This document shows, piece after piece, positions 1 through 64,000 of a DNA stretch of 64,000 bases. The position numbers and the translations under genes were made by a program. Source of the DNA: Macrocystis pyrifera (Eukaryota; Sar; Phaeophyceae; Laminariales; Laminariaceae); contig JASSKH010000026.1 in assembly GCA_031763025.1 (NCBI GenBank), positions 992,001-1,056,000 of the forward strand, given 5' to 3'. Each line of letters begins with the position of its first letter. The first letter of the stretch is position 1. The notes beneath the pieces are model-generated. The model did not search any database. It was not told the origin of the DNA and saw only the letters and a list, made by a program, of their open reading frames with translations.

Positions 1-909
1 GGTCTGTGGCTCACGGCGTCGGCCATATCAACACCACGATCGCTATGCACAGGCTTCAGCGTAGTATTGCGCGAAGTTAATATAACCAAAGCAGCACCTG
101 ATGACAGGTTTGATCCTGTCCTCATTACTACTCCTATATCTGTTTGACCATATCTACTACTGGTATATAATACCAGTAAAAGGCGAATGTACCAGTAGTA
201 TTAATATTACAGCAGTAGAATTTATGGGTAGGTACTGGCATTAGTAGCTGTTAGGTTTCAGCATTCCCTCTCCTCATCGATTTTCATCGAATGTTGCTAT
301 TAATATTAATATTATATTAATAATTCACGCTGTCGCGCTTTCCGCTATTAATAATTTTTTATGCAGAAAAAGTCCTCATGATAATGCACTCGGTTAGACT
401 CGAACCCACGAAATTCCTCTTCGTAGGCACGCAAACCACCTACTGCCTACAGCAGTACCAAGCCGCCAGGGACGCCGGCTCGGATCATGAATCGCCTTTT
501 TCTTTTCACCGATCGGAAATGACCTTTTTCGACCCACCAATCCGACTGCATAACAATGACAGCTTAAGCTTGAACATAGGAAATCTGGGGTTTTCGGAGC
601 GGGATTCACATACCTGGCAGTGTACCCGGTGTTTTGGTATGGATGGCATGTTTGGTTAGGGATACCTGGTACATGTTGAATACTGCAGAGAGAGCGAGTT
701 TAGTTGAGGCTGAAATCGCATTCAGGAGAGGGACGAAGACACGACGGGTGTTATAATACTACTCTCTACGACAACCGAAGGACACGGCAGAGTGCAGAAA
801 GCTGGTTGATAACTGACTGCCAACAACTCCTGCGACTGCTGAACGTGCTGCCTGCTTTTAGGATTGACGCTGAAGGGTGTGGCAGGAGGTTTATGAAGAA
901 TTTATACGT

Positions 910-1270
910 CCGACAGATCATCTACAGCAGTGCAGAGTGGTAGATCATCTAGATCCTACCCTCCCGTTATGAGGTGTTTCGCGGGATGTGTATATTATTG
1001 CCATACAGTATTACGGGGGACCATAGTAAATAGGTCCAAATGCTCTTACTAATAGTAAAAATAGGGAAATATACAGGTTTTTGTGTACACCGTAGGTCCT
1101 ATTTAATATGGTCCCCCGTAATAGTACATAATCTGACCCTATTAATAGGAACCTGTCCTACCGTAGATCATGCAGACTTTTCTGCTCCCATGCGGCAACA
1201 TGAGCTAGATCATACAGATCAGAAATAAATATATCTGCCCTGAAAGATCTAGATCACGGGTGATTTGTCC
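910..1270 (+). repeat. GATC-rich palindromic element, copy R1 (split by a MITE)
   Basis: Runs of GATCATCTAGATC-type palindromes flank a core with CCTCCCGTTATG, GCAACATGAGCTAGATC and CTGAAAGATCTAGATC, all shared with the other copies. MITE copy 1 sits inside, and a TATTAATA scar lies at 1140-1147. Confidence 0.8.
1011..1121 (+). mobile_element. TA-MITE copy 1, inserted in a GATC-rich element
   Basis: Starts TTACGGGGGACCATAG and ends in CCCCCGTAA, flanked by TA on both sides. It splits the GATC-rich repeat at 910-1270. Confidence 0.9.
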
Positions 1271-1730
1271 GAGATGTGGCAGAATGCCCCTCCCGCCCAC
1301 CCTTGGGGTTGAGTGCAAGTGCGTAATGAAGTTGGGTGTAGAGCAAAGGGCCAACATTCGATCACTGTATGATACCAACTGCCAGGTATGATACAAGTTT
1401 TTGGTCTATTTTCGTCGAGTATTCAGGTCTGGTCGATACGCGTCTTCTATGTCTGAAGCCATTGGGTTCTGGGTCCTTTTTTGTTTGTGGATACCTGGTG
1501 TTAATAGTTGATACCTGTAGTATGATTGAAACAAACACTATATAATATACCAGGTGCATTGTTGTCAAGTGGCAAGTTAAATAATACCAGGTACAAGGTA
1601 CCAATACCCCTCGTACCTGGTATATCGGTATGTATATCTCAGCTTGCAAACAGCAGCCCTGGGAATAATTTCCCAGCCGTTTTTCTCCCGAGCAAGGGAG
1701 ACACACACAACGACACACAGTAGAGCAATG

Positions 1731-2045
1731 GTCCCTCTATAGTGTGTGTGTTCTTCACATTAAACCGTTCTTCTACTCGTCGACATCCAGCAAGCCCAGT
1801 GTCCGTCCTGATTCTTCACCCTAGAAAGATACGAGCTCTGTGGTCACAGACTACGAAACAGAGATAGTGCCGGGGTGCGGCAGCCGACAATACGGGCACT
1901 ATATGTAGCGGCAACCGGCACTATTAATAACTACTCCACACACTATTAACACCACACTGGGGAATCTCTTCTGTGCCAAGCGATTTAACAGGCACTATAC
2001 ATAGCGGGCAGCAGGCACTACTCAACCGGCACTATGTAGAGGGAC
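1731..2045. repeat. GTCCCTCTATAGTGCCGGT terminal-inverted-repeat element, copy F1
   Basis: Left end GTCCCTCTATAGTG, right end CACTATGTAGAGGGAC, with several internal copies of CCGGCACTAT. About 315 bp, non-coding. Confidence 0.7.
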
Positions 2046-3504
2046 AATTCCTGCACCTGGTATGTCTTGAGACACATCACTTGGCATATAGACTCTCCCC
2101 ATTGTCGAGAAAATCAGGCTTGAAATTCGTCCACAGGGGGTGTGTTAAGTTGTATTACCAGGTACAATACCACGCTTTACCTAAACTGAAGGACCGTTTG
2201 GGTGGTCACATTAATACCCTACGTGACGGTTTTTTTCCGGTATATTTCCAGACCAGGACTGGTGCTTCGGCATGGAGGGGGTATTATGCCATTGTTTTCA
2301 CGACCATGTTTGGGGCGCTCGGGCCAGTCGCTCCGAACCTGACTCAAACTTGAACTTGGAAAATAATTTTTTTGCGCAGCGTGTCCAACGGTCCCATGGC
2401 GGTGCATATCGCGAATTGAAGAGGCGTGAAAGGTTAAGACTGCGCAGAAATGGGAAGTTGAGTATCAACTCTTCAATCAGTCGAACTCACAGCTGACGTA
2501 GTGAAATATTCGATAAAATCACTCGGCCGAGTGGCTCCGGGAAGCTGAAAAACTAAACCCCTGAATGGGACCCTCACTACCGCCGTAGCGCCAGCCACAG
2601 AGTGCTTATACGGTACTGGACGTCGTGTGGTCGTTTCTAACTTTTCTCACGTACGCACGCGCCTATCAATAGAGGTACATACTCGCTGATTTTCTACCAA
2701 TATCGAGATAAGACTGCAGGTAGAGGTGACAGCAGTGGAGTTTTTCCACCGAGACTTTCGCCCTTTTGATAATTTTGGATGTTTTTGATGTTTTGGACGT
2801 TTTTGGTGTTTTAGATGTTTTGGTTGATGTTTTTGATGTTTTGATATTTTTGCTCCGTCCATCCTTGCCGTCTCGCCCCGGACGAATGAGGGTGCGACCC
2901 CCCCCCATATATATATATATCGACAAGTTCGGCGGCGCATTAAACACTTTTGGGACCCAGGTATAGCCACATAACCACCTACAGAGCGACACGTGGGAGT
3001 TTGTCAAGTTTCTACAGTAGAAGAGCGTGCAGCAGTACACCTATGGTCATACAAGGTCCCCCTTCGGAGGCGTTTGGATGTGCGGTGACGCAAGGTGAAA
3101 TCCGATGACGTTTTGTGCAGCTCCAAAAAACGAAAGGCCCACCACCCGTTCAAAGTTTGAAGTCTATGATGTACGGCCGAAAAAAAACGAAAGGCAATGC
3201 TGACCAGTGAAAGGAAATCGGTACGTACAGGTGTGTATTAAGTACATGTAAGTATGTACTGCGTGCGTGTTGTACGCCTCCTTCCGTTCCGAATGCCCGT
3301 TGCACTTCGGACACACCTCCGACTCGAGCAGCCTGGGCTGCTCGGTGTGGCCACATGCTGTAATCGTCAATTATTTTGGACACGTTTTCCCTTCTCAAGA
3401 GACTGTTCCACTTCGGCTACGCACGTGCATACGTACGTACACACCAGGTGCGGCAGGAGCCGCGCTGTGCTTGAAGTTTCTTCAGTATGAGAGCTCAAAA
3501 GCTG

Positions 3505-3609
3505 TTACGGGGGACCATAGTTAACAGGACCAAATATTGTTAGTGAAAATAGGTAAATATATAGGGTTTTGTGTGTACCGCAGGTCCTATTAACTATGGA
3601 CCACCATAA
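3505..3609 (+). mobile_element. TA-MITE copy 2
   Basis: A 105-bp copy with a decayed right end (CCACCATAA). The left flank is TG rather than TA. It lies just upstream of the first readable exon of the HHH gene. Confidence 0.85.
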
Positions 3610-3782
3610 TAGTTGGGTGAAGAGTAGTACTTTAGGGTCTGCAGTACACGGGTAGTCTTTCACGGATATTCCAGCGCATTCCGTCCATCCCATCCCATCC
3701 AAACCCCATTACGTTCCATCCATGTCATCTCAACCCATCCCATCCCGTTGTTCCGACGCCTTTCTTTTTATTTTGGTACCAG

Positions 3783-6700
3783 AGCAAGAAGGAGTGCCTT
3801 CAGGAGATCGAGTCCGCCCGCTCTGTTGCCGGTTCTACCGAGGAAGGCTCCGGTCCCAGCAACCACAAAGGCGTTCTCAAGGTGCGACGTGTAGCGCATA
3901 CAGCATGCCAGTACACCGCCGTACAGCGTGAAGCATACCAGTATACCAAACCAGAGCATACCGGTAGTATACCAGGTATATGATGGCATAACGGCATACA
4001 GCACAAGATACCAGTATACTGGCTTACAGCATACGAGCAGATCGGCAGACAGTATACTGGCTGACCGGTGCACAGCATAGCAGCAACCAATATCCTGGTG
4101 TACCGGCATACCGCCTACTACAGCAGCAGACAGTACACACTGGCATACTACCGGCATGCCGTCATACAGCGTAAAGCATACCAGTATACCAAAGCAGAGC
4201 ATACCGGTGTACCAGGTATATGATAGCATCCCGACATCCAGCACAAAGGATACCAGTATGTCGGCATACCAGCAGACACAGCAGTATGTATACTGGCGTA
4301 CGGCACACGGCTTACAGCATACCAGGAGATCGGCAGACAGTATACTGGCAGACCGGCGCACAGCATAGCAGCAACCATTATCCTGGTGTACCGGCATACC
4401 ACCTACTACAGCAGCAGACAGTACACTGCCATACCGGCGCATGGCCTACCAGCAGACCGTACAGTGGCTTACACGCAGCATTCCAGCAGAATGTACACTG
4501 GCATACGGTGCACAACTTATCATCATACAGTATACCGATATTTTGGTTAATGTTTCACATCTGTCTTGTTTTTTATTGTATGTACAATACTTATTTTTTC
4601 TTGTGCTTATTGTTTGCCCCTTCCTTCTCTGCGCCCACCCACTCTGTGGCAGATCTTGGAGGCCAAATTCGGCTGCAAGAAAGAAACCAAGCCCAATCCC
4701 GAGAAACAGACCGGCAAGCGCAAGGCCGACACCCCCGTTTCCGCCGAAGGGAAAGTGGACGTGAAGCCGGCAACGGTTTCTGCTTCCGTCCTTGCCGAGG
4801 CGAGCAAGCAGCCTTCACGTTTTCTCACTTTGTTTTCGTTTTCTCATTTTCGTTTCCGTTTTTACTCGTTCTTGTTTTCGTTTCCGTTTTCAGTCATCTC
4901 TGCCGTGAAGAGATTAAGCGATTTGTGACGAGCATCGCTTTCTCTCGCCCACCCCCTCCTTTTCTCCTTCCCAATCCTATTCCCGTTCCCCTCCCTTCCC
5001 GCTTCCCGTTCCGATTGCCCTTCCCCTTTCTATTACCATGCTCGTTGTCATTCCCATTCCCCCCTCTCCCAATTGACACCTCCATCTCTATCAATACATG
5101 ACTATATACTGCTGCTGCCTTTTGGTTTGGTTTGGTTTCGGTGTGCCTCAGGCGTGGGATGTCTCGGACAAGCCTAAGAGAAACGCCTGCGGTGCTAAGC
5201 TCGTTGACGTCGCGAAAGCAAGGGGGGTCAAGATGCCGGAGGTAATGTTGTAACTTCGCAACAAATTGCCGTAGCGAAGCGCTTTGGTTTTCGCCCGGAG
5301 GTACAGCAGTAGGGGTCCCTCTATATTGCCGGTGTCCCATTCATTGCCGGTGAAATCGCTTGCCACATATGGGATTAAGCAATGTAGCAGTGTGCGGAAT
5401 AATGCCGGTGCCCGCAATGCCGGTGCATTGGCCTGATAGCACGTACCGGGAATATGGAGGGACCACTACTGCAATGCGATCGTTCCACGGCGCTCGTTTT
5501 CGCTGACGTACAACGGAGAGGGTGCCCATTGTATTTTCGGAAACATATCGACCAGGGATATATTTCCACAAAGACCCTGTTCGGCATCGGCAACTACCAG
5601 TAGTATTTGAATATCGTGTCGAAAGTTGGATAATATTTCGAAATGTCACACTTTCGATATTTTCTATCGGGCGTGTTTTGCCCCTCCCTCCCCTGGCTGG
5701 CATCCCCCGTGTTTCTTTATGTAGATGCTGAACGAAATATTCCATGCATCAAATATTCGAAATCGAGCACAGCAGTTTCTATATATATATAATTATTTTT
5801 TTTGTTTCCGTATCGTATCGAAATTCAATTCCGATATCGATATCCGATATCTAGCACTATTGGCAACCTTTCGGTGGCGGAAAAGATCAAATGCTGAAAA
5901 ACGATCGCACTCCTGCGCGACATCGATTTTTTTTTGTCGGTATTGTTGTGGTCTTGTGTTTGCCTCTGCTGTGATAGGTGATGGTCTAGCTCTGCGCGCG
6001 GGGGGGTGTCGGGGACGTACTGCTCTCGGGGGGGTGTCTGTTTTTTCTCGTCTTGTGTTGTTGCGCTTCACCATCGCCACCTTTTGCGTGTGTTAATGTT
6101 TGTTGGATAATGTATGGAAATTTTGAATATGTCGAAATATTGTGCTTTCGGTGTATCAAATCTTACCGAACGCCCTCCATCCCCTGGCATCCCTGTCTAT
6201 TTTGTTTCGCTGATGCTGAACGATAGGTTCCGATATATATCGACTATCGAAATCTCGTCTATCGACTTTATTTTTCGTGTATCAATATCTTATCGAACTC
6301 GGTTATTTCGGATATATGTTTGTGTCGGTGTGGGTGTATGTCTGCCTGTCCTTTCTGGCCTGTCTTGTCCGTCCGTGTCTATTTTTCTGTGTTTTTGTGT
6401 GTACGTCTGTGTGCGTGCGCTGCCCCTCTGCTGAAGGATCGGTGTCTCGTGTCTGCAGTCTTGTGTCTCCCGTCTCGCACATGGTGCCTCGTCTATGGCG
6501 TCTGGTGCGTGATACATGGACATGGTGCACGACGTCTTACGCGTGCTGTCTGGTCCATATAATGTCTGGTGCTGTTTGACGGCAGGACGAAAGGGCGGCG
6601 CGCATGGGTGCCTTCGCCGCGGTGATGGCAGTGAAAGACGAGACCGCCTCGGTGATTGTGAAGGACGCCGTTGAGGTGCGTGACCTGAGCGTTCTCGCTG

Positions 6701-9700
6701 TCCCCCGCTCTGCGTCATGACGTCATGACCCTCGCAAGCTCGCCTTTAAACCCTGAAGATGCATATGCAGTAAACCGGTAGTAGAGCAGTAACGACAGCA
6801 TCAAAGCATTGTAGCACCTGCATAGTGACTGTCGTAATGTTTCAATAGCGACGGTAATGCCTCAGCATCTATTGTAACAGCAGCAGCAATACTGCCAACA
6901 GCGACAGTAAAGCAACGGTGCTGTCTCTTCAATAGCGACAGTGACGCCTTAATATCGATTAAAGCGCTTCAACAACGACAGTAGTAGCGTCTCAACGCAT
7001 CCAAAACGTCTCAAGAGGGACAGTAGTGCCTCAACGGCGGCAGCAACGCCTCGACAACTACAGCTAGACCTCGATAGGAACAGTAGTGCTTCAACAGGAG
7101 CGATAACGCCTGAATAGCGACAACAACGCCTCAATCGATAGCAACACATGAATGGGGACAATAATGCGAATGCCTTAAGGTCTGCAGTAACGTTTCGATG
7201 ACAGCAACGCCTCTTGGTGTGGAGGCTTACTACGGCAGGGGTGCACCTAATTTTTCATGAAACTCCTCCCCCGTGAGATAGGTCTCTACTTTTTTACCCA
7301 AAAGCGCACTTTTGACAAGTAATGAAAAACACCAACTCGATGACTGATCCCATGGCGCCTCCAGGTACACACCGAAAATGATTGTATAAAGAAGGCATGC
7401 CTCGTTGGGTAGTTCCTCGGCTGAGCCCCCCCCCCTTGGTCGAAAATATTGCCTCATAGGGCGAAGAATTTATGTATTGCCGCATTAGGCAAAAAAGTAA
7501 GCATTGCCTCAGAAGGCAAAACGTATGTATTGCCTCATCAGGCAAAAAAAAGTGCTACCCCTATCGTCACAGCCGTCCTTAAGGTCGATTGCAACACCCC
7601 AACAGCGACAGGAGCAGCGACAGCAGTAGCGCATCAGCCTGAATACTGAATATGTTTACCTACTAAAAAAAAAAGGAGACGAAAAAAAACACGACCGGCG
7701 GCAGCCGTGAGCAAAGCCCGCACTCTTGCCTTTACCTTGAAGCACCCAATGCTACGTATGTACAACCGGGGGATGCCTAGCTTACACACCCCCCTTCCCC
7801 CCCCCACCAGAAACAAGAAAACATTTCGTTCCTGATTCGATGCTGTCATCCATATGCATGACATTTCCGCCTCACAACCGGTTCCTTGAAGGATGCAGCT
7901 CACCCTTGAGTCGACTAGCCGATCTAGCCGATCACTTCACGGCGTTTCGAGCTTGGTGCAAAGCAGTGCCTGCCTGGTAGGTGAAAACCCGACGTGCTCC
8001 GTCCCGGCATTGTAGGGGTCCGAGGGTCTATGGTCATTTTTTTACGACTACTTCCATGCATGACATGATTACGCCCCCTCCCCCCCCCCCCCCTCTCCGC
8101 TCCTTTGAAAAACGCCTCCACAGTTCCTTCAAGACAAGTTCGGAAAGGACCCGAACTGGGTGGATCCCGACAGCAAGGCACCCAAAAAGAAAAAAGTCAG
8201 CAAAGCCAAGCCGGTACGTAGGAACGTACGTACGTCGGAATTCCGCCGCCGTATGGGTCGGTCGTGTTCCGTCAAAGTTCGGCCGGCGTTATGTTTGTTG
8301 TTTTTTTTTTCCCCGATATTTTGTTGAATGGCTGTCATTTTGTCTTCCTTCATCGCTTGGGGAGTCGAGGCGTCTTTCGCTGTAGACCGAGGTCAAGCCC
8401 CGGCCTGACGTTCGTTCTAGACTACATGTTTATAACAGGGGAATAAACTTACAAGTATAAAAATATGCATGTATCTCTGCGGTAAATCGCGAAATATACA
8501 CAGCAGTAAGTTTCTTGCCGGATCCCCGACTATAATAAGTTGATTGCCGCAAGCCGAAAAAGAAAGAAGAAAAAAATATTGGAAATTTAGTGGCGTGTCT
8601 TGTCGTTCCGTGCAAAGCTCGATTTTTTTTCGCACAAAATGGTCGTTGCACACGGTCACGAGCGCGCTTGGGTAGGTGCAGGGTATGTACAGCAGAGGAG
8701 CGCTTCCGCTAAAAAGATGGACCGCACGGCTTTTTCTGCGATGTATCTGGCGGCCTATACTACGATGCCGGGGTGTCTCGCGCGCGCCTTGCAAGTTGAG
8801 TATCGTATTTTTTTTTTGTCGGTTTCACAGCTGGCCTAAGTTGACCCCTTTGCAAATGCAAAAGGCAGGCAACGTTTTGAGGTCAAACTGCTTGGAAAGA
8901 GAGTAGAAAATTGCACGCTGCTTGGAAGTACGAATACGATGAGAGCAGGATTTTTATTAATAGAAATTGCCGTCCTGGCATTATAGAGTACGAGTAGGGA
9001 TGTTCTACATTCAGTAAGGGCTTGGAACTATAGCAGGGAAATTAAAACTACTTGGAATTAGATTATTAATAGTAAAATTACACCCGCTCGAAATCATAGT
9101 AAGAAAATGAAAGCTACTTGGAATTAGAACAGGAAAAGTCTTGCGGGTGTGAAGAAAGGTTGACCACATACCGCTCGGTAGGTTACCAGTACCTGGTAAA
9201 CTAGACTACGTAGCGGTAAACGGTACCATTGCACCTTAGGTGCCAGGTAGGTAACAAGTATTATTATTGTTTTTTTCTTGTTTTGCGCTCCGGAGCCGTG
9301 CTGTGGTAGAGATGGCGATCAGGGTCTGCACTTTGGAGCCCACACCTTGAATAAATTTTACGGCTTCAGTCCCGTTTTGGGGACGAACCATTCAAATTCT
9401 AAGTAGTTTGTTTCCTAATCGGGAATGCAGTCCTAGCAGGGGTAATTAATGCCCACACCTTTAATCCCCTTGCCTTAAGGGCGACAGTCCCGTTTCTGGA
9501 ACAAACCAGCGAATTCTGAGTGTTACGGGGGGTCCATAGTTAATAGGACCTATGGTATACATAAAAAACTTATATATTTAACTATCTTTACTAACAAAAT
9601 TTGGTCCTATTTTCTATGGTCCTCCGTAATACTTTGTTTCCCAAACGGGACTGCGGGCCTAAGATGGTCAGGTGAGGAGCCCCAGAAAGTACAACCCGAT

Positions 9701-12700
9701 GAAAAAATGCCACGGCCTTATTGTAGCTATATATATAATATATATTATTACGGGGGACCATAGTAAGTAGGACCAAATATTGTTGGTAAAAATAAGGAAA
9801 TATATAGTTTTTTTTTTGTGTGTACCGTAGGTCCTATTTACTATGCTCCCCCGTAATAGATGCATACCAGGTTTATACGTACTCGTCTATGAAAGCGTTA
9901 TAGCCGTTTTAGGACTGCAGTCCCGTTTTGGGGACAAAGCACTCTAAATCCAAGTAGTTTGTCCCCGAAACGAGACTGCAGCCCTAACAGGTGTAAGGCT
10001 TGGTCACTGACGGGGCTCCTCGCCGGAGGAGCTGTGGGTTAAGAATTCGGACCTCGAGAACCTCGGACCTGCTCAGACTGATATATTTTTTTATTTTGTT
10101 CAAGAATTTACAGGTATTAAGAAAAGACATTTGTGCTGAGCGAGGGGCGCCACTCTCAATCCTGCACAAAAGCCTCCAAGAGCCTGTGCTCGACGTGGAC
10201 ATGACAATGAGTCGCGAGCCCTGGCCAAAATTGCCGATTTCTTGACTGATGTTCCGTTCTGTATTTCACTACGTGCCATGTATATTTGTTCCTATTAATG
10301 GATACCCGGCCCCCACGGGATTATGAATCGGGCTTACTTTTGCTGACAAGTTTTCCCGAAGGTGGTGGTTGGGTGAGGTATACCTGGTAGAGCTTTTAGC
10401 AGTGCACTGCTGTACATGTACCTAGATTTGACTCTAATTTCAAGCGGTTTGTCCCCTCAATGTGAGTGAGTGCAGTCTCAACGAACAGCTCTTCTAAACG
10501 GGTCAAGTCAGGAGCCCCAGAAAACGCAAGGTGCTGACCCGAACGCAGCGTGCGCCTTCGACAATGCGTCGTACACGTTCCAGTCCGGCATGGGTCGAAG
10601 CTCTTTTTTTTGCTGCCGCCGTGGTCTGTCTCTCTTCCATCACTCTTGAGCTACGTACGCACCAAATATCCAATATGAATATTATGTCGTAAGAACAGAA
10701 AGGGCTGTCCTTGCCAATGCCTCAGCCCCATCCGTCCGTGTGTACGTCGCGGCTGTCGCTTTTTGTTTTTCACCTGGATGGCGTGTTCGTGGTGCGACAA
10801 CGACAGTGCACCTGCCCGGAGAACACCGACTTGGCCGAGGCGTTCGACGAGCTGGCGGGCCTGTACTTCAAGGAGCAGAGCAAGGCTGGCTTTGTCTACA
10901 AGAAGGCGCGTTTGCTGCTGTACACGCTCCCTCCCGAGGAGTTGGTTTATTTATTTTGGCGCGTAGCGTTTCGGAGATTAATTCAGCCGAGAAAGTGGGG
11001 GTGTTGCTGCCGCGTAATGGATTTTGTTTCCAATAGAGAGCAACCGCGGAAGCTGAGGTGTGATTGCCGCCCGCTCAAGCGATGGTTTTGGAAGATTCGC
11101 CAACCGAGGGAAAGGAATGTACTTGCCGCTCGATTCGTTTCGAGTATGGCACGCATCGAACGGATCATGATCTATCTACAGATTAGATAGATCATCTGTA
11201 GTTCCTCACCTGCCGTTATGGGATGCTGTGCAGGATATGTATAGCACAGATCCAACCCAGGAAACATGTGCTAACATCGTGCAGGTTGTGTGGTTCCCAC
11301 CCGGCAACATGAGCTGTAGATCATACAGATCAGGGGTCTATCTGATCTAAATGAGATGTAGATCGTCACGTGGGAGTGAGCTGATCTGTCTGATTAATTC
11401 CGATGCGTGATGATACAGTGAGGAAGCCGAGTGTTGTTGCAGGCTTAATTTTTGAGTCACCCCACGGTAGCGGTTGCACTGTTGAGCCAAAGGTTTCTGA
11501 CCGATTGAGTTCCCCAAGTGAGGAAGTACCAGTTACAGCAGGATGAAAATCTTACTCGTATATTCGTTTTAGGACTATTATAGCGCATAGAAGTGCCGGT
11601 GGGTTGGCGCGAACAAATTTCTTCCAAGTATTGCATCGGGTGAGATATCGAGCTCCTAATGTGAGGGAGTCAGGAACGTCTGGTGCACCCCTTCCGTGGG
11701 GTGGCTCTTTTGTGGAACCAAAGTAGTAAGTCCAGGATTGTCACGACCGGCTGGCGTGTCTGAAGTCTACAGGTGAGGTGATGAAAGGTGCCCGTACGAA
11801 TAATGCCGGGGCTTGCTTGCCCTAGAGGATCAAGCCGAGCAGGCGAAGTCCCAAGTCGAAGTTAGATATGCTGTTACACAACACGTCTCGCAGATCATGG
11901 ATTCCCAATTCATGACCTACGGTGGATCTTTCGAGCCAGATCTATTCCCGATCTGTATGACCTAGCTCATGTTACCGCATGGGACCCGTACAATCTGCAT
12001 GCTACCTACACATATTTCGTGGGTGGGATCTGTACCATGCAGATCCTGTACAAACTCACAACGGCAGGCGAGGAACTAGGTGATCTATCTGTAGATATAT
12101 ACATAGATAGATAGATAGATCATGATCTGTCCGTCCGAGGTGTGGCAATATCAATAGTAGCAGTGACCGAATCAGCTCACGCTCTGGGAACGTATTTGGT
12201 GAAGGTGTCGAGGCTTGCCACGCTCTTCCATGTTGACGGCGATGGCGTAATAAGTTGTGTTGACAGGGAAGGAGTTGGCTGGGAAGGTGCCGGCCATGGC
12301 ATGATCACAACGTGGCGACCATAAACTTGACACTCTTGGTCCTCCTCCCCCCCCCCCCCCCCCCGCCCCCGCCCCCGCCCCATTCTGCCACCTACCGCCT
12401 GCTGACGGACCAGATAGTTACGGCCATCAAGGACTTGCCCGAGCCGCTGCTTGCCGCGCCGAAGGTAAGCCAGTCTGTTGTATGGGAATCCTTACAACAG
12501 CGTAATGTGTCGATTTTTCACCTTCGCAAGGTGCCCCCCCCAAGCGCCTGGGATAGTACGAATGTGACACGGATGTTTGATACATAGTTTTGGTACACTA
12601 GATCTCGTAGTAGCGAGAAAACTATTACTGTCCTCGGGAGATAGATGTGGCCACAGGCGGCGAAACAGGAAGGGAATAGGAGCTCGTAGCGAAAAAAAAA

Positions 12701-13429
12701 AAAAAAAGTACCCGGTATGCAATAGCAACGTAAAGAGCGCCCAACCGTTTGGAGGTGTCTTTATCCGGAGTAGGATACGGTGCTCCGTCTCGAGAGGGAT
12801 GCATGGTCAATGGTCAAGAGACTAAGGCAAGCAACGAATGAGTACCCCCCCCCCCCCCCTTCCGCTGCGGACTCCCCTGTGCACCCTCATTCGCCGAGGC
12901 GGTCGCTTTTCCAGGGAAGAAACGCCTGTAGGGGCTGACAGCAGTAGACCGCTTAGAGAGTGAGATGTCTCCGCCCCCTCTGACGCTATCAATAGTGCGT
13001 GGAATACAAGCCTGCCTCTGTCTTTCGGCTCGCGCGAAAAACTGATATTACTCGCAATCGCCACGACCGCTTTTGGTGGTGTCCCCTTTGTCCCCGCCTT
13101 TCGCCTTCTGCCCCCCCCCCCCCCCCCCGCTCCTTCGCCGCCGCCTTCAATGCCGAATTTGTGAACTCCTACGAGCGAAGAAGGGGGAGATCAAGGGCGT
13201 CGGGGCGAAGTCGATCGCCAAGATCAAGGAGTTCCTCGACACTGGAAAGATCCAAGAGCTGGTGCGTGTGCCCCCCCCCTCCCCCCCTCCCCCCGCGGTA
13301 CATAGCACTTTTTTTTTTCGCATCCCATTTATTAGGGCTCATCTCATCGAGGACGTTTGGTTCTTTCAACTTGATTTGATTTTTTTTTTTCTAATTTAGT
13401 TCGCATCGGATTGGCCGAAGAGTGAATGA
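3783..13429 (+). CDS. Helix-hairpin-helix protein resembling the DNA polymerase beta N-terminal domain (3' part, nine exons)
   Basis: Exons read at 3783-3881, 4653-4799, 5152-5241, 6586-6675, 8124-8213, 10807-10905, 12387-12464, 13181-13261 and 13400-13429, ending in TGA. Each is a multiple of three and joins in phase 0, giving 267 residues; the start codon was not found. The first five exons are Lys/Glu/Ala-rich, with a KKKK basic patch near residue 162 and a repeated L-x-x-KFG motif (exons 2 and 5). Residues about 173-258 match a helix-hairpin-helix fold: ENTDLAEAFDELAGLY, then AIKDLPEPL, then the hairpin IKGVGAKSIAKIKEFLDTGK, which closely parallels the [20 protein letters not shown] segment of DNA polymerase beta. 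In that family the domain binds gapped DNA. The protein ends nine residues after the hairpin exon, so no nucleotidyltransferase domain follows. A nuclear DNA-binding role is inferred. Exon 7 lacks a visible AG acceptor, and exons 2 and 6 appear to use GC donors. Confidence 0.7.
3905..4440. repeat. Imperfect tandem duplication of about 235 bp rich in CATACCAGTATAC
   Basis: The blocks 3905-4150 and 4150-4440 share GCATACCAGTATACCAAA, AGCATACCGGT, ACCAGGTATATGAT and GGCAGACAGTATACTGGC. All of it lies in the first visible HHH-gene intron. The open frames running through it are by-products of the repeat. Confidence 0.75.
5308..5470. repeat. GTCCCTCTATAGTGCCGGT terminal-inverted-repeat element, copy F2
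   Basis: Ends AGTAGGGGTCCCTCTATATT and AATATGGAGGGACCACTACT pair over about 20 bp. Located in an HHH-gene intron. Confidence 0.75.
5620..6270. repeat. Duplicated CGAAATATT/CCCCTGGCATCCC segment in an HHH-gene intron
   Basis: The segments 5635-5775 and 6110-6265 share TCGAAAT, CCCCTGGCATCCC and GATGCTGAACGA followed by TCGATATCG-type palindromes. A short piece recurs at 37090. Confidence 0.6.
7836..8095 (+). mobile_element. Poly(C)-tailed retroposon, family C, copy C1
   Basis: 5'-truncated copy containing GTCATCCATATGCATGAC, GATGCAGCTCACCCTT, GTGAAAACCCGACGTGCTCC and GGTCTATGGTCAT, ending in a C-rich tail. The tail lies about 30 bp before the acceptor of HHH-gene exon 8124. Confidence 0.8.
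9523..9629 (-). mobile_element. TA-MITE copy 3, inserted in a CTGCAGTCCCG element
   Basis: Reverse-oriented copy. It interrupts a second inverted-repeat element whose halves lie at 9482-9522 and 9632-9666, inside the 2.6-kb intron of the HHH gene. Confidence 0.88.
9748..9856 (+). mobile_element. TA-MITE copy 4
   Basis: Terminal inverted repeats intact, with TA on each side. It lies in the same HHH-gene intron as copy 3, 118 bp away and in opposite orientation. Confidence 0.9.
11161..11394 (+). repeat. GATC-rich palindromic element, copy R2
   Basis: About 234 bp without an inserted MITE, so it is a good reference copy: ATGATCTATCTACAGAT, GTTCCTCACCTGCCGTTATG, CCCGGCAACATGAGC. It faces copy R3 in inverted orientation 0.5 kb downstream, both in an intron of the HHH gene. 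Confidence 0.82.
11890..12133 (-). repeat. GATC-rich palindromic element, copy R3
   Basis: Reverse orientation of the same core, ending in a run of GATA units and GATCATGATCTGTCC. Confidence 0.82.
12728..12860 (+). mobile_element. Poly(C)-tailed repeat, family D, copy D1
   Basis: About 130 bp: GAGCGCCCAACCGTTTGGAGG, CTCGAGAGGGATGCATGG, then AATGAGTAC followed directly by about 15 C. It lies in an HHH-gene intron. Confidence 0.75.
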
Positions 13430-15330
13430 CCAGGCAGGATTCGAAGGGGCAAATTTGAAAAAAAACAATTTGAGTGAAAAGTCTTTTGGGACTTTCTTCG
13501 TGTGGCTTTTTTTATTTCAATTTCGAATTTGGGAGTTGCTCGGCCTTGATGTAGCATGTTCATGGTGAGTCAACACCCCCGCTGGAGTCTGGGGTGATTC
13601 TTGGCCTCTCTGGTGACCACGGTCGAGGGGATAAAACCCGAAAATCAACGACAGGCAGCCGGAGCAATAGCTGCGCCCACGGCCACAGACCATAGCACAT
13701 TGTACCAGAGCGGTGGCGCCTCAAATAAATGATGTCGGCCGCAAACCCAATTTTTCGGCCTGCTTGATCGGCCAACCATCACGAAAACCGAGCAAACGAG
13801 CAAAAAAACAGAGGATACGCTCGAGACCTCGATAGCTGCACCACCGTTGCTGTTCCGCACGTGGCGCTTGAGGGCTCTCTCCGCCCACCCAAGACACCCT
13901 GAGAGTGATAGCTTCCTATCCTGCGCCACCAAAAAGAAAAAAATGCTGGAGGCGGCGCGCACGCGACAACGCAAACCTTCGCTCTCGTCTACGCTCGTCG
14001 CTGTTTGTCGGCTGGGCGTTGTGTGACGCGCTGCGTTATTCCAGGTTGTTTCGATTTCCTTTTTTGTTTGACAATGAATGCGCCGTTTCCCGATAGGATA
14101 CAATCACGTTTTTTTTTTCGAAATCAAATTAAAATTCATTGGAATTGAAATTGTATTTCCAAATTACGAAATTTAGTGTTCCCCGTTAAGATGGGCTCTT
14201 ATCTTTGCCCTTCTCGCTCAGATCCGGGGTCACTATTAGAAAGTAGGCTCCTCTCCCTCCCCCCCCACCACGGTACATGCCTTGCATTTTTGTCGCGAGA
14301 ATATATCAGCACTTTCTCCCCTCGCCGACTCGCGTCTAATTGTGCCTACCCACGTTGTTTGCTACTACAGTAGTACCAGGTACCGCACGAGTCAGCGTTT
14401 TAGACTAGGAAGCGTTGCGTTGTCTGGGTGGAAGTCGTGCTCGATTGAGTGCGGCCGTGCCTCGTGTTGATGGATTGGTGGGTTGATGGACCGGAAGTCG
14501 TCGCCTTTTTTTGTTTTGGGAGACTGCCTCGCGCGCCGGTGCTTTGCCGTGAGGAGGTGGGTGAGGTGTGTCGTGCTCTACTTCGGGCGGAAATGTAAGA
14601 GCTGTTGATGTCTTTTATTTATCCACGAACGGTTGTTACGGGGGACCATAGTAAATAGGACCAAATATTGCTAGCAAACATAGGTAATTATATAGGTTTT
14701 TATGTATACCATGGGTCCTATTTGGACCCCCGTAGTAGTCATTACTTTCTCTTGCAGAGTGGTATTGGACCATACAGCCGCCCGTACAGGCACGGTGAAG
14801 GGAGAGTACTAAACCCTTTTGTTTGTATTCTCCGGTTCCTATGCAGTAGTGGTCACTCGATAGTCGGTTTGAGCGGTGCCGGCTGCCCGCTTGTGTAAGT
14901 GGGCTAAATTGACACACGACACGAAATTGGGAACGTGGAAGTGTGGTGAGCTTAAGCTTTATTTTTACCAATCCGCCGGAGGATAAAAAAAAAAAAAAAA
15001 AAAAGTGCCTGCGGATGCACCAGCGTGATCTGGCCGCACATTGCATTTGCCGGGTTTCCAAGATAATATACGTACTCAGTACCTGGTATACTTGTGCATG
15101 GTGTCTGCACGTCAACTACATGTGTGTGGACTTCGATGACCATAATGCAACAGGGAGTCGAGAACTTTGGCACGAAACATAACTTGAAAAAAAAAAGCAA
15201 CTGGAAATGGTGTAGGACACGCCGTTCTTCATAAAAAACAGTTTGAGCTTGGCCCAAAATAAGGCATTAAGGCATGTCTTCAAGTGGTGTCGCCTACTGA
15301 AGATTAAGAATGACATCCAGCACACACGTT
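13430..15330. other. Intergenic stretch without a readable gene
   Basis: Downstream of the TGA at 13427-13429. No exon with convincing codon bias was found, only MITE copy 5, an A run near 14990, and T- and A-rich tracts. No clear polyadenylation signal could be assigned. Confidence 0.5.
14636..14735 (+). mobile_element. TA-MITE copy 5, internally shortened
   Basis: The left arm is complete. The right arm has lost several bases between the central region and the terminal CCCCCGTAG. Confidence 0.8.
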
Positions 15331-15340
15331 TTGTTTTATT

Positions 15341-15472
15341 GTGGTTGAGATCTACGAGAAAGCTGTCGCAGGCGTTTACGGTTTGGCGTCCGTCCTGGAA
15401 CGACGGGGATGCAAAAGGAAACCCTCTGTCGTTGACTCCGACAAAAGCTTGCGTGCTTTTTTGTGTCTGATC
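15341..15472 (+). CDS. Possible orphan exon
   Basis: A coding-like frame reads VEIYEKAVAGVYGLASVLER and continues through DSDKSLRAF. Base choice looks coding, but splice sites are not clear and the family is not recognised. It may belong to the same gene as the terminal exon at 18264, or be a fragment. Confidence 0.25.
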
Positions 15473-15514
15473 GATCGGCGCTTCTTGAAGGAGGCGCACT
15501 CATTTGCTGCGTGC

Positions 15515-15612
15515 TTTAACCATTTGAGCATTGACCACGCATGCCTTTCGAGACGGAGCACCGTTCCTACTCCTAGCAGAGACACCTCCCAACATTTGGG
15601 CGCTCTTCCATA
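15515..15612 (-). mobile_element. Family D repeat, copy D4, tail decayed
   Basis: Matches D1 in reverse (TTTCGAGACGGAGCACCG, AGAGACACCTCCCAACATTTG). The C run at its 3' end is missing. Confidence 0.65.
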
Positions 15613-15699
15613 CCTGGTGTATGTATATATATATATATATATTCGCTTACACGAGGATCTAATCGTCGTGCTGTATTTCGGATGTGTTGTATGCGCTTG

Positions 15700-16270
15700 T
15701 AAGTGCTGTATGTTGTTGTATGCGCAAGTATTTGTGCCATGTGTTGCATGTGTTTGTGTGCTTTGCTAACGGGCAATGTAGTTCCACATTCAAGATTAAT
15801 TATATGGTTTCTGCCATTGTTGGTTAGAGAAAAAAATGGTGCTTGCTTGGCTGAGGTCGGCCGGCCGGTACTGACTGACGGGAGGGAATTGCACTGATTG
15901 GGGGCAGGGAATTGTCGAGGAAATGTGGTGCATCGGCTTGTATGTGCTGTGTGTGCGCGACGCCAACCCGCGGTACGGTGTGTGGCTCCACGTTCTTTGC
16001 TACCTGGTATCAGTAGTTATTTTATTTTCGCTGTTGTTGGCTTGAGAAAAACCTGTTTTTTTTGTGTGAGATCGGCCAGCGCTTCTTGAAGTGGGGGGAA
16101 CGTGTACTTCGCAGCATTTGTTGGTATGTGATGTGTGTGTCATCCCAACGCGCGATATGATTCCACATTTTCGATTTGTTGAAAAACATTTCCCTTCCCC
16201 CCGTTGGCTCGAGAAAATGTTGCTGTATTAAATCGGCCGAGCGTATTTCGTTGAAGTTTCTCCTCGCTTG
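15700..16270. repeat. Three imperfect tandem units of about 200-250 bp
   Basis: Each unit has TGTGTGTGC-type runs, CCACGTT/CCACATT, a GAGAAAAA stretch, and GATCGGCCAGCGCTTCTTGA or a variant (15460, 16070, 16230). Non-coding. Confidence 0.55.
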
Positions 16271-17450
16271 TGTTGGTGTGGGGCGCGCTGTGACGTCACA
16301 CCTTGACTGTGCATTCTGGTCGCACCCGTCTAAGAGCTCTCTCAACCTCACGCGTTTTCGACTGCTTCCTGTCGTCCCCCCCCGCCCCGCCCCCGATTTT
16401 TGTCGGTGCCCGAACAAACACGCCTACTTAATCAGGAGGACAAGCGTGCGGACTCCCTGGCCTAGCGGGGTTTCAATAGCGGCTGCAGGCGGTGTGCGTG
16501 CAGTACGTGCGTTCCCCCTGATGCGTCGCAGGCTTAGCGCGCCTGGAGTGGCACCGCTCCACGCGTGTACATACGATATAGGACTGCATCGGTGAAGCTA
16601 CAGTAGTATTGTTTTGTAAGGTGTGTAGTCTGCAACACCAGTTAGTTGGTACGGCGGCTGTTTGTATAGTGGCGAGATTATACGTTTCGATATGTAGGAC
16701 GCTGATTTGCTTTTCGGCGAGGTCACTGCTTTTGCGGCCGTGAGGACGAAACAGTGCGTTTTTTTTGTAGGATCAGGTGCTGGTTGTACCGGTATTTTCC
16801 TGGATGCCGATGCGAAGACCGACAAGATTCGCTTTATATAGAGATATATGATGCCGGTAGTTACTTGCCAAGAAAGCAACAGGCCGAGAAAAGCAAAGGC
16901 TGCGAGTGACCAGCTTTGAAACGGCCTCTTTTTTGTACAAATACCAGAGGGCTGCTCTCACTCGTTGTCACTTCTATTAATAGTCCCCCGTTAAATAGTG
17001 TCGTATTTGACTGCTACTGCTTGAGTTGTGGTTGGCGTAGTTTGGTTTCGTTATGGTACGTTTTGTATGATATTTATGGCGTTGTGCTACTGCTGATTTG
17101 TTCGTTACCATTCCGCACAAGGAATCAGCGTCAATGTCGGCCCAGCGAGCAAGCAACGCTGCTTGCTGTCGTTGTCGGGGTTTAGTCGCCGGTGCGTCTG
17201 CTGCTGCTACTGCTGCCGGAGTTACGGTTGTAGGTCCAATTTTTGTTCTTGTTGGGTCTCACCATTGTGTTAACGTGCAGCAAGCACTATAAGAGCTTAC
17301 CTGGTTCATTATTGCACGCGGCGACAGTATGGAAGGGGGAAGACGAGATGGATGACCTGTCATTTTTTTTGTGTGCAAGTTAAGAAAGTATCGGTAGATG
17401 GTGCGTACATATATACGGAATGTGTCACCATTGAACACATTCCTTTATTG
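16270..17450. other. Stretch without a supported gene
   Basis: No exon could be supported. A TATTAATA motif lies at 16975-16982, directly followed by GTCCCCCG. Confidence 0.45.
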
Positions 17451-17599
17451 AATAATGATACGTAGGCGAGATTCTGGTGTAATGGTCGGAAACGGAATAA
17501 TCGCAGCATCACCTTTTACGCTCACGGCCGCGTCGACCCCGCGCGCGGGAGAAGGCCCGGCCTCGACCGGGGAGCGCAACCCTCGAAGTGAGCAGGTGT

Positions 17600-17935
17600 T
17601 ATGAGGATTACCTTGACTGGGTAATCGATCGGTCTTTTACCCCTATAGCTCAGTAGGTAACACCTTCACATTTGACGTCGTCCAGGTCACGGGTTCGAAT
17701 CTCACTTCGAACGTTTCTTTTACAGAAACCCTCGCGCGTGCCTAAAAACACATCTCCCTGGTTCCCCAGGTAATGAAACGAAGCGGGTAGGTCAGCGTAC
17801 AGACGTATACGTTTCCGACGCCCCAGAGATCCCGCCGTTCAGAGGGGGGGGAGAGTGTGACAAGGATTACCCTGGGCTGGGTAATTGATCGATCTTTTTC
17901 CCCTATAGCTCAGTAGATAACACCTTCACACAGGC
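17600..17935 (+). repeat. Duplicated tRNA-like (tRNA-derived SINE or pseudo-tRNA) segment
   Basis: The first unit has box A TAGCTCAGTAGG (17646-17657) and box B GGTTCGAATCT (17692-17702) at tRNA-like spacing. The T stem pairs poorly and no matching acceptor stem closes it, so it is not a functional tRNA gene. A second unit (about 17860-17935) repeats AGGATTACC, GGGTAATYGATCG and box A and breaks off before box B. Derivation from a tRNA gene is inferred. Confidence 0.6.
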
Positions 17936-18263
17936 GAGAAAGCGAGCGCGAGACACGGAGCCCGACGAATCCCCGTCCGGGGACCCAAACGTCACGGTAC
18001 AAAGCTCGAGATTTCCGGTTCGCGTTCAGGTGTCGCTTAGACGGGCTGCGAGCCGTCGCAAAGCAACCTCTACTAGTATTTACACCTACTAGCAGCTCTG
18101 TAGATCGGCTGTTACACGAGGATCATGGTATTTGTATGATGTGGGTTTCTATGTACGCGGCTCAAGTGTGGCGAGCGTCGTCACCCCCGTCTGAACTACC
18201 GTCCGAATCGCCTGTGAAGTATTACTAATAATAGTATGGTCGATTTTATCTTTGTTTCTTCAG

Positions 18264-18483
18264 GCACACTCTCGATTTTGCTTGCGACATATTTGACTTC
18301 GCCACGCTCACCTCCGTTTTACCGCAACTACGAAGAAACTGCATGCAGGTTGCATTTACGAATTCGCGAGAAGTCTGGTCGACGCCGCCCTCAGGGCAAG
18401 AAGAGCTACGTGCGGATTTTTGCCACCTGTTTTTGAAATTCATTGATCATGCGCTCCCATTCAAAGAGAGTATGATTCGATAA
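18264..18483 (+). CDS. Terminal exon of an unrecognised protein gene
   Basis: After a clear acceptor (TTTGTTTCTTCAG, 18251-18263) a frame runs 72 codons to TAA at 18481-18483. It begins HTLDFACDIFDFATLTSVLP and continues through a QEELRADFCHLFLKF segment to KESMIR. Composition is mixed and globular-looking, with no low-complexity bias. It has no internal ATG suitable as a start, consistent with a last exon. Upstream exons of the same gene were not found, and I do not recognise the family. Confidence 0.5.
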
Positions 18484-21400
18484 GTAAGCGAAAGATTAAA
18501 CGTCTGCCATGATGGTGCTGCCCCGTAGGCTCATTATTACGGTGGCCGGGAAGAGAGAAACCAGAAATCAGGTTCCGGGTTTGCCCGCCCGTTGCATCAA
18601 TCAGCCACAACTTACTCTGGACGGGAATATAAGGAACGTTTACTACATGATTTTATATGAATAACAGCCAACGGTCCTTACATTTCCGTCCAGAATGGTA
18701 TGCTGCTTTTGGTATTAATAATAGTGCTAGTACTGTTACAATGACATGTACTGGGAAAACGACCACACGGGTAAGTAGGATTTACAGGATATTAAGAAAG
18801 TCGGGAGGTTTATCTTGAAGTGCATGTAGAACGCAACCATTCTCAAATAAGAAATCCAGTCTGGACCAACCAGATAGCTATATTATTAGTGGCGTGGTGC
18901 AGCAGTGTGCTGAAGAGTGAGGAGAGGTGCCCGATTCAGCATAATAAATAACAACAACAACAGCTGTTCACATTAGACGGTGGCGCTCCTTGATGTTGCC
19001 GAGACACCTCGAACATGCCTGTGGTATTACGTGCAAGCGACCCCGGGCTATACGCGATGATGTGTGCGCTCCCGAGATCCAAGATAAAATCAATACCTGT
19101 GGTAGCAGAGCAGCATCATTGAATTTCAGAAGAACTTTCTGTACGAAGTACGTACACAGCAGCTAGGAGCATCTGTGTGGCGCTTGCTTGTGGCGGGCGT
19201 TTATCCGATTCGAGACGATTACTTACTCGTATTGCTTCGCTGTTCCGGACAACAGAGGAAAGAGTGTGCCACCACCCTATCTACAGCAAGGAGGAAGGAG
19301 GGGGATCTGAAATGTGGTGGGCAAGATCAACTCGATTGACTTATTTATTACCAGGTACTTACTACCTCTCGCACTCGCAACAAAGTACGCACCAATCAAC
19401 CATTCATCATTGTTTCTATGTATAGCTCGGATGTGTCGATCATGCATGTCAGATCGCACATCTCGATGCTGATGATGAGAAATTGACAAAAAAAAAATGT
19501 TGAGAATTTCTGGATAATTGATAATTTGATAGGCACACCGGTACCGGTATCAGCACCGATACACATACACAGCAGCAGCACGTGTGGTCTTCGTGATATG
19601 ATATGTTGATGATGTTGAGTGTTGAGTTACATTCTGCTCTGTGATCTGACGATCTGTGATGCGTGGTGGATGTGTATGGTGGGTGATGGATTTTTCTACG
19701 AATTTTACGATTATTTTACGATTTTTTTGCCGATAGGGATTGGCCAAAAATCGACGGTACGAGTATACGTTGGCATCTCTCAAGTGCAATGCCGCCCAGT
19801 ATATTACTACGCTTGAGAGTGTCTCTTGCCATCTGATGTGCCTCGCTCCGCTACAATACTCATACTTGCGATCATGCAGCAGCAGCGGCAGCAGCAGTAG
19901 CAGCAGCCGCAGCAGCAACAGCAGCAGCAGCAGCAGCAAACATTACGATAGCGCACATACGTACACATACACATCTGCACATCTGCACAACATCTGCGCG
20001 ATTGCACGATGCGCGATGCACAATATCTGCAGTAATTTTGGCCAACAGACTGAAACGGTCGCAAACTCGCCGCAAACGGCTCGACCCCTGTTTCTCCTTT
20101 AGTTCATGCTACATGCGCAATTCGCGACCGCAGGGCGGTGATATCATAGGATATGGGGGCAACCCAGACCGTGAGCATGAACACGCCATCCTCGAGGGGG
20201 CCAATGCGTCGAGACGACGAAGCACACTTGGATTAACCCAACCAGAACGAAAATCCAACAATTCTCTTTGAAACTCCCAAACCCCGATCCCCGGATCGAT
20301 ACGCCTCTTCAATTTTCCCGGGATCACGACACACACCTTGTCGAGGATAGCAATTTCTCAGCGCCGCCGTTGCCAAGCCTCAAGCCGACTCTGAACCGCC
20401 GCACGCCACATCTAATCCGGCAATCCGGTGGAAACAGGCGAGATCGACATCCACGGACTACGGGCGACCTCTCACATAAAATCATCTACCGCGGTTGGTT
20501 ACTATTTTTCAACGTCGTTGAGGGCCGCGGCTAGCTCTCCTAAAGAGCCTTCTGGTGTGAAAGCATGGCAGACAGCCCGCCCGTCACGAGGAAGAGGTGA
20601 GAGTGGAACGAAGCGCAGTGCGTTGCTTGAGTGTCTGTCGACGAGCTCGCCTGCCGCTTTTCCCCCTCGGGCCCGGCGTACCCCACAACATGTTGGGCCT
20701 TGTACGAGTAGTTTTGAAGCAATCGCGGATGGTCTCGTTGTACTCGCTAAATGCGAGCATAAAATTACGGTTATGATAGCCGGAAGGCGCATCAGGGCGG
20801 GGGTGGCCGTTTCCCCCTCTCATGATCGGGCGGCACATAGCCCCGATAGGCCCGGGCCCAAGCGCTGTCGGGGCGTTTCTCGAAAACGGGGACACTTTCC
20901 ACGCTGCGCCTTGCTATTTTTGTCTGGATTGATACCTTACCCCGCACGGGCGGTGTCGGTGGCGGCGGCAGCACCAGCAGCAGAACAAGCAGCGATAGGT
21001 TTACAGCAGTGGCACATGATCGCAAACCTTTTGACAAAGCGCGGCCGCCCTATAGCTATAGCTAGCTTCACAGCACCGCACCGCACCGTACCGCATCGCA
21101 CGGCGCACTCCCTCGGCACAGCATAAGCCCCTCTAGCTTTCCGCAGCCCCATCTAAGCGTCGGCCACTTTGCCGCCTGGCCCTGGCAAGACAGGCCCCAG
21201 CCAGTGCGTCGCGGTGGGAACCGTTTGCGGGCGGATGGTGGTGTGTGTCGGCACAGAATCCACAAACTCGCTGGGTAGGGAGGAAACCGGCACGGAGATG
21301 GATCGAGCGTTCTATCGTGCCTCAGTCACGTAGAAGCATTAGCGCCGGGAGAAGCCTTGGTGGCAGGCATGGCCACGGGCAGGACCGCGGCGAGGCCTGT

Positions 21401-23400
21401 TGTTGTTTGGTTGTTTGTTCCAAACGTAATTCGAATACTGTACGAGTATGTATGCCTGCTGTCTGCTGTGGTGTATCATCGCTGAAAATGAAATTCTCCT
21501 GCTGTATTTGTACATATTTCTGTGGTATGATATCGAAACGTTCAGCAGTACGAATGATATTAATAGTTTGGCCACAGAAAATTGTTTATGTTCGCAACGT
21601 ATTCTGACGCCTTCTCTCACTGTCAATACTACTACTACTCGTACTGCTGTTCCCTTCCTATCCCACTTCTTTACGTATAAGGCTGCGTGTCGTGTGAGAT
21701 CCGTGGCGTATGTCGGTGAGGCCGTATGGTGGGGCTCGCTCGTGGTCATATCATAGCGCTGCTTCTATATGGAACGTCCCCTTTAGTACGTACCAGGCTC
21801 GTACCAGTAGTATTTTGATCGAAAACAAGAGTGGGAAAATTCTTTGGCGTGTTCGCTGTGGTTACCCCGCTTTTGAGCTAACCTTCGTTCGACCTTCTCT
21901 AGCTTCCAAGATGCGAACGAGCAAGAACACGATATATCTGTACCTGGCAGGCACAGCAGCAGTACAGTATATACGAGTGCGCGATGGACTGTTTGCTGCC
22001 TTCGTGTCTGATACGCACGAGGCTCGACCCGCGAGGTCTTTGCGCTACTCGTAGCCGAGGCGACGTTGCCTCCTCTTGGTCGCCGACGCAGCACTCGCGG
22101 GTTGAACGACGTGGACGAATACGACAACGCGCCCCCCCCCCTTTCGGCCGGTCCATTTTATTTTTCCGTTTTTATTACGAGTGCGAATCTATACGTCCGG
22201 TACGACGGAGTGGCTTTTTTTAATTTTCAATCGCGAAAATACGGCGGGTAGCCACGACAAGGAAGCAAGAGTGAGCGGTTTTGAGGGCCACCTTTCTAAA
22301 ACCAGTACATTTGTTTTGTTCACAGCAGCAGTCGTATAGTTGAATATTGCTGGAAAGAGGTCCATTTATTCTCAGAAGCTCGCCCTCACGAGTTATGATA
22401 CGTAGCCATGTGCGAGGCAGGTTTGATATACCTGGTGTTATACTGTATAGCTGGTACCGTTATATCCGAAGATAGGATAGGCCAAAGCTTTGGCATCCCC
22501 GCGAGGAAACGAGGGGAAGCAGGGGAATACAGGTATAAAATCCCGCCTCTCCCCCGTGGGTCCATTTGGTTTTCTTGTGTTACTACTGTGGCGGGCCGGT
22601 AACGGCTGTTGGTTCACGTATTTTCATTGGCCTAACCGGATCGCGCACAGCAGTATCACGGAATCGATAGTGATCGTGAAAAAAACATCCGAAGCATCTG
22701 ATACTGACTGCTGCCGCGCTGTATACGGAGGCACGTACATACTCCTGGTAAATGTTGTCAACGTATTCTATAGATGCCTTTTGTACCGTGTGATAAAGCA
22801 GCAGCACGTACATGTTCGTTTTTTTTTTTTTTTTTTTTCAATCAACGTTCTGTGAGCACGTGAGCGTACTGCCTTGGTGTAATACCGCCGTAAGCGTTGA
22901 GTTCGTTTGTTTAGACTTGGTGAACAATTGGCGAGGTTGCTGTAAAACGGCCGGCGTACGGGTACTTCACCCGCAGCTGCTGCAATATGGTTGGTGTGGC
23001 GCTTGTTCTGCATTTGGCGAATTGACTACCCCCACCTGACCCCAAACATCCACCAACGTTCACATTTCCCTTTCCCTCCCTTCGCTTCCCTCTCCCCTCT
23101 CCCCCCGCCCCCCCCCTTCCGCCGTGGAACCTCTGAATGCGACGGCAGGGGTAGGCACAACGAAGCAGACCGAGCAGTCACGAGGGACCGCAGGTGCGAC
23201 ACGCCTATGATATGCTTCCCTCTTCCGTTGGTTGATTGACGAGCCTGAGACGCGCAGCTTGTGGCGTTTGCCCCCGGTAGTTTGTCCCACGCTTCGGGCG
23301 CTTGTGGGCCGTGGTTTTGATATTCCAAACCCTATTTGTCCATATACATGTGATATTTACAAGGTGTATCGGCAATGCAGAGTGACGCGTGTTGCGGGCA
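18484..23400. other. Long stretch without a supported gene
   Basis: Contains a GCA triplet run (19877-19943) and many CAGCAGTA and TACCTGGTA motifs. A GC-rich block (20100-21400) keeps frames open on both strands but shows no recognisable domain. Low confidence that nothing is coded here. Confidence 0.4.
19877..19943 (+). repeat. GCA triplet microsatellite
   Basis: GCAGCAGCAGCGGCAGCAGC-type imperfect run. Confidence 0.9.
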
Positions 23401-23409
23401 ATATGAATA

Positions 23410-23870
23410 GGTGGAGCAGCACCAACATCACCAACCAACACCCACCAACATCTACCTAGTCCATGTATCTCTGCCAGTGCCCACCAATAACACCCACCAG
23501 CACCATCCACGAATGTTCATCAACATCCACCAACAACACCCGCCACTATCCGCCAACAATATCCAACATATTCCAACGACATCCACCGACAACATTCACC
23601 AACAGCATCGCCAACAACCTCCAACGTCATCCACATTATCACCTAGGAATGCCCACGAACATCCGCCAACAATACCCACCGACATCTACCAATAATATCC
23701 ACCAGCAACGTCCACCAACACCGACCAATATCCACCGGCAACGTCCACCAATATCCACCAACAGCACCCATCAATACCCAACAACATCCAACAACATCCA
23801 CTCACAACCGCCAGCAACATCCACCGACAACATCCAAAAACACCTACCCCAGACCAGGGCCATCGACCCT
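23410..23870 (+). repeat. Minisatellite of about 12-15 bp, CCACCAACAACATCCA type
   Basis: Tens of degenerate units made of CCACCAACA, ACATCCACC and CCACCAATA. One frame stays open for more than 100 codons and would encode a Thr/Asn/Pro/His-rich repeat, but the array lacks stops by composition. It ends about 130 bp before the acceptor of exon 23997. Confidence 0.75.
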
Positions 23871-23996
23871 CGTACCCTATCCTCCATGTTCACCGCCTCA
23901 CGCCACGCCCACCCCGACCGTCGACCCGGCCTGTATGGATCGAACTCATCTTGGGGTCAATCAGAAATAATGGTGGGAGTGACTGGAGGGAATCAG

Positions 23997-24921
23997 CCCG
24001 CCATAACCGCGTGGAGGAGCAGGAGAAAATCGTTGTGGTCGACAAACGCAAGAAGTTGGTTCGGGCCATTCCCAACACCATCCCTGGAGTGTCGGCGGTG
24101 GTACGCAGCGATGCCAGGAGCGACATCCGCAAGATGGAGATGTGTGTGGATATGCAGGTGCGTGAGGGAGGCGGCAAGTATGCTGTTCGTAGACACAGTG
24201 GGTACCCCGACCTCAAGAGAGGGCACGCTAAGAGAACGGTACAGCTAGTGGAGACCAAATCGCCTGGACCCGCCTACACTATTATAGAGCTAGTAAATGA
24301 TTCCCACTGTGCGTAAGAGAGAAGTCTAATCAAGAGAGGTGGTTTAGGCCTGTTCCACACCTCTCATGCCGGGGTGCCCACTGTATATCAGTCTGTACTT
24401 CAAGTAGAGTATAGTCCCCGTTTGAACTCCGATGGGAGTGTAACCGCCGGTTGGACTCTGATGGGAATATAATCCACGTTTGAAATATGATATCAACATA
24501 AAACGGGTCTTATATTCCCGGCCAGAGTGGTGTATCGGAGACCGGTCTACTTTTGGACGCGTCAAGGTCTCTTTGGCCTTGTAGGGATGGTCGGTCAAAG
24601 CGGTCTAACCGCGGTCAACTATAATAGTACATGTGCGAGGCAGGGTACGGCAAGAGCGGGGTGGACCGCGTGCGGCCTATTAATAGATGGAATCTGATGT
24701 ACAATCACCCGATGTCGGAAGTGTAAGGACGACTTCGTTATTGATAGAAATACCGAAACGATCCCTATTTTTTCGGCCAGAGCGGTACGAGGTGCCTGGT
24801 CTCATTTATTGACAGGATAAAAACACTGCTACCGTACCGTAGTATTTCGTCCCGACGGAGCTGTGTGGAAGATGCAACGTCAGGGGGGGGTTCCGCTGAC
24901 GCTGGCGTAGGAGGCTTTCGT

Positions 24922-24995
<74 letters not shown>

Positions 24996-27900
24996 GGCAT
25001 GCGATAGGACCGCAGTGTACGTAGTGCGACACGTACTGCTTCCGACGGCGCTTTACGCACCGTACGGGGGTTCTGACACTACGCTGGCAGAGGCGCTGGC
25101 AGAGGAGGCTTTTCGTGAGGGGGGGGGGGGGGGGGGGGGGGGTTCCGCGGTGGTGCAGAAACCGTGGCGGAGGAGTATTTTGCGTGGGTGCCGATATTTT
25201 GTTTTTTTCCGGATGGGGAAAGGGTACGCATCGAAATCAGTCCGGAATTAGCAGTTTCTACAATGTTAGTAGATGCCCCCCCTCCCCTTTTCCCTTTTGC
25301 TTGGTATTGTGTTGGTGCTTGGCTTCAATTTGTTTCGTTTTCGTTCTGGCTTTTGTTTAGTTGCGTGGGGGGCAACGTTTGGCGTCAACACGATCAGCAC
25401 TCTTTGCGGTGCGCCTGACTTGACCGGCAGTGGCGGTGGCGGCGGTGGTAGTAGACTGTTGGTGGGGTGTTGCGGCCGTTGCGTGGAGGGCAACGTTTGG
25501 CGTCAATACGATCAGCACTCTTTGCGGTGCGCCTGACTTAAACAGCGGCGGTGGCGGCGGTGGCGGTGGCGGCGGTGGTAGTAGACGGTGTTGGTGGCGG
25601 TGGTGGTATTGGTGATGGTAGGGGTGGGTGGCGGTGGTGATGGCGGTGGTTGTGGTGGGTGGCGTTAGTGGTGGTGGTGGTGGTGTCGGTGGTGGTGGTG
25701 GCGATGTTTGTGGTGTTGGTGATGGTGCTGGTGGTAGTTTCGTCCGTCCGTTCCCTTCTCATGTGCAGAGTGGTAGTTCACATCCCGGCGCGGGTTTCGT
25801 TGCCCTTGCTCGATGCTTCCACCCCCCCCCCTGTTGCAGAAAATGTACGTTTTTTTTTACCGACCCGTCCCCTCCCCCGCCCATCCCGACCGACCGTGCA
25901 CCGGCGCCGACCCCGCCCCTTGTGTAAGGTGCTGGAAGTCGAGGACGTTGCCCCAGGCGCTGTGCAGGCCACCCCTCGGCCCCCCATGCCTAAAGCCAAC
26001 CAGCTGGAGGCGAAAAAGGCCCGGCTGGTGCGGTGGGGAAAAGGACCCGTCCTTGATTGACAAGGACATGGATCGGCAGAGGGAGGCGCTCAATAGGGCG
26101 CAGAAGGAAGACCTGCAGGTAAATGCATAGCCGCCCGCGAGATTTTTTGTCGACGGACTGTAGCTGAGGGGTGTGTACGATGGTTGTTGTTGTTATTATT
26201 GTTGTCGTCGGTGCTGTATGTGTGTTTTGCTGTTGCTTACCTCCGTATTTCCTACACACGTCGGTCCGTTTCGTCCCTTGGCCCGTTTTTTTGTTGTGTT
26301 TTTCCTCATCCGTCGGTTTCATCCAGCTTGAAGCCGAGCGGAACGCGTGGGAACGGTGGTACCTCACCCTCCGGGCGCACCTGACGGCAGGCCGTCGTCC
26401 CACCGCGTCCTGGTCACCCTCCTCCGCCGCCGCTGCTGCTGCTGCAGCCGCCGCTGCCACCGCCACCGCTGCCGCTGCCGCTGCCGCTGCCGCCGCGGCT
26501 GCGGCCTCGAACGCTAACGCTTCCAGCGAATCGCCCGTCTCCGCGGTGACCGCCGGGGAATCCGACTCTTCGGAAGAAGAGGAGGAGGAGGAGGAGGAAG
26601 AGGTGGCGCCGGTGGTGGTGGTGGTGGTGGCGGCGGCGCCGACTAGAAGAGGGAAGCGGAAAGGACCGGCTAACCTCGGCGGGGGGGCGGCAGCAGCAGC
26701 AGAAGCAGCAACAGCAGCAACAGCAATATCGTGAGTTGTGGCGGCAGCAGCACGAGCAGCACCGGCGGTGGCATCGGCGGCGGTGGTGACTCGAATGGGA
26801 AGACGAGCGTGGTAAGCCGCCGCGGCTGGAGGGGGGGGGGGGAGAGGAGGAGGAGGAGGAGGAGGAGCGTGTGAGGGTGCTGCAAGCGCTAGTGATGAAG
26901 CGCGCCGGCCTCTCGGGGGAGTTCGACATGGGCAAGGTGGGAGCCTCGAATATGTTACGGTATGATATGGTGAGCGAGTAGTCTACCAGTAGACTATGCG
27001 CAGTGCACGAGACCGGTCTCTTCGGCAGTAGAGCTTTCACCGATGCCGTACCGCTTTTTTCGATAAAATTGTTGTCACACAACCCCACCCTGTGTACGAG
27101 ATGAAGGGGACTCACGCCGACCCTTGTTTTTTTATCGCGTTTGATTGGCTTAGGCTTCGCTTTGGGGTTTTAGATTTAGTCCCTCATCGTTTCGTGCACA
27201 AAGTGTTACTACCGTTTTCTTGAATACCCGATACCGCTCTTTCCAGAAATGTAAGAACCGATTAGATTCAATAATATTACGGGGGACCAATAATATTACG
27301 AGGGACCATATTAATAGTAAATAGCACCGAATTTTGTTAGTAAAAAGGGTTAAATATGTAGGCTTTTGTGTGTACCGTAGGTCCTATTTACTACGGTCCC
27401 CTGTATGAATAATAGGTATGGGTTGGCGTCGTCGGTTGGCAAAGGCCCTGTAAAACACCCCTCTAACCGCGTCAGCTACAACAGACATACAAGGGTCCGT
27501 GTTTTTCTTTTTCTTTTTCTGGCGGGGTCACCATGGCTGGCGGTCGAGTTGGACCATTTGTGCGGGGTTGGGGAACCTTGGCTCCGCACAACGGGGAGGT
27601 GATGGTATCGTGTAGTGCGTGCTGGTACATGGTATGGCACCCACGAGGTAGGTTATATAGTATACCATGTCTCTCTGGAAGTGGCCACACCAGAAGATAA
27701 ATCAATTCATAGACGCTGTCATCCATATGCAAGAAAGTTCGCCTCACAAGCGGTTCTTAATAGGATGCAGCTCACCCTTCATGCGACTCGCTCAACACCC
27801 CACGGCGCTTAGCCGCTTGGTGCAAGCAATGTGTGCCTGGTCGGTGAAAACCCGACTTGCTCCGTCCGGGCATTGTAAGGATGCGAGGGTCTATTAATAG

Positions 27901-29936
27901 TCATTCGACTACGGCCATGCATAGCATGAGTGTAACCCCCCCCCCCCCCCGCTTGCCGATGAGTACACCCCCCCCCGCTTGCCCCTGCTGCCTCCCACGC
28001 CCGCTCGATCGGCTAGGCTAGGGTAAGAAGTACCCGCGCTTTGCGAGGTCGAGAAACCGCATCACAAGGCTTGCGGAATATTAACACTCGCTCTCCTTTT
28101 TTTTCCTCCCCCTTTTTGCTGCAAGGTCGAGAGTTGCTGCATCGCAACGCTTGCGCGGTACAAACGACCATCCCCTTTTATTCTAACCCTTTGCCTTCCT
28201 GTACGTCCTCGCTCTCGGATGATCCAGGTCGTTCAAGTGCTGGCGAGTGGCAGCCGAGACGCGATGTCCGCGAGGCGCGAACATGCCGCTTTGCTTGCTA
28301 AGCAGCAGCAACAGCAGCAGCAGCAGCAGCTGCAGCAGAGCGCGGAGTTGGAGAAGGAGTTCGAGGCAACACACCCAGGGGACGAAGGGTCGTTGCGGCG
28401 CTGGGAAGAGGTGCTGCGGTCGGCCGATGTGAACGGGGGGCGGTGGAGGTCCGACCTGGTGGGAGCGGACTCGAGCGGTAAGTTGAGAGCTTGCAACCCT
28501 TGACGTACTTGATTTGTCGTGCAGGCAGAAAACGTGACGGGATATAGTTGACGATTTATATACAGCATCGTAGCCACTGCTTGGTTGATGGATGTTGGTT
28601 ATAGGAAGTATATACCTATTTTTTTTTATCATCACTTTTACTTTCCAGCCCACTCGTAGGAGGTTTTACCCTCGACGATCTTCTGGACAAGCCGTGGTCA
28701 CAGGTGTCCTCCCTTCTCCCCTCCGGTACGTGCCTTCATTTTTGTCGCGCATAGGGTTTAGCATTCCCACTGCTTGTCGATTTTCATCGAATGTAGCTAA
28801 CTCACGCTCTCGCGCTTTCCGCTTATCAATGTTATATGGCACTATCCCGCTGGCCTCCTTAAGTCACAGTCTAGGATGACAAAAAAAAGGTCGGTGGCGG
28901 AATTATGCACGATGCAAGGGAATCGTACGACGCGGGTGCGAGCGTGATCCTACTCGTGCTGCTTTCTGCGCGCCCACACTGCTGGCACGCGCAGATGATT
29001 GATTAGATCAGGCTTACCGGGGGGGGGGCATTGCTATCTGTTGATCCCGCAAGGGTTTAGTATGAATGGGAGGCGGTGGCGAAGACAGGGGTGGGTGAGG
29101 GATGCGCTCACGCTGTGTTCGGAGCGGCGGAGACGGGAGGAAAAGGGAGATGGACGGGCGGGCCCCTCTTCCTCATGGAACGCCTGCCCTGCTCGACCCT
29201 TTTCTATTGTCTCTGGGATTTTGTGTTTGTTTGTTTGTGCCTTCTGCTTCCGCTTTTAGGACGCTGCACCATCGACATTATTCTATGTATTTTCCTTTTT
29301 TCTGTTAACCCTCCGGCGGATTGGTATAAATACATACGACTTGACCATTTTGCTGCTGCTGAAACGTATCCCATACTATTTTTCGAAGCATTTAGTCCCA
29401 CCAAACGGGGTGGCAAGTCTAAGTGAATTGATCTAGCCACGCTCCCACAGCCAACTATGTCGTCGTATGGTGTTGTTTGGTGGCTTTCGACTGTCTGTCG
29501 ACCTCGCAGTTTCATCAAAAGCGTTTCATTGGAGTGTTCCCATTGCTGAACCGTGCAAGCACGCGATAAATTTTCCTCCTCCCCCCCTCCTCCTCCCGCC
29601 CCTTGCTCCTCCTCTTCTTTTCGTCCCCCTCCTCCCTCCCCCCCTCCTCCTCCCGCTCCTTCCTCCTCTTCTTCCTCCTCTTCCCCCTCCCCCCCCCCCC
29701 CCGCCTCCTCTCCTCCTCCTCTCCCCGCCCCCCCCCCCCCCCCTCACCCCTCACCCAACCCCTGTGCTTCGCTTCTTCGGTTCATCAAACTGTCCTCCAT
29801 GCGGACTCTCGGCGGAATTCAGAGTTCCTTTCAGTCGCCGCCGCCACCGTCGCAGCTGCAAGAGGCGCAGCAGGAGCAGGAGCAGGAGCAGGAGCAGCAG
29901 CAGGAGAAACGGCAGCAGCGAAAGGAGCAGGAGTAG

Positions 29937-29973
<37 letters not shown>

Positions 29974-30579
29974 TGCGGCGGACATCAGCAGGAGAAGCAG
30001 CAGCGGCGGCAGGCGGAGTAGGAGGAGAGCTGGACAACACAGGGGCGGTGCTCGGCTGCGTCCACGACGAGCAGGAGCTCTGCGGCGGGGTGGGAGAACT
30101 TGCTCATACCGCGTGGGCTCGATCTCCTCCCCACCATGAGGGCAGCTCGCCGCGTCTCGAGGTCGCTGCACCCGGCCGCACCCCCGGACAAAGGGAGAGA
30201 CCAGCCATATTGCCGGCGGTGGCACCACGGCAGCAGGCCTGCGCCCTAGGGGTGGTGGGGCGGTGGTGGAGTATGTGCCCTGGGTCGGAGGGATGGGTAG
30301 CGTTAGCGTGGTTTACGGCAAGCAAGCGGAGGCGAAGGCGGACGTTGGGGTAGAGGAGGAGATGGGGGCGGGGGGGGGGTGATGGTGGCGACTGCCGCGA
30401 GCGGGAGCGAGAGCGGGAGTGGGAGTGGGAGTGGGAGTGGGACGGGAAGCGGGGCGGGCGGGGTGTGGGACAGAGTGCAGTGGTTCTCGAGGGGCTTGCC
30501 AGAGGAGGTGGCCCCGCCCGAGAGGGGAGAGGTGAGCGAAACTGTATAGTACCGTTGGAGCGAGCGGTGTTGACGCCGG

Positions 30580-30635
<56 letters not shown>

Positions 30636-33600
30636 CCCTTGTGACTGTCTGTCTGCCTGCCTTTGTGTCTGCCTGCCTGCCTACCTTTGTGTCCGCCTAC
30701 CTGCCCACCTTTGTGGGTGTCGTGTGTGGTGATCCATTTGTGTGGGGAAGGGTAGAACTGGAGGGCGGGGGGGGGGGGGGGGAAGACGGAATGAGCGATG
30801 GTAGGTGGAGTCGAGTGCAGTTGTGCTGTGTCGGTGTGTTGGTGTGTCGTTCGTTTGTTTGAGGTCGGTGTGGGTGGAGGACGCGTTTGTCTGTCGATCG
30901 TCTGTCCGCTGTTAGTAGCTGACCTTTGGTGAAGCGAAATACCTGTTGCGCTGTGTCATCCTTTTTTTCTATATAAGATAGTGTATAAAGAAAAATATTC
31001 AAGTATCCCTGATCTTGATTGAAGTAGTGTGTCGTGAATGCACTGAAGTTGTTGTACAACACGGGGGATAAGATCAATTTGTTTGGAAAAAAAAGTTTTT
31101 TTTTGGGCAGGGGGAGTGGTTTTTTTTTTTAAAGGTCCGCGCCGTCTGCAGCTGCGCGTCTGAATTGATCTGTCGTCTGTCGTGCTTGTTTTCCACGGTT
31201 GTCGGCCGACGCTTGATGGGGGTGGGGACTGTACAATAGGACGCTCTCGAGTCTGAGGTGTTCAAGATGAGGTCTTCGAGGGCGATCGACAGGCTGAGGG
31301 ACCAGACGGCCGAGACGGCCAAGCGGCAGGAGGAGATGGACGCCAAGCGAAAGGAGAAGGTGACCGCTCAGCCCCTTGTTCTTTTTTTTCTGTAAAAAAT
31401 ATCCCACGGTCGTAGTTCGAAGTACTGTACCGTCACACATCGAACAGGTCAGACAGATCATCTCCAAATCATCGATTCCCACTTGACGATCTAGATCATT
31501 AGGGCAGATATATCCCTGATCTGTTTGATCTGTATTATCTACGGTAGCTCATGTTGCCGGGTGAGAGCTGTATAATCTGCATGATATACTGTAGGGCATA
31601 TTTCCTGCGTTATATCTACAATCAGATCCTGCATAACGTATCCTAACGGCAGGTTATGATCTAAATGATCTACAGTAGACAGATAGATAGGTAGACAGAT
31701 AGACATGTTTCCTGCGTTACTTCTGTACTACGAACAGATCCTGCACAACGTATCCAAACGGCAGGTCGGGATCTAGATGATTTGCATGATCTAGATGATC
31801 TATCGGTAGATGATCTGTCTGAGGTGTCGAGTAAAAGCGTCGGTGGAAGCGCTGTACGTACGTATAGGGGAGAAGGTTTATACCCCTCATTGACCCCTTT
31901 TACAACTACTGTACCTGTGCCCACTTTTTTGCGGACATACCTGTTATTTGTCTTGATTAATTTTTCTTGGTTAATTTTTGGGCATAATGTTAATGTGATG
32001 CCGGTGCGTAAACTGGTTAGAGTTATTTGTTACCTCGTACCACTCTGACGGTAACTATAAGCACCGTTTGATGTCCACACCATGGTCTCAGCGGGTATTA
32101 TATTCACGGATAAAGTAGTACGTTTACCGCCAACGGTGGGTGTTTTTATCGAAAAAAGGGAAGAAGAGCCCATGCTTGCCATGGAGCGGTATATGTGTAA
32201 GGCACGTCTGGTTGCGGTGCTTTCGCCTCTCAATCGGAAGTTATCTTTTCCGGCGTTTCCGTTTCTTGACGCGGCCGCTATCTGAGCGGTGCCCGGTCTA
32301 CGCGTTCCGTTTTTTTTTCGTCGCTTTGTGCTTGGTGCGGCGTGAGCTTTTTCCGTCTGCTTGAGGCTGAAGTGCGGCACTAGCCTTTACCGCCTGCTTG
32401 AGGTAGGCGGTGGGTGTTAATTGCCCACGGGGTCATTTGCTCCTTCCTCCCCAAAGCCGAAGGTTGAGTGTTTTTCCGCAAATTTCTCTCACGCCGGTCG
32501 TTTTTTTTTGTTTTTGCGGGCAATCAGTTTCACCCGTTACTTTCGCTCGACCACGGAACTGAATAGTCCACCCGCGAATTCGGTAAACCGACCGATCAAT
32601 GGACCGACCAATGGACCGACGAATCAATCATCCTATCAACTAGGGATGAACCACAACCAACTTGTCCGTTTTAGAACTACAGTCCCGTTTGGGAGACGAA
32701 CCAGTCAGGTTTTTAAGTATTTGTCCCAAAACGGGACTGTGGTCTCAAGGTTTAACCCGTTCAGGACTGCACTCCCATTCTGTGTACTGTAGGTGCAAGA
32801 AATAGAGTCAGGTTAGCTTCATGTATAGTGCAGCGCTGAAAGTGTTGACGATAAAACAGCCAATGGGTCGGTACACCAACCATCATACCAAGCTACAAAC
32901 AAACAAACGAATATGTATATATATATATAGTTTCATGCAAAAAGTCAACGGATAGTTTTTTCAACGGATGGACCGTGGAGTGACGGTTGGCCGAGGAGGC
33001 GTTCGAGTACGTTGACGCGCGACTGACGCGCGACTGACTCGACCCGGTGTGATGTTCTCTCCCGCTTGGGTTCTCTCCGCTCCTGTCCTGTGCCTTGGCC
33101 TGTTGGTGCCTTCCGCCTCTTGATGCACTCGATGCAGGTGGAGGATGCAGTGCGCGTGGTTCGGGCTACCGCGGAGCACGAGAAGCAGAGGAGGGTGTAT
33201 CTCAGGCGGATGAAGGCGCTCAGGGCGCAGCTCAAGAACCTCCAGGGCAGCAAGGGGTGAGCTATCGATAAGGCTCTACTGTGGTATAATAGTGGGCACG
33301 CGCATGCGGTGTGATGTATCTAATGGATCTACTGGAAATGGTGCGAAAAATGTCGTGGAGGTGCTCAATTGCTGGTTTGAGCGGCTTGTGGTATACTGGT
33401 ATACACGCACCTGGCGAATGGCAAAGTAGCACCATTTCTTGGAGGCACTCAAAACGTATTTAGTGCGTTTAAGTTCTTCATAACTATAAATCTGTTTGCT
33501 TGGTTGTTTTTTTTTTACGTCGTGTTCTTCGTATTTTCTCTACGACTACAGGAGTAATTGTTGCATTTCATTAGCGTTTCTACTACCGTGTAGATGGTCT

Positions 33601-36294
33601 AACATTTGTGGCGCCCCTCCCTCGCGAGACACACAGCAGGAGCAGCAGCAGCAGCAGCAGTAGTACTGGCTAGCGTGCCACGGCGGTGCCGTACGCTTTC
33701 CTCGCCCGTTTCTCACCCGTCTCTCACCTTTTCCTCACTATTTCCTCAATTGGTAGGATTGATTGATTACTTGCTCATTGCATCTGAATTGTGCACACCT
33801 CACACATACAGATCATGATATATCTATCTATCTACTGTAGATGATCTAGTTCCTCGCCTGTCATTGTGATAGATTGTGCAGTATCTGCCTATTTTACCGG
33901 GGACTACAGTAAATAGGACCTACGGTACACACAAAAACCTATACTTCGTATATTTTAGTATTTTTACTGACAATATTTGGTCCTATTTGCTATGGTCCCC
34001 CGTAATAATCAGAGCCCAGGATGGAGAAGTGTGCTAGATCACGCAGATTATACGGTTGCCACCCGGCAACATGAGCTAGATCTATGACAAGATCGGGACT
34101 ATAGATGATCCATCTGCCTTGAAATATCTAGATACATGAACTGTGGGAGCTGATGATCTGTATGATCGGTCCAAGATATGAAATTTTATGCGTTTTTTTC
34201 TTGAGAAAAAATAAGTTGTTTTTGTGAGATTTACAGTCCCCTTCGGACGATTTGTCAAGCGAGCGGGGAGGGCGCAAACGCCGAGCGATACTTCTATTTA
34301 TGGAACTACTGTATGTCGACGAGATATTCCCAATCGCCGCCATTTTCGTTTGTGCGTGCGTGCCCCCCCCCTAGTTTCGCAGAAAGTCGTCTCGGAAACC
34401 CGACACAGGGGGTGTGTTATGTTATCACCCGTGTGGTACGATATATCATCATCCGTGTTATGCAGTATATAGTGTCCCTCTCAGGGGGTGTGTTGTGCTA
34501 TCACCCGTGTGATTACGATATCTTGTCACCCGTGTTATACGCTATATAGTGTCCCGTCGCAGGGGGTGTGTTATGTTACCACCCGTGTGTTAGGGTATAT
34601 AGCTATATACAGTAGGATGTAATATAAAGCCCTCAAGTGCGGAAGGAAGAGGTGTGTACCCCCGTCCTCTCCTCTTGCCCTTTCCTTTACCCTCTCCCCA
34701 CCGACCCTTCCCACGCCCCTCACCCCTCTGTAACGATAGACCGCCCTTGAAGGAAGAAGAAGGCGCGACGGATGGCAAGAGCGAGATGGAAGGGGGCGAA
34801 ACCACTGACAAGACGGCGGCGGCGGCAGCAGCAGCAGGGGCAAGGGCGGGAGCAGCGGCAGGGAGTGGTCCCGCGACGGACGCCACCACCGCCGCCAATG
34901 CTAGCTCTAGCGGCAAGGAGGCCAACGCTGCGGCCGATTCAACCGCGAGCGCTACTGCTACCGCTGCTGCTGTGCCCGCGGCCGCGCTCGCGCTCCCGCT
35001 CGCCGGTCTCCCTGGGCCTGCTGTCGTCGCCCTCGGGCAATGGTGTCGGCGCGGCGACAACGGGACCAGCGAGGGGTAGACAAGGGAGCGACGAAACAGC
35101 GACCGTTCGCTCCGGCTCCCCTCCTCCTCCCCTTCCTCCTCCTCCTCCCCCTCCTTCTCTTCCTCCCCCGCCCCCACTGTCGCCTCCCTTACAGCAGCCT
35201 CGAGCCCCGCTGCTGCTCCGGGCTCCGCTGTGGGTTCCGGTTCAGGTTCGGGTTCAGCCAGCTCTGGATCCCCCGCCCCCTCGCCTGCGTCTCCCTCCTC
35301 CCCCGACGTGGAGGGGTCCTCCATCGCGTTCGGGGAAGGTGGTGTTGTCGCCAAGGGAGTTAAGGGAGGGGAGCATGCCGGTAGCGTGGAGGAGAGGGAG
35401 GGGGAAGCGGAAGCGGGAGTGGAAGCGGAAGTGGAGGGAGTTGTAGGTGTGAAGAGGCGAAAGGGATCGGTCGGGGAGAGTGGGACCGGGGCCCCCGGGG
35501 CGGTGGGGCGGAGCGGGTCGAAGCGGCGGAGGTCTTCTGAAGCTGCGACGCGGTCGTCGGCTTCTAAGGTGTGATAGATGCGGCTGGTTTGGTGTGGTGC
35601 GGTGCTGTGGTGTGGTGGGGCTGTGCTGTACGGTAGGACGTGCCATTTTGGCTGCTCTGTGGCGTGGCGACTCGCGTAAGGTTGTGTTCTCGTGGGCGTT
35701 GTTGTTCTTCTCACGTTTCACTCATCGCCATGTTCTAGTCCGCGAGTCGCAAGACAGGCTCATATAACTCTGGAGTGGGAGAACGCCCCTGGAAGAGTGA
35801 TTTGTGTTGGGTCGCCCTCGGTCTCTCTGGCCGTGTAGCTGGATGTTCGCGATATCTAACCACGTGGGGTGTTTGACCATTGTGTCGATGTTGCACCTCC
35901 CCGTCTTTCCGTTCCATCCCCGTCCTAGTCATTATTACCCGGTTGAGAGCAACCGTTGCAATCATTTGAAAGGTCAATCATGGCCAGCCATTGTGACCGT
36001 TAGAGATAGCAACCATTTTCTACCGTTGAAGAATAAAACATGTTGTTAATCGTTGAAATGTCAACCCTCTGTCACGGTCAAGAGTTAACACACGGTCCCA
36101 CTCGGCCGGAACTTGACCATCGCGCCCCATCGCGACTCAATCGGACAACGTATGTTCGCTTTTTATCCCTCCGTAAACGCCGTGATCAGTGACGTTGCAT
36201 TCATAACGACGCTCGAAACTTGACTGACCCTGCCCCCCCACTCCCCCCCCCCCCTCCCTCCCCCTCCCCCTCCCCCCCCCCCCCCCCCTCCCCC

Positions 36295-36349
<55 letters not shown>

Positions 36350-36462
36350 TCCCCCCTCTGCCCTGTTTGGCACGCACCAGACCGAAGACACAAACAAGGT
36401 TGCAACTCCTCATCCCGCAAACGGGGACACTTCAGGGGTTTCCTCCTCTCCTCGTGCCGCCG

Positions 36463-36497
<35 letters not shown>

Positions 36498-36576
36498 GCC
36501 GAAGCTAAACCCAAGAGCGGATCGGGCGACGCCACCGCAACTGCAACTTCCAGCAGCGGGAAGGCTAAGTCAAGGG
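23997..36576 (+). CDS. Large charged, coiled-coil and low-complexity protein, family not recognised
   Basis: Supported exons: 23997-24157, 25929-26118, 26327-26730 (coding probably to 26938), 28228-28477, roughly 29812-30533, 31240-31359, 33138-33256, 34740-35568 and 36381 to about 36576. Phases agree across 26118/26327, 30533/31240, 31359/33138, 33256/34740 and 35568/36381. Segments include RKKLVRAIPNTIPGVSAVV, an L-E-A-E-x-NAWERW motif, poly-Ala and a nine-Glu run in 26327-26730, a Gln run then ELEKEFEATHPGDEGSLRRW in 28228-28477, GWENLLIPRGLDLLP in 29.8-30.5 kb, and two helical exons rich in Glu/Arg/Lys (DRLRDQTAETAKRQEEMD; VYLRRMKALRAQL). The tail is Ser/Ala-rich with basic KRRK and KRRRS patches, suggesting a nuclear protein. 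A distant likeness to the kinetochore protein Dsn1 (Trp after a coiled coil) is speculation. Frame breaks occur near 26035, within 29.8-30.5 kb and near 35000, all in repeat or homopolymer context. A possible further exon lies near 38815-38870. Confidence 0.6.
24500..24625 (+). repeat. GACCGGTCTCC-containing dispersed repeat
   Basis: Shares CGGAGACCGGTCTACTTTTGG and GACGCGTCAAGG with minus copies at about 41635-41735 and 42360-42540 (GGTCCAAAAGTAGACCGGTC). Ends were not resolved. Confidence 0.55.
24924..24993 (+). repeat. Poly(G) tract of 70 nt
   Basis: Uninterrupted G run in an intron of the coiled-coil gene. Its length is probably approximate in any assembly. Confidence 0.9.
25119..25142 (+). 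repeat. Poly(G) tract of about 24 nt
   Basis: Second G run within 200 bp. Both are preceded by GAGGCTTTCGTGAGG-like sequence (24911 and 25106), so the block around them is duplicated. Confidence 0.85.
25430..25735 (+). repeat. GGTGGCGGT/GGTGGTGGT simple-sequence region with a duplicated 60-bp block
   Basis: GGCAACGTTTGGCGTCAA and CGATCAGCACTCTTTGCGG occur at 25371 and 25489, each followed by GGTGGCGGTGG-type repeats. Confidence 0.75.
27277..27405 (+). mobile_element. TA-MITE copy 6 with a duplicated left stub
   Basis: A 14-bp left-end stub (27277-27290) is followed by a near-full copy from 27296. Inside that copy, at 27309-27316, the consensus ACCATAGTAAAT carries six extra bases that make ACCA-TATTAATA-GTAAAT, as expected if another copy had inserted at that TA and left. 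The right end is degraded. Confidence 0.82.
27421..27949 (+). mobile_element. Poly(C)-tailed retroposon, family C, copy C2 (near full length)
   Basis: About 530 bp: 5' GGGTTGGCGTCGTCGGTTGGC, an internal T-rich tract (27500-27520), GGCGGTCGAGTTGGACC, then the conserved 3' half and a run of about 15 C. A TATTAATA scar replaces the consensus TA of GGTCTATGG at 27892-27899. Confidence 0.82.
29575..29757 (+). repeat. CCTCCTCCC pyrimidine-rich tract
   Basis: About 180 bp almost purely C and T before the low-complexity exon region of the coiled-coil gene. It may act as an extended polypyrimidine tract. Confidence 0.8.
30576..30636 (+). repeat. CTGC tetranucleotide microsatellite
   Basis: About 15 GCCT units just after the donor that ends exon 30533. 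Decayed units continue to 30710. Confidence 0.9.
31448..31820 (-). repeat. GATC-rich palindromic element, copy R4, partly duplicated
   Basis: One reverse copy is followed at about 31700 by a second partial copy that repeats TTTCCTGCGTTA and GATCCTGCACAACGTATCC. Confidence 0.8.
32665..32742 (+). repeat. CTGCAGTCCCG inverted-repeat element
   Basis: Arms ACTACAGTCCCGTTTGGGAG and CCCAAAACGGGACTGTGGTC around an AT-richer spacer. Confidence 0.75.
33809..34175 (+). repeat. GATC-rich palindromic element, copy R5 (split by a MITE)
   Basis: The same core as R1 and R2, interrupted at 33894-34005 by MITE copy 7. Confidence 0.82.
33894..34005 (-). mobile_element. TA-MITE copy 7, inserted in a GATC-rich element
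   Basis: Reverse-oriented copy that splits the GATC-rich repeat at 33809-34175. It lies in an intron of the coiled-coil gene. Confidence 0.88.
36238..36348 (+). repeat. Poly(C)/C-rich tract of about 110 nt before an exon
   Basis: C runs with scattered T end 32 bp before the CACGCACCAG acceptor of exon 36381. Confidence 0.88.
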
Positions 36577-36690
36577 TGGGAGGAGGAAAGCGCTTGAATT
36601 CGGGCCGCTTCGGCTCTCGCGGAAAAAATAAAAAAAAAAAAAAACGGCGGGGCGCAGATAATGTCATCCCCCCCCCCCCCTCCCCCCCCC

Positions 36691-36895
36691 CGCCTCACAA
36701 GCGGTTCTTAGTAGGATGCAGCTCACCCTTCATGCGACTCGCCGGACACCTCACGGCGCTTCGCGCTTGGTGCAAACAATGTCTGCCTGGTCGGTGAAAA
36801 CCCGACATGCTCCGTCCCGGCATTGTAGGGATGCGAGGGTCTATGGTCATACGACTACGGCCATGCATGATATCGAGTACATCTCTCCTATCGAG

Positions 36896-36929
<34 letters not shown>

Positions 36930-36930
36930 C
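36691..36930 (+). mobile_element. Poly(C)-tailed retroposon, family C, copy C3
   Basis: 5'-truncated at the CCTCACAAGCGGTTC position. Ends CGAGTACATCTCTCCTATCG and then about 30 C. A separate C-rich tract directly precedes its truncated 5' end. Confidence 0.82.
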
Positions 36931-37850
36931 GCGCCCCCTTCCTCCCCACACCCCCACCCCGTGCAAGGGGGGGGTTGTGCGCGTCCAACTTGGATTAGTG
37001 CCGAACTGTAAAGACCGTTTGAGTATTCAGAACAGTACCTGAACGGTCCTTATATTTACGTCCAGACTGATGTATCGTGTCGAAGGCGTTTTTTCCTCCA
37101 TCCCCTGGCATCCCGGGTTTGCGGCCCCCCCGGCCTGCCTTGCCTCACCTTCCGTGGTCTTCTTGTCTCTGGAGTCGGCTTGGGGGACTTTTACTAGCGT
37201 GTGAGTGTCGTCGACTCCGGGTAGAGAGGGGGAGAGCTATACGTATGGGCTTGGTTGGAGAGATAGAAGGCTTTGCGGCGGTGGTACCGTGCGAGAGTGA
37301 TGCGCGTTGTGGAGGGTTCTGGTGGGGGCGTGGTTCTGCGGTTCTGATGGCGAGCGTGTCGAGGGGAGGGTATGAACGCGATCACGCAGGGGTTGGTGGG
37401 TGGCCTGGATGGGTGGGTGGGTGCGCGCATACAGAGCTTGCGCGAAGGAGTTTCGATGTGGAAGAGGCGCTATGTAGCCAGGGTAGAGTAGGGTAGGGGG
37501 GCTATGGTTAGATGGAGCTGGGTGTAGCGGCTGTTCGGGGGTAGGTCCGTGTTGAACAGATGACGAGACGGTTGGGTTGAGTGCCTACTCTAGGGGGGGA
37601 GAGCTTTGCATGCAAGCCTTTCGGAGGAGCGGGTAGGAGGTGCAGGCGGCGGAGGCACCCTACATTCGTTTTCGAATCAACTAAACCAATCTAACAGCAT
37701 TTGTTTTTTTTCGGCGAGGAGATATAGAGAAGATGTCGGGTAGCACAGCAGAGAGAATGGGAGTTCGGGTAACCGCATTTCTTTTCTGATTTATCTTTTT
37801 CGCTTTGGAGTGTTCTTGTTTGTCGAAAAATGCCTAGATGGCACGTGACG

Positions 37851-38220
37851 TCACCCATGGGACATAACTTTCCAATCTTGTGTTTAGTAGGTTTGTACTC
37901 TGGGTTACCCGGGTAACAAACCTGGTTGTTCCATCCTCGGGTAGGTACCCGGGTACCCCCAACTCGGGTAGATACCCGGGTACCCGTAGCTCGAGTGGGT
38001 ACTCGGGTACCCCCATCTCAGGTGGGTACCCGGGTACCCCCATCTCAGGTGGGTACCCGGGTACCCCCAACTCGGGTAGGTACCCGGGTATCCCTATTTC
38101 GGGTGGGTACCCTGGCACCCCCAGCTCGTGTAGGTGCCCGGGTACCCCCAGAGTATACCCAACTGAACATACCCATGTAACGTTCTGTGGATGATTTTGT
38201 TTTGCTGTCGGTGACGTCAC
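37851..38220. repeat. GGGTACCCCCAACTCGGGTA minisatellite bracketed by GTGACGTCACC palindromes
   Basis: About eight units of 28 bp (37925-38160), each containing the palindrome GGTACCCGGGTACC or a variant, sit between GTGACGTCACCCATGG (37847-37862) and GTCGGTGACGTCACCACAG (38208-38225). A shorter relative lies at 39600-39720 (AAACCCGGTTGTT, then CCCGGGTACCCCC). Confidence 0.8.
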
Positions 38221-38391
38221 CACAGTTTCTATATAGCGTCGTGAGTCTCTTGAGGAAGCTATCTCGACGATAGATTTGCAGTCGCGTACGAGTCTTGTCT
38301 GGTCCTACTCGTAGCTTCTATACAAGGCAAGATTATGTGACTATCGAGTCCTGTATCAGAGGGCGGCGGTATGCGTATGGTGTCGTTTTGA

Positions 38392-38425
<34 letters not shown>

Positions 38426-40852
38426 TCGGATGGGAATATGATGTCGGAAAATAAACGACAGGCTTATGTCTGATCGTTCTCTTTTCGAGTGGGAGTTGGA
38501 GTGGCGTGGCGGATCCGGACGGCTACATGGATAGCTCGTTCGAGCGCTGTGAGTTGGATAGGTACACATCGAGGGGGGGGGGAAGTAAATGACAAGGACT
38601 TTTGCTGTCTGGGAGAGAGAGGAGGGGGGGAAGGGGAGGGGAGATTCGGAGGAAGGGAGCACCCCATGTTCGCTGTGTTGGGGGTAGGAGTAGACGCCCC
38701 TCCAGCCGCTTACCTCTTTGTGCCTTTTGCTTGTGTTGTTATTGTTGCTGCTGCTGCGCTGCTACTGATATACACGTGAAAAACAAATAGGAGGTAGGGG
38801 TTTTCTCGGGTGCGCAGGGCGGATGGGGCGGGAGGCAGGAAGGGCAAAAAGGGCAAGGGGAAGGGTGTCAATCGATATGCATCGCCAAAGAAAATTTCTT
38901 GCCAAGAAAGCTCTGCGTGGAATATTGCTTGCGCTCGTGTGACTCTCTCTATACAGCGGCAGCAGAGAACATTCTGCATGGAAACTTCCTTGTATCGGTG
39001 TGGTTTTCTATACGTAGCTCTATGGTGATATCGGGGGGGATAGAATGGTAACCGTTTCCCCTGCTCTACTGCTGTGTGCATGAAGGATTTTGAGGGGTGG
39101 GGCGGCGGGACGGCTGTTGTTGCTACTTTGTTGAGCTTGCTTGCTCTAGAAATGAAGTTGTGTTTATGGTGTGTGATGTTGCGTTGTTTTTTCATGATGA
39201 TGGCGGAGCGGGTTTGGGGTTGCGGGGTGGGGCAGACCAGCGACCAACGAACGAACGACCAGAGATGGCGTGCGTTTTTCTTTCTCGTTTTTTTTGTTGT
39301 TTTTTTCCCCGTAAAGCAGTACCCTTTGCGCGGAAGAGAATACAATGGGCATCGGGGGGGGGGGGCGTAGGAGAGGGAGTGTTGTTTGTTTATTTATTGT
39401 CATTTGAAGCCTTAATTTTGTTCTTTTATTTCGAAGCCACAACGTAAAACATACGTTCGTTCGTGGACTGTTTGGCCTCTGGGAGGAGGGGGACAGGGAG
39501 CCGGGGGGGGGGGGGGGGGGGGCATGTGAGTAGTGATGAATGTTGAATCGAAAAAATGCCAGGAAGGTTTGTGTTTAGCTAAGTACAGGTACAATACATA
39601 CTCTGGCATACCCAGGTATCAAACCCGGTTGTTTTGGTTTCCCTCGGGTATATACCCGGGTACCCCCATACTCGAGTATGTCCCCGGGTATCCCCATACT
39701 CGGGTATGTACCGTGTACCGCCAGCCTGCTGAACACCGCCTTGAATATATTGTGGTCGCCTAAGTATCCCCGTGAAGATGTATGTGTTGTACGGTGGCAC
39801 GGGCGTAGTGCCTGGAAGGCGTGGCAGGCATATGGTGGCACATGGTGGCATAAGGTGGCGTATGGCATGGCTGATCGGGCTTAGGGAAGCGGCGTCACGA
39901 CCATCGTTACGGTGGGGGTCGGTGAGAGATGCATGGCACTGGGTGGTGTATTTTGAGGTGGTGAGAGCATAGCATAATAAAATACAAATGGACACGTTAT
40001 TATTCCGTGTGTGGTTTCTTGGTCACAGCCGACGTTGGCTAGGGCTAAAGGGGGAGAGAACGCGAAGCTGTCGAGGCGATTTTCTGCCCGTTTCGTTTCG
40101 TCATGGTCACCGTTTCGTCCCCCTTTCGATTCGTTACGTTTGGTTTTGATCCATCGTTGCGCTCCCCTTTCATTCGTTTTGTTTCGTTTCACTGTGATTT
40201 CGTTTGTTTCGCTTCGCTTCGTTTCGTTTTGCTTTGTTCCGTTTCATTGTGATGGTCGGTTCGGTTGTTCAGTTCGGTTCGGTTCCCTTCGATTCGTTTT
40301 TTTTTCGCTTCGATTTTTTTTCGATGTTTTAGTTTAGATAATTTTCGTTTTGTTTCGTTACGCTTCGATTGTTTTGTTTCAATTTCGTTTCGTTTCGCTT
40401 CTTTGGAGTTGAGAGAATAGAAAACATTTAGCCGGCACAACATCGACGCCGCGTCGGTTGTCACCCAGATCTCATACATACCTGACGCTAAGATTGCCGG
40501 TATACCATCATCGTGTTCTCAAGCTCTCAACGCTCCTTTCATTCACCTGCGGTAGAAAGAGTCATCAAGTGCTTTGAGTCAACTTCAAGGACTAAACAAA
40601 CAACGCTGCAGTACTGTACCTTTTTCGTATTCCACAGGAAGCATGCTATTATGATAGAGATGCACTTTCTTTTCTTCTTGTGTGCCTCGCTCGAAAACTC
40701 TATTACTATTGGTAAGTCACCAAAACACTGACTTATTTTCTAGAGAAAAACTGAAAGTGCAACCGGATGGCCTCGTACCGTAGGTATATACAGCGCATAA
40801 CATGTAAAACACGCATGAACGCTGTTCCAATGATATTGGGTACAGTCCCTCG

Positions 40853-40938
40853 GATGGGACTGCAGTCCCGTTCGGGGGACAAACCACTCAAAATCTGAGT
40901 ACTTCGTCCCCAAATCGGGACTGCAGTCCTAAAAGGGT
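40853..40938 (+). repeat. CTGCAGTCCCG inverted-repeat element
   Basis: The best-preserved copy: GGACTGCAGTCCCGTTCGGG, then CCCCAAATCGGGACTGCAGT. No coding capacity. Confidence 0.8.
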
Positions 40939-41283
40939 CAAAAAGGAGTGTCGATACCAGGCCCTTTCCCCTAGATAGTACCGCCTCATTACACACAGGT
41001 TCAAGGTCACCAGAAATCCCCCACTCCGTTCCGTATACGTAGACCCTAGACCCTAGGCACCAACCCACTCGGTGTGTTCTCCAAACCACAAACAACACAA
41101 AAGAGAGAACCTGCTCCGGGCCCCGCTCCACATTGGCGTCGACGGCAGAGATCTCTTTCCAGTTTTTTATTTTTATCGTTGCATGACAATTTTGCCTCTA
41201 GTGTAGGAGCAAGTGTCTCTCTTTCATCCCTGGCAGACGCTCATCAACAGCAATACGGCGGAAGGCGATATATAGAGGGGAAT

Positions 41284-41327
<44 letters not shown>
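41284..41327 (+). repeat. Poly(G) tract of 44 nt
   Basis: Pure G run, with a C run of about 30 nt 140 bp downstream (41469-41498). The two could pair as a long G:C hairpin. Confidence 0.88.
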
Positions 41328-41465
41328 CTCGCTCTAGCCCCTCAAGCGGAGGGCCTCTCCACAATTTCACCCGGTGTAAGCTCCATTCCACAGAATAGCT
41401 TCAGCTCGCTTGCAGAGGTTGAACGGCCTCGTTCTTTTTCTCTCTCGTTCTCTCTTTCTCTCTCT

Positions 41466-41502
<37 letters not shown>

Positions 41503-43169
41503 CTCTCTCGCTCTCTCGCTCTCTCGCTCTCTCTTTCTGCCTCCTCTGACCGAAATTGCCGGGGAATCAGAACTCTCCGTTACTGCTACTACACTAGGAA
41601 AAAGACGCTCATACACAGGAGACCGCGATTTGACGGCTTGACCGACCGCCACGCTACACTAAAAAAAGTATATTAATTACTGCCGAAAGACGCCTTGTCG
41701 GGTCCAAAAGTAGACCGGTCTCCTACAACAGCATTTTGGCTGCTGGTGGTCCTGCTGTACGCGACTAGTGCACACTCCTGACACCAGCAGCGGTTCAGCT
41801 GTCTACGCAGTCGAACCGGCGAGGGCCTCCGCTCGAACCCTGCGAAGGGTGCAGGGGGCGGTTTGCGACTAGGCAAGAATCAACAGACTGGGGGAAGGGT
41901 GGGCGGGGGGATCGATGCGTATCCCCCCCAAGCCAAATGCCACATTCCAGCACATCATATATCCGATCAAACTTGTCGAAATTTAAAGCGAGCCGCTACA
42001 TCGGGGGAAAAGCAACGAATCGCACGCGCGGCTTTCGCCGAAATACGGCTTTCGCTCTTCCGATTCACAGCCCAGCCCATTCCTGGCGTCCTACTTCCGC
42101 ATCAAAACCCCGACACCCACCCAGATCGCCCCAAGCTGAAACCTACGAGTGTACCGGCACAATACGAGGATCACATTCCACTTTCGTGCCAAACTGATTT
42201 GCCTTGCTACACCATAGACGGTCCGCCCGGTCCGGTCTAAGTTTTTTCGACGGTCACGAGTCAGGTGCGAGGGTCGCGGTCAACGAACGATGATATTATT
42301 CTCCATGAGAGTCGTGAACTGGGCTTCTACTCCCGGTCAACAAGATGCTACAAATCATAGTTGACCGCGGTTTGATCGCTCCTATATTATAACCAGCATA
42401 TTAAGGAGAAAAAATGGGCCGCGTCTAAAAATAACCGTCTCCGGTTTTTCCGCCTTGACTGACCGCCCCTTACACTAAAAATAGTATAATAAGGCCAAAA
42501 TAGTTCCTTGACGGGTCAAAAAGACCGGTGTCCTGTAATACGTACGTAGCACATCCGGTTTTTCCCGATTGGTCAGGGCAGGGGCACCGCCGATTCGAGT
42601 CGATTTTGCCTTGTCAGACGTGAGTCTTGGAAAGATTTTAGATGTCCTGGAAGAGGCGGACAGCGCCGTCAGCCCCAGCGGTGAAAAGCCAAGGTTGTCG
42701 AGGGTGGAAAGCCAGGGCCATCACCCCGAGTCCACTGGTAACCTGGGTAGTGGAAGAGGAGGTAAAGACCGAAGGGTTGTACCGAATAAATACCACGAAT
42801 ATTAATACCGAACAGTTACGCCGAGGATTTCGTCACATGGAATGGAAGGGTGATAGGATATAGATGGACGTGTTATTAATAGACGGAAGAGCTGTGCCGA
42901 AGAGATACACTGACGAGTTAGACCGGGGAGTTGGACTGAAAAATTAAGAGTTACCAGGTAAGAGGTAGACCGAAAAGTTACATCGAAGAGTTCGATCTAG
43001 AGAAAAAAAACGGACCAATTCAAGACCGAACGCGAGAAAAATGCGGCGGCGAGGCCCCAATGTATCGGGCGGCGACTTACACTCACAGTTGGCATATTTT
43101 GAACAAAAACTACAAAAAAAAGGAAAAGGATCATTATGCGCACCCACACACGGCGCTACTACAGTACAT

Positions 43170-43490
43170 CTACACCAGTATACCGACCCAAGTACATCGA
43201 TGCCAGCATACTGACTTACTGTAAATTATATCGACACCAGTATACTGACTAAAAACCGACCGAAGGGATTCGACACCAGTATACTGACTAAAAAAGCACC
43301 TCGACACCAGCATACTGACTGAAACAACATCGACACCAGTATACTGACTAAAAAAGTACCTCGACACCAGTATACTGACTGAAACAACATCGACACTAGT
43401 ACACGGACAAAGAGTACATCGACACCGGTATATTGACTTTAAAAGTAATTCGACACCAGAGCATACTGACTAAAAGCACATCGACACCAC
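43170..43490 (+). repeat. Tandem array of CATCGACACCAGTATACTGA units
   Basis: About ten units of 27-31 bp (ACACCAGTATACTGACTAAA) between the coiled-coil gene and the last visible BOP1 exon. GTATAC within the unit is palindromic. Confidence 0.85.
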
Positions 43491-43643
43491 CAGGACATGA
43501 GCACCAACCAGCACGTATACCATCGGCGTCAACAACCAGTCTGGCAACACGAGATTCGGAAAAACAAATCTGCTGCATGTATCAACGACGACGATAGCAG
43601 CAGCAGTATCTGTGCTCGCTTGCGTTGCTTGCGCTTGGCTTAC

Positions 43644-45626
43644 CTCGTGTCCCCTCAGTATTTTGAGCGGCACCACCAGTGGGTTCCGGAGAAGGTCGGA
43701 GTAGACCGTCGCGTGGAACACGTGCACGCTACCGTCGTCGCTCGCCGACGCCATCAGAGGATAGTGTCGGTGGAATTGCGCCGCACGGACCGCCTGGAAT
43801 TGATTTTTAATTTGTGAATTACCAAAAACAAACGCCGCGGGCGAGGGAGGAGAGTTTGAGGGGGAAAGGCGGGGGGCGGGATAGGCGATATAAAGGAGTT
43901 GGGGATGAGGAAAGAGGAAGTGGTGGTGGGGGGGGGGGGGGGTACTCATATACTGCTTGCCTTAGTAGTTTGACCATTGACGATGCATCCCTTTCGAGAC
44001 GCGCGGGCATCGCTCCTACTTTAAATAGAGACGCCTCAAACATTCGGGCACTCACTACGTTTAATCCATGTATACATAACATGGAACACTTTTTGCTTAT
44101 TTTGTACCCTTCCTGTTTCGCCTTTTGCGGCCGCCATTTACGTATCTCCCAGGATAGCGATCATTTTTGTCGCTGGAAGGGGGACGCACGCGTTTCGAGG
44201 GATATCGAGTGTCATAAATCGGTGTGTGTGTGTGTGTTTTTTATTGGCCTATTGGCCGTGATGGAGAGTCGACGGCGAGAAGAAGCGTAGTCTTTCAGAC
44301 AGAGTCGTGTCGTACAACAGTATTACGGAGAGACCATAGTAAAAAGCACCTACGGTACACACAAAAACCTATATATTTACCTATTTTTACTAACAATATT
44401 TGGTCCCATTTACTATGGTCCCCCGTAATAGTGGGATACTTGGTAAAAACAGAAAGACGGCGTCCTTCGTCCGAAACATTTACCTCTGCCGGCTGTGTTC
44501 GCTTCGTTTACCACGGCGCCCTTCGGACGTACGTCAGGCTGGCGATGCAGCAGCTACGCAACGAAACGTCGTTTTTTGTCTGAAGCAAAACCCTCAACCT
44601 CGATACTTCGCGCTACTTTTAACAATCGAAAGTTTTGACAAGTTCGATCAGTTGATAAATCGATGAATAGATCGTTCTGTAAGTTGATGGCTCAATAATC
44701 CGATAAGTTGATGAATCGATATCCTCCTAAGTCGATACTCCCATAAGGCTGTTTCCTATGCGGTTCAATTTCGAGCTTCAGATTTGTGTTTTTTTATCTC
44801 AAAAATGAATGACCCTGCTTATACAGTCCAAGTATGCAAAATCCGACCGGATTTTTTTCGATTTGAGAATCCGATGACCCACGTCGTCGGATTTTGGCCC
44901 ACAATCCGACGACCTGGGTCATCAGATTTTCAGATCGAAAAACGGCATGCTCTCTAAATTCAAGATGTTATCTACGACAGCAAACAGCAGCAGAACGATC
45001 GATGAGTTCGATGGTGATATAGCTGTAGAGCGACGTTGCTTCGCGCCCGACGCGCGGACGGCGCGTCCCTCCGTGACCAGACTAGAGTCGGCCGGCGCGG
45101 GCTCGGGCCTAGAGACCAAGAGAAGCGCGCTCGGCACGCGCCTCTCCGTGGATACGTACTCGTTGACTACACTGCTGTACGTACAGCAGCAGCACAGCAG
45201 CAGTCAGTCACAAAATGAAACACAAAATACCAAGACAGGTTGACTCTAGCGCACTCGCCACGTCTCTCCGCCACCAGACCAGAGGCAGTCAGCGTGGGCT
45301 CGGACGCTTGGGTCCTACGCGGAGGGCAGCGCACCCAGCGCGTCTCTTCGCGGCGCCAAACCACAATAACAGCAGTCGGTCTCGGCGTTTGCTCGAATCT
45401 CTGCACGCACAGTAATAAATCTGACTTTCCCGCATAGGAAGACTGTTTCGATTCGCCAAGTTCATATCTGAAAATGCCATCGGGTCAAAATCTGAAGCTC
45501 AAAAATCGAACCGCATAGGAAACGGCCTAAGTCGAGAAATCGATACTCCGAAAAATCCAAGAAAACAACACATGAAAAAATACATATATATCAGCACTTG
45601 GATAAATCGATTGTAACACATGTACG

Positions 45627-45679
<53 letters not shown>

Positions 45680-48600
45680 CCCCTTCTCCCTCCTTGGCTT
45701 GAGCTATGACAGTATGATATTACGGGGGACCATAGTAAATAGGACCAAATATTGTTAGCAAAAAATAGGTAAATATATAGGTTTTTGTGTGTACAGTAGG
45801 TCCTATTTACTATGGTGCCCCGTAATAGTACGCTAGTCACCTTGTTGTGGTACTTGAGGGTCTTGTAAGGCGTACTGGAGAGGTCTAGGTCGAACCACGC
45901 CACCCTCCGGTCGTAGCTACCGACGATGATGTGGTCGCCGGAGGGGTGGACGTCGATGCAGCTGATCCACTTGCACCCGCTCACCAGTCGCTTCACCAGC
46001 ATCTGCAAAAAAATAAAAAGCAGACAATGACCAAACAGTAACCAAATCAGTGAACGGACGCATGCTTCTTTCTGTTGGCCTACTGCTCGCTGGGCTGGGT
46101 GTTGGGACTGCTGCTGGAATGCTGTTGGACTACTACTATTAGACTACTAGTGTTGGACCCCTAATTGGCTACTGTCGGACTGCTGATTGGCTACTGTCGG
46201 ACTGCTGATTGGCTACTGTCGGACTGCTGATTGGCTACTGTCGGACTGCTGATTGGCTACTGTCGGACTGCTGGTTGGCTACTGTCGGACTGCTGATTGG
46301 CTACTGTCGGACTGCTGATTGGCTACTGTCGGACTGCTGATTGGCTACTGTCGGACTCCTGATCATTCCCTCTCTCTTTTGGACTTTTGTAAAGTTACTA
46401 CCGTTGCATTGCTGCTGACTGTTGTCGCACTACTGTTGGGCTACTGTTGCCCCCCCCCTTTTCCCCCCTCCCCCTCTCTTCCTTCCTCCCATAGCTCCAT
46501 TCCATGATCTTACGAAAAAAATCGCGGAACGACGGAGCAGCGGCGCGCGTGCATAAGATGTCGCGTCGCTGATCTTGCTGCGCATACCTTGTGGAGAGAG
46601 CAGGCCCCCACCTCCCGCAGCCGCTTCTGCTATACGAAGTACGACTATTAATACTACCCCATATACCCACCAGGCGAAACAAAAAGCTCGGACGGAAGTC
46701 AAAAGAGGCCAAATAATAATAAAATAAAATCAATGTATTCATACTTACCAGAAGTCGAAAAAATCAAACCTAAAAAAGGGAAAACGAATCGCACGAGAGT
46801 GCAAATCAAATGAAAAAATATTTGAGAACACTCAGAACCGAAAATCGGGGCGGGGGGGGGGGGGGGTGGAACGCTACGAGTACTCCTCGAAGCACAGGTA
46901 AAATTTACGCACGACGGCTCACAGAGCAGGGGCAGCAGAGCGGAGCATCGGCTAAGGAAGGATACAACACGTACGTACGAACCTGCTTGATGAGGTGGTA
47001 GATCCTGACTTGCTGCTTAGTTGCGACGAAGAGGAAGGGCTTGGTCACGTGAAATTTCACGCACTGTACCTCTCCCTGAAGTAGGCGTAATTAGCACAGG
47101 GGGGGGGGGGGGGGGGGGGGGGAAGAGGGGGGAGGGGTTACGGGGATATTTCACGGAGGTAGGCACAGATGGAGCTGTCGAGATGGCACTTACTCGTCGC
47201 TGTCGCTTCGTCGCTTTCGGCAGACGGGTTCGATTTTCACGCAAGTGCCCTTCGAGTTTGCTGTTCGGCTTTCGCGAACGCCGCTGCCACAACGGCTATT
47301 ACAGCAGTACCTACTCACAACTACCAACCACCAGGTATATGCGAGTATTACACACCGTATCGCGAGTATCACAGACACTATACTCGTATACGGCATGACC
47401 CATGCTACTACGTACGAGGGACCGTAGTAAACAGGACCAAATATTGTTCGTAGAAATAGCGAGATACATAGTTTTTTTTGTTTGTGTACCGTAGGTCCTA
47501 CCGGTAATTACTATGGTCCCCCGTAAATAGAGACCGCGACTGCATCGAACCTCGGGGCCCACCAAAGCCTGGCCAGCGAAACAAGCGGAACGCCACCGGT
47601 GGCAGGTGCTATCAAGCCAGCCACCGTCGTGCTCTAGACGCAACAGAGACAAGCGCTATATACGGGCCCCCCAGCCATCCCCACCTCAAAAATACCGGCA
47701 TCTACGAGGCCACCAAAAACTTTTTTGGTCGAGCGAAATAACAACATCATACTTAGCATTTTTTCTACGACAACGTTCGCGCTTGACAGGGGGCGAAAGC
47801 CGAAAGCATCGCCGGCGTTGTCAGCCCCCCCTCCCCCCCCAAATACATTCGACGCTGTCATCCATGTTGCAAGGAAGTTCGCCTGAAAAGCGGGGTTGTT
47901 GTAGGATGCAGCTCGCCCTTCATGCGACTCGACGAAACGTCTCACGGCGCTTCCTTCGCGCTTGGTGCAAGCAATGCCTGTCTGGTCGGTGGAAACCCGA
48001 CGTGCTCCGTCCCGGCATTGTAGGGATACCGGCATTGTAGGGATGCGAGGGTCTGTGATCATACATACGACTACGGCTAGACATGGCGTGAGCACCCCGC
48101 CTCGCCCCCTCCCCCGCGCGCACGATGAAATGCGAACGCTATAGTGGAAAGGAGTCGCGCGCAAGCCGTGGCGGCAGCGGGATCGGACAGCAGTGTTTTA
48201 CTACGACCTCGCCCAGCTTCGACAAACAGGTTGATTATACGTACCCCACGCTAACTTCCTCATTAAACGTTCATTCCGAGAAAAATCCGCGAAAATTCCC
48301 AGATGTCGGGCGCCCTCCTGTACCGCCGTAGTGTATACTATTTGGCCCATCTTCGACAACATGGTATTGATGGTCCACCGTTAACGTCTCAGTACATCAT
48401 TCCGAGAATTTTCCAAGGCGTTCGGGGTAAATTTCCCCCAGGATTTTCCCAGGTGGTCACGGTACTTTTTTTCTGATAATTTTCCCAGGGAGTCGGGGTA
48501 AAAACGTTAGGGTCAGGTTCGGGGCCCAAGCAAGTTCAAAAGCACAAATCAACCGCTGTGTAAAAGAGGCCGGGTCAAGGAAGAGGTAGCACCTTTTTTT

Positions 48601-51600
48601 TTGTGGAGGTCCTCACTCCATGAGCTCCATACTACCTCACTCCGAAAACTGATTCGGGGAAAAAAGCCGATGGTGCGACCCGATGGACAATCCTAAAATC
48701 CTACTATGAGCGAGTCTGTCACGAAAAACTGCTGTGAAATACCCTTGGCACTCCGAGAATGTAGGGTTGAGGAACCCGGTCAGTCGGAAACATTTTAGCC
48801 AAAAAGTGCTACCTTTATCTTAGCACGCGTCCCATATTGCGGGGGAATGTACAGTATTGCGGGGGAATGCACAGCATGTAATAATCAGAACCAAAACATG
48901 GCGAGTAGTAAACATTAAGGAACACATTCTGGTGCACTATGGGTTCTGATTACTATGGGGGGCCACAGTAAATGGGACCAAATATTGTTATTACGGGGGT
49001 CCATAGTTAACGGAACCAAATTTTGTTAGTAAAAATAGGCAAATATATGGGTTTTTATGTACACCATAGGTCCTGTTAACTATGGACCCCCGTAATAGTA
49101 AAAAAATGAAAATAAATAGGTTTTTGTGTGTACCGTAGGTGCTATTCACTGTCGTCCTCCGTAATAGTATCGCGTGTATACCGTAATTGTTGGTATTACG
49201 GGGGTCCATAGTTAACGGGACCAAATTTTGTTAGTACAAATAGGCAAATATATAGGTTTTTATGTACACCATAGGTCCTGTTAACTATGTACCCCCGTAG
49301 TATTACGGGGAGCCATAGTTAATAGGACCTACGGTACACACAAAAGCCTATATATTTGCCCATTTTTACTGATAATATTTGGTCCTATTTACTATGGTCC
49401 TCCGTAAAAGTTGTGTTGAATTAGGCAAAAACGAAAACAAAAACAAAAACGAAAAGAGGCGTGGTTACCGTGTACCAGGCACGAGTAGTGCAACTCGCCT
49501 TTGTTCTTCGGAAAGGGCACTGCGTGGAAGCCTTCGACACCTGGTGTATCATCACCGCCTGTCTGCTCTCCCCCTGGGACACGGACGCGAGGTAGTCTCC
49601 CTTCCCATGCCATGTCACGCAGCAAACCTCTCGCTCGCACCTGCTTTAGCCGGGAAGGGGCGAGGGAGGGAGGGAGGGGAGGAGGGAGGGGAGGAGGCAG
49701 GAAGGGAGGGAGGGGGGGGAGGGGGGGAGGGAGGGAGGGAGGGAGGGAGGGAGGGAGGGAGGGAGGAAGGGAGGGAGGGAAGGAAGGAGGGGAAGGAGGG
49801 GGGCGAGGGAGGGAGGGAGAGAGGGAGGTGATGAAAAAACTGCGGGAAGGAGCCGTCATTATCGTACGATATTTGTCAGCATTCAGCATTAGCCACAATA
49901 GCCCAAGATGGCTAGCGAACGATACGCAGCGATTGATCATTATCACTAAGGCCTTCGACAGCCAATACAAGGAAACAAAAAACAAGCCACGCACGAGTGT
50001 TCATGTTAGCGCCTTTCGAACTGCACTACCGTTTTTGCGGGAAAAAACTCAAACTACGCTACTCGTACATGACTTTTGCGGGCAAACTTAAAACTACAAT
50101 ACTCGTACACGAATACTAGTGGGGGATAAGGGTGAGTGAGGGACTCAACCATTGAACAAGCGGCAACTAAAGTACTTGGCATCAGTGTGGTATCATTTTT
50201 ACAAATAGCCAATAGCCAATAGGCAGCTACTGAACGAGAGAGATATAAACAGATGAAAGGGGAATAGGGCCACCAACAGGAGTTGCACCTCAAGATTGGC
50301 GTTACGCTTCGGGCAGTTGTACTCACATTGCACACTACAAGTCCTGCCGACAGCGTCACAACAGCATCACTTAAACTCCACAAACAACGCCGTAGCATAA
50401 CCAAACTCGCCGCATACACATGGCACATGCAGCCTTTCTTACACTGGTGTGGAGTTGCACTTCAAAAGCGGCGTCTTTGCACGGGAATTTTCCCTCCTAC
50501 TACAGAAGTCCTAACGAAAAAAGGCACAAAAAAGTTTCCATGAATCGGACAGATCATCAGCTCCCTGACCTAGATTAAAGAGATCAGTGGGTTGAGACCT
50601 GTGCATAAATCATGCATACCCTACAGATCGCCACGTGAAAACTTGTACAGACGATGCAGATCCGTGACGATGAGCTGTCTGATCTGTACAATGATACACG
50701 TGTTCTGCACAACGGTCTGTGTGATCCCCATGATGATCTCTGTAATAAGTACAATGATCTGTGTGATCTGTGCAATGATCTGTGCGATCTGTACAACGAT
50801 CTGTGTGATCTATACAACAATCTGTGTGATCTGTACAATGATCTGTGTGCTCTGCAAAGCGATCTGACCAGTCCGACGGGCAAAATACTCGCACAATCTC
50901 CCCGCACAGGACAGCGCCTCCTTACCTCATCACCACCCGCACCCCAGCCTCCCCAGTCCCGCCCTTCTTCCCTTCCCCTTCCCGGCCGACACCGCCTGCC
51001 ACTTCACGGGGGACGCCTTCTTCCCAGCCCCTGCCCCCGCCGCCGCCGCCGCCTCCTTTTCGTCCACCTCCGAATCGTCGTCGTCAGCAGAGGACTCTCC
51101 ATCCCCCTCCCCCCCTCCTCAGATTTGGAAACCCCATTCCCGCCACCACTGGTAGTAGCCGTATGCAGGAGGGCTTCGGTGATGACGTTGGCGTCTTGTC
51201 CTCCCGTGCCCGTCGCGATGAGAGCGACAAATTTTCCAGTGCCCACCGCAAGCACGTGATGGTCTGGGTTCGGATTCCACTGAGGGGTTTCGACAAGAGC
51301 AAGGGAGGGGGGGGAGGGGGGAAGGGTTGGAGGTGGGGTGGGGACAAGCGGGGGGGGGGGGGGGGGGGGGTGTACTCGATATCATGCATGGCCGTAGTCG
51401 TGTGATAATAAGATTCTCGTATCCCTACAATGCCGGGACGGAGCACGTCGGGTTTTCGCCGACCAGGCAGATATCGCTTACTTGCACCAACCGCGAAGCG
51501 CCGTGAGATTTTGGGCGAGTCGCATGAAGGCTGAGCTGTTTCCTCCTAAGAACTGTTTTTGAGGCGGATTTTCTTGCATATGGATGACAGCGTCAATGAA

Positions 51601-54600
51601 TCGAAGTATTTTCCGGTGTGGCCACTTCCAGAGACAGCATTGGGTTTGCTATGTATCTGCCTCGTGGGTGCCTTACCATATACGCTTTACGTGATACGAT
51701 CATCCCCCTTGTGCGGAGTTAACGTTCTCTCCGCACAAATATGATCTAATTCGACCGCCAGCCGTGGTGACCGCCGAATTTTTTTTTTTTTTTAAAACAC
51801 GGTACCCTGATTGTCTAGCTCACGCAGTAAAAGGCGTGTTTGACAGCGTCTTCGCCGACCGACGCCGACCCAACATATATGTATATATATCAGGTATATA
51901 ATATGGGGGGGGGGGGGGGGTTCAGGCGCGGGAGGAGGAGGGAGGGGGGGGGGGGGGGGGGGAAGGGGGAGGGGGGGGGGGAGGAGGAGGTGGCGTGGGA
52001 GGGGTGAAGGGGGGGGGGGGGGGGAGGAGTGAAAAAGTGAGTGGAAACCGGGGGGCGGGGGGGGGGGGGGGGGGGGCGGGGAGGTGGAGGAGGAGGAGTG
52101 AGAGGGGGGGGGGATGTACTCGATAGGAGAGATATACTCGATCTCATGCATGTGGCCGTAGTCGTATGACCATAGACCCTCGCATCCCTACAATGCCGGG
52201 ACTGAGCACGTCGGGTTTTTACCGACCACACAGACATTGCTTGCACCAAGCGCGAAGCGCCGTGAGGTGTCCGGCGAGTCGCATGAAGGGTGAGGTACAT
52301 CCTACTAAGAACCGCCTGTGAGGAGGACTTGCATATGGATGACAGCTTCAATGAGTTCATTTAATTTCCGGTGTAGCCACTTCCAGAGACAGCAATGGGA
52401 ACACTATGTAACTGCCTCTTGGGTGCCTTACCATAAAACACTACGTGATACGATCATTCCCACTTGTGCGGAGCAAAGGTTTTTCACCTCGCACAGATGA
52501 TCTAACTCGACCACCACCTGTGACCGACCTCCAAAAAAAAAAAAAGAAAAAAAAGAGGTACCCTGGTTGTCTAGCTCAAGTAGTGAACGGCATGTTTTAC
52601 AGTGTCGTTGCCATCCGGCGCCAACCCAACCTATATCGGGGGCGTAATAAACGGCATGATTTAGGACGTGTTTCCTGTGTTTGATCTGTGCTGTCAATAA
52701 ATATCTCCAGCACAACGTATCATAACAGTAAGTTACGATCTAGATGATACATATCTGTAGATGATCTATATGTAAATTATCTATCTGTAGATGATCTATC
52801 TGTAGATGATCTTTCTGTAGATGATCTTTCTGTAAATTATCAATCTGTAGATGATCTATCTGCAGATGATCTATCTGCAGATGATCTATCTGCAGATGAT
52901 CTATCTGCAGATGATCTATCTGCAGATGATCTATCTTCAGATTATCTATCTGTAGATGATCTGTCTGCAGATCATCTATCTGTAGATGAGATGTCAGCCG
53001 TGTGTGGGTTCTAGCCCTTGTGAGATCTCCAGGTACAGCGACTGAAAAGGCGAGCTTCGTATGAACACGCTGCTTCACGTGGCCGATGCCTGTACTCGTC
53101 ACTTTGTTTCGACCTTCTTCCCTCTGTATGCACTCTGTATGCACCACTGGAATCAAGTTAATCAACTCCCGAAAGGGTTTCAAAGTGTGAGAACACAACA
53201 TACACAATATACACACCTCCATTGTGCCGATGCCCCCGTACTCCTTCAAGTCAAAGCGTTTCGCTGCCCGTGCGGTGTCCACCTTTATACACAAGGTTCA
53301 TTTAATGCACGGGTTTCGTGGGAGAAGCAAGGCAAGGCAAGGCAAGGCAAGGCAAGGCAAGGCAAGGCGAGGCAAGTCGAGGTAAGGCGAGGCAAGGTGC
53401 GAAAAAAAAAAAAAAAAACAAGAATACGTGTGCGGGAAAGTCTAAATTATCCAGAAAACGATCCCCCCCCCCCCCCCTCTTCCCCGCCCCCCTCCCTCCA
53501 AAACGCCTCTAGGCGCTACAAAACAGTAAAATCCAGTACCTGCCACATTGTAAGCACCCCGTTCTAGTCCCCCGTCCCAACTACTGCCCCCTCCCCTCCT
53601 CCACAACGCCTACGAAATACTGGTATCTCCCACACTGTGAGCACCCCCCCCCTCCCACACACCCACCAACACCCCCTCCGAAACGCCGACACACTACGTA
53701 CCTCCCACACAATGAGCATCCCGTCGTCATCTCCCGTCGCCACCCACTGCCCGTCCCCACTGCACGCGATACACCGCACTCTAGCAGCGTGACCAGAGTA
53801 CTCTATGCACAGAGCGTTCGGGAAAGGCTTCAGCTCTCTGGGACGGGGCAGGTGCGGCACCAACGACTCCGGGTCGATGTTGAGCCTTCGCTTGAAGGCG
53901 CGAGGGCAGAGGTAGAGGTCTAGGCAGCGCTCGAAGCGCTCCTTGATCAGCCCCGAGTACGCCCCGACCTGACATGGACGAGGAGAGAGGAGGCATCATG
54001 GGTGCAGAAGGGGGGGAGAGGATGAGGGGGGGGAGGAGGGGGGGTAGGTGGGGGGGGGTATACTCATGTCATGTATGGCCGTCATATGCGAAAGAAAGAA
54101 GGAAAAAAAAAAACAAGAAAAAAACAAAAACAGACAAACAAACAAAGAATGAAAACAGAGCAATACAAAACACAGAAAATACCAAAGACGCAAGAGGAGC
54201 GAAAACAAAAAAAGGGGGGGGGGGGGGAGAAAAAAAAAACGAAAAATAAAGCAAAGTAAACCCGTTTCGACTGAATGTCATCGACGCCAACAGTGTTGGG
54301 GTCGGGGGGGGGGGGGGGGGGGGGGGGCGACTCGCCTGTCTGAGGGAGTCGAAGCTCTTGGGGATGAAGTTCGTCGGCCTTTCGGCGGGGTCCATTTCCT
54401 GGTAACAAGGAAAAAAACGTGGGGAAACAAAAATGCGCATGTTAAAAGAGAAAAAAACGAACAACAACCCAAAAACATAAAAACACTAACAAAAAAAAAA
54501 AAAAAAAAAAGTCAAGCTTCTCCCTTTGATACAACATCGCAAGGTGTGTCGGCGCGCCAGCAACACCAGTACACGTCCCTATTAAAAGCATCCGTATTCA

Positions 54601-57600
54601 GAGAACCAGTATCTCAAGAGCGCGGTACAGTAATCGTATCTCTATAGTGCCGGTATACAGTGTATGCGCCAGCCAGCCAACATTACCGGCAATATTATAG
54701 CGGCAACCGACCGGCACTAATTACTCCCGCACACTACCACACTGGTCAATCCCATCTGTTCCAAGCGGTTTCAGAGGCACTATTACGGGGGGGTCCATAG
54801 TTAATAGGACCTATGGTACACATAAAAAACTATATATTTACCTGTTTTTACTAACAGTATTTGGTCCTATTTACTATGGTCCCCCGTAATAACTATAAAG
54901 GGTAACCGGCACTATACTCAACCGGCACGAAAGAGGGGCCAGACCACTACTTGTATGCCCGAATAGTGGGTACGTCCCAGTACGTTTGGGTATGCCCATC
55001 ACCTCGAAGGACGTGATATTCTCTCCCCCCGTCCATTTTCCGCTCTGAAGTCCTACGTAAGACGGTACGTAAGAAATAGGAGTCTTTTTAGGACTGCAGT
55101 CTCTTCAGATCAGTTTTGGGGACAACTTACTTGGAATTAGACTGCTTTGTCAACAAAACGGAACCGCAGTCCTGAAAGGGTCAAGAGGGTTAAAAATGTG
55201 TCATCGTGCTGGTGCTGCTCGTAAACGCGTTATCATTAATCACCAGCTGTCGCACTGTTGCCCGACTGTTCCTATGCCCAAAGGTAAGGTGCTCGAACTA
55301 CAGTATACCAGGTATAATACAGTGACGAGCTTCAAGGAGAGGGGAGGGGAGGGCCGGCGAGGGAGGGGAGGGGAGGGAAGGGCGGGGAGAGGGGGGTGCA
55401 TGCTATATAGCTGGGTTATACGGTCACCTCCCACTGTTGCTGCTCTTCCTCCGTGAGCAGGTACTCCTTGGGCGGGCGGTAGCTCTCGGCGTGGCCCGGG
55501 AAGGGCATCTTCGGGGCTGGAATGTGCATCGGCCCTTTGTGCCTGTCCCGAACGTTCCGAGCGAGAAAAATCGGGCGAAAAAGAAAGAAAACAACAATAC
55601 TCTGGTATACAGTGCTTTCGTGATATTACGGGGGGAACATAGTAAACAGGACCTATGGCACACACAAAAACCTATATAGATACATGTTTTTGCCATCAAT
55701 ATTTGGCCCTATTTACTATGGTCCCCCGTAATAGTCGGGAAGAAGGAAATGGAGGCGCGCGGGATCAGCGCTTGCCCGGTATACTATCCCGATGATCACA
55801 CGGGTGATTGATGGGGCACCCGCTAGTTTTTCTCGTTCTCATCGTCGTTGCTGTTGTTGTTGTTGTGGTTTATTAATATTACGGGGGTCCATAGTTAATA
55901 GGACCTATGGCAAACATAAAAACCTATATATTTACCTATTTTTACGAACAATATTTGGTCCTATTTACTATGGTCCCCCGCAATAGTAACTGCTTGTATA
56001 TAATTAATTTGATTCTTCCTGAGTGTTCGAGCCTGACTTGCTTTCGCGACAATGGTCCTGGGGGGGGTGACATCGCGGAGAGCTTGAGAGCGAGAGCCAC
56101 ATTAACAGCAAAAAATCGATGAGAGTCGAGGAGCAGTGGTGGGAATGCTGAATGAACCCTCTGCGCGATAAAAGTGGAGGCGTGTTTACACCGGGGAGGA
56201 GGGAAGACACCTGTGACCACACGCCTTGTCCACAAGGCTGAAAAGCAAAAGTGATAACGTAAAACATGAAGGAAAAATAGGGCCGACCAAGGACGACCCC
56301 GGCGCATTGGACGATAACGGCGCTCTAAGGTACGCGCACAGTGGTGGCGGGCCCTACTGGGCAAGATTCGGCTGCTAAGCTGCTAATGTTGGGAAAAAAC
56401 AAAAAGATAATATCGGCCTACGTTAAAAAAGAACAAAAAAAAACAAAAGACACCCGTCGGAAAAAAAGCAACGAACACAATACGTACAGCAGTGGAACAA
56501 CTAATACGTTGGACAGATCATGTACAGATAGATCATGATCTAGATGATCTAGTTCCTCACCCGCCGTTGTGAGAGGTCGTGCAGTATCTGCCTTATAGGG
56601 CGGATCCGACCAGGAACATGTGCTAGAACAAGCGGATTATACGGCTCCCACCTGGCAACATGAGCTAGATCATAGTGCAGTTCAGGGATCTATCTATCGA
56701 TATATCTGCCCTGAAAGATCTAGATCATAACGTGGAATCTGATGATCTGTAGATGATCTGTAGATGATCTATCTGTCCCATTGCGGAAGTATTGGGGAAA
56801 GAAAAAACGGCCGCATTTCTGGTTGATGACGAAAAAAAAACGACAAAAAAAAACGGAGAGGTGCAACATCTCTTAGCGCTTTGGGCTTGAAACGTAGAGA
56901 GACAAGTGACTACCAGTACAGAACTACAGTGCAGCGGTTACATGCAAATAAATGCCGAAATTAAAAACAGCAGCAGCATCGACCATCATCACCACCATCA
57001 CCATCACACCCACGAGGCTTCTCACTTTTCGGGAATGTCGTCATCATCCTTCCAGATCTGGTAGGAGTCCTTCTCGACTTTCTTCTTGGGGTTGACGGTG
57101 ATGCGCCCTTCCCTGATCCCCTTCATCAGCTGGTGCACTTTCATCATCTCCCACTGCGACCAATCGACCAATCAAATCACACCACACCACGGCAGCGGCA
57201 GGAGGAAGACACAGCGGAAGGGGTAAAGAGGCGTTCAGCGAACGGGGGGGGGAAAAGCGGGTGGTGGTGGTGGTGGGGCATATAGAACTACACGCATGGG
57301 ATTCTGTCTTAATTCCCCCCCCCCTGGTCGGTGAAAACCCGACATGCTCCGTCCCGGCATTGTAGGGATGCGAGGGTCTATGGTCATACGACTAGGGCCA
57401 TGCATGAGATCGAGTACATCTCTCCTATCGACTACACCCCCCCCACGTCCGGCATTATCGATATGCGAGAGTCTATGGTCATACGACTACGGCCATGCAT
57501 GAAAATGAGTACACCCCCCCCCCCGCCCGCCCCCCCCATGACTGCCGGTCGCCAAACGCCCCTCCCTCCCCTCCGCCTATTTTTTGGTGAGGAATAACAA

Positions 57601-58656
57601 AACCATGGACAAGCTTCGAGCTACGAACTGTACTGCAATTAAATACCTGGTACTCGTACATACTGTTTGTGTACATACGGTGTATATAATAGCTTTGCAC
57701 TTTCGCACAGCATTGTCGAGGACTCAAATACTATATTTGTTGCAAAACGACACACTTCGTACATATATATTGCGATGGGGCATTTCTTGAGAAAGAAAAA
57801 AACCCGGCAATTTTCAATTTTCTTGCGAAGCGACATTTCTTGCGTCTTGCGAAGAAGCCTCAATTCGTCTTGCAAAACGGCATCAAGAATCTGACAACAC
57901 AAGACACTCCGACGAAGGGAGTTCCTGTACACTACGCATGCATGCTACAGAAGGGGAACGGTTTCGTGCATAAAAACAGTCACGGGGGGGGGGGGGGGAC
58001 GGTTTCGCGGGGGAAAACAAACTCGAACAGGGCGCGCAAAATAACTCGACAAAGAGGGCAGGCTTACTGTCGTACAACAGCAAAAAAAAAAACAAAACGC
58101 GAAAGGAAAGAAAAAAAAGAAATCGGTTGTCTCCCTCCCTCACCTTGCTCGGGATAAAGCGACGCTTGGGCTCGTCCCCGCCTGCCATGGGCATGACCTC
58201 CTTCTCGTGCGTGAAATAGTCCACGTAGTCCGGGTAAGCTTGGAACTCGGGGTGGGGGAAGGCTCCCGACTGGATGCGGCGGATTACCTCCAGCTCTCGG
58301 TCGGTCAGAGTTACCTATACATGATGCGTAACGTGTGTAACCGTCGGGTTGAAGGAAAAAAAAAAAAAAAAAAAAAAACGTTTCGAGACAAAAGTTTCAC
58401 AAAAATGAGGCGTTACACATAAAAAGGTATAACAGCCGTTTCACACACATAAAAAATAACGCTCGTACCTGGTACCAGGTATCTACGTAGGAGTTCGTAC
58501 ATTCTTGGTCAAACGTCCTCGACACTCACGCACCCGCCCACCAGCCCACCAGCCGCTACGTACAAGTGCATACATAGGTAGCCAATCACCGCAAGGGGGA
58601 AAGCTGGTGGGGCATCGCGCGTCTTGTGCAATGGCGTTATCATCACTCGCAGCAGC

Positions 58657-58687
<31 letters not shown>

Positions 58688-61600
58688 GAAACCCTTACCA
58701 CCATTAATACCACCGCCGCCACCACTGACACCACCAACACCGGCAGTGCGAGTGGGGTTGTTGTGCTTTGCCCGCGGCTTGCGATTTCTTGCGGTCGAGT
58801 AGGCGCGTGCATCCGCCCTCCACCGTGCGGGCCAGGACAAAAACATAAAAACACGCTCTCTTCTGGATTATAGTAGGTTGACGACAGGAAAAAAGGTTGT
58901 TCTATCCAATGTAGATAGTTCCCTATGCACACATCTCTCGAGCAAATAAAAGACAAAGAGAAAAGAGGCGGGGGGGGGAGGGGGGGGGGTGCAGACAGAA
59001 CCTCCCCGCTATCGCAGCGGCATGAGATGCTTGCTTAACAACTCAAAGTTGGTCGACTGAGAGTTCCGCAACAACAAGAGAGGCAAAGGGGGGGGGGGGG
59101 GGGGGGGGGGGGCGTACTCATTTGTTGCTTGCCATAGTCATTTTAACCATAGACCACGGATCTCTTTCGAGGCGAAGGGGGGGGGATACAAAACAAACCA
59201 CGCCTCGAGAACGTCTTACAATGCAAACCGTGACCCAACTAACCTCGCGGTCGTTGTAGGCGTCATACACCGTCCGGGCGTAGTTGGGGTCGTCCCTTGC
59301 GTTGAGGGCGGCGTCGATCCCGTTGCCAGAGCCGTCGGCGCGTTTCATCACCTTACCCCCTCGCGGTCGTAGCCAATGTGGTCATACTCGTCGTACCAGT
59401 GAAGAGGAACTTTACCAATGAGACAGAAGCAGAGAGGGCAAGACAAAGAAAAAGCGCACACACCCGAACGGAGAAAGAGCATTGGTAGAGGATGGATGGG
59501 GGTTGCGGTTAACCCGTACGGAACCAAAGGCATAAGCAGAGGACGAACGAAGAAAGCGCGCACACACGGACGGAAGAAGGAAGGGTGTGACCAGAGGGTG
59601 ATGGCGCTGCCTGCGCTTCACGCGGCTGAGTCAGTCAGTCAGTCAGTCAGTCAGTCAGTCAGTCAGTCAGTCAGTCAGTCAGTCAGTCAGTCAGTCGGGA
59701 GGGTTGGAAAAATATTTTCGCTGCGTACAGCTCCCGTCGAAAATTTAAAAAAGTGTTTCGGAGGTGGTGCCGACTTTTGCTTGAGGTCCACCCACTCGAG
59801 GCCAACAAGCGGCGAGGACATCTAGCCCGGGTACCGAAGAGTTGAAATACGGTGAATGCATCTCTCCTCTCATACTCCATCCCCCCTCCCCTCCCCCGGC
59901 TGCCCCCATCCCATGGCTCAGAAAACCTTCAAGCCGGCGTCGATCTCCTCGCCAGATGGAGTTGTAGCTGGAGGTAATGACCTCACCCGACCCAACCCCC
60001 CTCCAACCCTCCCAACCCAAACCTAACCCCACACCCATCAGCGCTTGGTGCAAGCAGTGTCTCTGCCTGCCTCTAGTCGGTGAAAACCCGACGTGCTCCG
60101 TCCCGGTATTGTAGGGATGCGAGGGTCTATGGGCATACGACCACGGTCATGCATGACGTGAGCACAGCCCCCCCTTGCACGCCCCCACTCCCCCCACCCC
60201 GTCAACCACCTATCTCCCACCCCCCCACCCTCGCTCGCCCCGCCCCTCACTTATGCTCCCCTCCCCCCCACCTCCCCACCCGACCCCCGTAGGCGCAATA
60301 TGGAGGCGTGTTGGGTCACTCACCACGTCCTACAGTGTTTCGATTCTCTTCGTCATCGTCAGACGAGAGATCGTCCGTATGCATGGCCATCGACACAGCC
60401 AACCCGCCGCTAGCCCTACATATATAACGTACGAGATAGGAAAAGAGACAAGAAGGAAGGAAAAAAAAAAAAAGAAAGAAACGGTCGGGGACAGAACACA
60501 GGTGCGCATGCTGGTCAGAGTCAGCAACCATCGCAAAAAAAAAGAAAGAAAAAAAAAAAGAAAACAAACAAACGAGGGGCGTAAAACATGCCAGCTAGAG
60601 TCAGCACCCATCCGAAAAAAAAAAAAAGAAGAAAAAGAAAGAGAAAGGAAATAAACGAGGGGCGTAAAACATGCCAGTTAGACTCAGCAGCCATAAACAA
60701 AACAAAAGAACAAAAAAAAAAAAACGGGGGGGATACAATACATGCCAGTCAGAGTCCGCAGCCATAAACAAGAAAAAAGAAAAAAGAAAAAAAAGCGGAC
60801 ATGACCTACAAAAAGACCTTCGGAAAGCAGATATTTACAGCGATGAACACGATGGACTCGGCACGATTCGAGACAACAGGACACCGAAGAAGAGAGTGAT
60901 TGATAACAATCAATACACCGAGAAAGGTAAAAAAGCGTTTTTTGTGTCATGTAACCGTATTTTGGTGGCTCGTTTTGGCGAGAACGGCAGTTTTCGTGAG
61001 TCGTCGTGTTGGTGGGAGCTTAGGCACAGGCGTGTTGTTTTTGCTCGCTCGCTTCGGCGAGAAGGTAGCCTTCGGGAGTGGTGCATTCGGAGGACTTTAG
61101 TTACACAATTACGGAGGACCATAGTAAATAGGACCTACGGTACATACAAAAACCTACACATTTCCCAATTTTTACTTACAATATTTGGTCCTATTTACTA
61201 TGGTCCCCCGTAATAGTGCCTTGGTTGGCTCGACACAGACAAATACACAACAGCAACAGCAACAACAACAACAACTACAACAACAACAGCAGCAGCAAAA
61301 GGTCCGCGGTTCGTCTCACGCACAGTCAACGTTGCGGCAGAGTTTCAGGTTTCCCCTACTACGGGGGTCCATAGTTAACGGGACCAAAATTTGTTGGTAA
61401 AAATAGGTAAATATATAGGTTTTTATGTATACCATAGGTCCTATAAACTATGGACCCCCGTAATAGCGTGAAAGTGAACCCGACGAGAAACACAGCAGCA
61501 CAACCACCGACAGCATCCTCGACAAAGTCACCGACGATACCCTCAGCGTCGTCAACGCTCGGCGGCGGTGCCGTGGGAAACAACACCTCCTCCTTGACAC

Positions 61601-62628
61601 CGAGGGACACATTACATCCATCTCTGTCTCCGACTGCAGCCACCAACGCCTCCGCCTCAACTTCAAGGTAAATGCCCATTTCAACTGCTAGTCCTGAGTG
61701 ACTTCGAGACCACACCACTATCACGGGGGACCATAGTAAATAGGACCAAATATTGTTAGTAAAAATAGTCAAATATATAGGTTCTTATGTATACCGTAGG
61801 TCCTGTTTACTATGGACCCCCGCAGTAACACAAGCGTCTCACACATTAACTCATGAACTCATACACGCGGTACAGGAGTACCAGGTACTACCGCTGCACG
61901 ATACAGCAGAGCTCAAAAGCACCGCAAACACAAACAGAGACTAAAAAGGGCGACAGTCGCAATCACAAAATCGGCATCGGGATTGCGGGCATTCCCACAA
62001 CAACGAACGCCCTTAGAACCAACGCCGGAAAACCCCTCTCGGCCTGTGGTCTTACTGCCACATCTTCGTGTACCTGGCACAAGTTTGCAGGGCTCTTCAC
62101 ACACCATGACCCGACCCGCGGGTCGGGTCAGGAAGTTTTAGAAATTATCACGGGTCAGGTCGGGGTCAGGAGGCTTTTCAAACTCTCACGTCGGTCGGAT
62201 CGGGTCGGGTCGGGTCGGGTCACACTTGCCCGACCAGACCCGAGCCGACCCGCGAGGTTTGACGCGACCCGCGAACAGCCAGCCCTGCAAGTTTCCCGTT
62301 CAGGCTTTTGATGGCCGAGAGGACGCGACGAAAATACCGGCCCAAAAAACAAAACGCCATCTTAAGCACTGCTACTGAACAAAAAAAACAAAATTCCAGC
62401 ATAACAAATACTGCTACTCGTACCAAAATACTACTGTAACAGGTGTACTTCGTGTCATACGTATATAAAATATGAACTTCTCATTTCACAGGTGTGCACT
62501 CACTTGGCGCTCTTGAGCTCCTCTTCTCTGTCATTCATGGACCATGTCCGTCTTGTCGACTCGTCCACCCTAACTTTGCTGCCACCACCCCCGCCCCCTT
62601 CCCCATCGTCGTCATCGCCATCGGAATC
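43644..62628 (-). CDS. BOP1: BOP1/Erb1, ribosome biogenesis WD40 protein (14 exons, termini missing)
   Basis: In BOP1/Erb1 families this is the PeBoW-complex subunit that, with Pes1/Nop7 and WDR12/Ytm1, processes rRNA for the 60S subunit in the nucleolus. Exons in gene order: 62504-62628, 60324-60415, 59244-59409, 58144-58314, 57026-57153, 55428-55542, 54336-54398, 53702-53968, 53217-53282, 50926-51279, 49499-49640, 46983-47075, 45841-46002, 43644-43793, about 698 residues against 746 in human. The acidic start leads to [45 protein letters not shown] and [13 protein letters not shown] (BOP1NT domain), then WD repeats: [73 protein letters not shown]. All junction phases agree. The start codon and the final beta-strand exon were not found. 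Frame slips occur in G-rich runs near 59356, 51146 and 50970. Introns after 54336 and 49499 begin with GC. Confidence 0.95.
43928..44068 (-). mobile_element. Poly(C)-tailed repeat, family D, copy D2
   Basis: A G run on the plus strand leads into TACTCATATACTGCTTGCC and TGCATCCCTTTCGAGACG. Located in the last visible BOP1 intron. Confidence 0.75.
44323..44428 (-). mobile_element. TA-MITE copy 8, in a BOP1 intron
   Basis: About 105 bp with TA flanks. It sits 318 bp from the TAA-flanked 781-bp element in the same intron. Confidence 0.9.
44747..45527. mobile_element. 781-bp non-autonomous DNA transposon with TAA target duplication (PIF/Harbinger-like)
   Basis: Terminal inverted repeats of about 40 bp (GGCTGTTTCCTATGCGGTTC at the left, GAACCGCATAGGAAACGGCC at the right) are flanked by TAA at 44744-44746 and 45528-45530. 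A 3-bp TWA duplication is typical of PIF/Harbinger elements. Just inside the left end is a hairpin around CGTCGTCGGATT. The GC-rich middle holds two related segments (about 45050 and 45260, each with CCAGACYAGAG and GGGCTCGG). No transposase is recognisable. It lies in the last visible BOP1 intron. Confidence 0.8.
45627..45678 (+). repeat. Poly(C) tract of 52 nt in a BOP1 intron
   Basis: Pure C run on the plus strand (G on the BOP1 coding strand), just before MITE copy 9. No retroposon body is recognisable beside it. Confidence 0.88.
45720..45825 (+). mobile_element. TA-MITE copy 9, next to a BOP1 5' splice site
   Basis: The copy begins only 15 nt inside the BOP1 intron that follows exon 45841-46002, on the donor side. 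Only 12 unique bases plus the TA separate it from the GTGACT donor. Confidence 0.9.
46163..46363 (+). repeat. 22-bp tandem array, nine units
   Basis: Near-identical head-to-tail units TTGGCTACTGTCGGACTGCT(GA) in the BOP1 intron between exons 45841 and 46983. Only one or two units vary (GGTTGG, ACTCCTG), so expansion is recent. Confidence 0.92.
47099..47122 (+). repeat. Poly(G) tract (poly-C on the BOP1 strand)
   Basis: On the coding strand this is a C run 22 bp before the acceptor of exon 46983-47075, where a polypyrimidine tract is expected. Confidence 0.85.
47411..47526 (+). mobile_element. TA-MITE copy 10, diverged
   Basis: The left end is altered (ACGAGGGACC), and the right arm carries a short insertion (ACCGGTAAT) before CTATGGTCCCCCGTAA. 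Confidence 0.8.
47850..48110 (+). mobile_element. Poly(C)-tailed retroposon, family C, copy C4
   Basis: 5'-truncated, with a 19-bp internal duplication of CCGGCATTGTAGGGAT. The tail is only C-rich. Confidence 0.78.
48835..48955. repeat. Small inverted-repeat element with TAATAATCAGAACC arms
   Basis: TGTAATAATCAGAACC (48877) and GGTTCTGATTACTATG (48942) are complementary ends around about 55 bp, preceded by a doubled GTATTGCGGGGGAATG motif. The right end merges into MITE copy 11. Confidence 0.5.
48950..49164 (+). mobile_element. TA-MITE copy 11, split by copy 12
   Basis: The left half (48950-48990) and right half (49096-49164) are interrupted exactly at the consensus GTTAGTAAA. It now reads GTTA, then copy 12, then TAGTAAA, so the TA is duplicated. 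Confidence 0.9.
48991..49095 (+). mobile_element. TA-MITE copy 12, inserted in copy 11
   Basis: An exact 105-bp element from TTACGGGGGTCC to GGACCCCCGTAA. It belongs to the arm variant with GTCCATAGTTAA rather than GACCATAGTAAA. Confidence 0.95.
49196..49300 (+). mobile_element. TA-MITE copy 13
   Basis: A 105-bp copy of the GTCCATAGTTAA arm variant. It abuts copy 14, sharing the single TA at 49301-49302. Confidence 0.9.
49303..49407 (-). mobile_element. TA-MITE copy 14
   Basis: Reverse-oriented 105-bp copy directly abutting copy 13. Its arms are mixed: the left is the TTAA variant, the right the TAAA variant. Confidence 0.9.
49655..49830 (+). repeat. GGGA/GGAGGGA simple repeat
   Basis: About 170 bp of purines directly after (plus sense) BOP1 exon 49499-49640. 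On the BOP1 strand it is a long pyrimidine tract ending about 15 bp from the acceptor. Confidence 0.88.
50546..50872. repeat. GATC-rich element R6 grown into a minisatellite
   Basis: A degenerate core is followed by about ten units of roughly 21 bp built on GATCTGTACAATGATCTGTG (50680-50865). It lies in a BOP1 intron just past the 50926 splice donor. Confidence 0.7.
51350..51885 (-). mobile_element. Poly(C)-tailed retroposon, family C, copy C5 (near full length)
   Basis: On the minus strand it runs from GTTGGGTCGGCGTCGG through a homopolymer A tract to CATGCATGATATCGAGTAC and a run of about 20 C. It lies inside a BOP1 intron in the same sense as BOP1. Confidence 0.82.
52092..52640 (-). mobile_element. 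Poly(C)-tailed retroposon, family C, copy C6 (near full length)
   Basis: Full-length-like minus copy with the internal T-rich tract and the double terminus CGAGTATATCTCTCCTATCGAGTAC before the C run (written here in two overlapping motifs). G-rich satellites (51905-52110) follow it on the plus strand. Confidence 0.8.
52660..52992 (-). repeat. GATC-rich element R7 with an expanded terminal tandem array
   Basis: Reverse core (GCACAACGTATCATAAC) followed by about fifteen units near GATGATCTATCTGCA at 52740-52990. Confidence 0.8.
53328..53392 (+). repeat. GGCAA pentanucleotide microsatellite
   Basis: About twelve AAGGC units between two BOP1 exons. Confidence 0.9.
54045..54085 (-). mobile_element. 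Family C retroposon, tail fragment C9
   Basis: Only the last 35 bp and the C run (G run on plus): TATACTCATGTCATGTATGG. Confidence 0.6.
54631..54950. repeat. GTCCCTCTATAGTGCCGGT element, copy F3, split by a MITE
   Basis: TCTCTATAGTGCCGGTA at one end and repeated ACCGGCACTATACTC near the other, with an internal segment (ACTACCACACTGGTCAATCC) shared with F1. MITE copy 15 lies inside it. Confidence 0.72.
54783..54889 (-). mobile_element. TA-MITE copy 15, inside a GCCGGT element
   Basis: About 107 bp. It splits the inverted-repeat element at 54631-54950 after its AGAGGCAC. The arms are mixed (left TTAA type, right TAAA type). Confidence 0.88.
55083..55178 (+). repeat. CTGCAGTCCCG inverted-repeat element, diverged
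   Basis: Arms TTTTAGGACTGCAGTC and AACCGCAGTCCTGAAAGG in a BOP1 intron, with a short insertion in the left arm. Confidence 0.7.
55626..55731 (-). mobile_element. TA-MITE copy 16, in a BOP1 intron
   Basis: 106 bp, flanked by TA, 83 bp upstream (in gene sense) of BOP1 exon 55428-55542. Confidence 0.9.
55879..55983 (-). mobile_element. TA-MITE copy 17, beside a TATTAATA scar
   Basis: 105 bp. The eight bases just before it (55871-55878) are TATTAATA, so this target site may already have hosted and lost a copy. Arms are mixed. Confidence 0.88.
56514..56775 (+). repeat. GATC-rich palindromic element, copy R8
   Basis: Uninterrupted copy with GTTCCTCACCCGCCGTTGTG, GACCAGGAACATGTGCTAGA and CTGGCAACATGAGCTAGATC. 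It is the best local reference for the MITE-split copies. Confidence 0.85.
57324..57525 (+). mobile_element. Two stacked partial family C retroposons, C7
   Basis: A first fragment (57324-57440) ends in TCGACTACA plus C run. A second fragment (57448-57523) repeats the last 75 bp and ends AATGAGTACA plus C run. Tail-region duplication or nested insertion is likely. Confidence 0.75.
58650..58687 (+). repeat. CAA triplet microsatellite
   Basis: AACAACAACAACAACAAC run between retroposon debris and BOP1 exon 58144-58314. Confidence 0.88.
59085..59180 (-). mobile_element. Poly(C)-tailed repeat, family D, copy D3
   Basis: A G run, then CGTACTCATTTGTTGCTTGCC and CTCTTTCGAGGCG. Located just downstream of a BOP1 exon. 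Confidence 0.7.
59628..59697 (+). repeat. CAGT tetranucleotide microsatellite
   Basis: About 17 perfect TCAG units in a BOP1 intron. Confidence 0.93.
60040..60182 (+). mobile_element. Poly(C)-tailed retroposon, family C, copy C8
   Basis: 5'-truncated copy from GCGCTTGGTGCAAGCAG to GACGTGAGCACAGCCCCCC. Confidence 0.78.
61109..61213 (-). mobile_element. TA-MITE copy 18
   Basis: 105 bp with TIRs TTACGGAGGACC and GGTCCCCCGTAA. It lies in the first visible BOP1 intron. Confidence 0.9.
61359..61463 (+). mobile_element. TA-MITE copy 19, abutting a plus-strand exon
   Basis: 105 bp, GTCC/TTAA arm variant. Its right end CCCCCGTAA plus the duplicated TA and one G gives CCCCCGTAATAG, which reads as a 3' splice site for the coding-like stretch starting at 61467. 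Confidence 0.9.
61467..61667 (+). CDS. Orphan plus-strand exon of 67 codons, possible leucine-rich-repeat N-cap
   Basis: Opens right after the MITE-derived TAATAG at 61461-61466 and closes at the donor AAGGTAAAT, phase 0 to phase 0. Third codon positions are strikingly C-rich, as in the other genes. It reads [19 protein letters not shown], then [20 protein letters not shown] and [13 protein letters not shown]. The [11 protein letters not shown] part resembles the start of plant-type leucine-rich repeats (D-x-x-G-x-V-T-x-L-x-L), a weak similarity. No partner exons were found. It sits antisense in the first visible BOP1 intron. Confidence 0.4.
61721..61825 (+). mobile_element. TA-MITE copy 20
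   Basis: 105 bp with point changes in both terminal motifs (TCACGGGGG and CCCCCGCAG). Flanked by TA on both sides. Confidence 0.88.
62105..62275. repeat. GGGTC-rich inverted repeat
   Basis: CCCGACCCGCGGGTCGGGTC at 62110 is itself palindromic. GGTCGGGTCGGGTCGGGTC (about 62202) faces GACCAGACCCGAGCCGACCC (about 62234). A strong hairpin or cruciform is expected. Confidence 0.75.
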
Positions 62629-62869
62629 CTGTCGAAACCCGCACCCACCGAACGAAACGCAAAAACGAGCAACCACAAGGCAAGCAAAACGACACCGCAC
62701 CAGCCGCGACGTGAGCAAACACTAGACGACCCTCGCCCCTCCAGTTGTATACCAGTATATCACAGCAGCACAGAGCAGTAATAAAGACCCTCTTGTGTCC
62801 CACAACTATCCCATGCCGTGGACAGACAAGTACCATCGATTCCTACCACGTAATCAATATATACCCAGG

Positions 62870-63080
62870 GCAGATGTGTTTTTTTATATGTGTGATATGT
62901 ATGATCTGTATGATCTATCAGCTCAAGTTGCCGGGTGGGAGCTGTATAACCTGCACGATCTACTGTAGGGCATATTCCTGTGTTATGCAAGCATCTGTAC
63001 TACAAAGAGATCCTGCACGACGTATCCCAAGGGCAGGTTAGGATTCATCAGGTACTAACTGTAGATGATCTACAAATAGA
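62870..63080 (-). repeat. GATC-rich palindromic element, copy R9
   Basis: Reverse orientation: GTTGCCGGGTGGGAGCTGTA, TCCTGCACGACGTATCCC. Confidence 0.78.
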
Positions 63081-63453
63081 GGTTACCTAGACTGTTCGAC
63101 GTGGGAAGTTTTCCCGGTTGACTTTGGCAACTCGTACGAAAGAAACTACACCCTGAACACGTACCCAAGCGTGCTGGTCTAACGTGCTCCTGCCTCATAC
63201 CACACCAGTTCCTGCAACTGTCAATACCGCGGCGTCTTCTCGATTCTCAATTCTAAAAACCGTTTCGCGGGTGCAACTTCTCTGTATATTTACGCGCGGG
63301 ACTCGATCGTTCCGCTGCGCGTGTGTGTTGTGTTGGTGGCTCCGCTGAGATTGAAGTATGTGCCTCTCTTTCGTTGAAGAAGACGGAGCTACGTCGTACT
63401 GTTTTTGTTTGGAGTTTTTACCAGCATGCCGCAACAACATTCCAGTACTACTA

Positions 63454-63558
63454 TTACGGGGGACCATAGTTAATAGGACCTACGGTACACACAAACACCC
63501 ATATATTTCCATATTTTTACTAACAACATTTGGTCCTATTTACTATGGCCCCCCGTAA
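63454..63558 (-). mobile_element. TA-MITE copy 21
   Basis: 105 bp, intact termini, TA on both sides and the common right flank TAGT. Confidence 0.92.
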
Positions 63559-64000
63559 TAGTAAAGGTTCTTTTGTTACGGTTCAGTACGCGGTGGAACT
63601 GTAAGAACCCCGAAAAACAGGCTGAGTTCTCCCGAGTTTTGATTGTTTTAGTTTTGAGGTTACACTGCATTTCGAGGGTCCGGGGTCCCTCTGCAGTATT
63701 TTTGTTTTGAGTTATAGATCGAGATGCGACACACGTGCACAACGCACACTCGCCCACTCTCCTTCTCTCCCCACCTGTCTCCTCTGCGAGACCGCAATAA
63801 TCAACGACAAGGCCTTGGAGTGCCATCTCTTTCATCATCAGCTCTTTCGAGCTCGAAGCTCATGCTTTACCAGTCGGTTAACATCGATTGAAGTGCTTGC
63901 CTCTGCCACATGCAAGGATAATTATCAATAGGTTATGACCCTCGACGTTCAAGCACAACAGCAGAGCTGCGGGCCGCGAGGTACGCCAAGTACTAGGCTG

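Follow-up and report, generated by a model that had tools for sequence, protein, structure and literature searches.

A probable stack of transposon excision footprints at a single TA of a giant kelp repeat

The question raised by positions 298–322 of the window (the whole stretch of DNA analysed, 64 kb, C207:992001-1056000) is how 25 bases of patterned A and T came to stand where a paralogous block has only the dinucleotide TA. The sequence, TATTAATATTAATATTATATTAATA, was read directly and parses exactly as TA-TTAA-TA-TTAA-TA-TTA-TA-TTAA-TA, as first noted in the sequence-only reading, and direct reading together with BLAST bears out the companion claim that the paralogous block has a single TA, lying between GAATGTAGC and ACTCACGCT. 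The flanks quoted in that reading are correct for the paralogue, but those of the ladder copy are slightly different (GAATGTTGC and ATTCACGCT); by BLAST, the identity of the two flanks to 28752-28838 is 85% and 82%. The features concerned are as follows.

298..322, no strand: footprint ladder, with rungs at 298-305, 304-311, 310-316 and 315-322.
28752..28838, no strand: paralogous block with a bare TA at 28798-28799.
252..412 (end approximate), no strand: copy of the reporter repeat (a SINE-like block) that bears the ladder, delimited by BLAST to 28752-28838 and by downstream sequence common to L032-L061.
346..353, no strand: a further TATTAATA at another TA of the ladder-bearing repeat copy, a net gain of 2 against the window paralogue and not a clean 6; TATTAATA is also present at the matching TA of copy L037.

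The sequence at 298-322 is most probably a stack of excision footprints left by the repeated entry and exit of a small element (probability about 0.92). Four rounds of insertion and loss, one per rung, are likely but not proven, since all of the rungs are TTAA or TTA, that is, of one type, and same-type rungs could partly be the product of slippage. The TTA rung reads naturally as a putative excision in which one base was lost.

The candidate element is a MITE of about 110 bp with the ends TTACGGGGGACC...GGTCCCCCGTAA (TTACGG...CCGTAA), the target of which is TA, duplicated upon insertion. Searches by BLAST with seven query copies gave 22 intervals in the window, a number that rises to 39 when 80 kb from other stretches is added. 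Three places illustrate its behaviour.

1009..1123, plus strand: MITE copy with ends TTACGGGGGACCA and TA on both sides, one of the 22 BLAST intervals.
49194..49411, no strand: two tandem MITEs with a common TA at 49301-49302, one having inserted at the target-site TA of the other, which was already in place.
55871..55878, no strand: reoccupied footprint TATTAATA, the last TA of which is the left target-site TA of the MITE at 55877-55985.

At 27275-27293 a MITE start ends after about 13 bases and is followed by ATAA and another MITE, perhaps the remnant of an aberrant excision.

In the proposed mechanism, a non-autonomous cut-and-paste MITE of this kind would enter at a TA and duplicate it, and a transposase from elsewhere in the genome would later excise it. 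Were the cut made two bases inside each 5' end, TT and AA would be kept, and end joining would yield TA-TT-AA-TA, that is, TATTAATA. Loss of bases during end joining would produce shorter scars, for example TATTATA or TATA, and as the footprint would still have TA targets, a new element could land there and give rise to the next rung. The 2-base stagger and the Tc1/mariner-type transposase are those that we infer from the scar and the ends.

If such scars are left commonly, the scar word should be overrepresented, as the sequence-only reading had anticipated, and this proved to be the case at both scales. In the window, TATTAATA occurs 19 times against a mean of 0.66 in dinucleotide shuffles, none of 100 shuffles reaching 19, and TATTATA occurs 17 times on both strands against 5.1 expected. 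The genome searched comprised 537,376,219 bases in 223 contigs (the published description of the giant kelp assembly gives 537 Mb, 223 contigs, an N50 of 13,669,674 and 50.37% GC; PMC10498591). It holds 94,130 copies of TATTAATA against 7,522 of the reversed control word, and 2,982 copies of the two-rung word TATTAATATTAATA against 15 for its control. Among the 70 8-mers composed of four A and four T, the mean count in the window is 2.1, and counts of at least 19 are reached only by the microsatellite words TATATATA/ATATATAT. Chance AT-richness was therefore rejected on the evidence of the shuffles, the words of the same composition and the reversed word. Outside the MITE copies, one-mismatch neighbours of TATTAATA number 31 against 15.1 expected, as for ageing scars, an excess that is weak when taken alone, 14 other AT words lying at about 0.8 to 1.8 times expectation by the same measure.

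The MITE insertions and the TATTAATA sites favour the same flanks, with G or GT directly after the TA. Of 32 MITE end flanks extracted by script, 16 have G next to the target TA (p 2e-4) and 13 have GT there (p 8e-9), against a background of 20% G and 5.7% GT, so that the target resembles ACTAGT; these rows include the inner or shared ends 27275, 27294, 47428 and 49301 (twice), none of which was dropped, and they miss MITE copies with ends mutated past the listed variants. For the 15 window TATTAATA sites outside 290-350, G is found in 15 of 30 flanks (p 3e-4); the window plus 48 kb, including the MAG contig L002, gives 30 of 60 (p 2e-7), and kelp sequence alone gives GT in 16 of 62 flanks against 3.5 expected. 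Contig L002 (JALZWD010000061.1) is filed as a bacterial MAG and has at least three kelp-type MITE copies as well as TATTAATA sites; in a second such contig, L001 (JALZWC010000131.1), the MITE match is confined to the first ~100 bases. The presence of kelp-type MITE copies in MAG contigs indicates that at least L002 is probably misbinned algal DNA. Viral contigs searched with the MITE pattern gave no match.

It is very improbable that TATTAATA is enriched for some other cause, as a protein-binding site, a promoter-like word or an internal MITE fragment, and that the ladder is just a curiosity of AT-rich sequence. Of the 19 window words, those at 27309 and 55871 do fall within a MITE or on its border, but the target preference of the MITE extends to the TATTAATA sites, most of which are isolated within mixed sequence in the window, and between repeat copies the word appears as an exact gain at TA. 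The gains at TA seen in the window, of this and of other words, are the following.

27309..27316, no strand: TATTAATA in a MITE copy, an exact 6-bp gain absent from the other 19 aligned copies.
1047..1054, no strand: TACTAATA, one mismatch from TATTAATA, a 6-bp gain found only in the MITE copy 1009-1123.
1922..1929, no strand: TATTAATA, an exact 6-bp gain where the paralogue at about 54,700 has TA (GGCACTAATTACTCC).
1944..1951, no strand: TATTAACA, a second 6-bp gain in the same copy as 1922, again where the paralogue at about 54,700 has TA.
47499..47506, no strand: TACCGGTA in a MITE copy, a footprint-like gain of a different type with no insert in other copies.
33942..33950, no strand: TACTTCGTA in a MITE copy, a 7-bp gain with no insert in other copies.

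An exact exchange of TA for TA-N4-TA between repeat copies is thus seen at 27309, 1922, 1944 and the reporter TA, but not at 346 or at 27892, where TATTAATA represents a net gain of 4 against several paralogues and not a clean 6. No paralogue spans the TATTAATA at 199 or most of the isolated window sites. When 20 MITE copies were aligned, four gains of at least 5 nt proved private to one copy, namely TACTAATA, TATTAATA, TACGAAGTA (read on the other strand) and TACCGGTA, and all four have the form TA-N4/5-TA. Changes in T-run length amount to 4 nt and fall under the 5-nt limit; before filtering, a census of 3-30 nt gains had 88 rows, in which the four stand among many low-complexity or alignment shifts.

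The block that carries the ladder is itself a genome-wide repeat (1,111 first-look candidates, 40 of them scored), and this allows one TA to be followed through many copies. Counts at the ladder's TA came to 2,603 bare copies, 144 with 1-30 additional bases and 14 that the MITE occupies. The 100 gains and 100 bare copies listed are the first on the contigs and not a random sample. Among these 100 gains the commonest is TATTAATA (22 copies), followed by TATA (16), a state that could be the product of slippage or partial repair. A net gain of 6 is the most frequent (34) and of 2 the next (19). Counted by hand, 74 of the listed gains have TA as their last two bases, and the remaining 26 include TAA (5), TAC (2) and some apparent local duplications of ACTCAC. 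In 12 of the listed copies the net gain is at least 9. These long gains include further TTAA stacks (TATTAATATTAATATTGTTA, TACTATTAATAATA and TATTATTATTAATA) and stacks of mixed scar type (TATTAATACTAGTA, TACCAGGTATTAATA and TACTGTACTGGTA); one of the 12, of 25 bases, resembles a stack less than it does a part of the block that has been rearranged or duplicated.

A MITE end at the reporter TA was matched 17 times, 14 times with the block on the left and three times with unrelated flanks (L015, L021 and L027). The sequence-only reading had looked to other strains for an occupied site; the 14 copies with the TTACGG...CCGTAA MITE at the ladder's TA, in either orientation, provide such sites, but within one genome and not between strains. 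On the far side of the MITE a clean TA is found in three of the 14 (L019, L023 and L024), and in six a footprint-like rung lies beside the MITE: exactly TATTAATA in L025 and L026, TATCAATA in L016, TATTAGTA in L022, and looser rungs in L018 (TATTTTAGTA) and L028 (TACAATATA). The other five are ambiguous or damaged, L017 and L031 having three extra bases, L029 a ladder with no right-hand block, L030 a lost TA, and L020 running into another MITE. Duplication of AT or TTAA in place of TA was rejected, as the bare copies read TA.

Taken together, the bare, occupied and footprint states at one TA and the exact gains from TA to TATTAATA strongly support the excision reading. The element also has three features of a Tc1/mariner-type MITE: insertion at TA with duplication of TA (bare TA against TA-MITE-TA in the three copies with a clean far side), short length with terminal inverted repeats (from a TIR scan and the 20 aligned copies, each of ~110 bp), and a footprint of 2-4 bp between two TAs, most commonly TTAA (the 22 of 100 listed gains).

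The reporter repeat is SINE-like in having GACTCGAACCC, which we take to resemble a B-box. A scan of four of its copies against Rfam gave one chance-level match only, and so 'SINE' is merely a label here. The Rfam scan of the window gave no match, no tRNA genes were found in the window, and Pfam searches of 10 of 280 filtered window ORFs gave a single weak WD40 match, below cutoff. Among the bare copies, some blocks form inverted pairs about 675-680 bases apart, for example at G000:C6:67768/68442, C12:46373/47049 and C14:272/953, which may also place the repeat within a larger inverted-repeat element. The window further contains very long homopolymer tracts of G or C, at about 24923-24993, 36220-36370 and 41283-41327.

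A single excision could also have seeded one TATTAATA, with replication slippage of the 6-bp unit TTAATA then lengthening it as a small microsatellite. This is the more serious of the alternatives, though we consider it unlikely. It accords with the uniform rungs at 298-322, and also with the frequency of two-rung words. These make up 3.2% of the TATTAATA words, and if the TA density of the window (3,393 per 64 kb) is taken as typical of the genome, about 0.3% of TAs are scarred, so that by rough extrapolation a second rung is about five times commoner than expected from two free TAs per scar. Slippage, re-targeting or heterogeneity among sites may lie behind this excess. Arrays of no more than four 6-bp units usually show little slippage, however, and both the MITEs that sit on footprints and the mixed stacks at the reporter TA need repeated insertion; stacks that mix scar types, such as TATTAATACTAGTA and TACCAGGTATTAATA, cannot be produced by one slipping unit.

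Since scars of several types (CTAG, CCAGG and CTGG among them) are present at the reporter TA, more than one family visits it, and the TTAA scars might derive from a related element that targets TA and has TT...AA ends, and not from the TTACGG family. This is improbable, as the TTACGG MITE is itself present at the reporter TA (the search pattern covered that MITE only), TTAA is exactly what its ends predict, and its flank preference agrees with that of the scars.

One of the other scar types may constitute a class of its own. The word TACCWGGTA occurs 18 times in the window against 0.49 in shuffles (~37-fold), two of the 18 places (3970 and 4210) lying in similar local sequence, and in one case it is stacked:

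58466..58481, no strand: TACCTGGTACCAGGTA, two stacked TACCWGGTA rungs with different centre bases.

The word is also found at the reporter TA, as TACCAGGTA in L041 and within TACCAGGTATTAATA in L037, and in L034 TACCTGGTA stands at a different TA of the repeat, at which other copies read TA. It is possibly a second footprint class. Sleeping Beauty leaves scars of the form TACWGTA, and by analogy the A/T centre of TACCWGGTA suggests annealed overhangs with a mismatched middle base. Two shorter words are also frequent in the window, TACAGTA/TACTGTA (26 against 10.5 expected) and TACCGTA with its reverse complement (19 against 7.9); such TA-N3-TA words are perhaps the scars of further families.

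The flanking allele of the ladder copy, GAATGTTGC, was found in two of the 100 listed bare copies and in 23 of the 100 listed gains (Fisher p 6e-6), as well as in seven of the 12 long gains and 10 of the 14 occupied copies. Its enrichment in gains and occupied copies fits descent of the gains from occupied copies, or the allele may instead mark an older subfamily. A tree was made of 32 copies (20 gain, 10 bare and 2 from the window), hand-picked, enriched for stacks and GAATGTTGC, and drawn from states other than occupied; in it, footprints are scattered among the bare copies, and stacks lie both on diverged copies and on young ones (L035, for one, differs from the majority line by 1.8%). Common descent may link some of the 22 identical TATTAATA rows.

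Counting excisions is normally difficult, since a vacated site looks the same as one that was never hit. Here there is a distinctive scar word, thousands of replicate TAs with a known bare state, and stacks that trace repeated visits, so that MITE excision rate, repair outcome and re-targeting could be measured from a brown-alga genome alone. We would go further only tentatively, at slightly less than even odds: the kelp genome may be a readable archive of DNA-transposon excisions (~86,600 TTAA scar words above control, plus the TACCWGGTA class), in which scars would stay or become better landing sites, sites would grow into mixed stacks, and the rungs of these would record the visiting families. 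The A/T centre of TACCWGGTA would on this view be in keeping with 5-base overhangs annealed at every position but the central one, which, if true, would be an unusual stagger for a TA-targeting element. At a practical level, small indels at TA in giant kelp (Macrocystis pyrifera) should not be taken for neutral, random markers. Footprints and TA reuse are already known for Stowaway/mariner elements; what is new here is the scale, the multi-rung and mixed stacks, and the possible second scar class.

Two known types of element were considered and set aside. The terminal sequence of Stowaway proper begins CTCCCTCC, and the kelp MITE ends are TTACGGGGGACC. Elements of the piggyBac type target TTAA and excise without a scar, but at the kelp sites the bare state is TA and not TTAA, the flanks favour G or GT, and a scar is left behind. 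Among open-licence PMC titles and abstract openings, no report of TATTAATA scars or stacked footprints in kelp was found.

Within the brown algae, Mariner-Tc1 MITEs are described as common in Ectocarpus, and the words 'footprint' and 'excision' have 0 occurrences in the main text of that paper (PMC12477816); the comparison with the kelp MITE is made at the level of the superfamily. Tc1/mariner footprints are given as 2-4 bp (PMC7913693). For ISY100 (Tc1/mariner/IS630), the excision cuts are reported to fall precisely at each 3' end and two bases inward of each 5' end (PMC2170065), and cutting of this type on TTACGG ends predicts the scar TA-TT-AA-TA. ISY100 resembles the kelp MITE in its TA target and differs in its ends and host, the kelp element being known from MITE copies alone. 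The closest parallel is in Triticeae, where intron 4 of beta-amylase is described as holding TA-flanked footprints of Stowaway MITEs that keep a few bases of each end, and Australopyrum as having a newer element inserted at the TA of an earlier footprint (PMC1925063). Both systems therefore have TA-flanked MITE footprints and re-insertion at a footprint TA; the Triticeae account concerns orthologues of one intron with one visible re-insertion, whereas kelp has tens of thousands of scar words together with multi-rung and mixed stacks.
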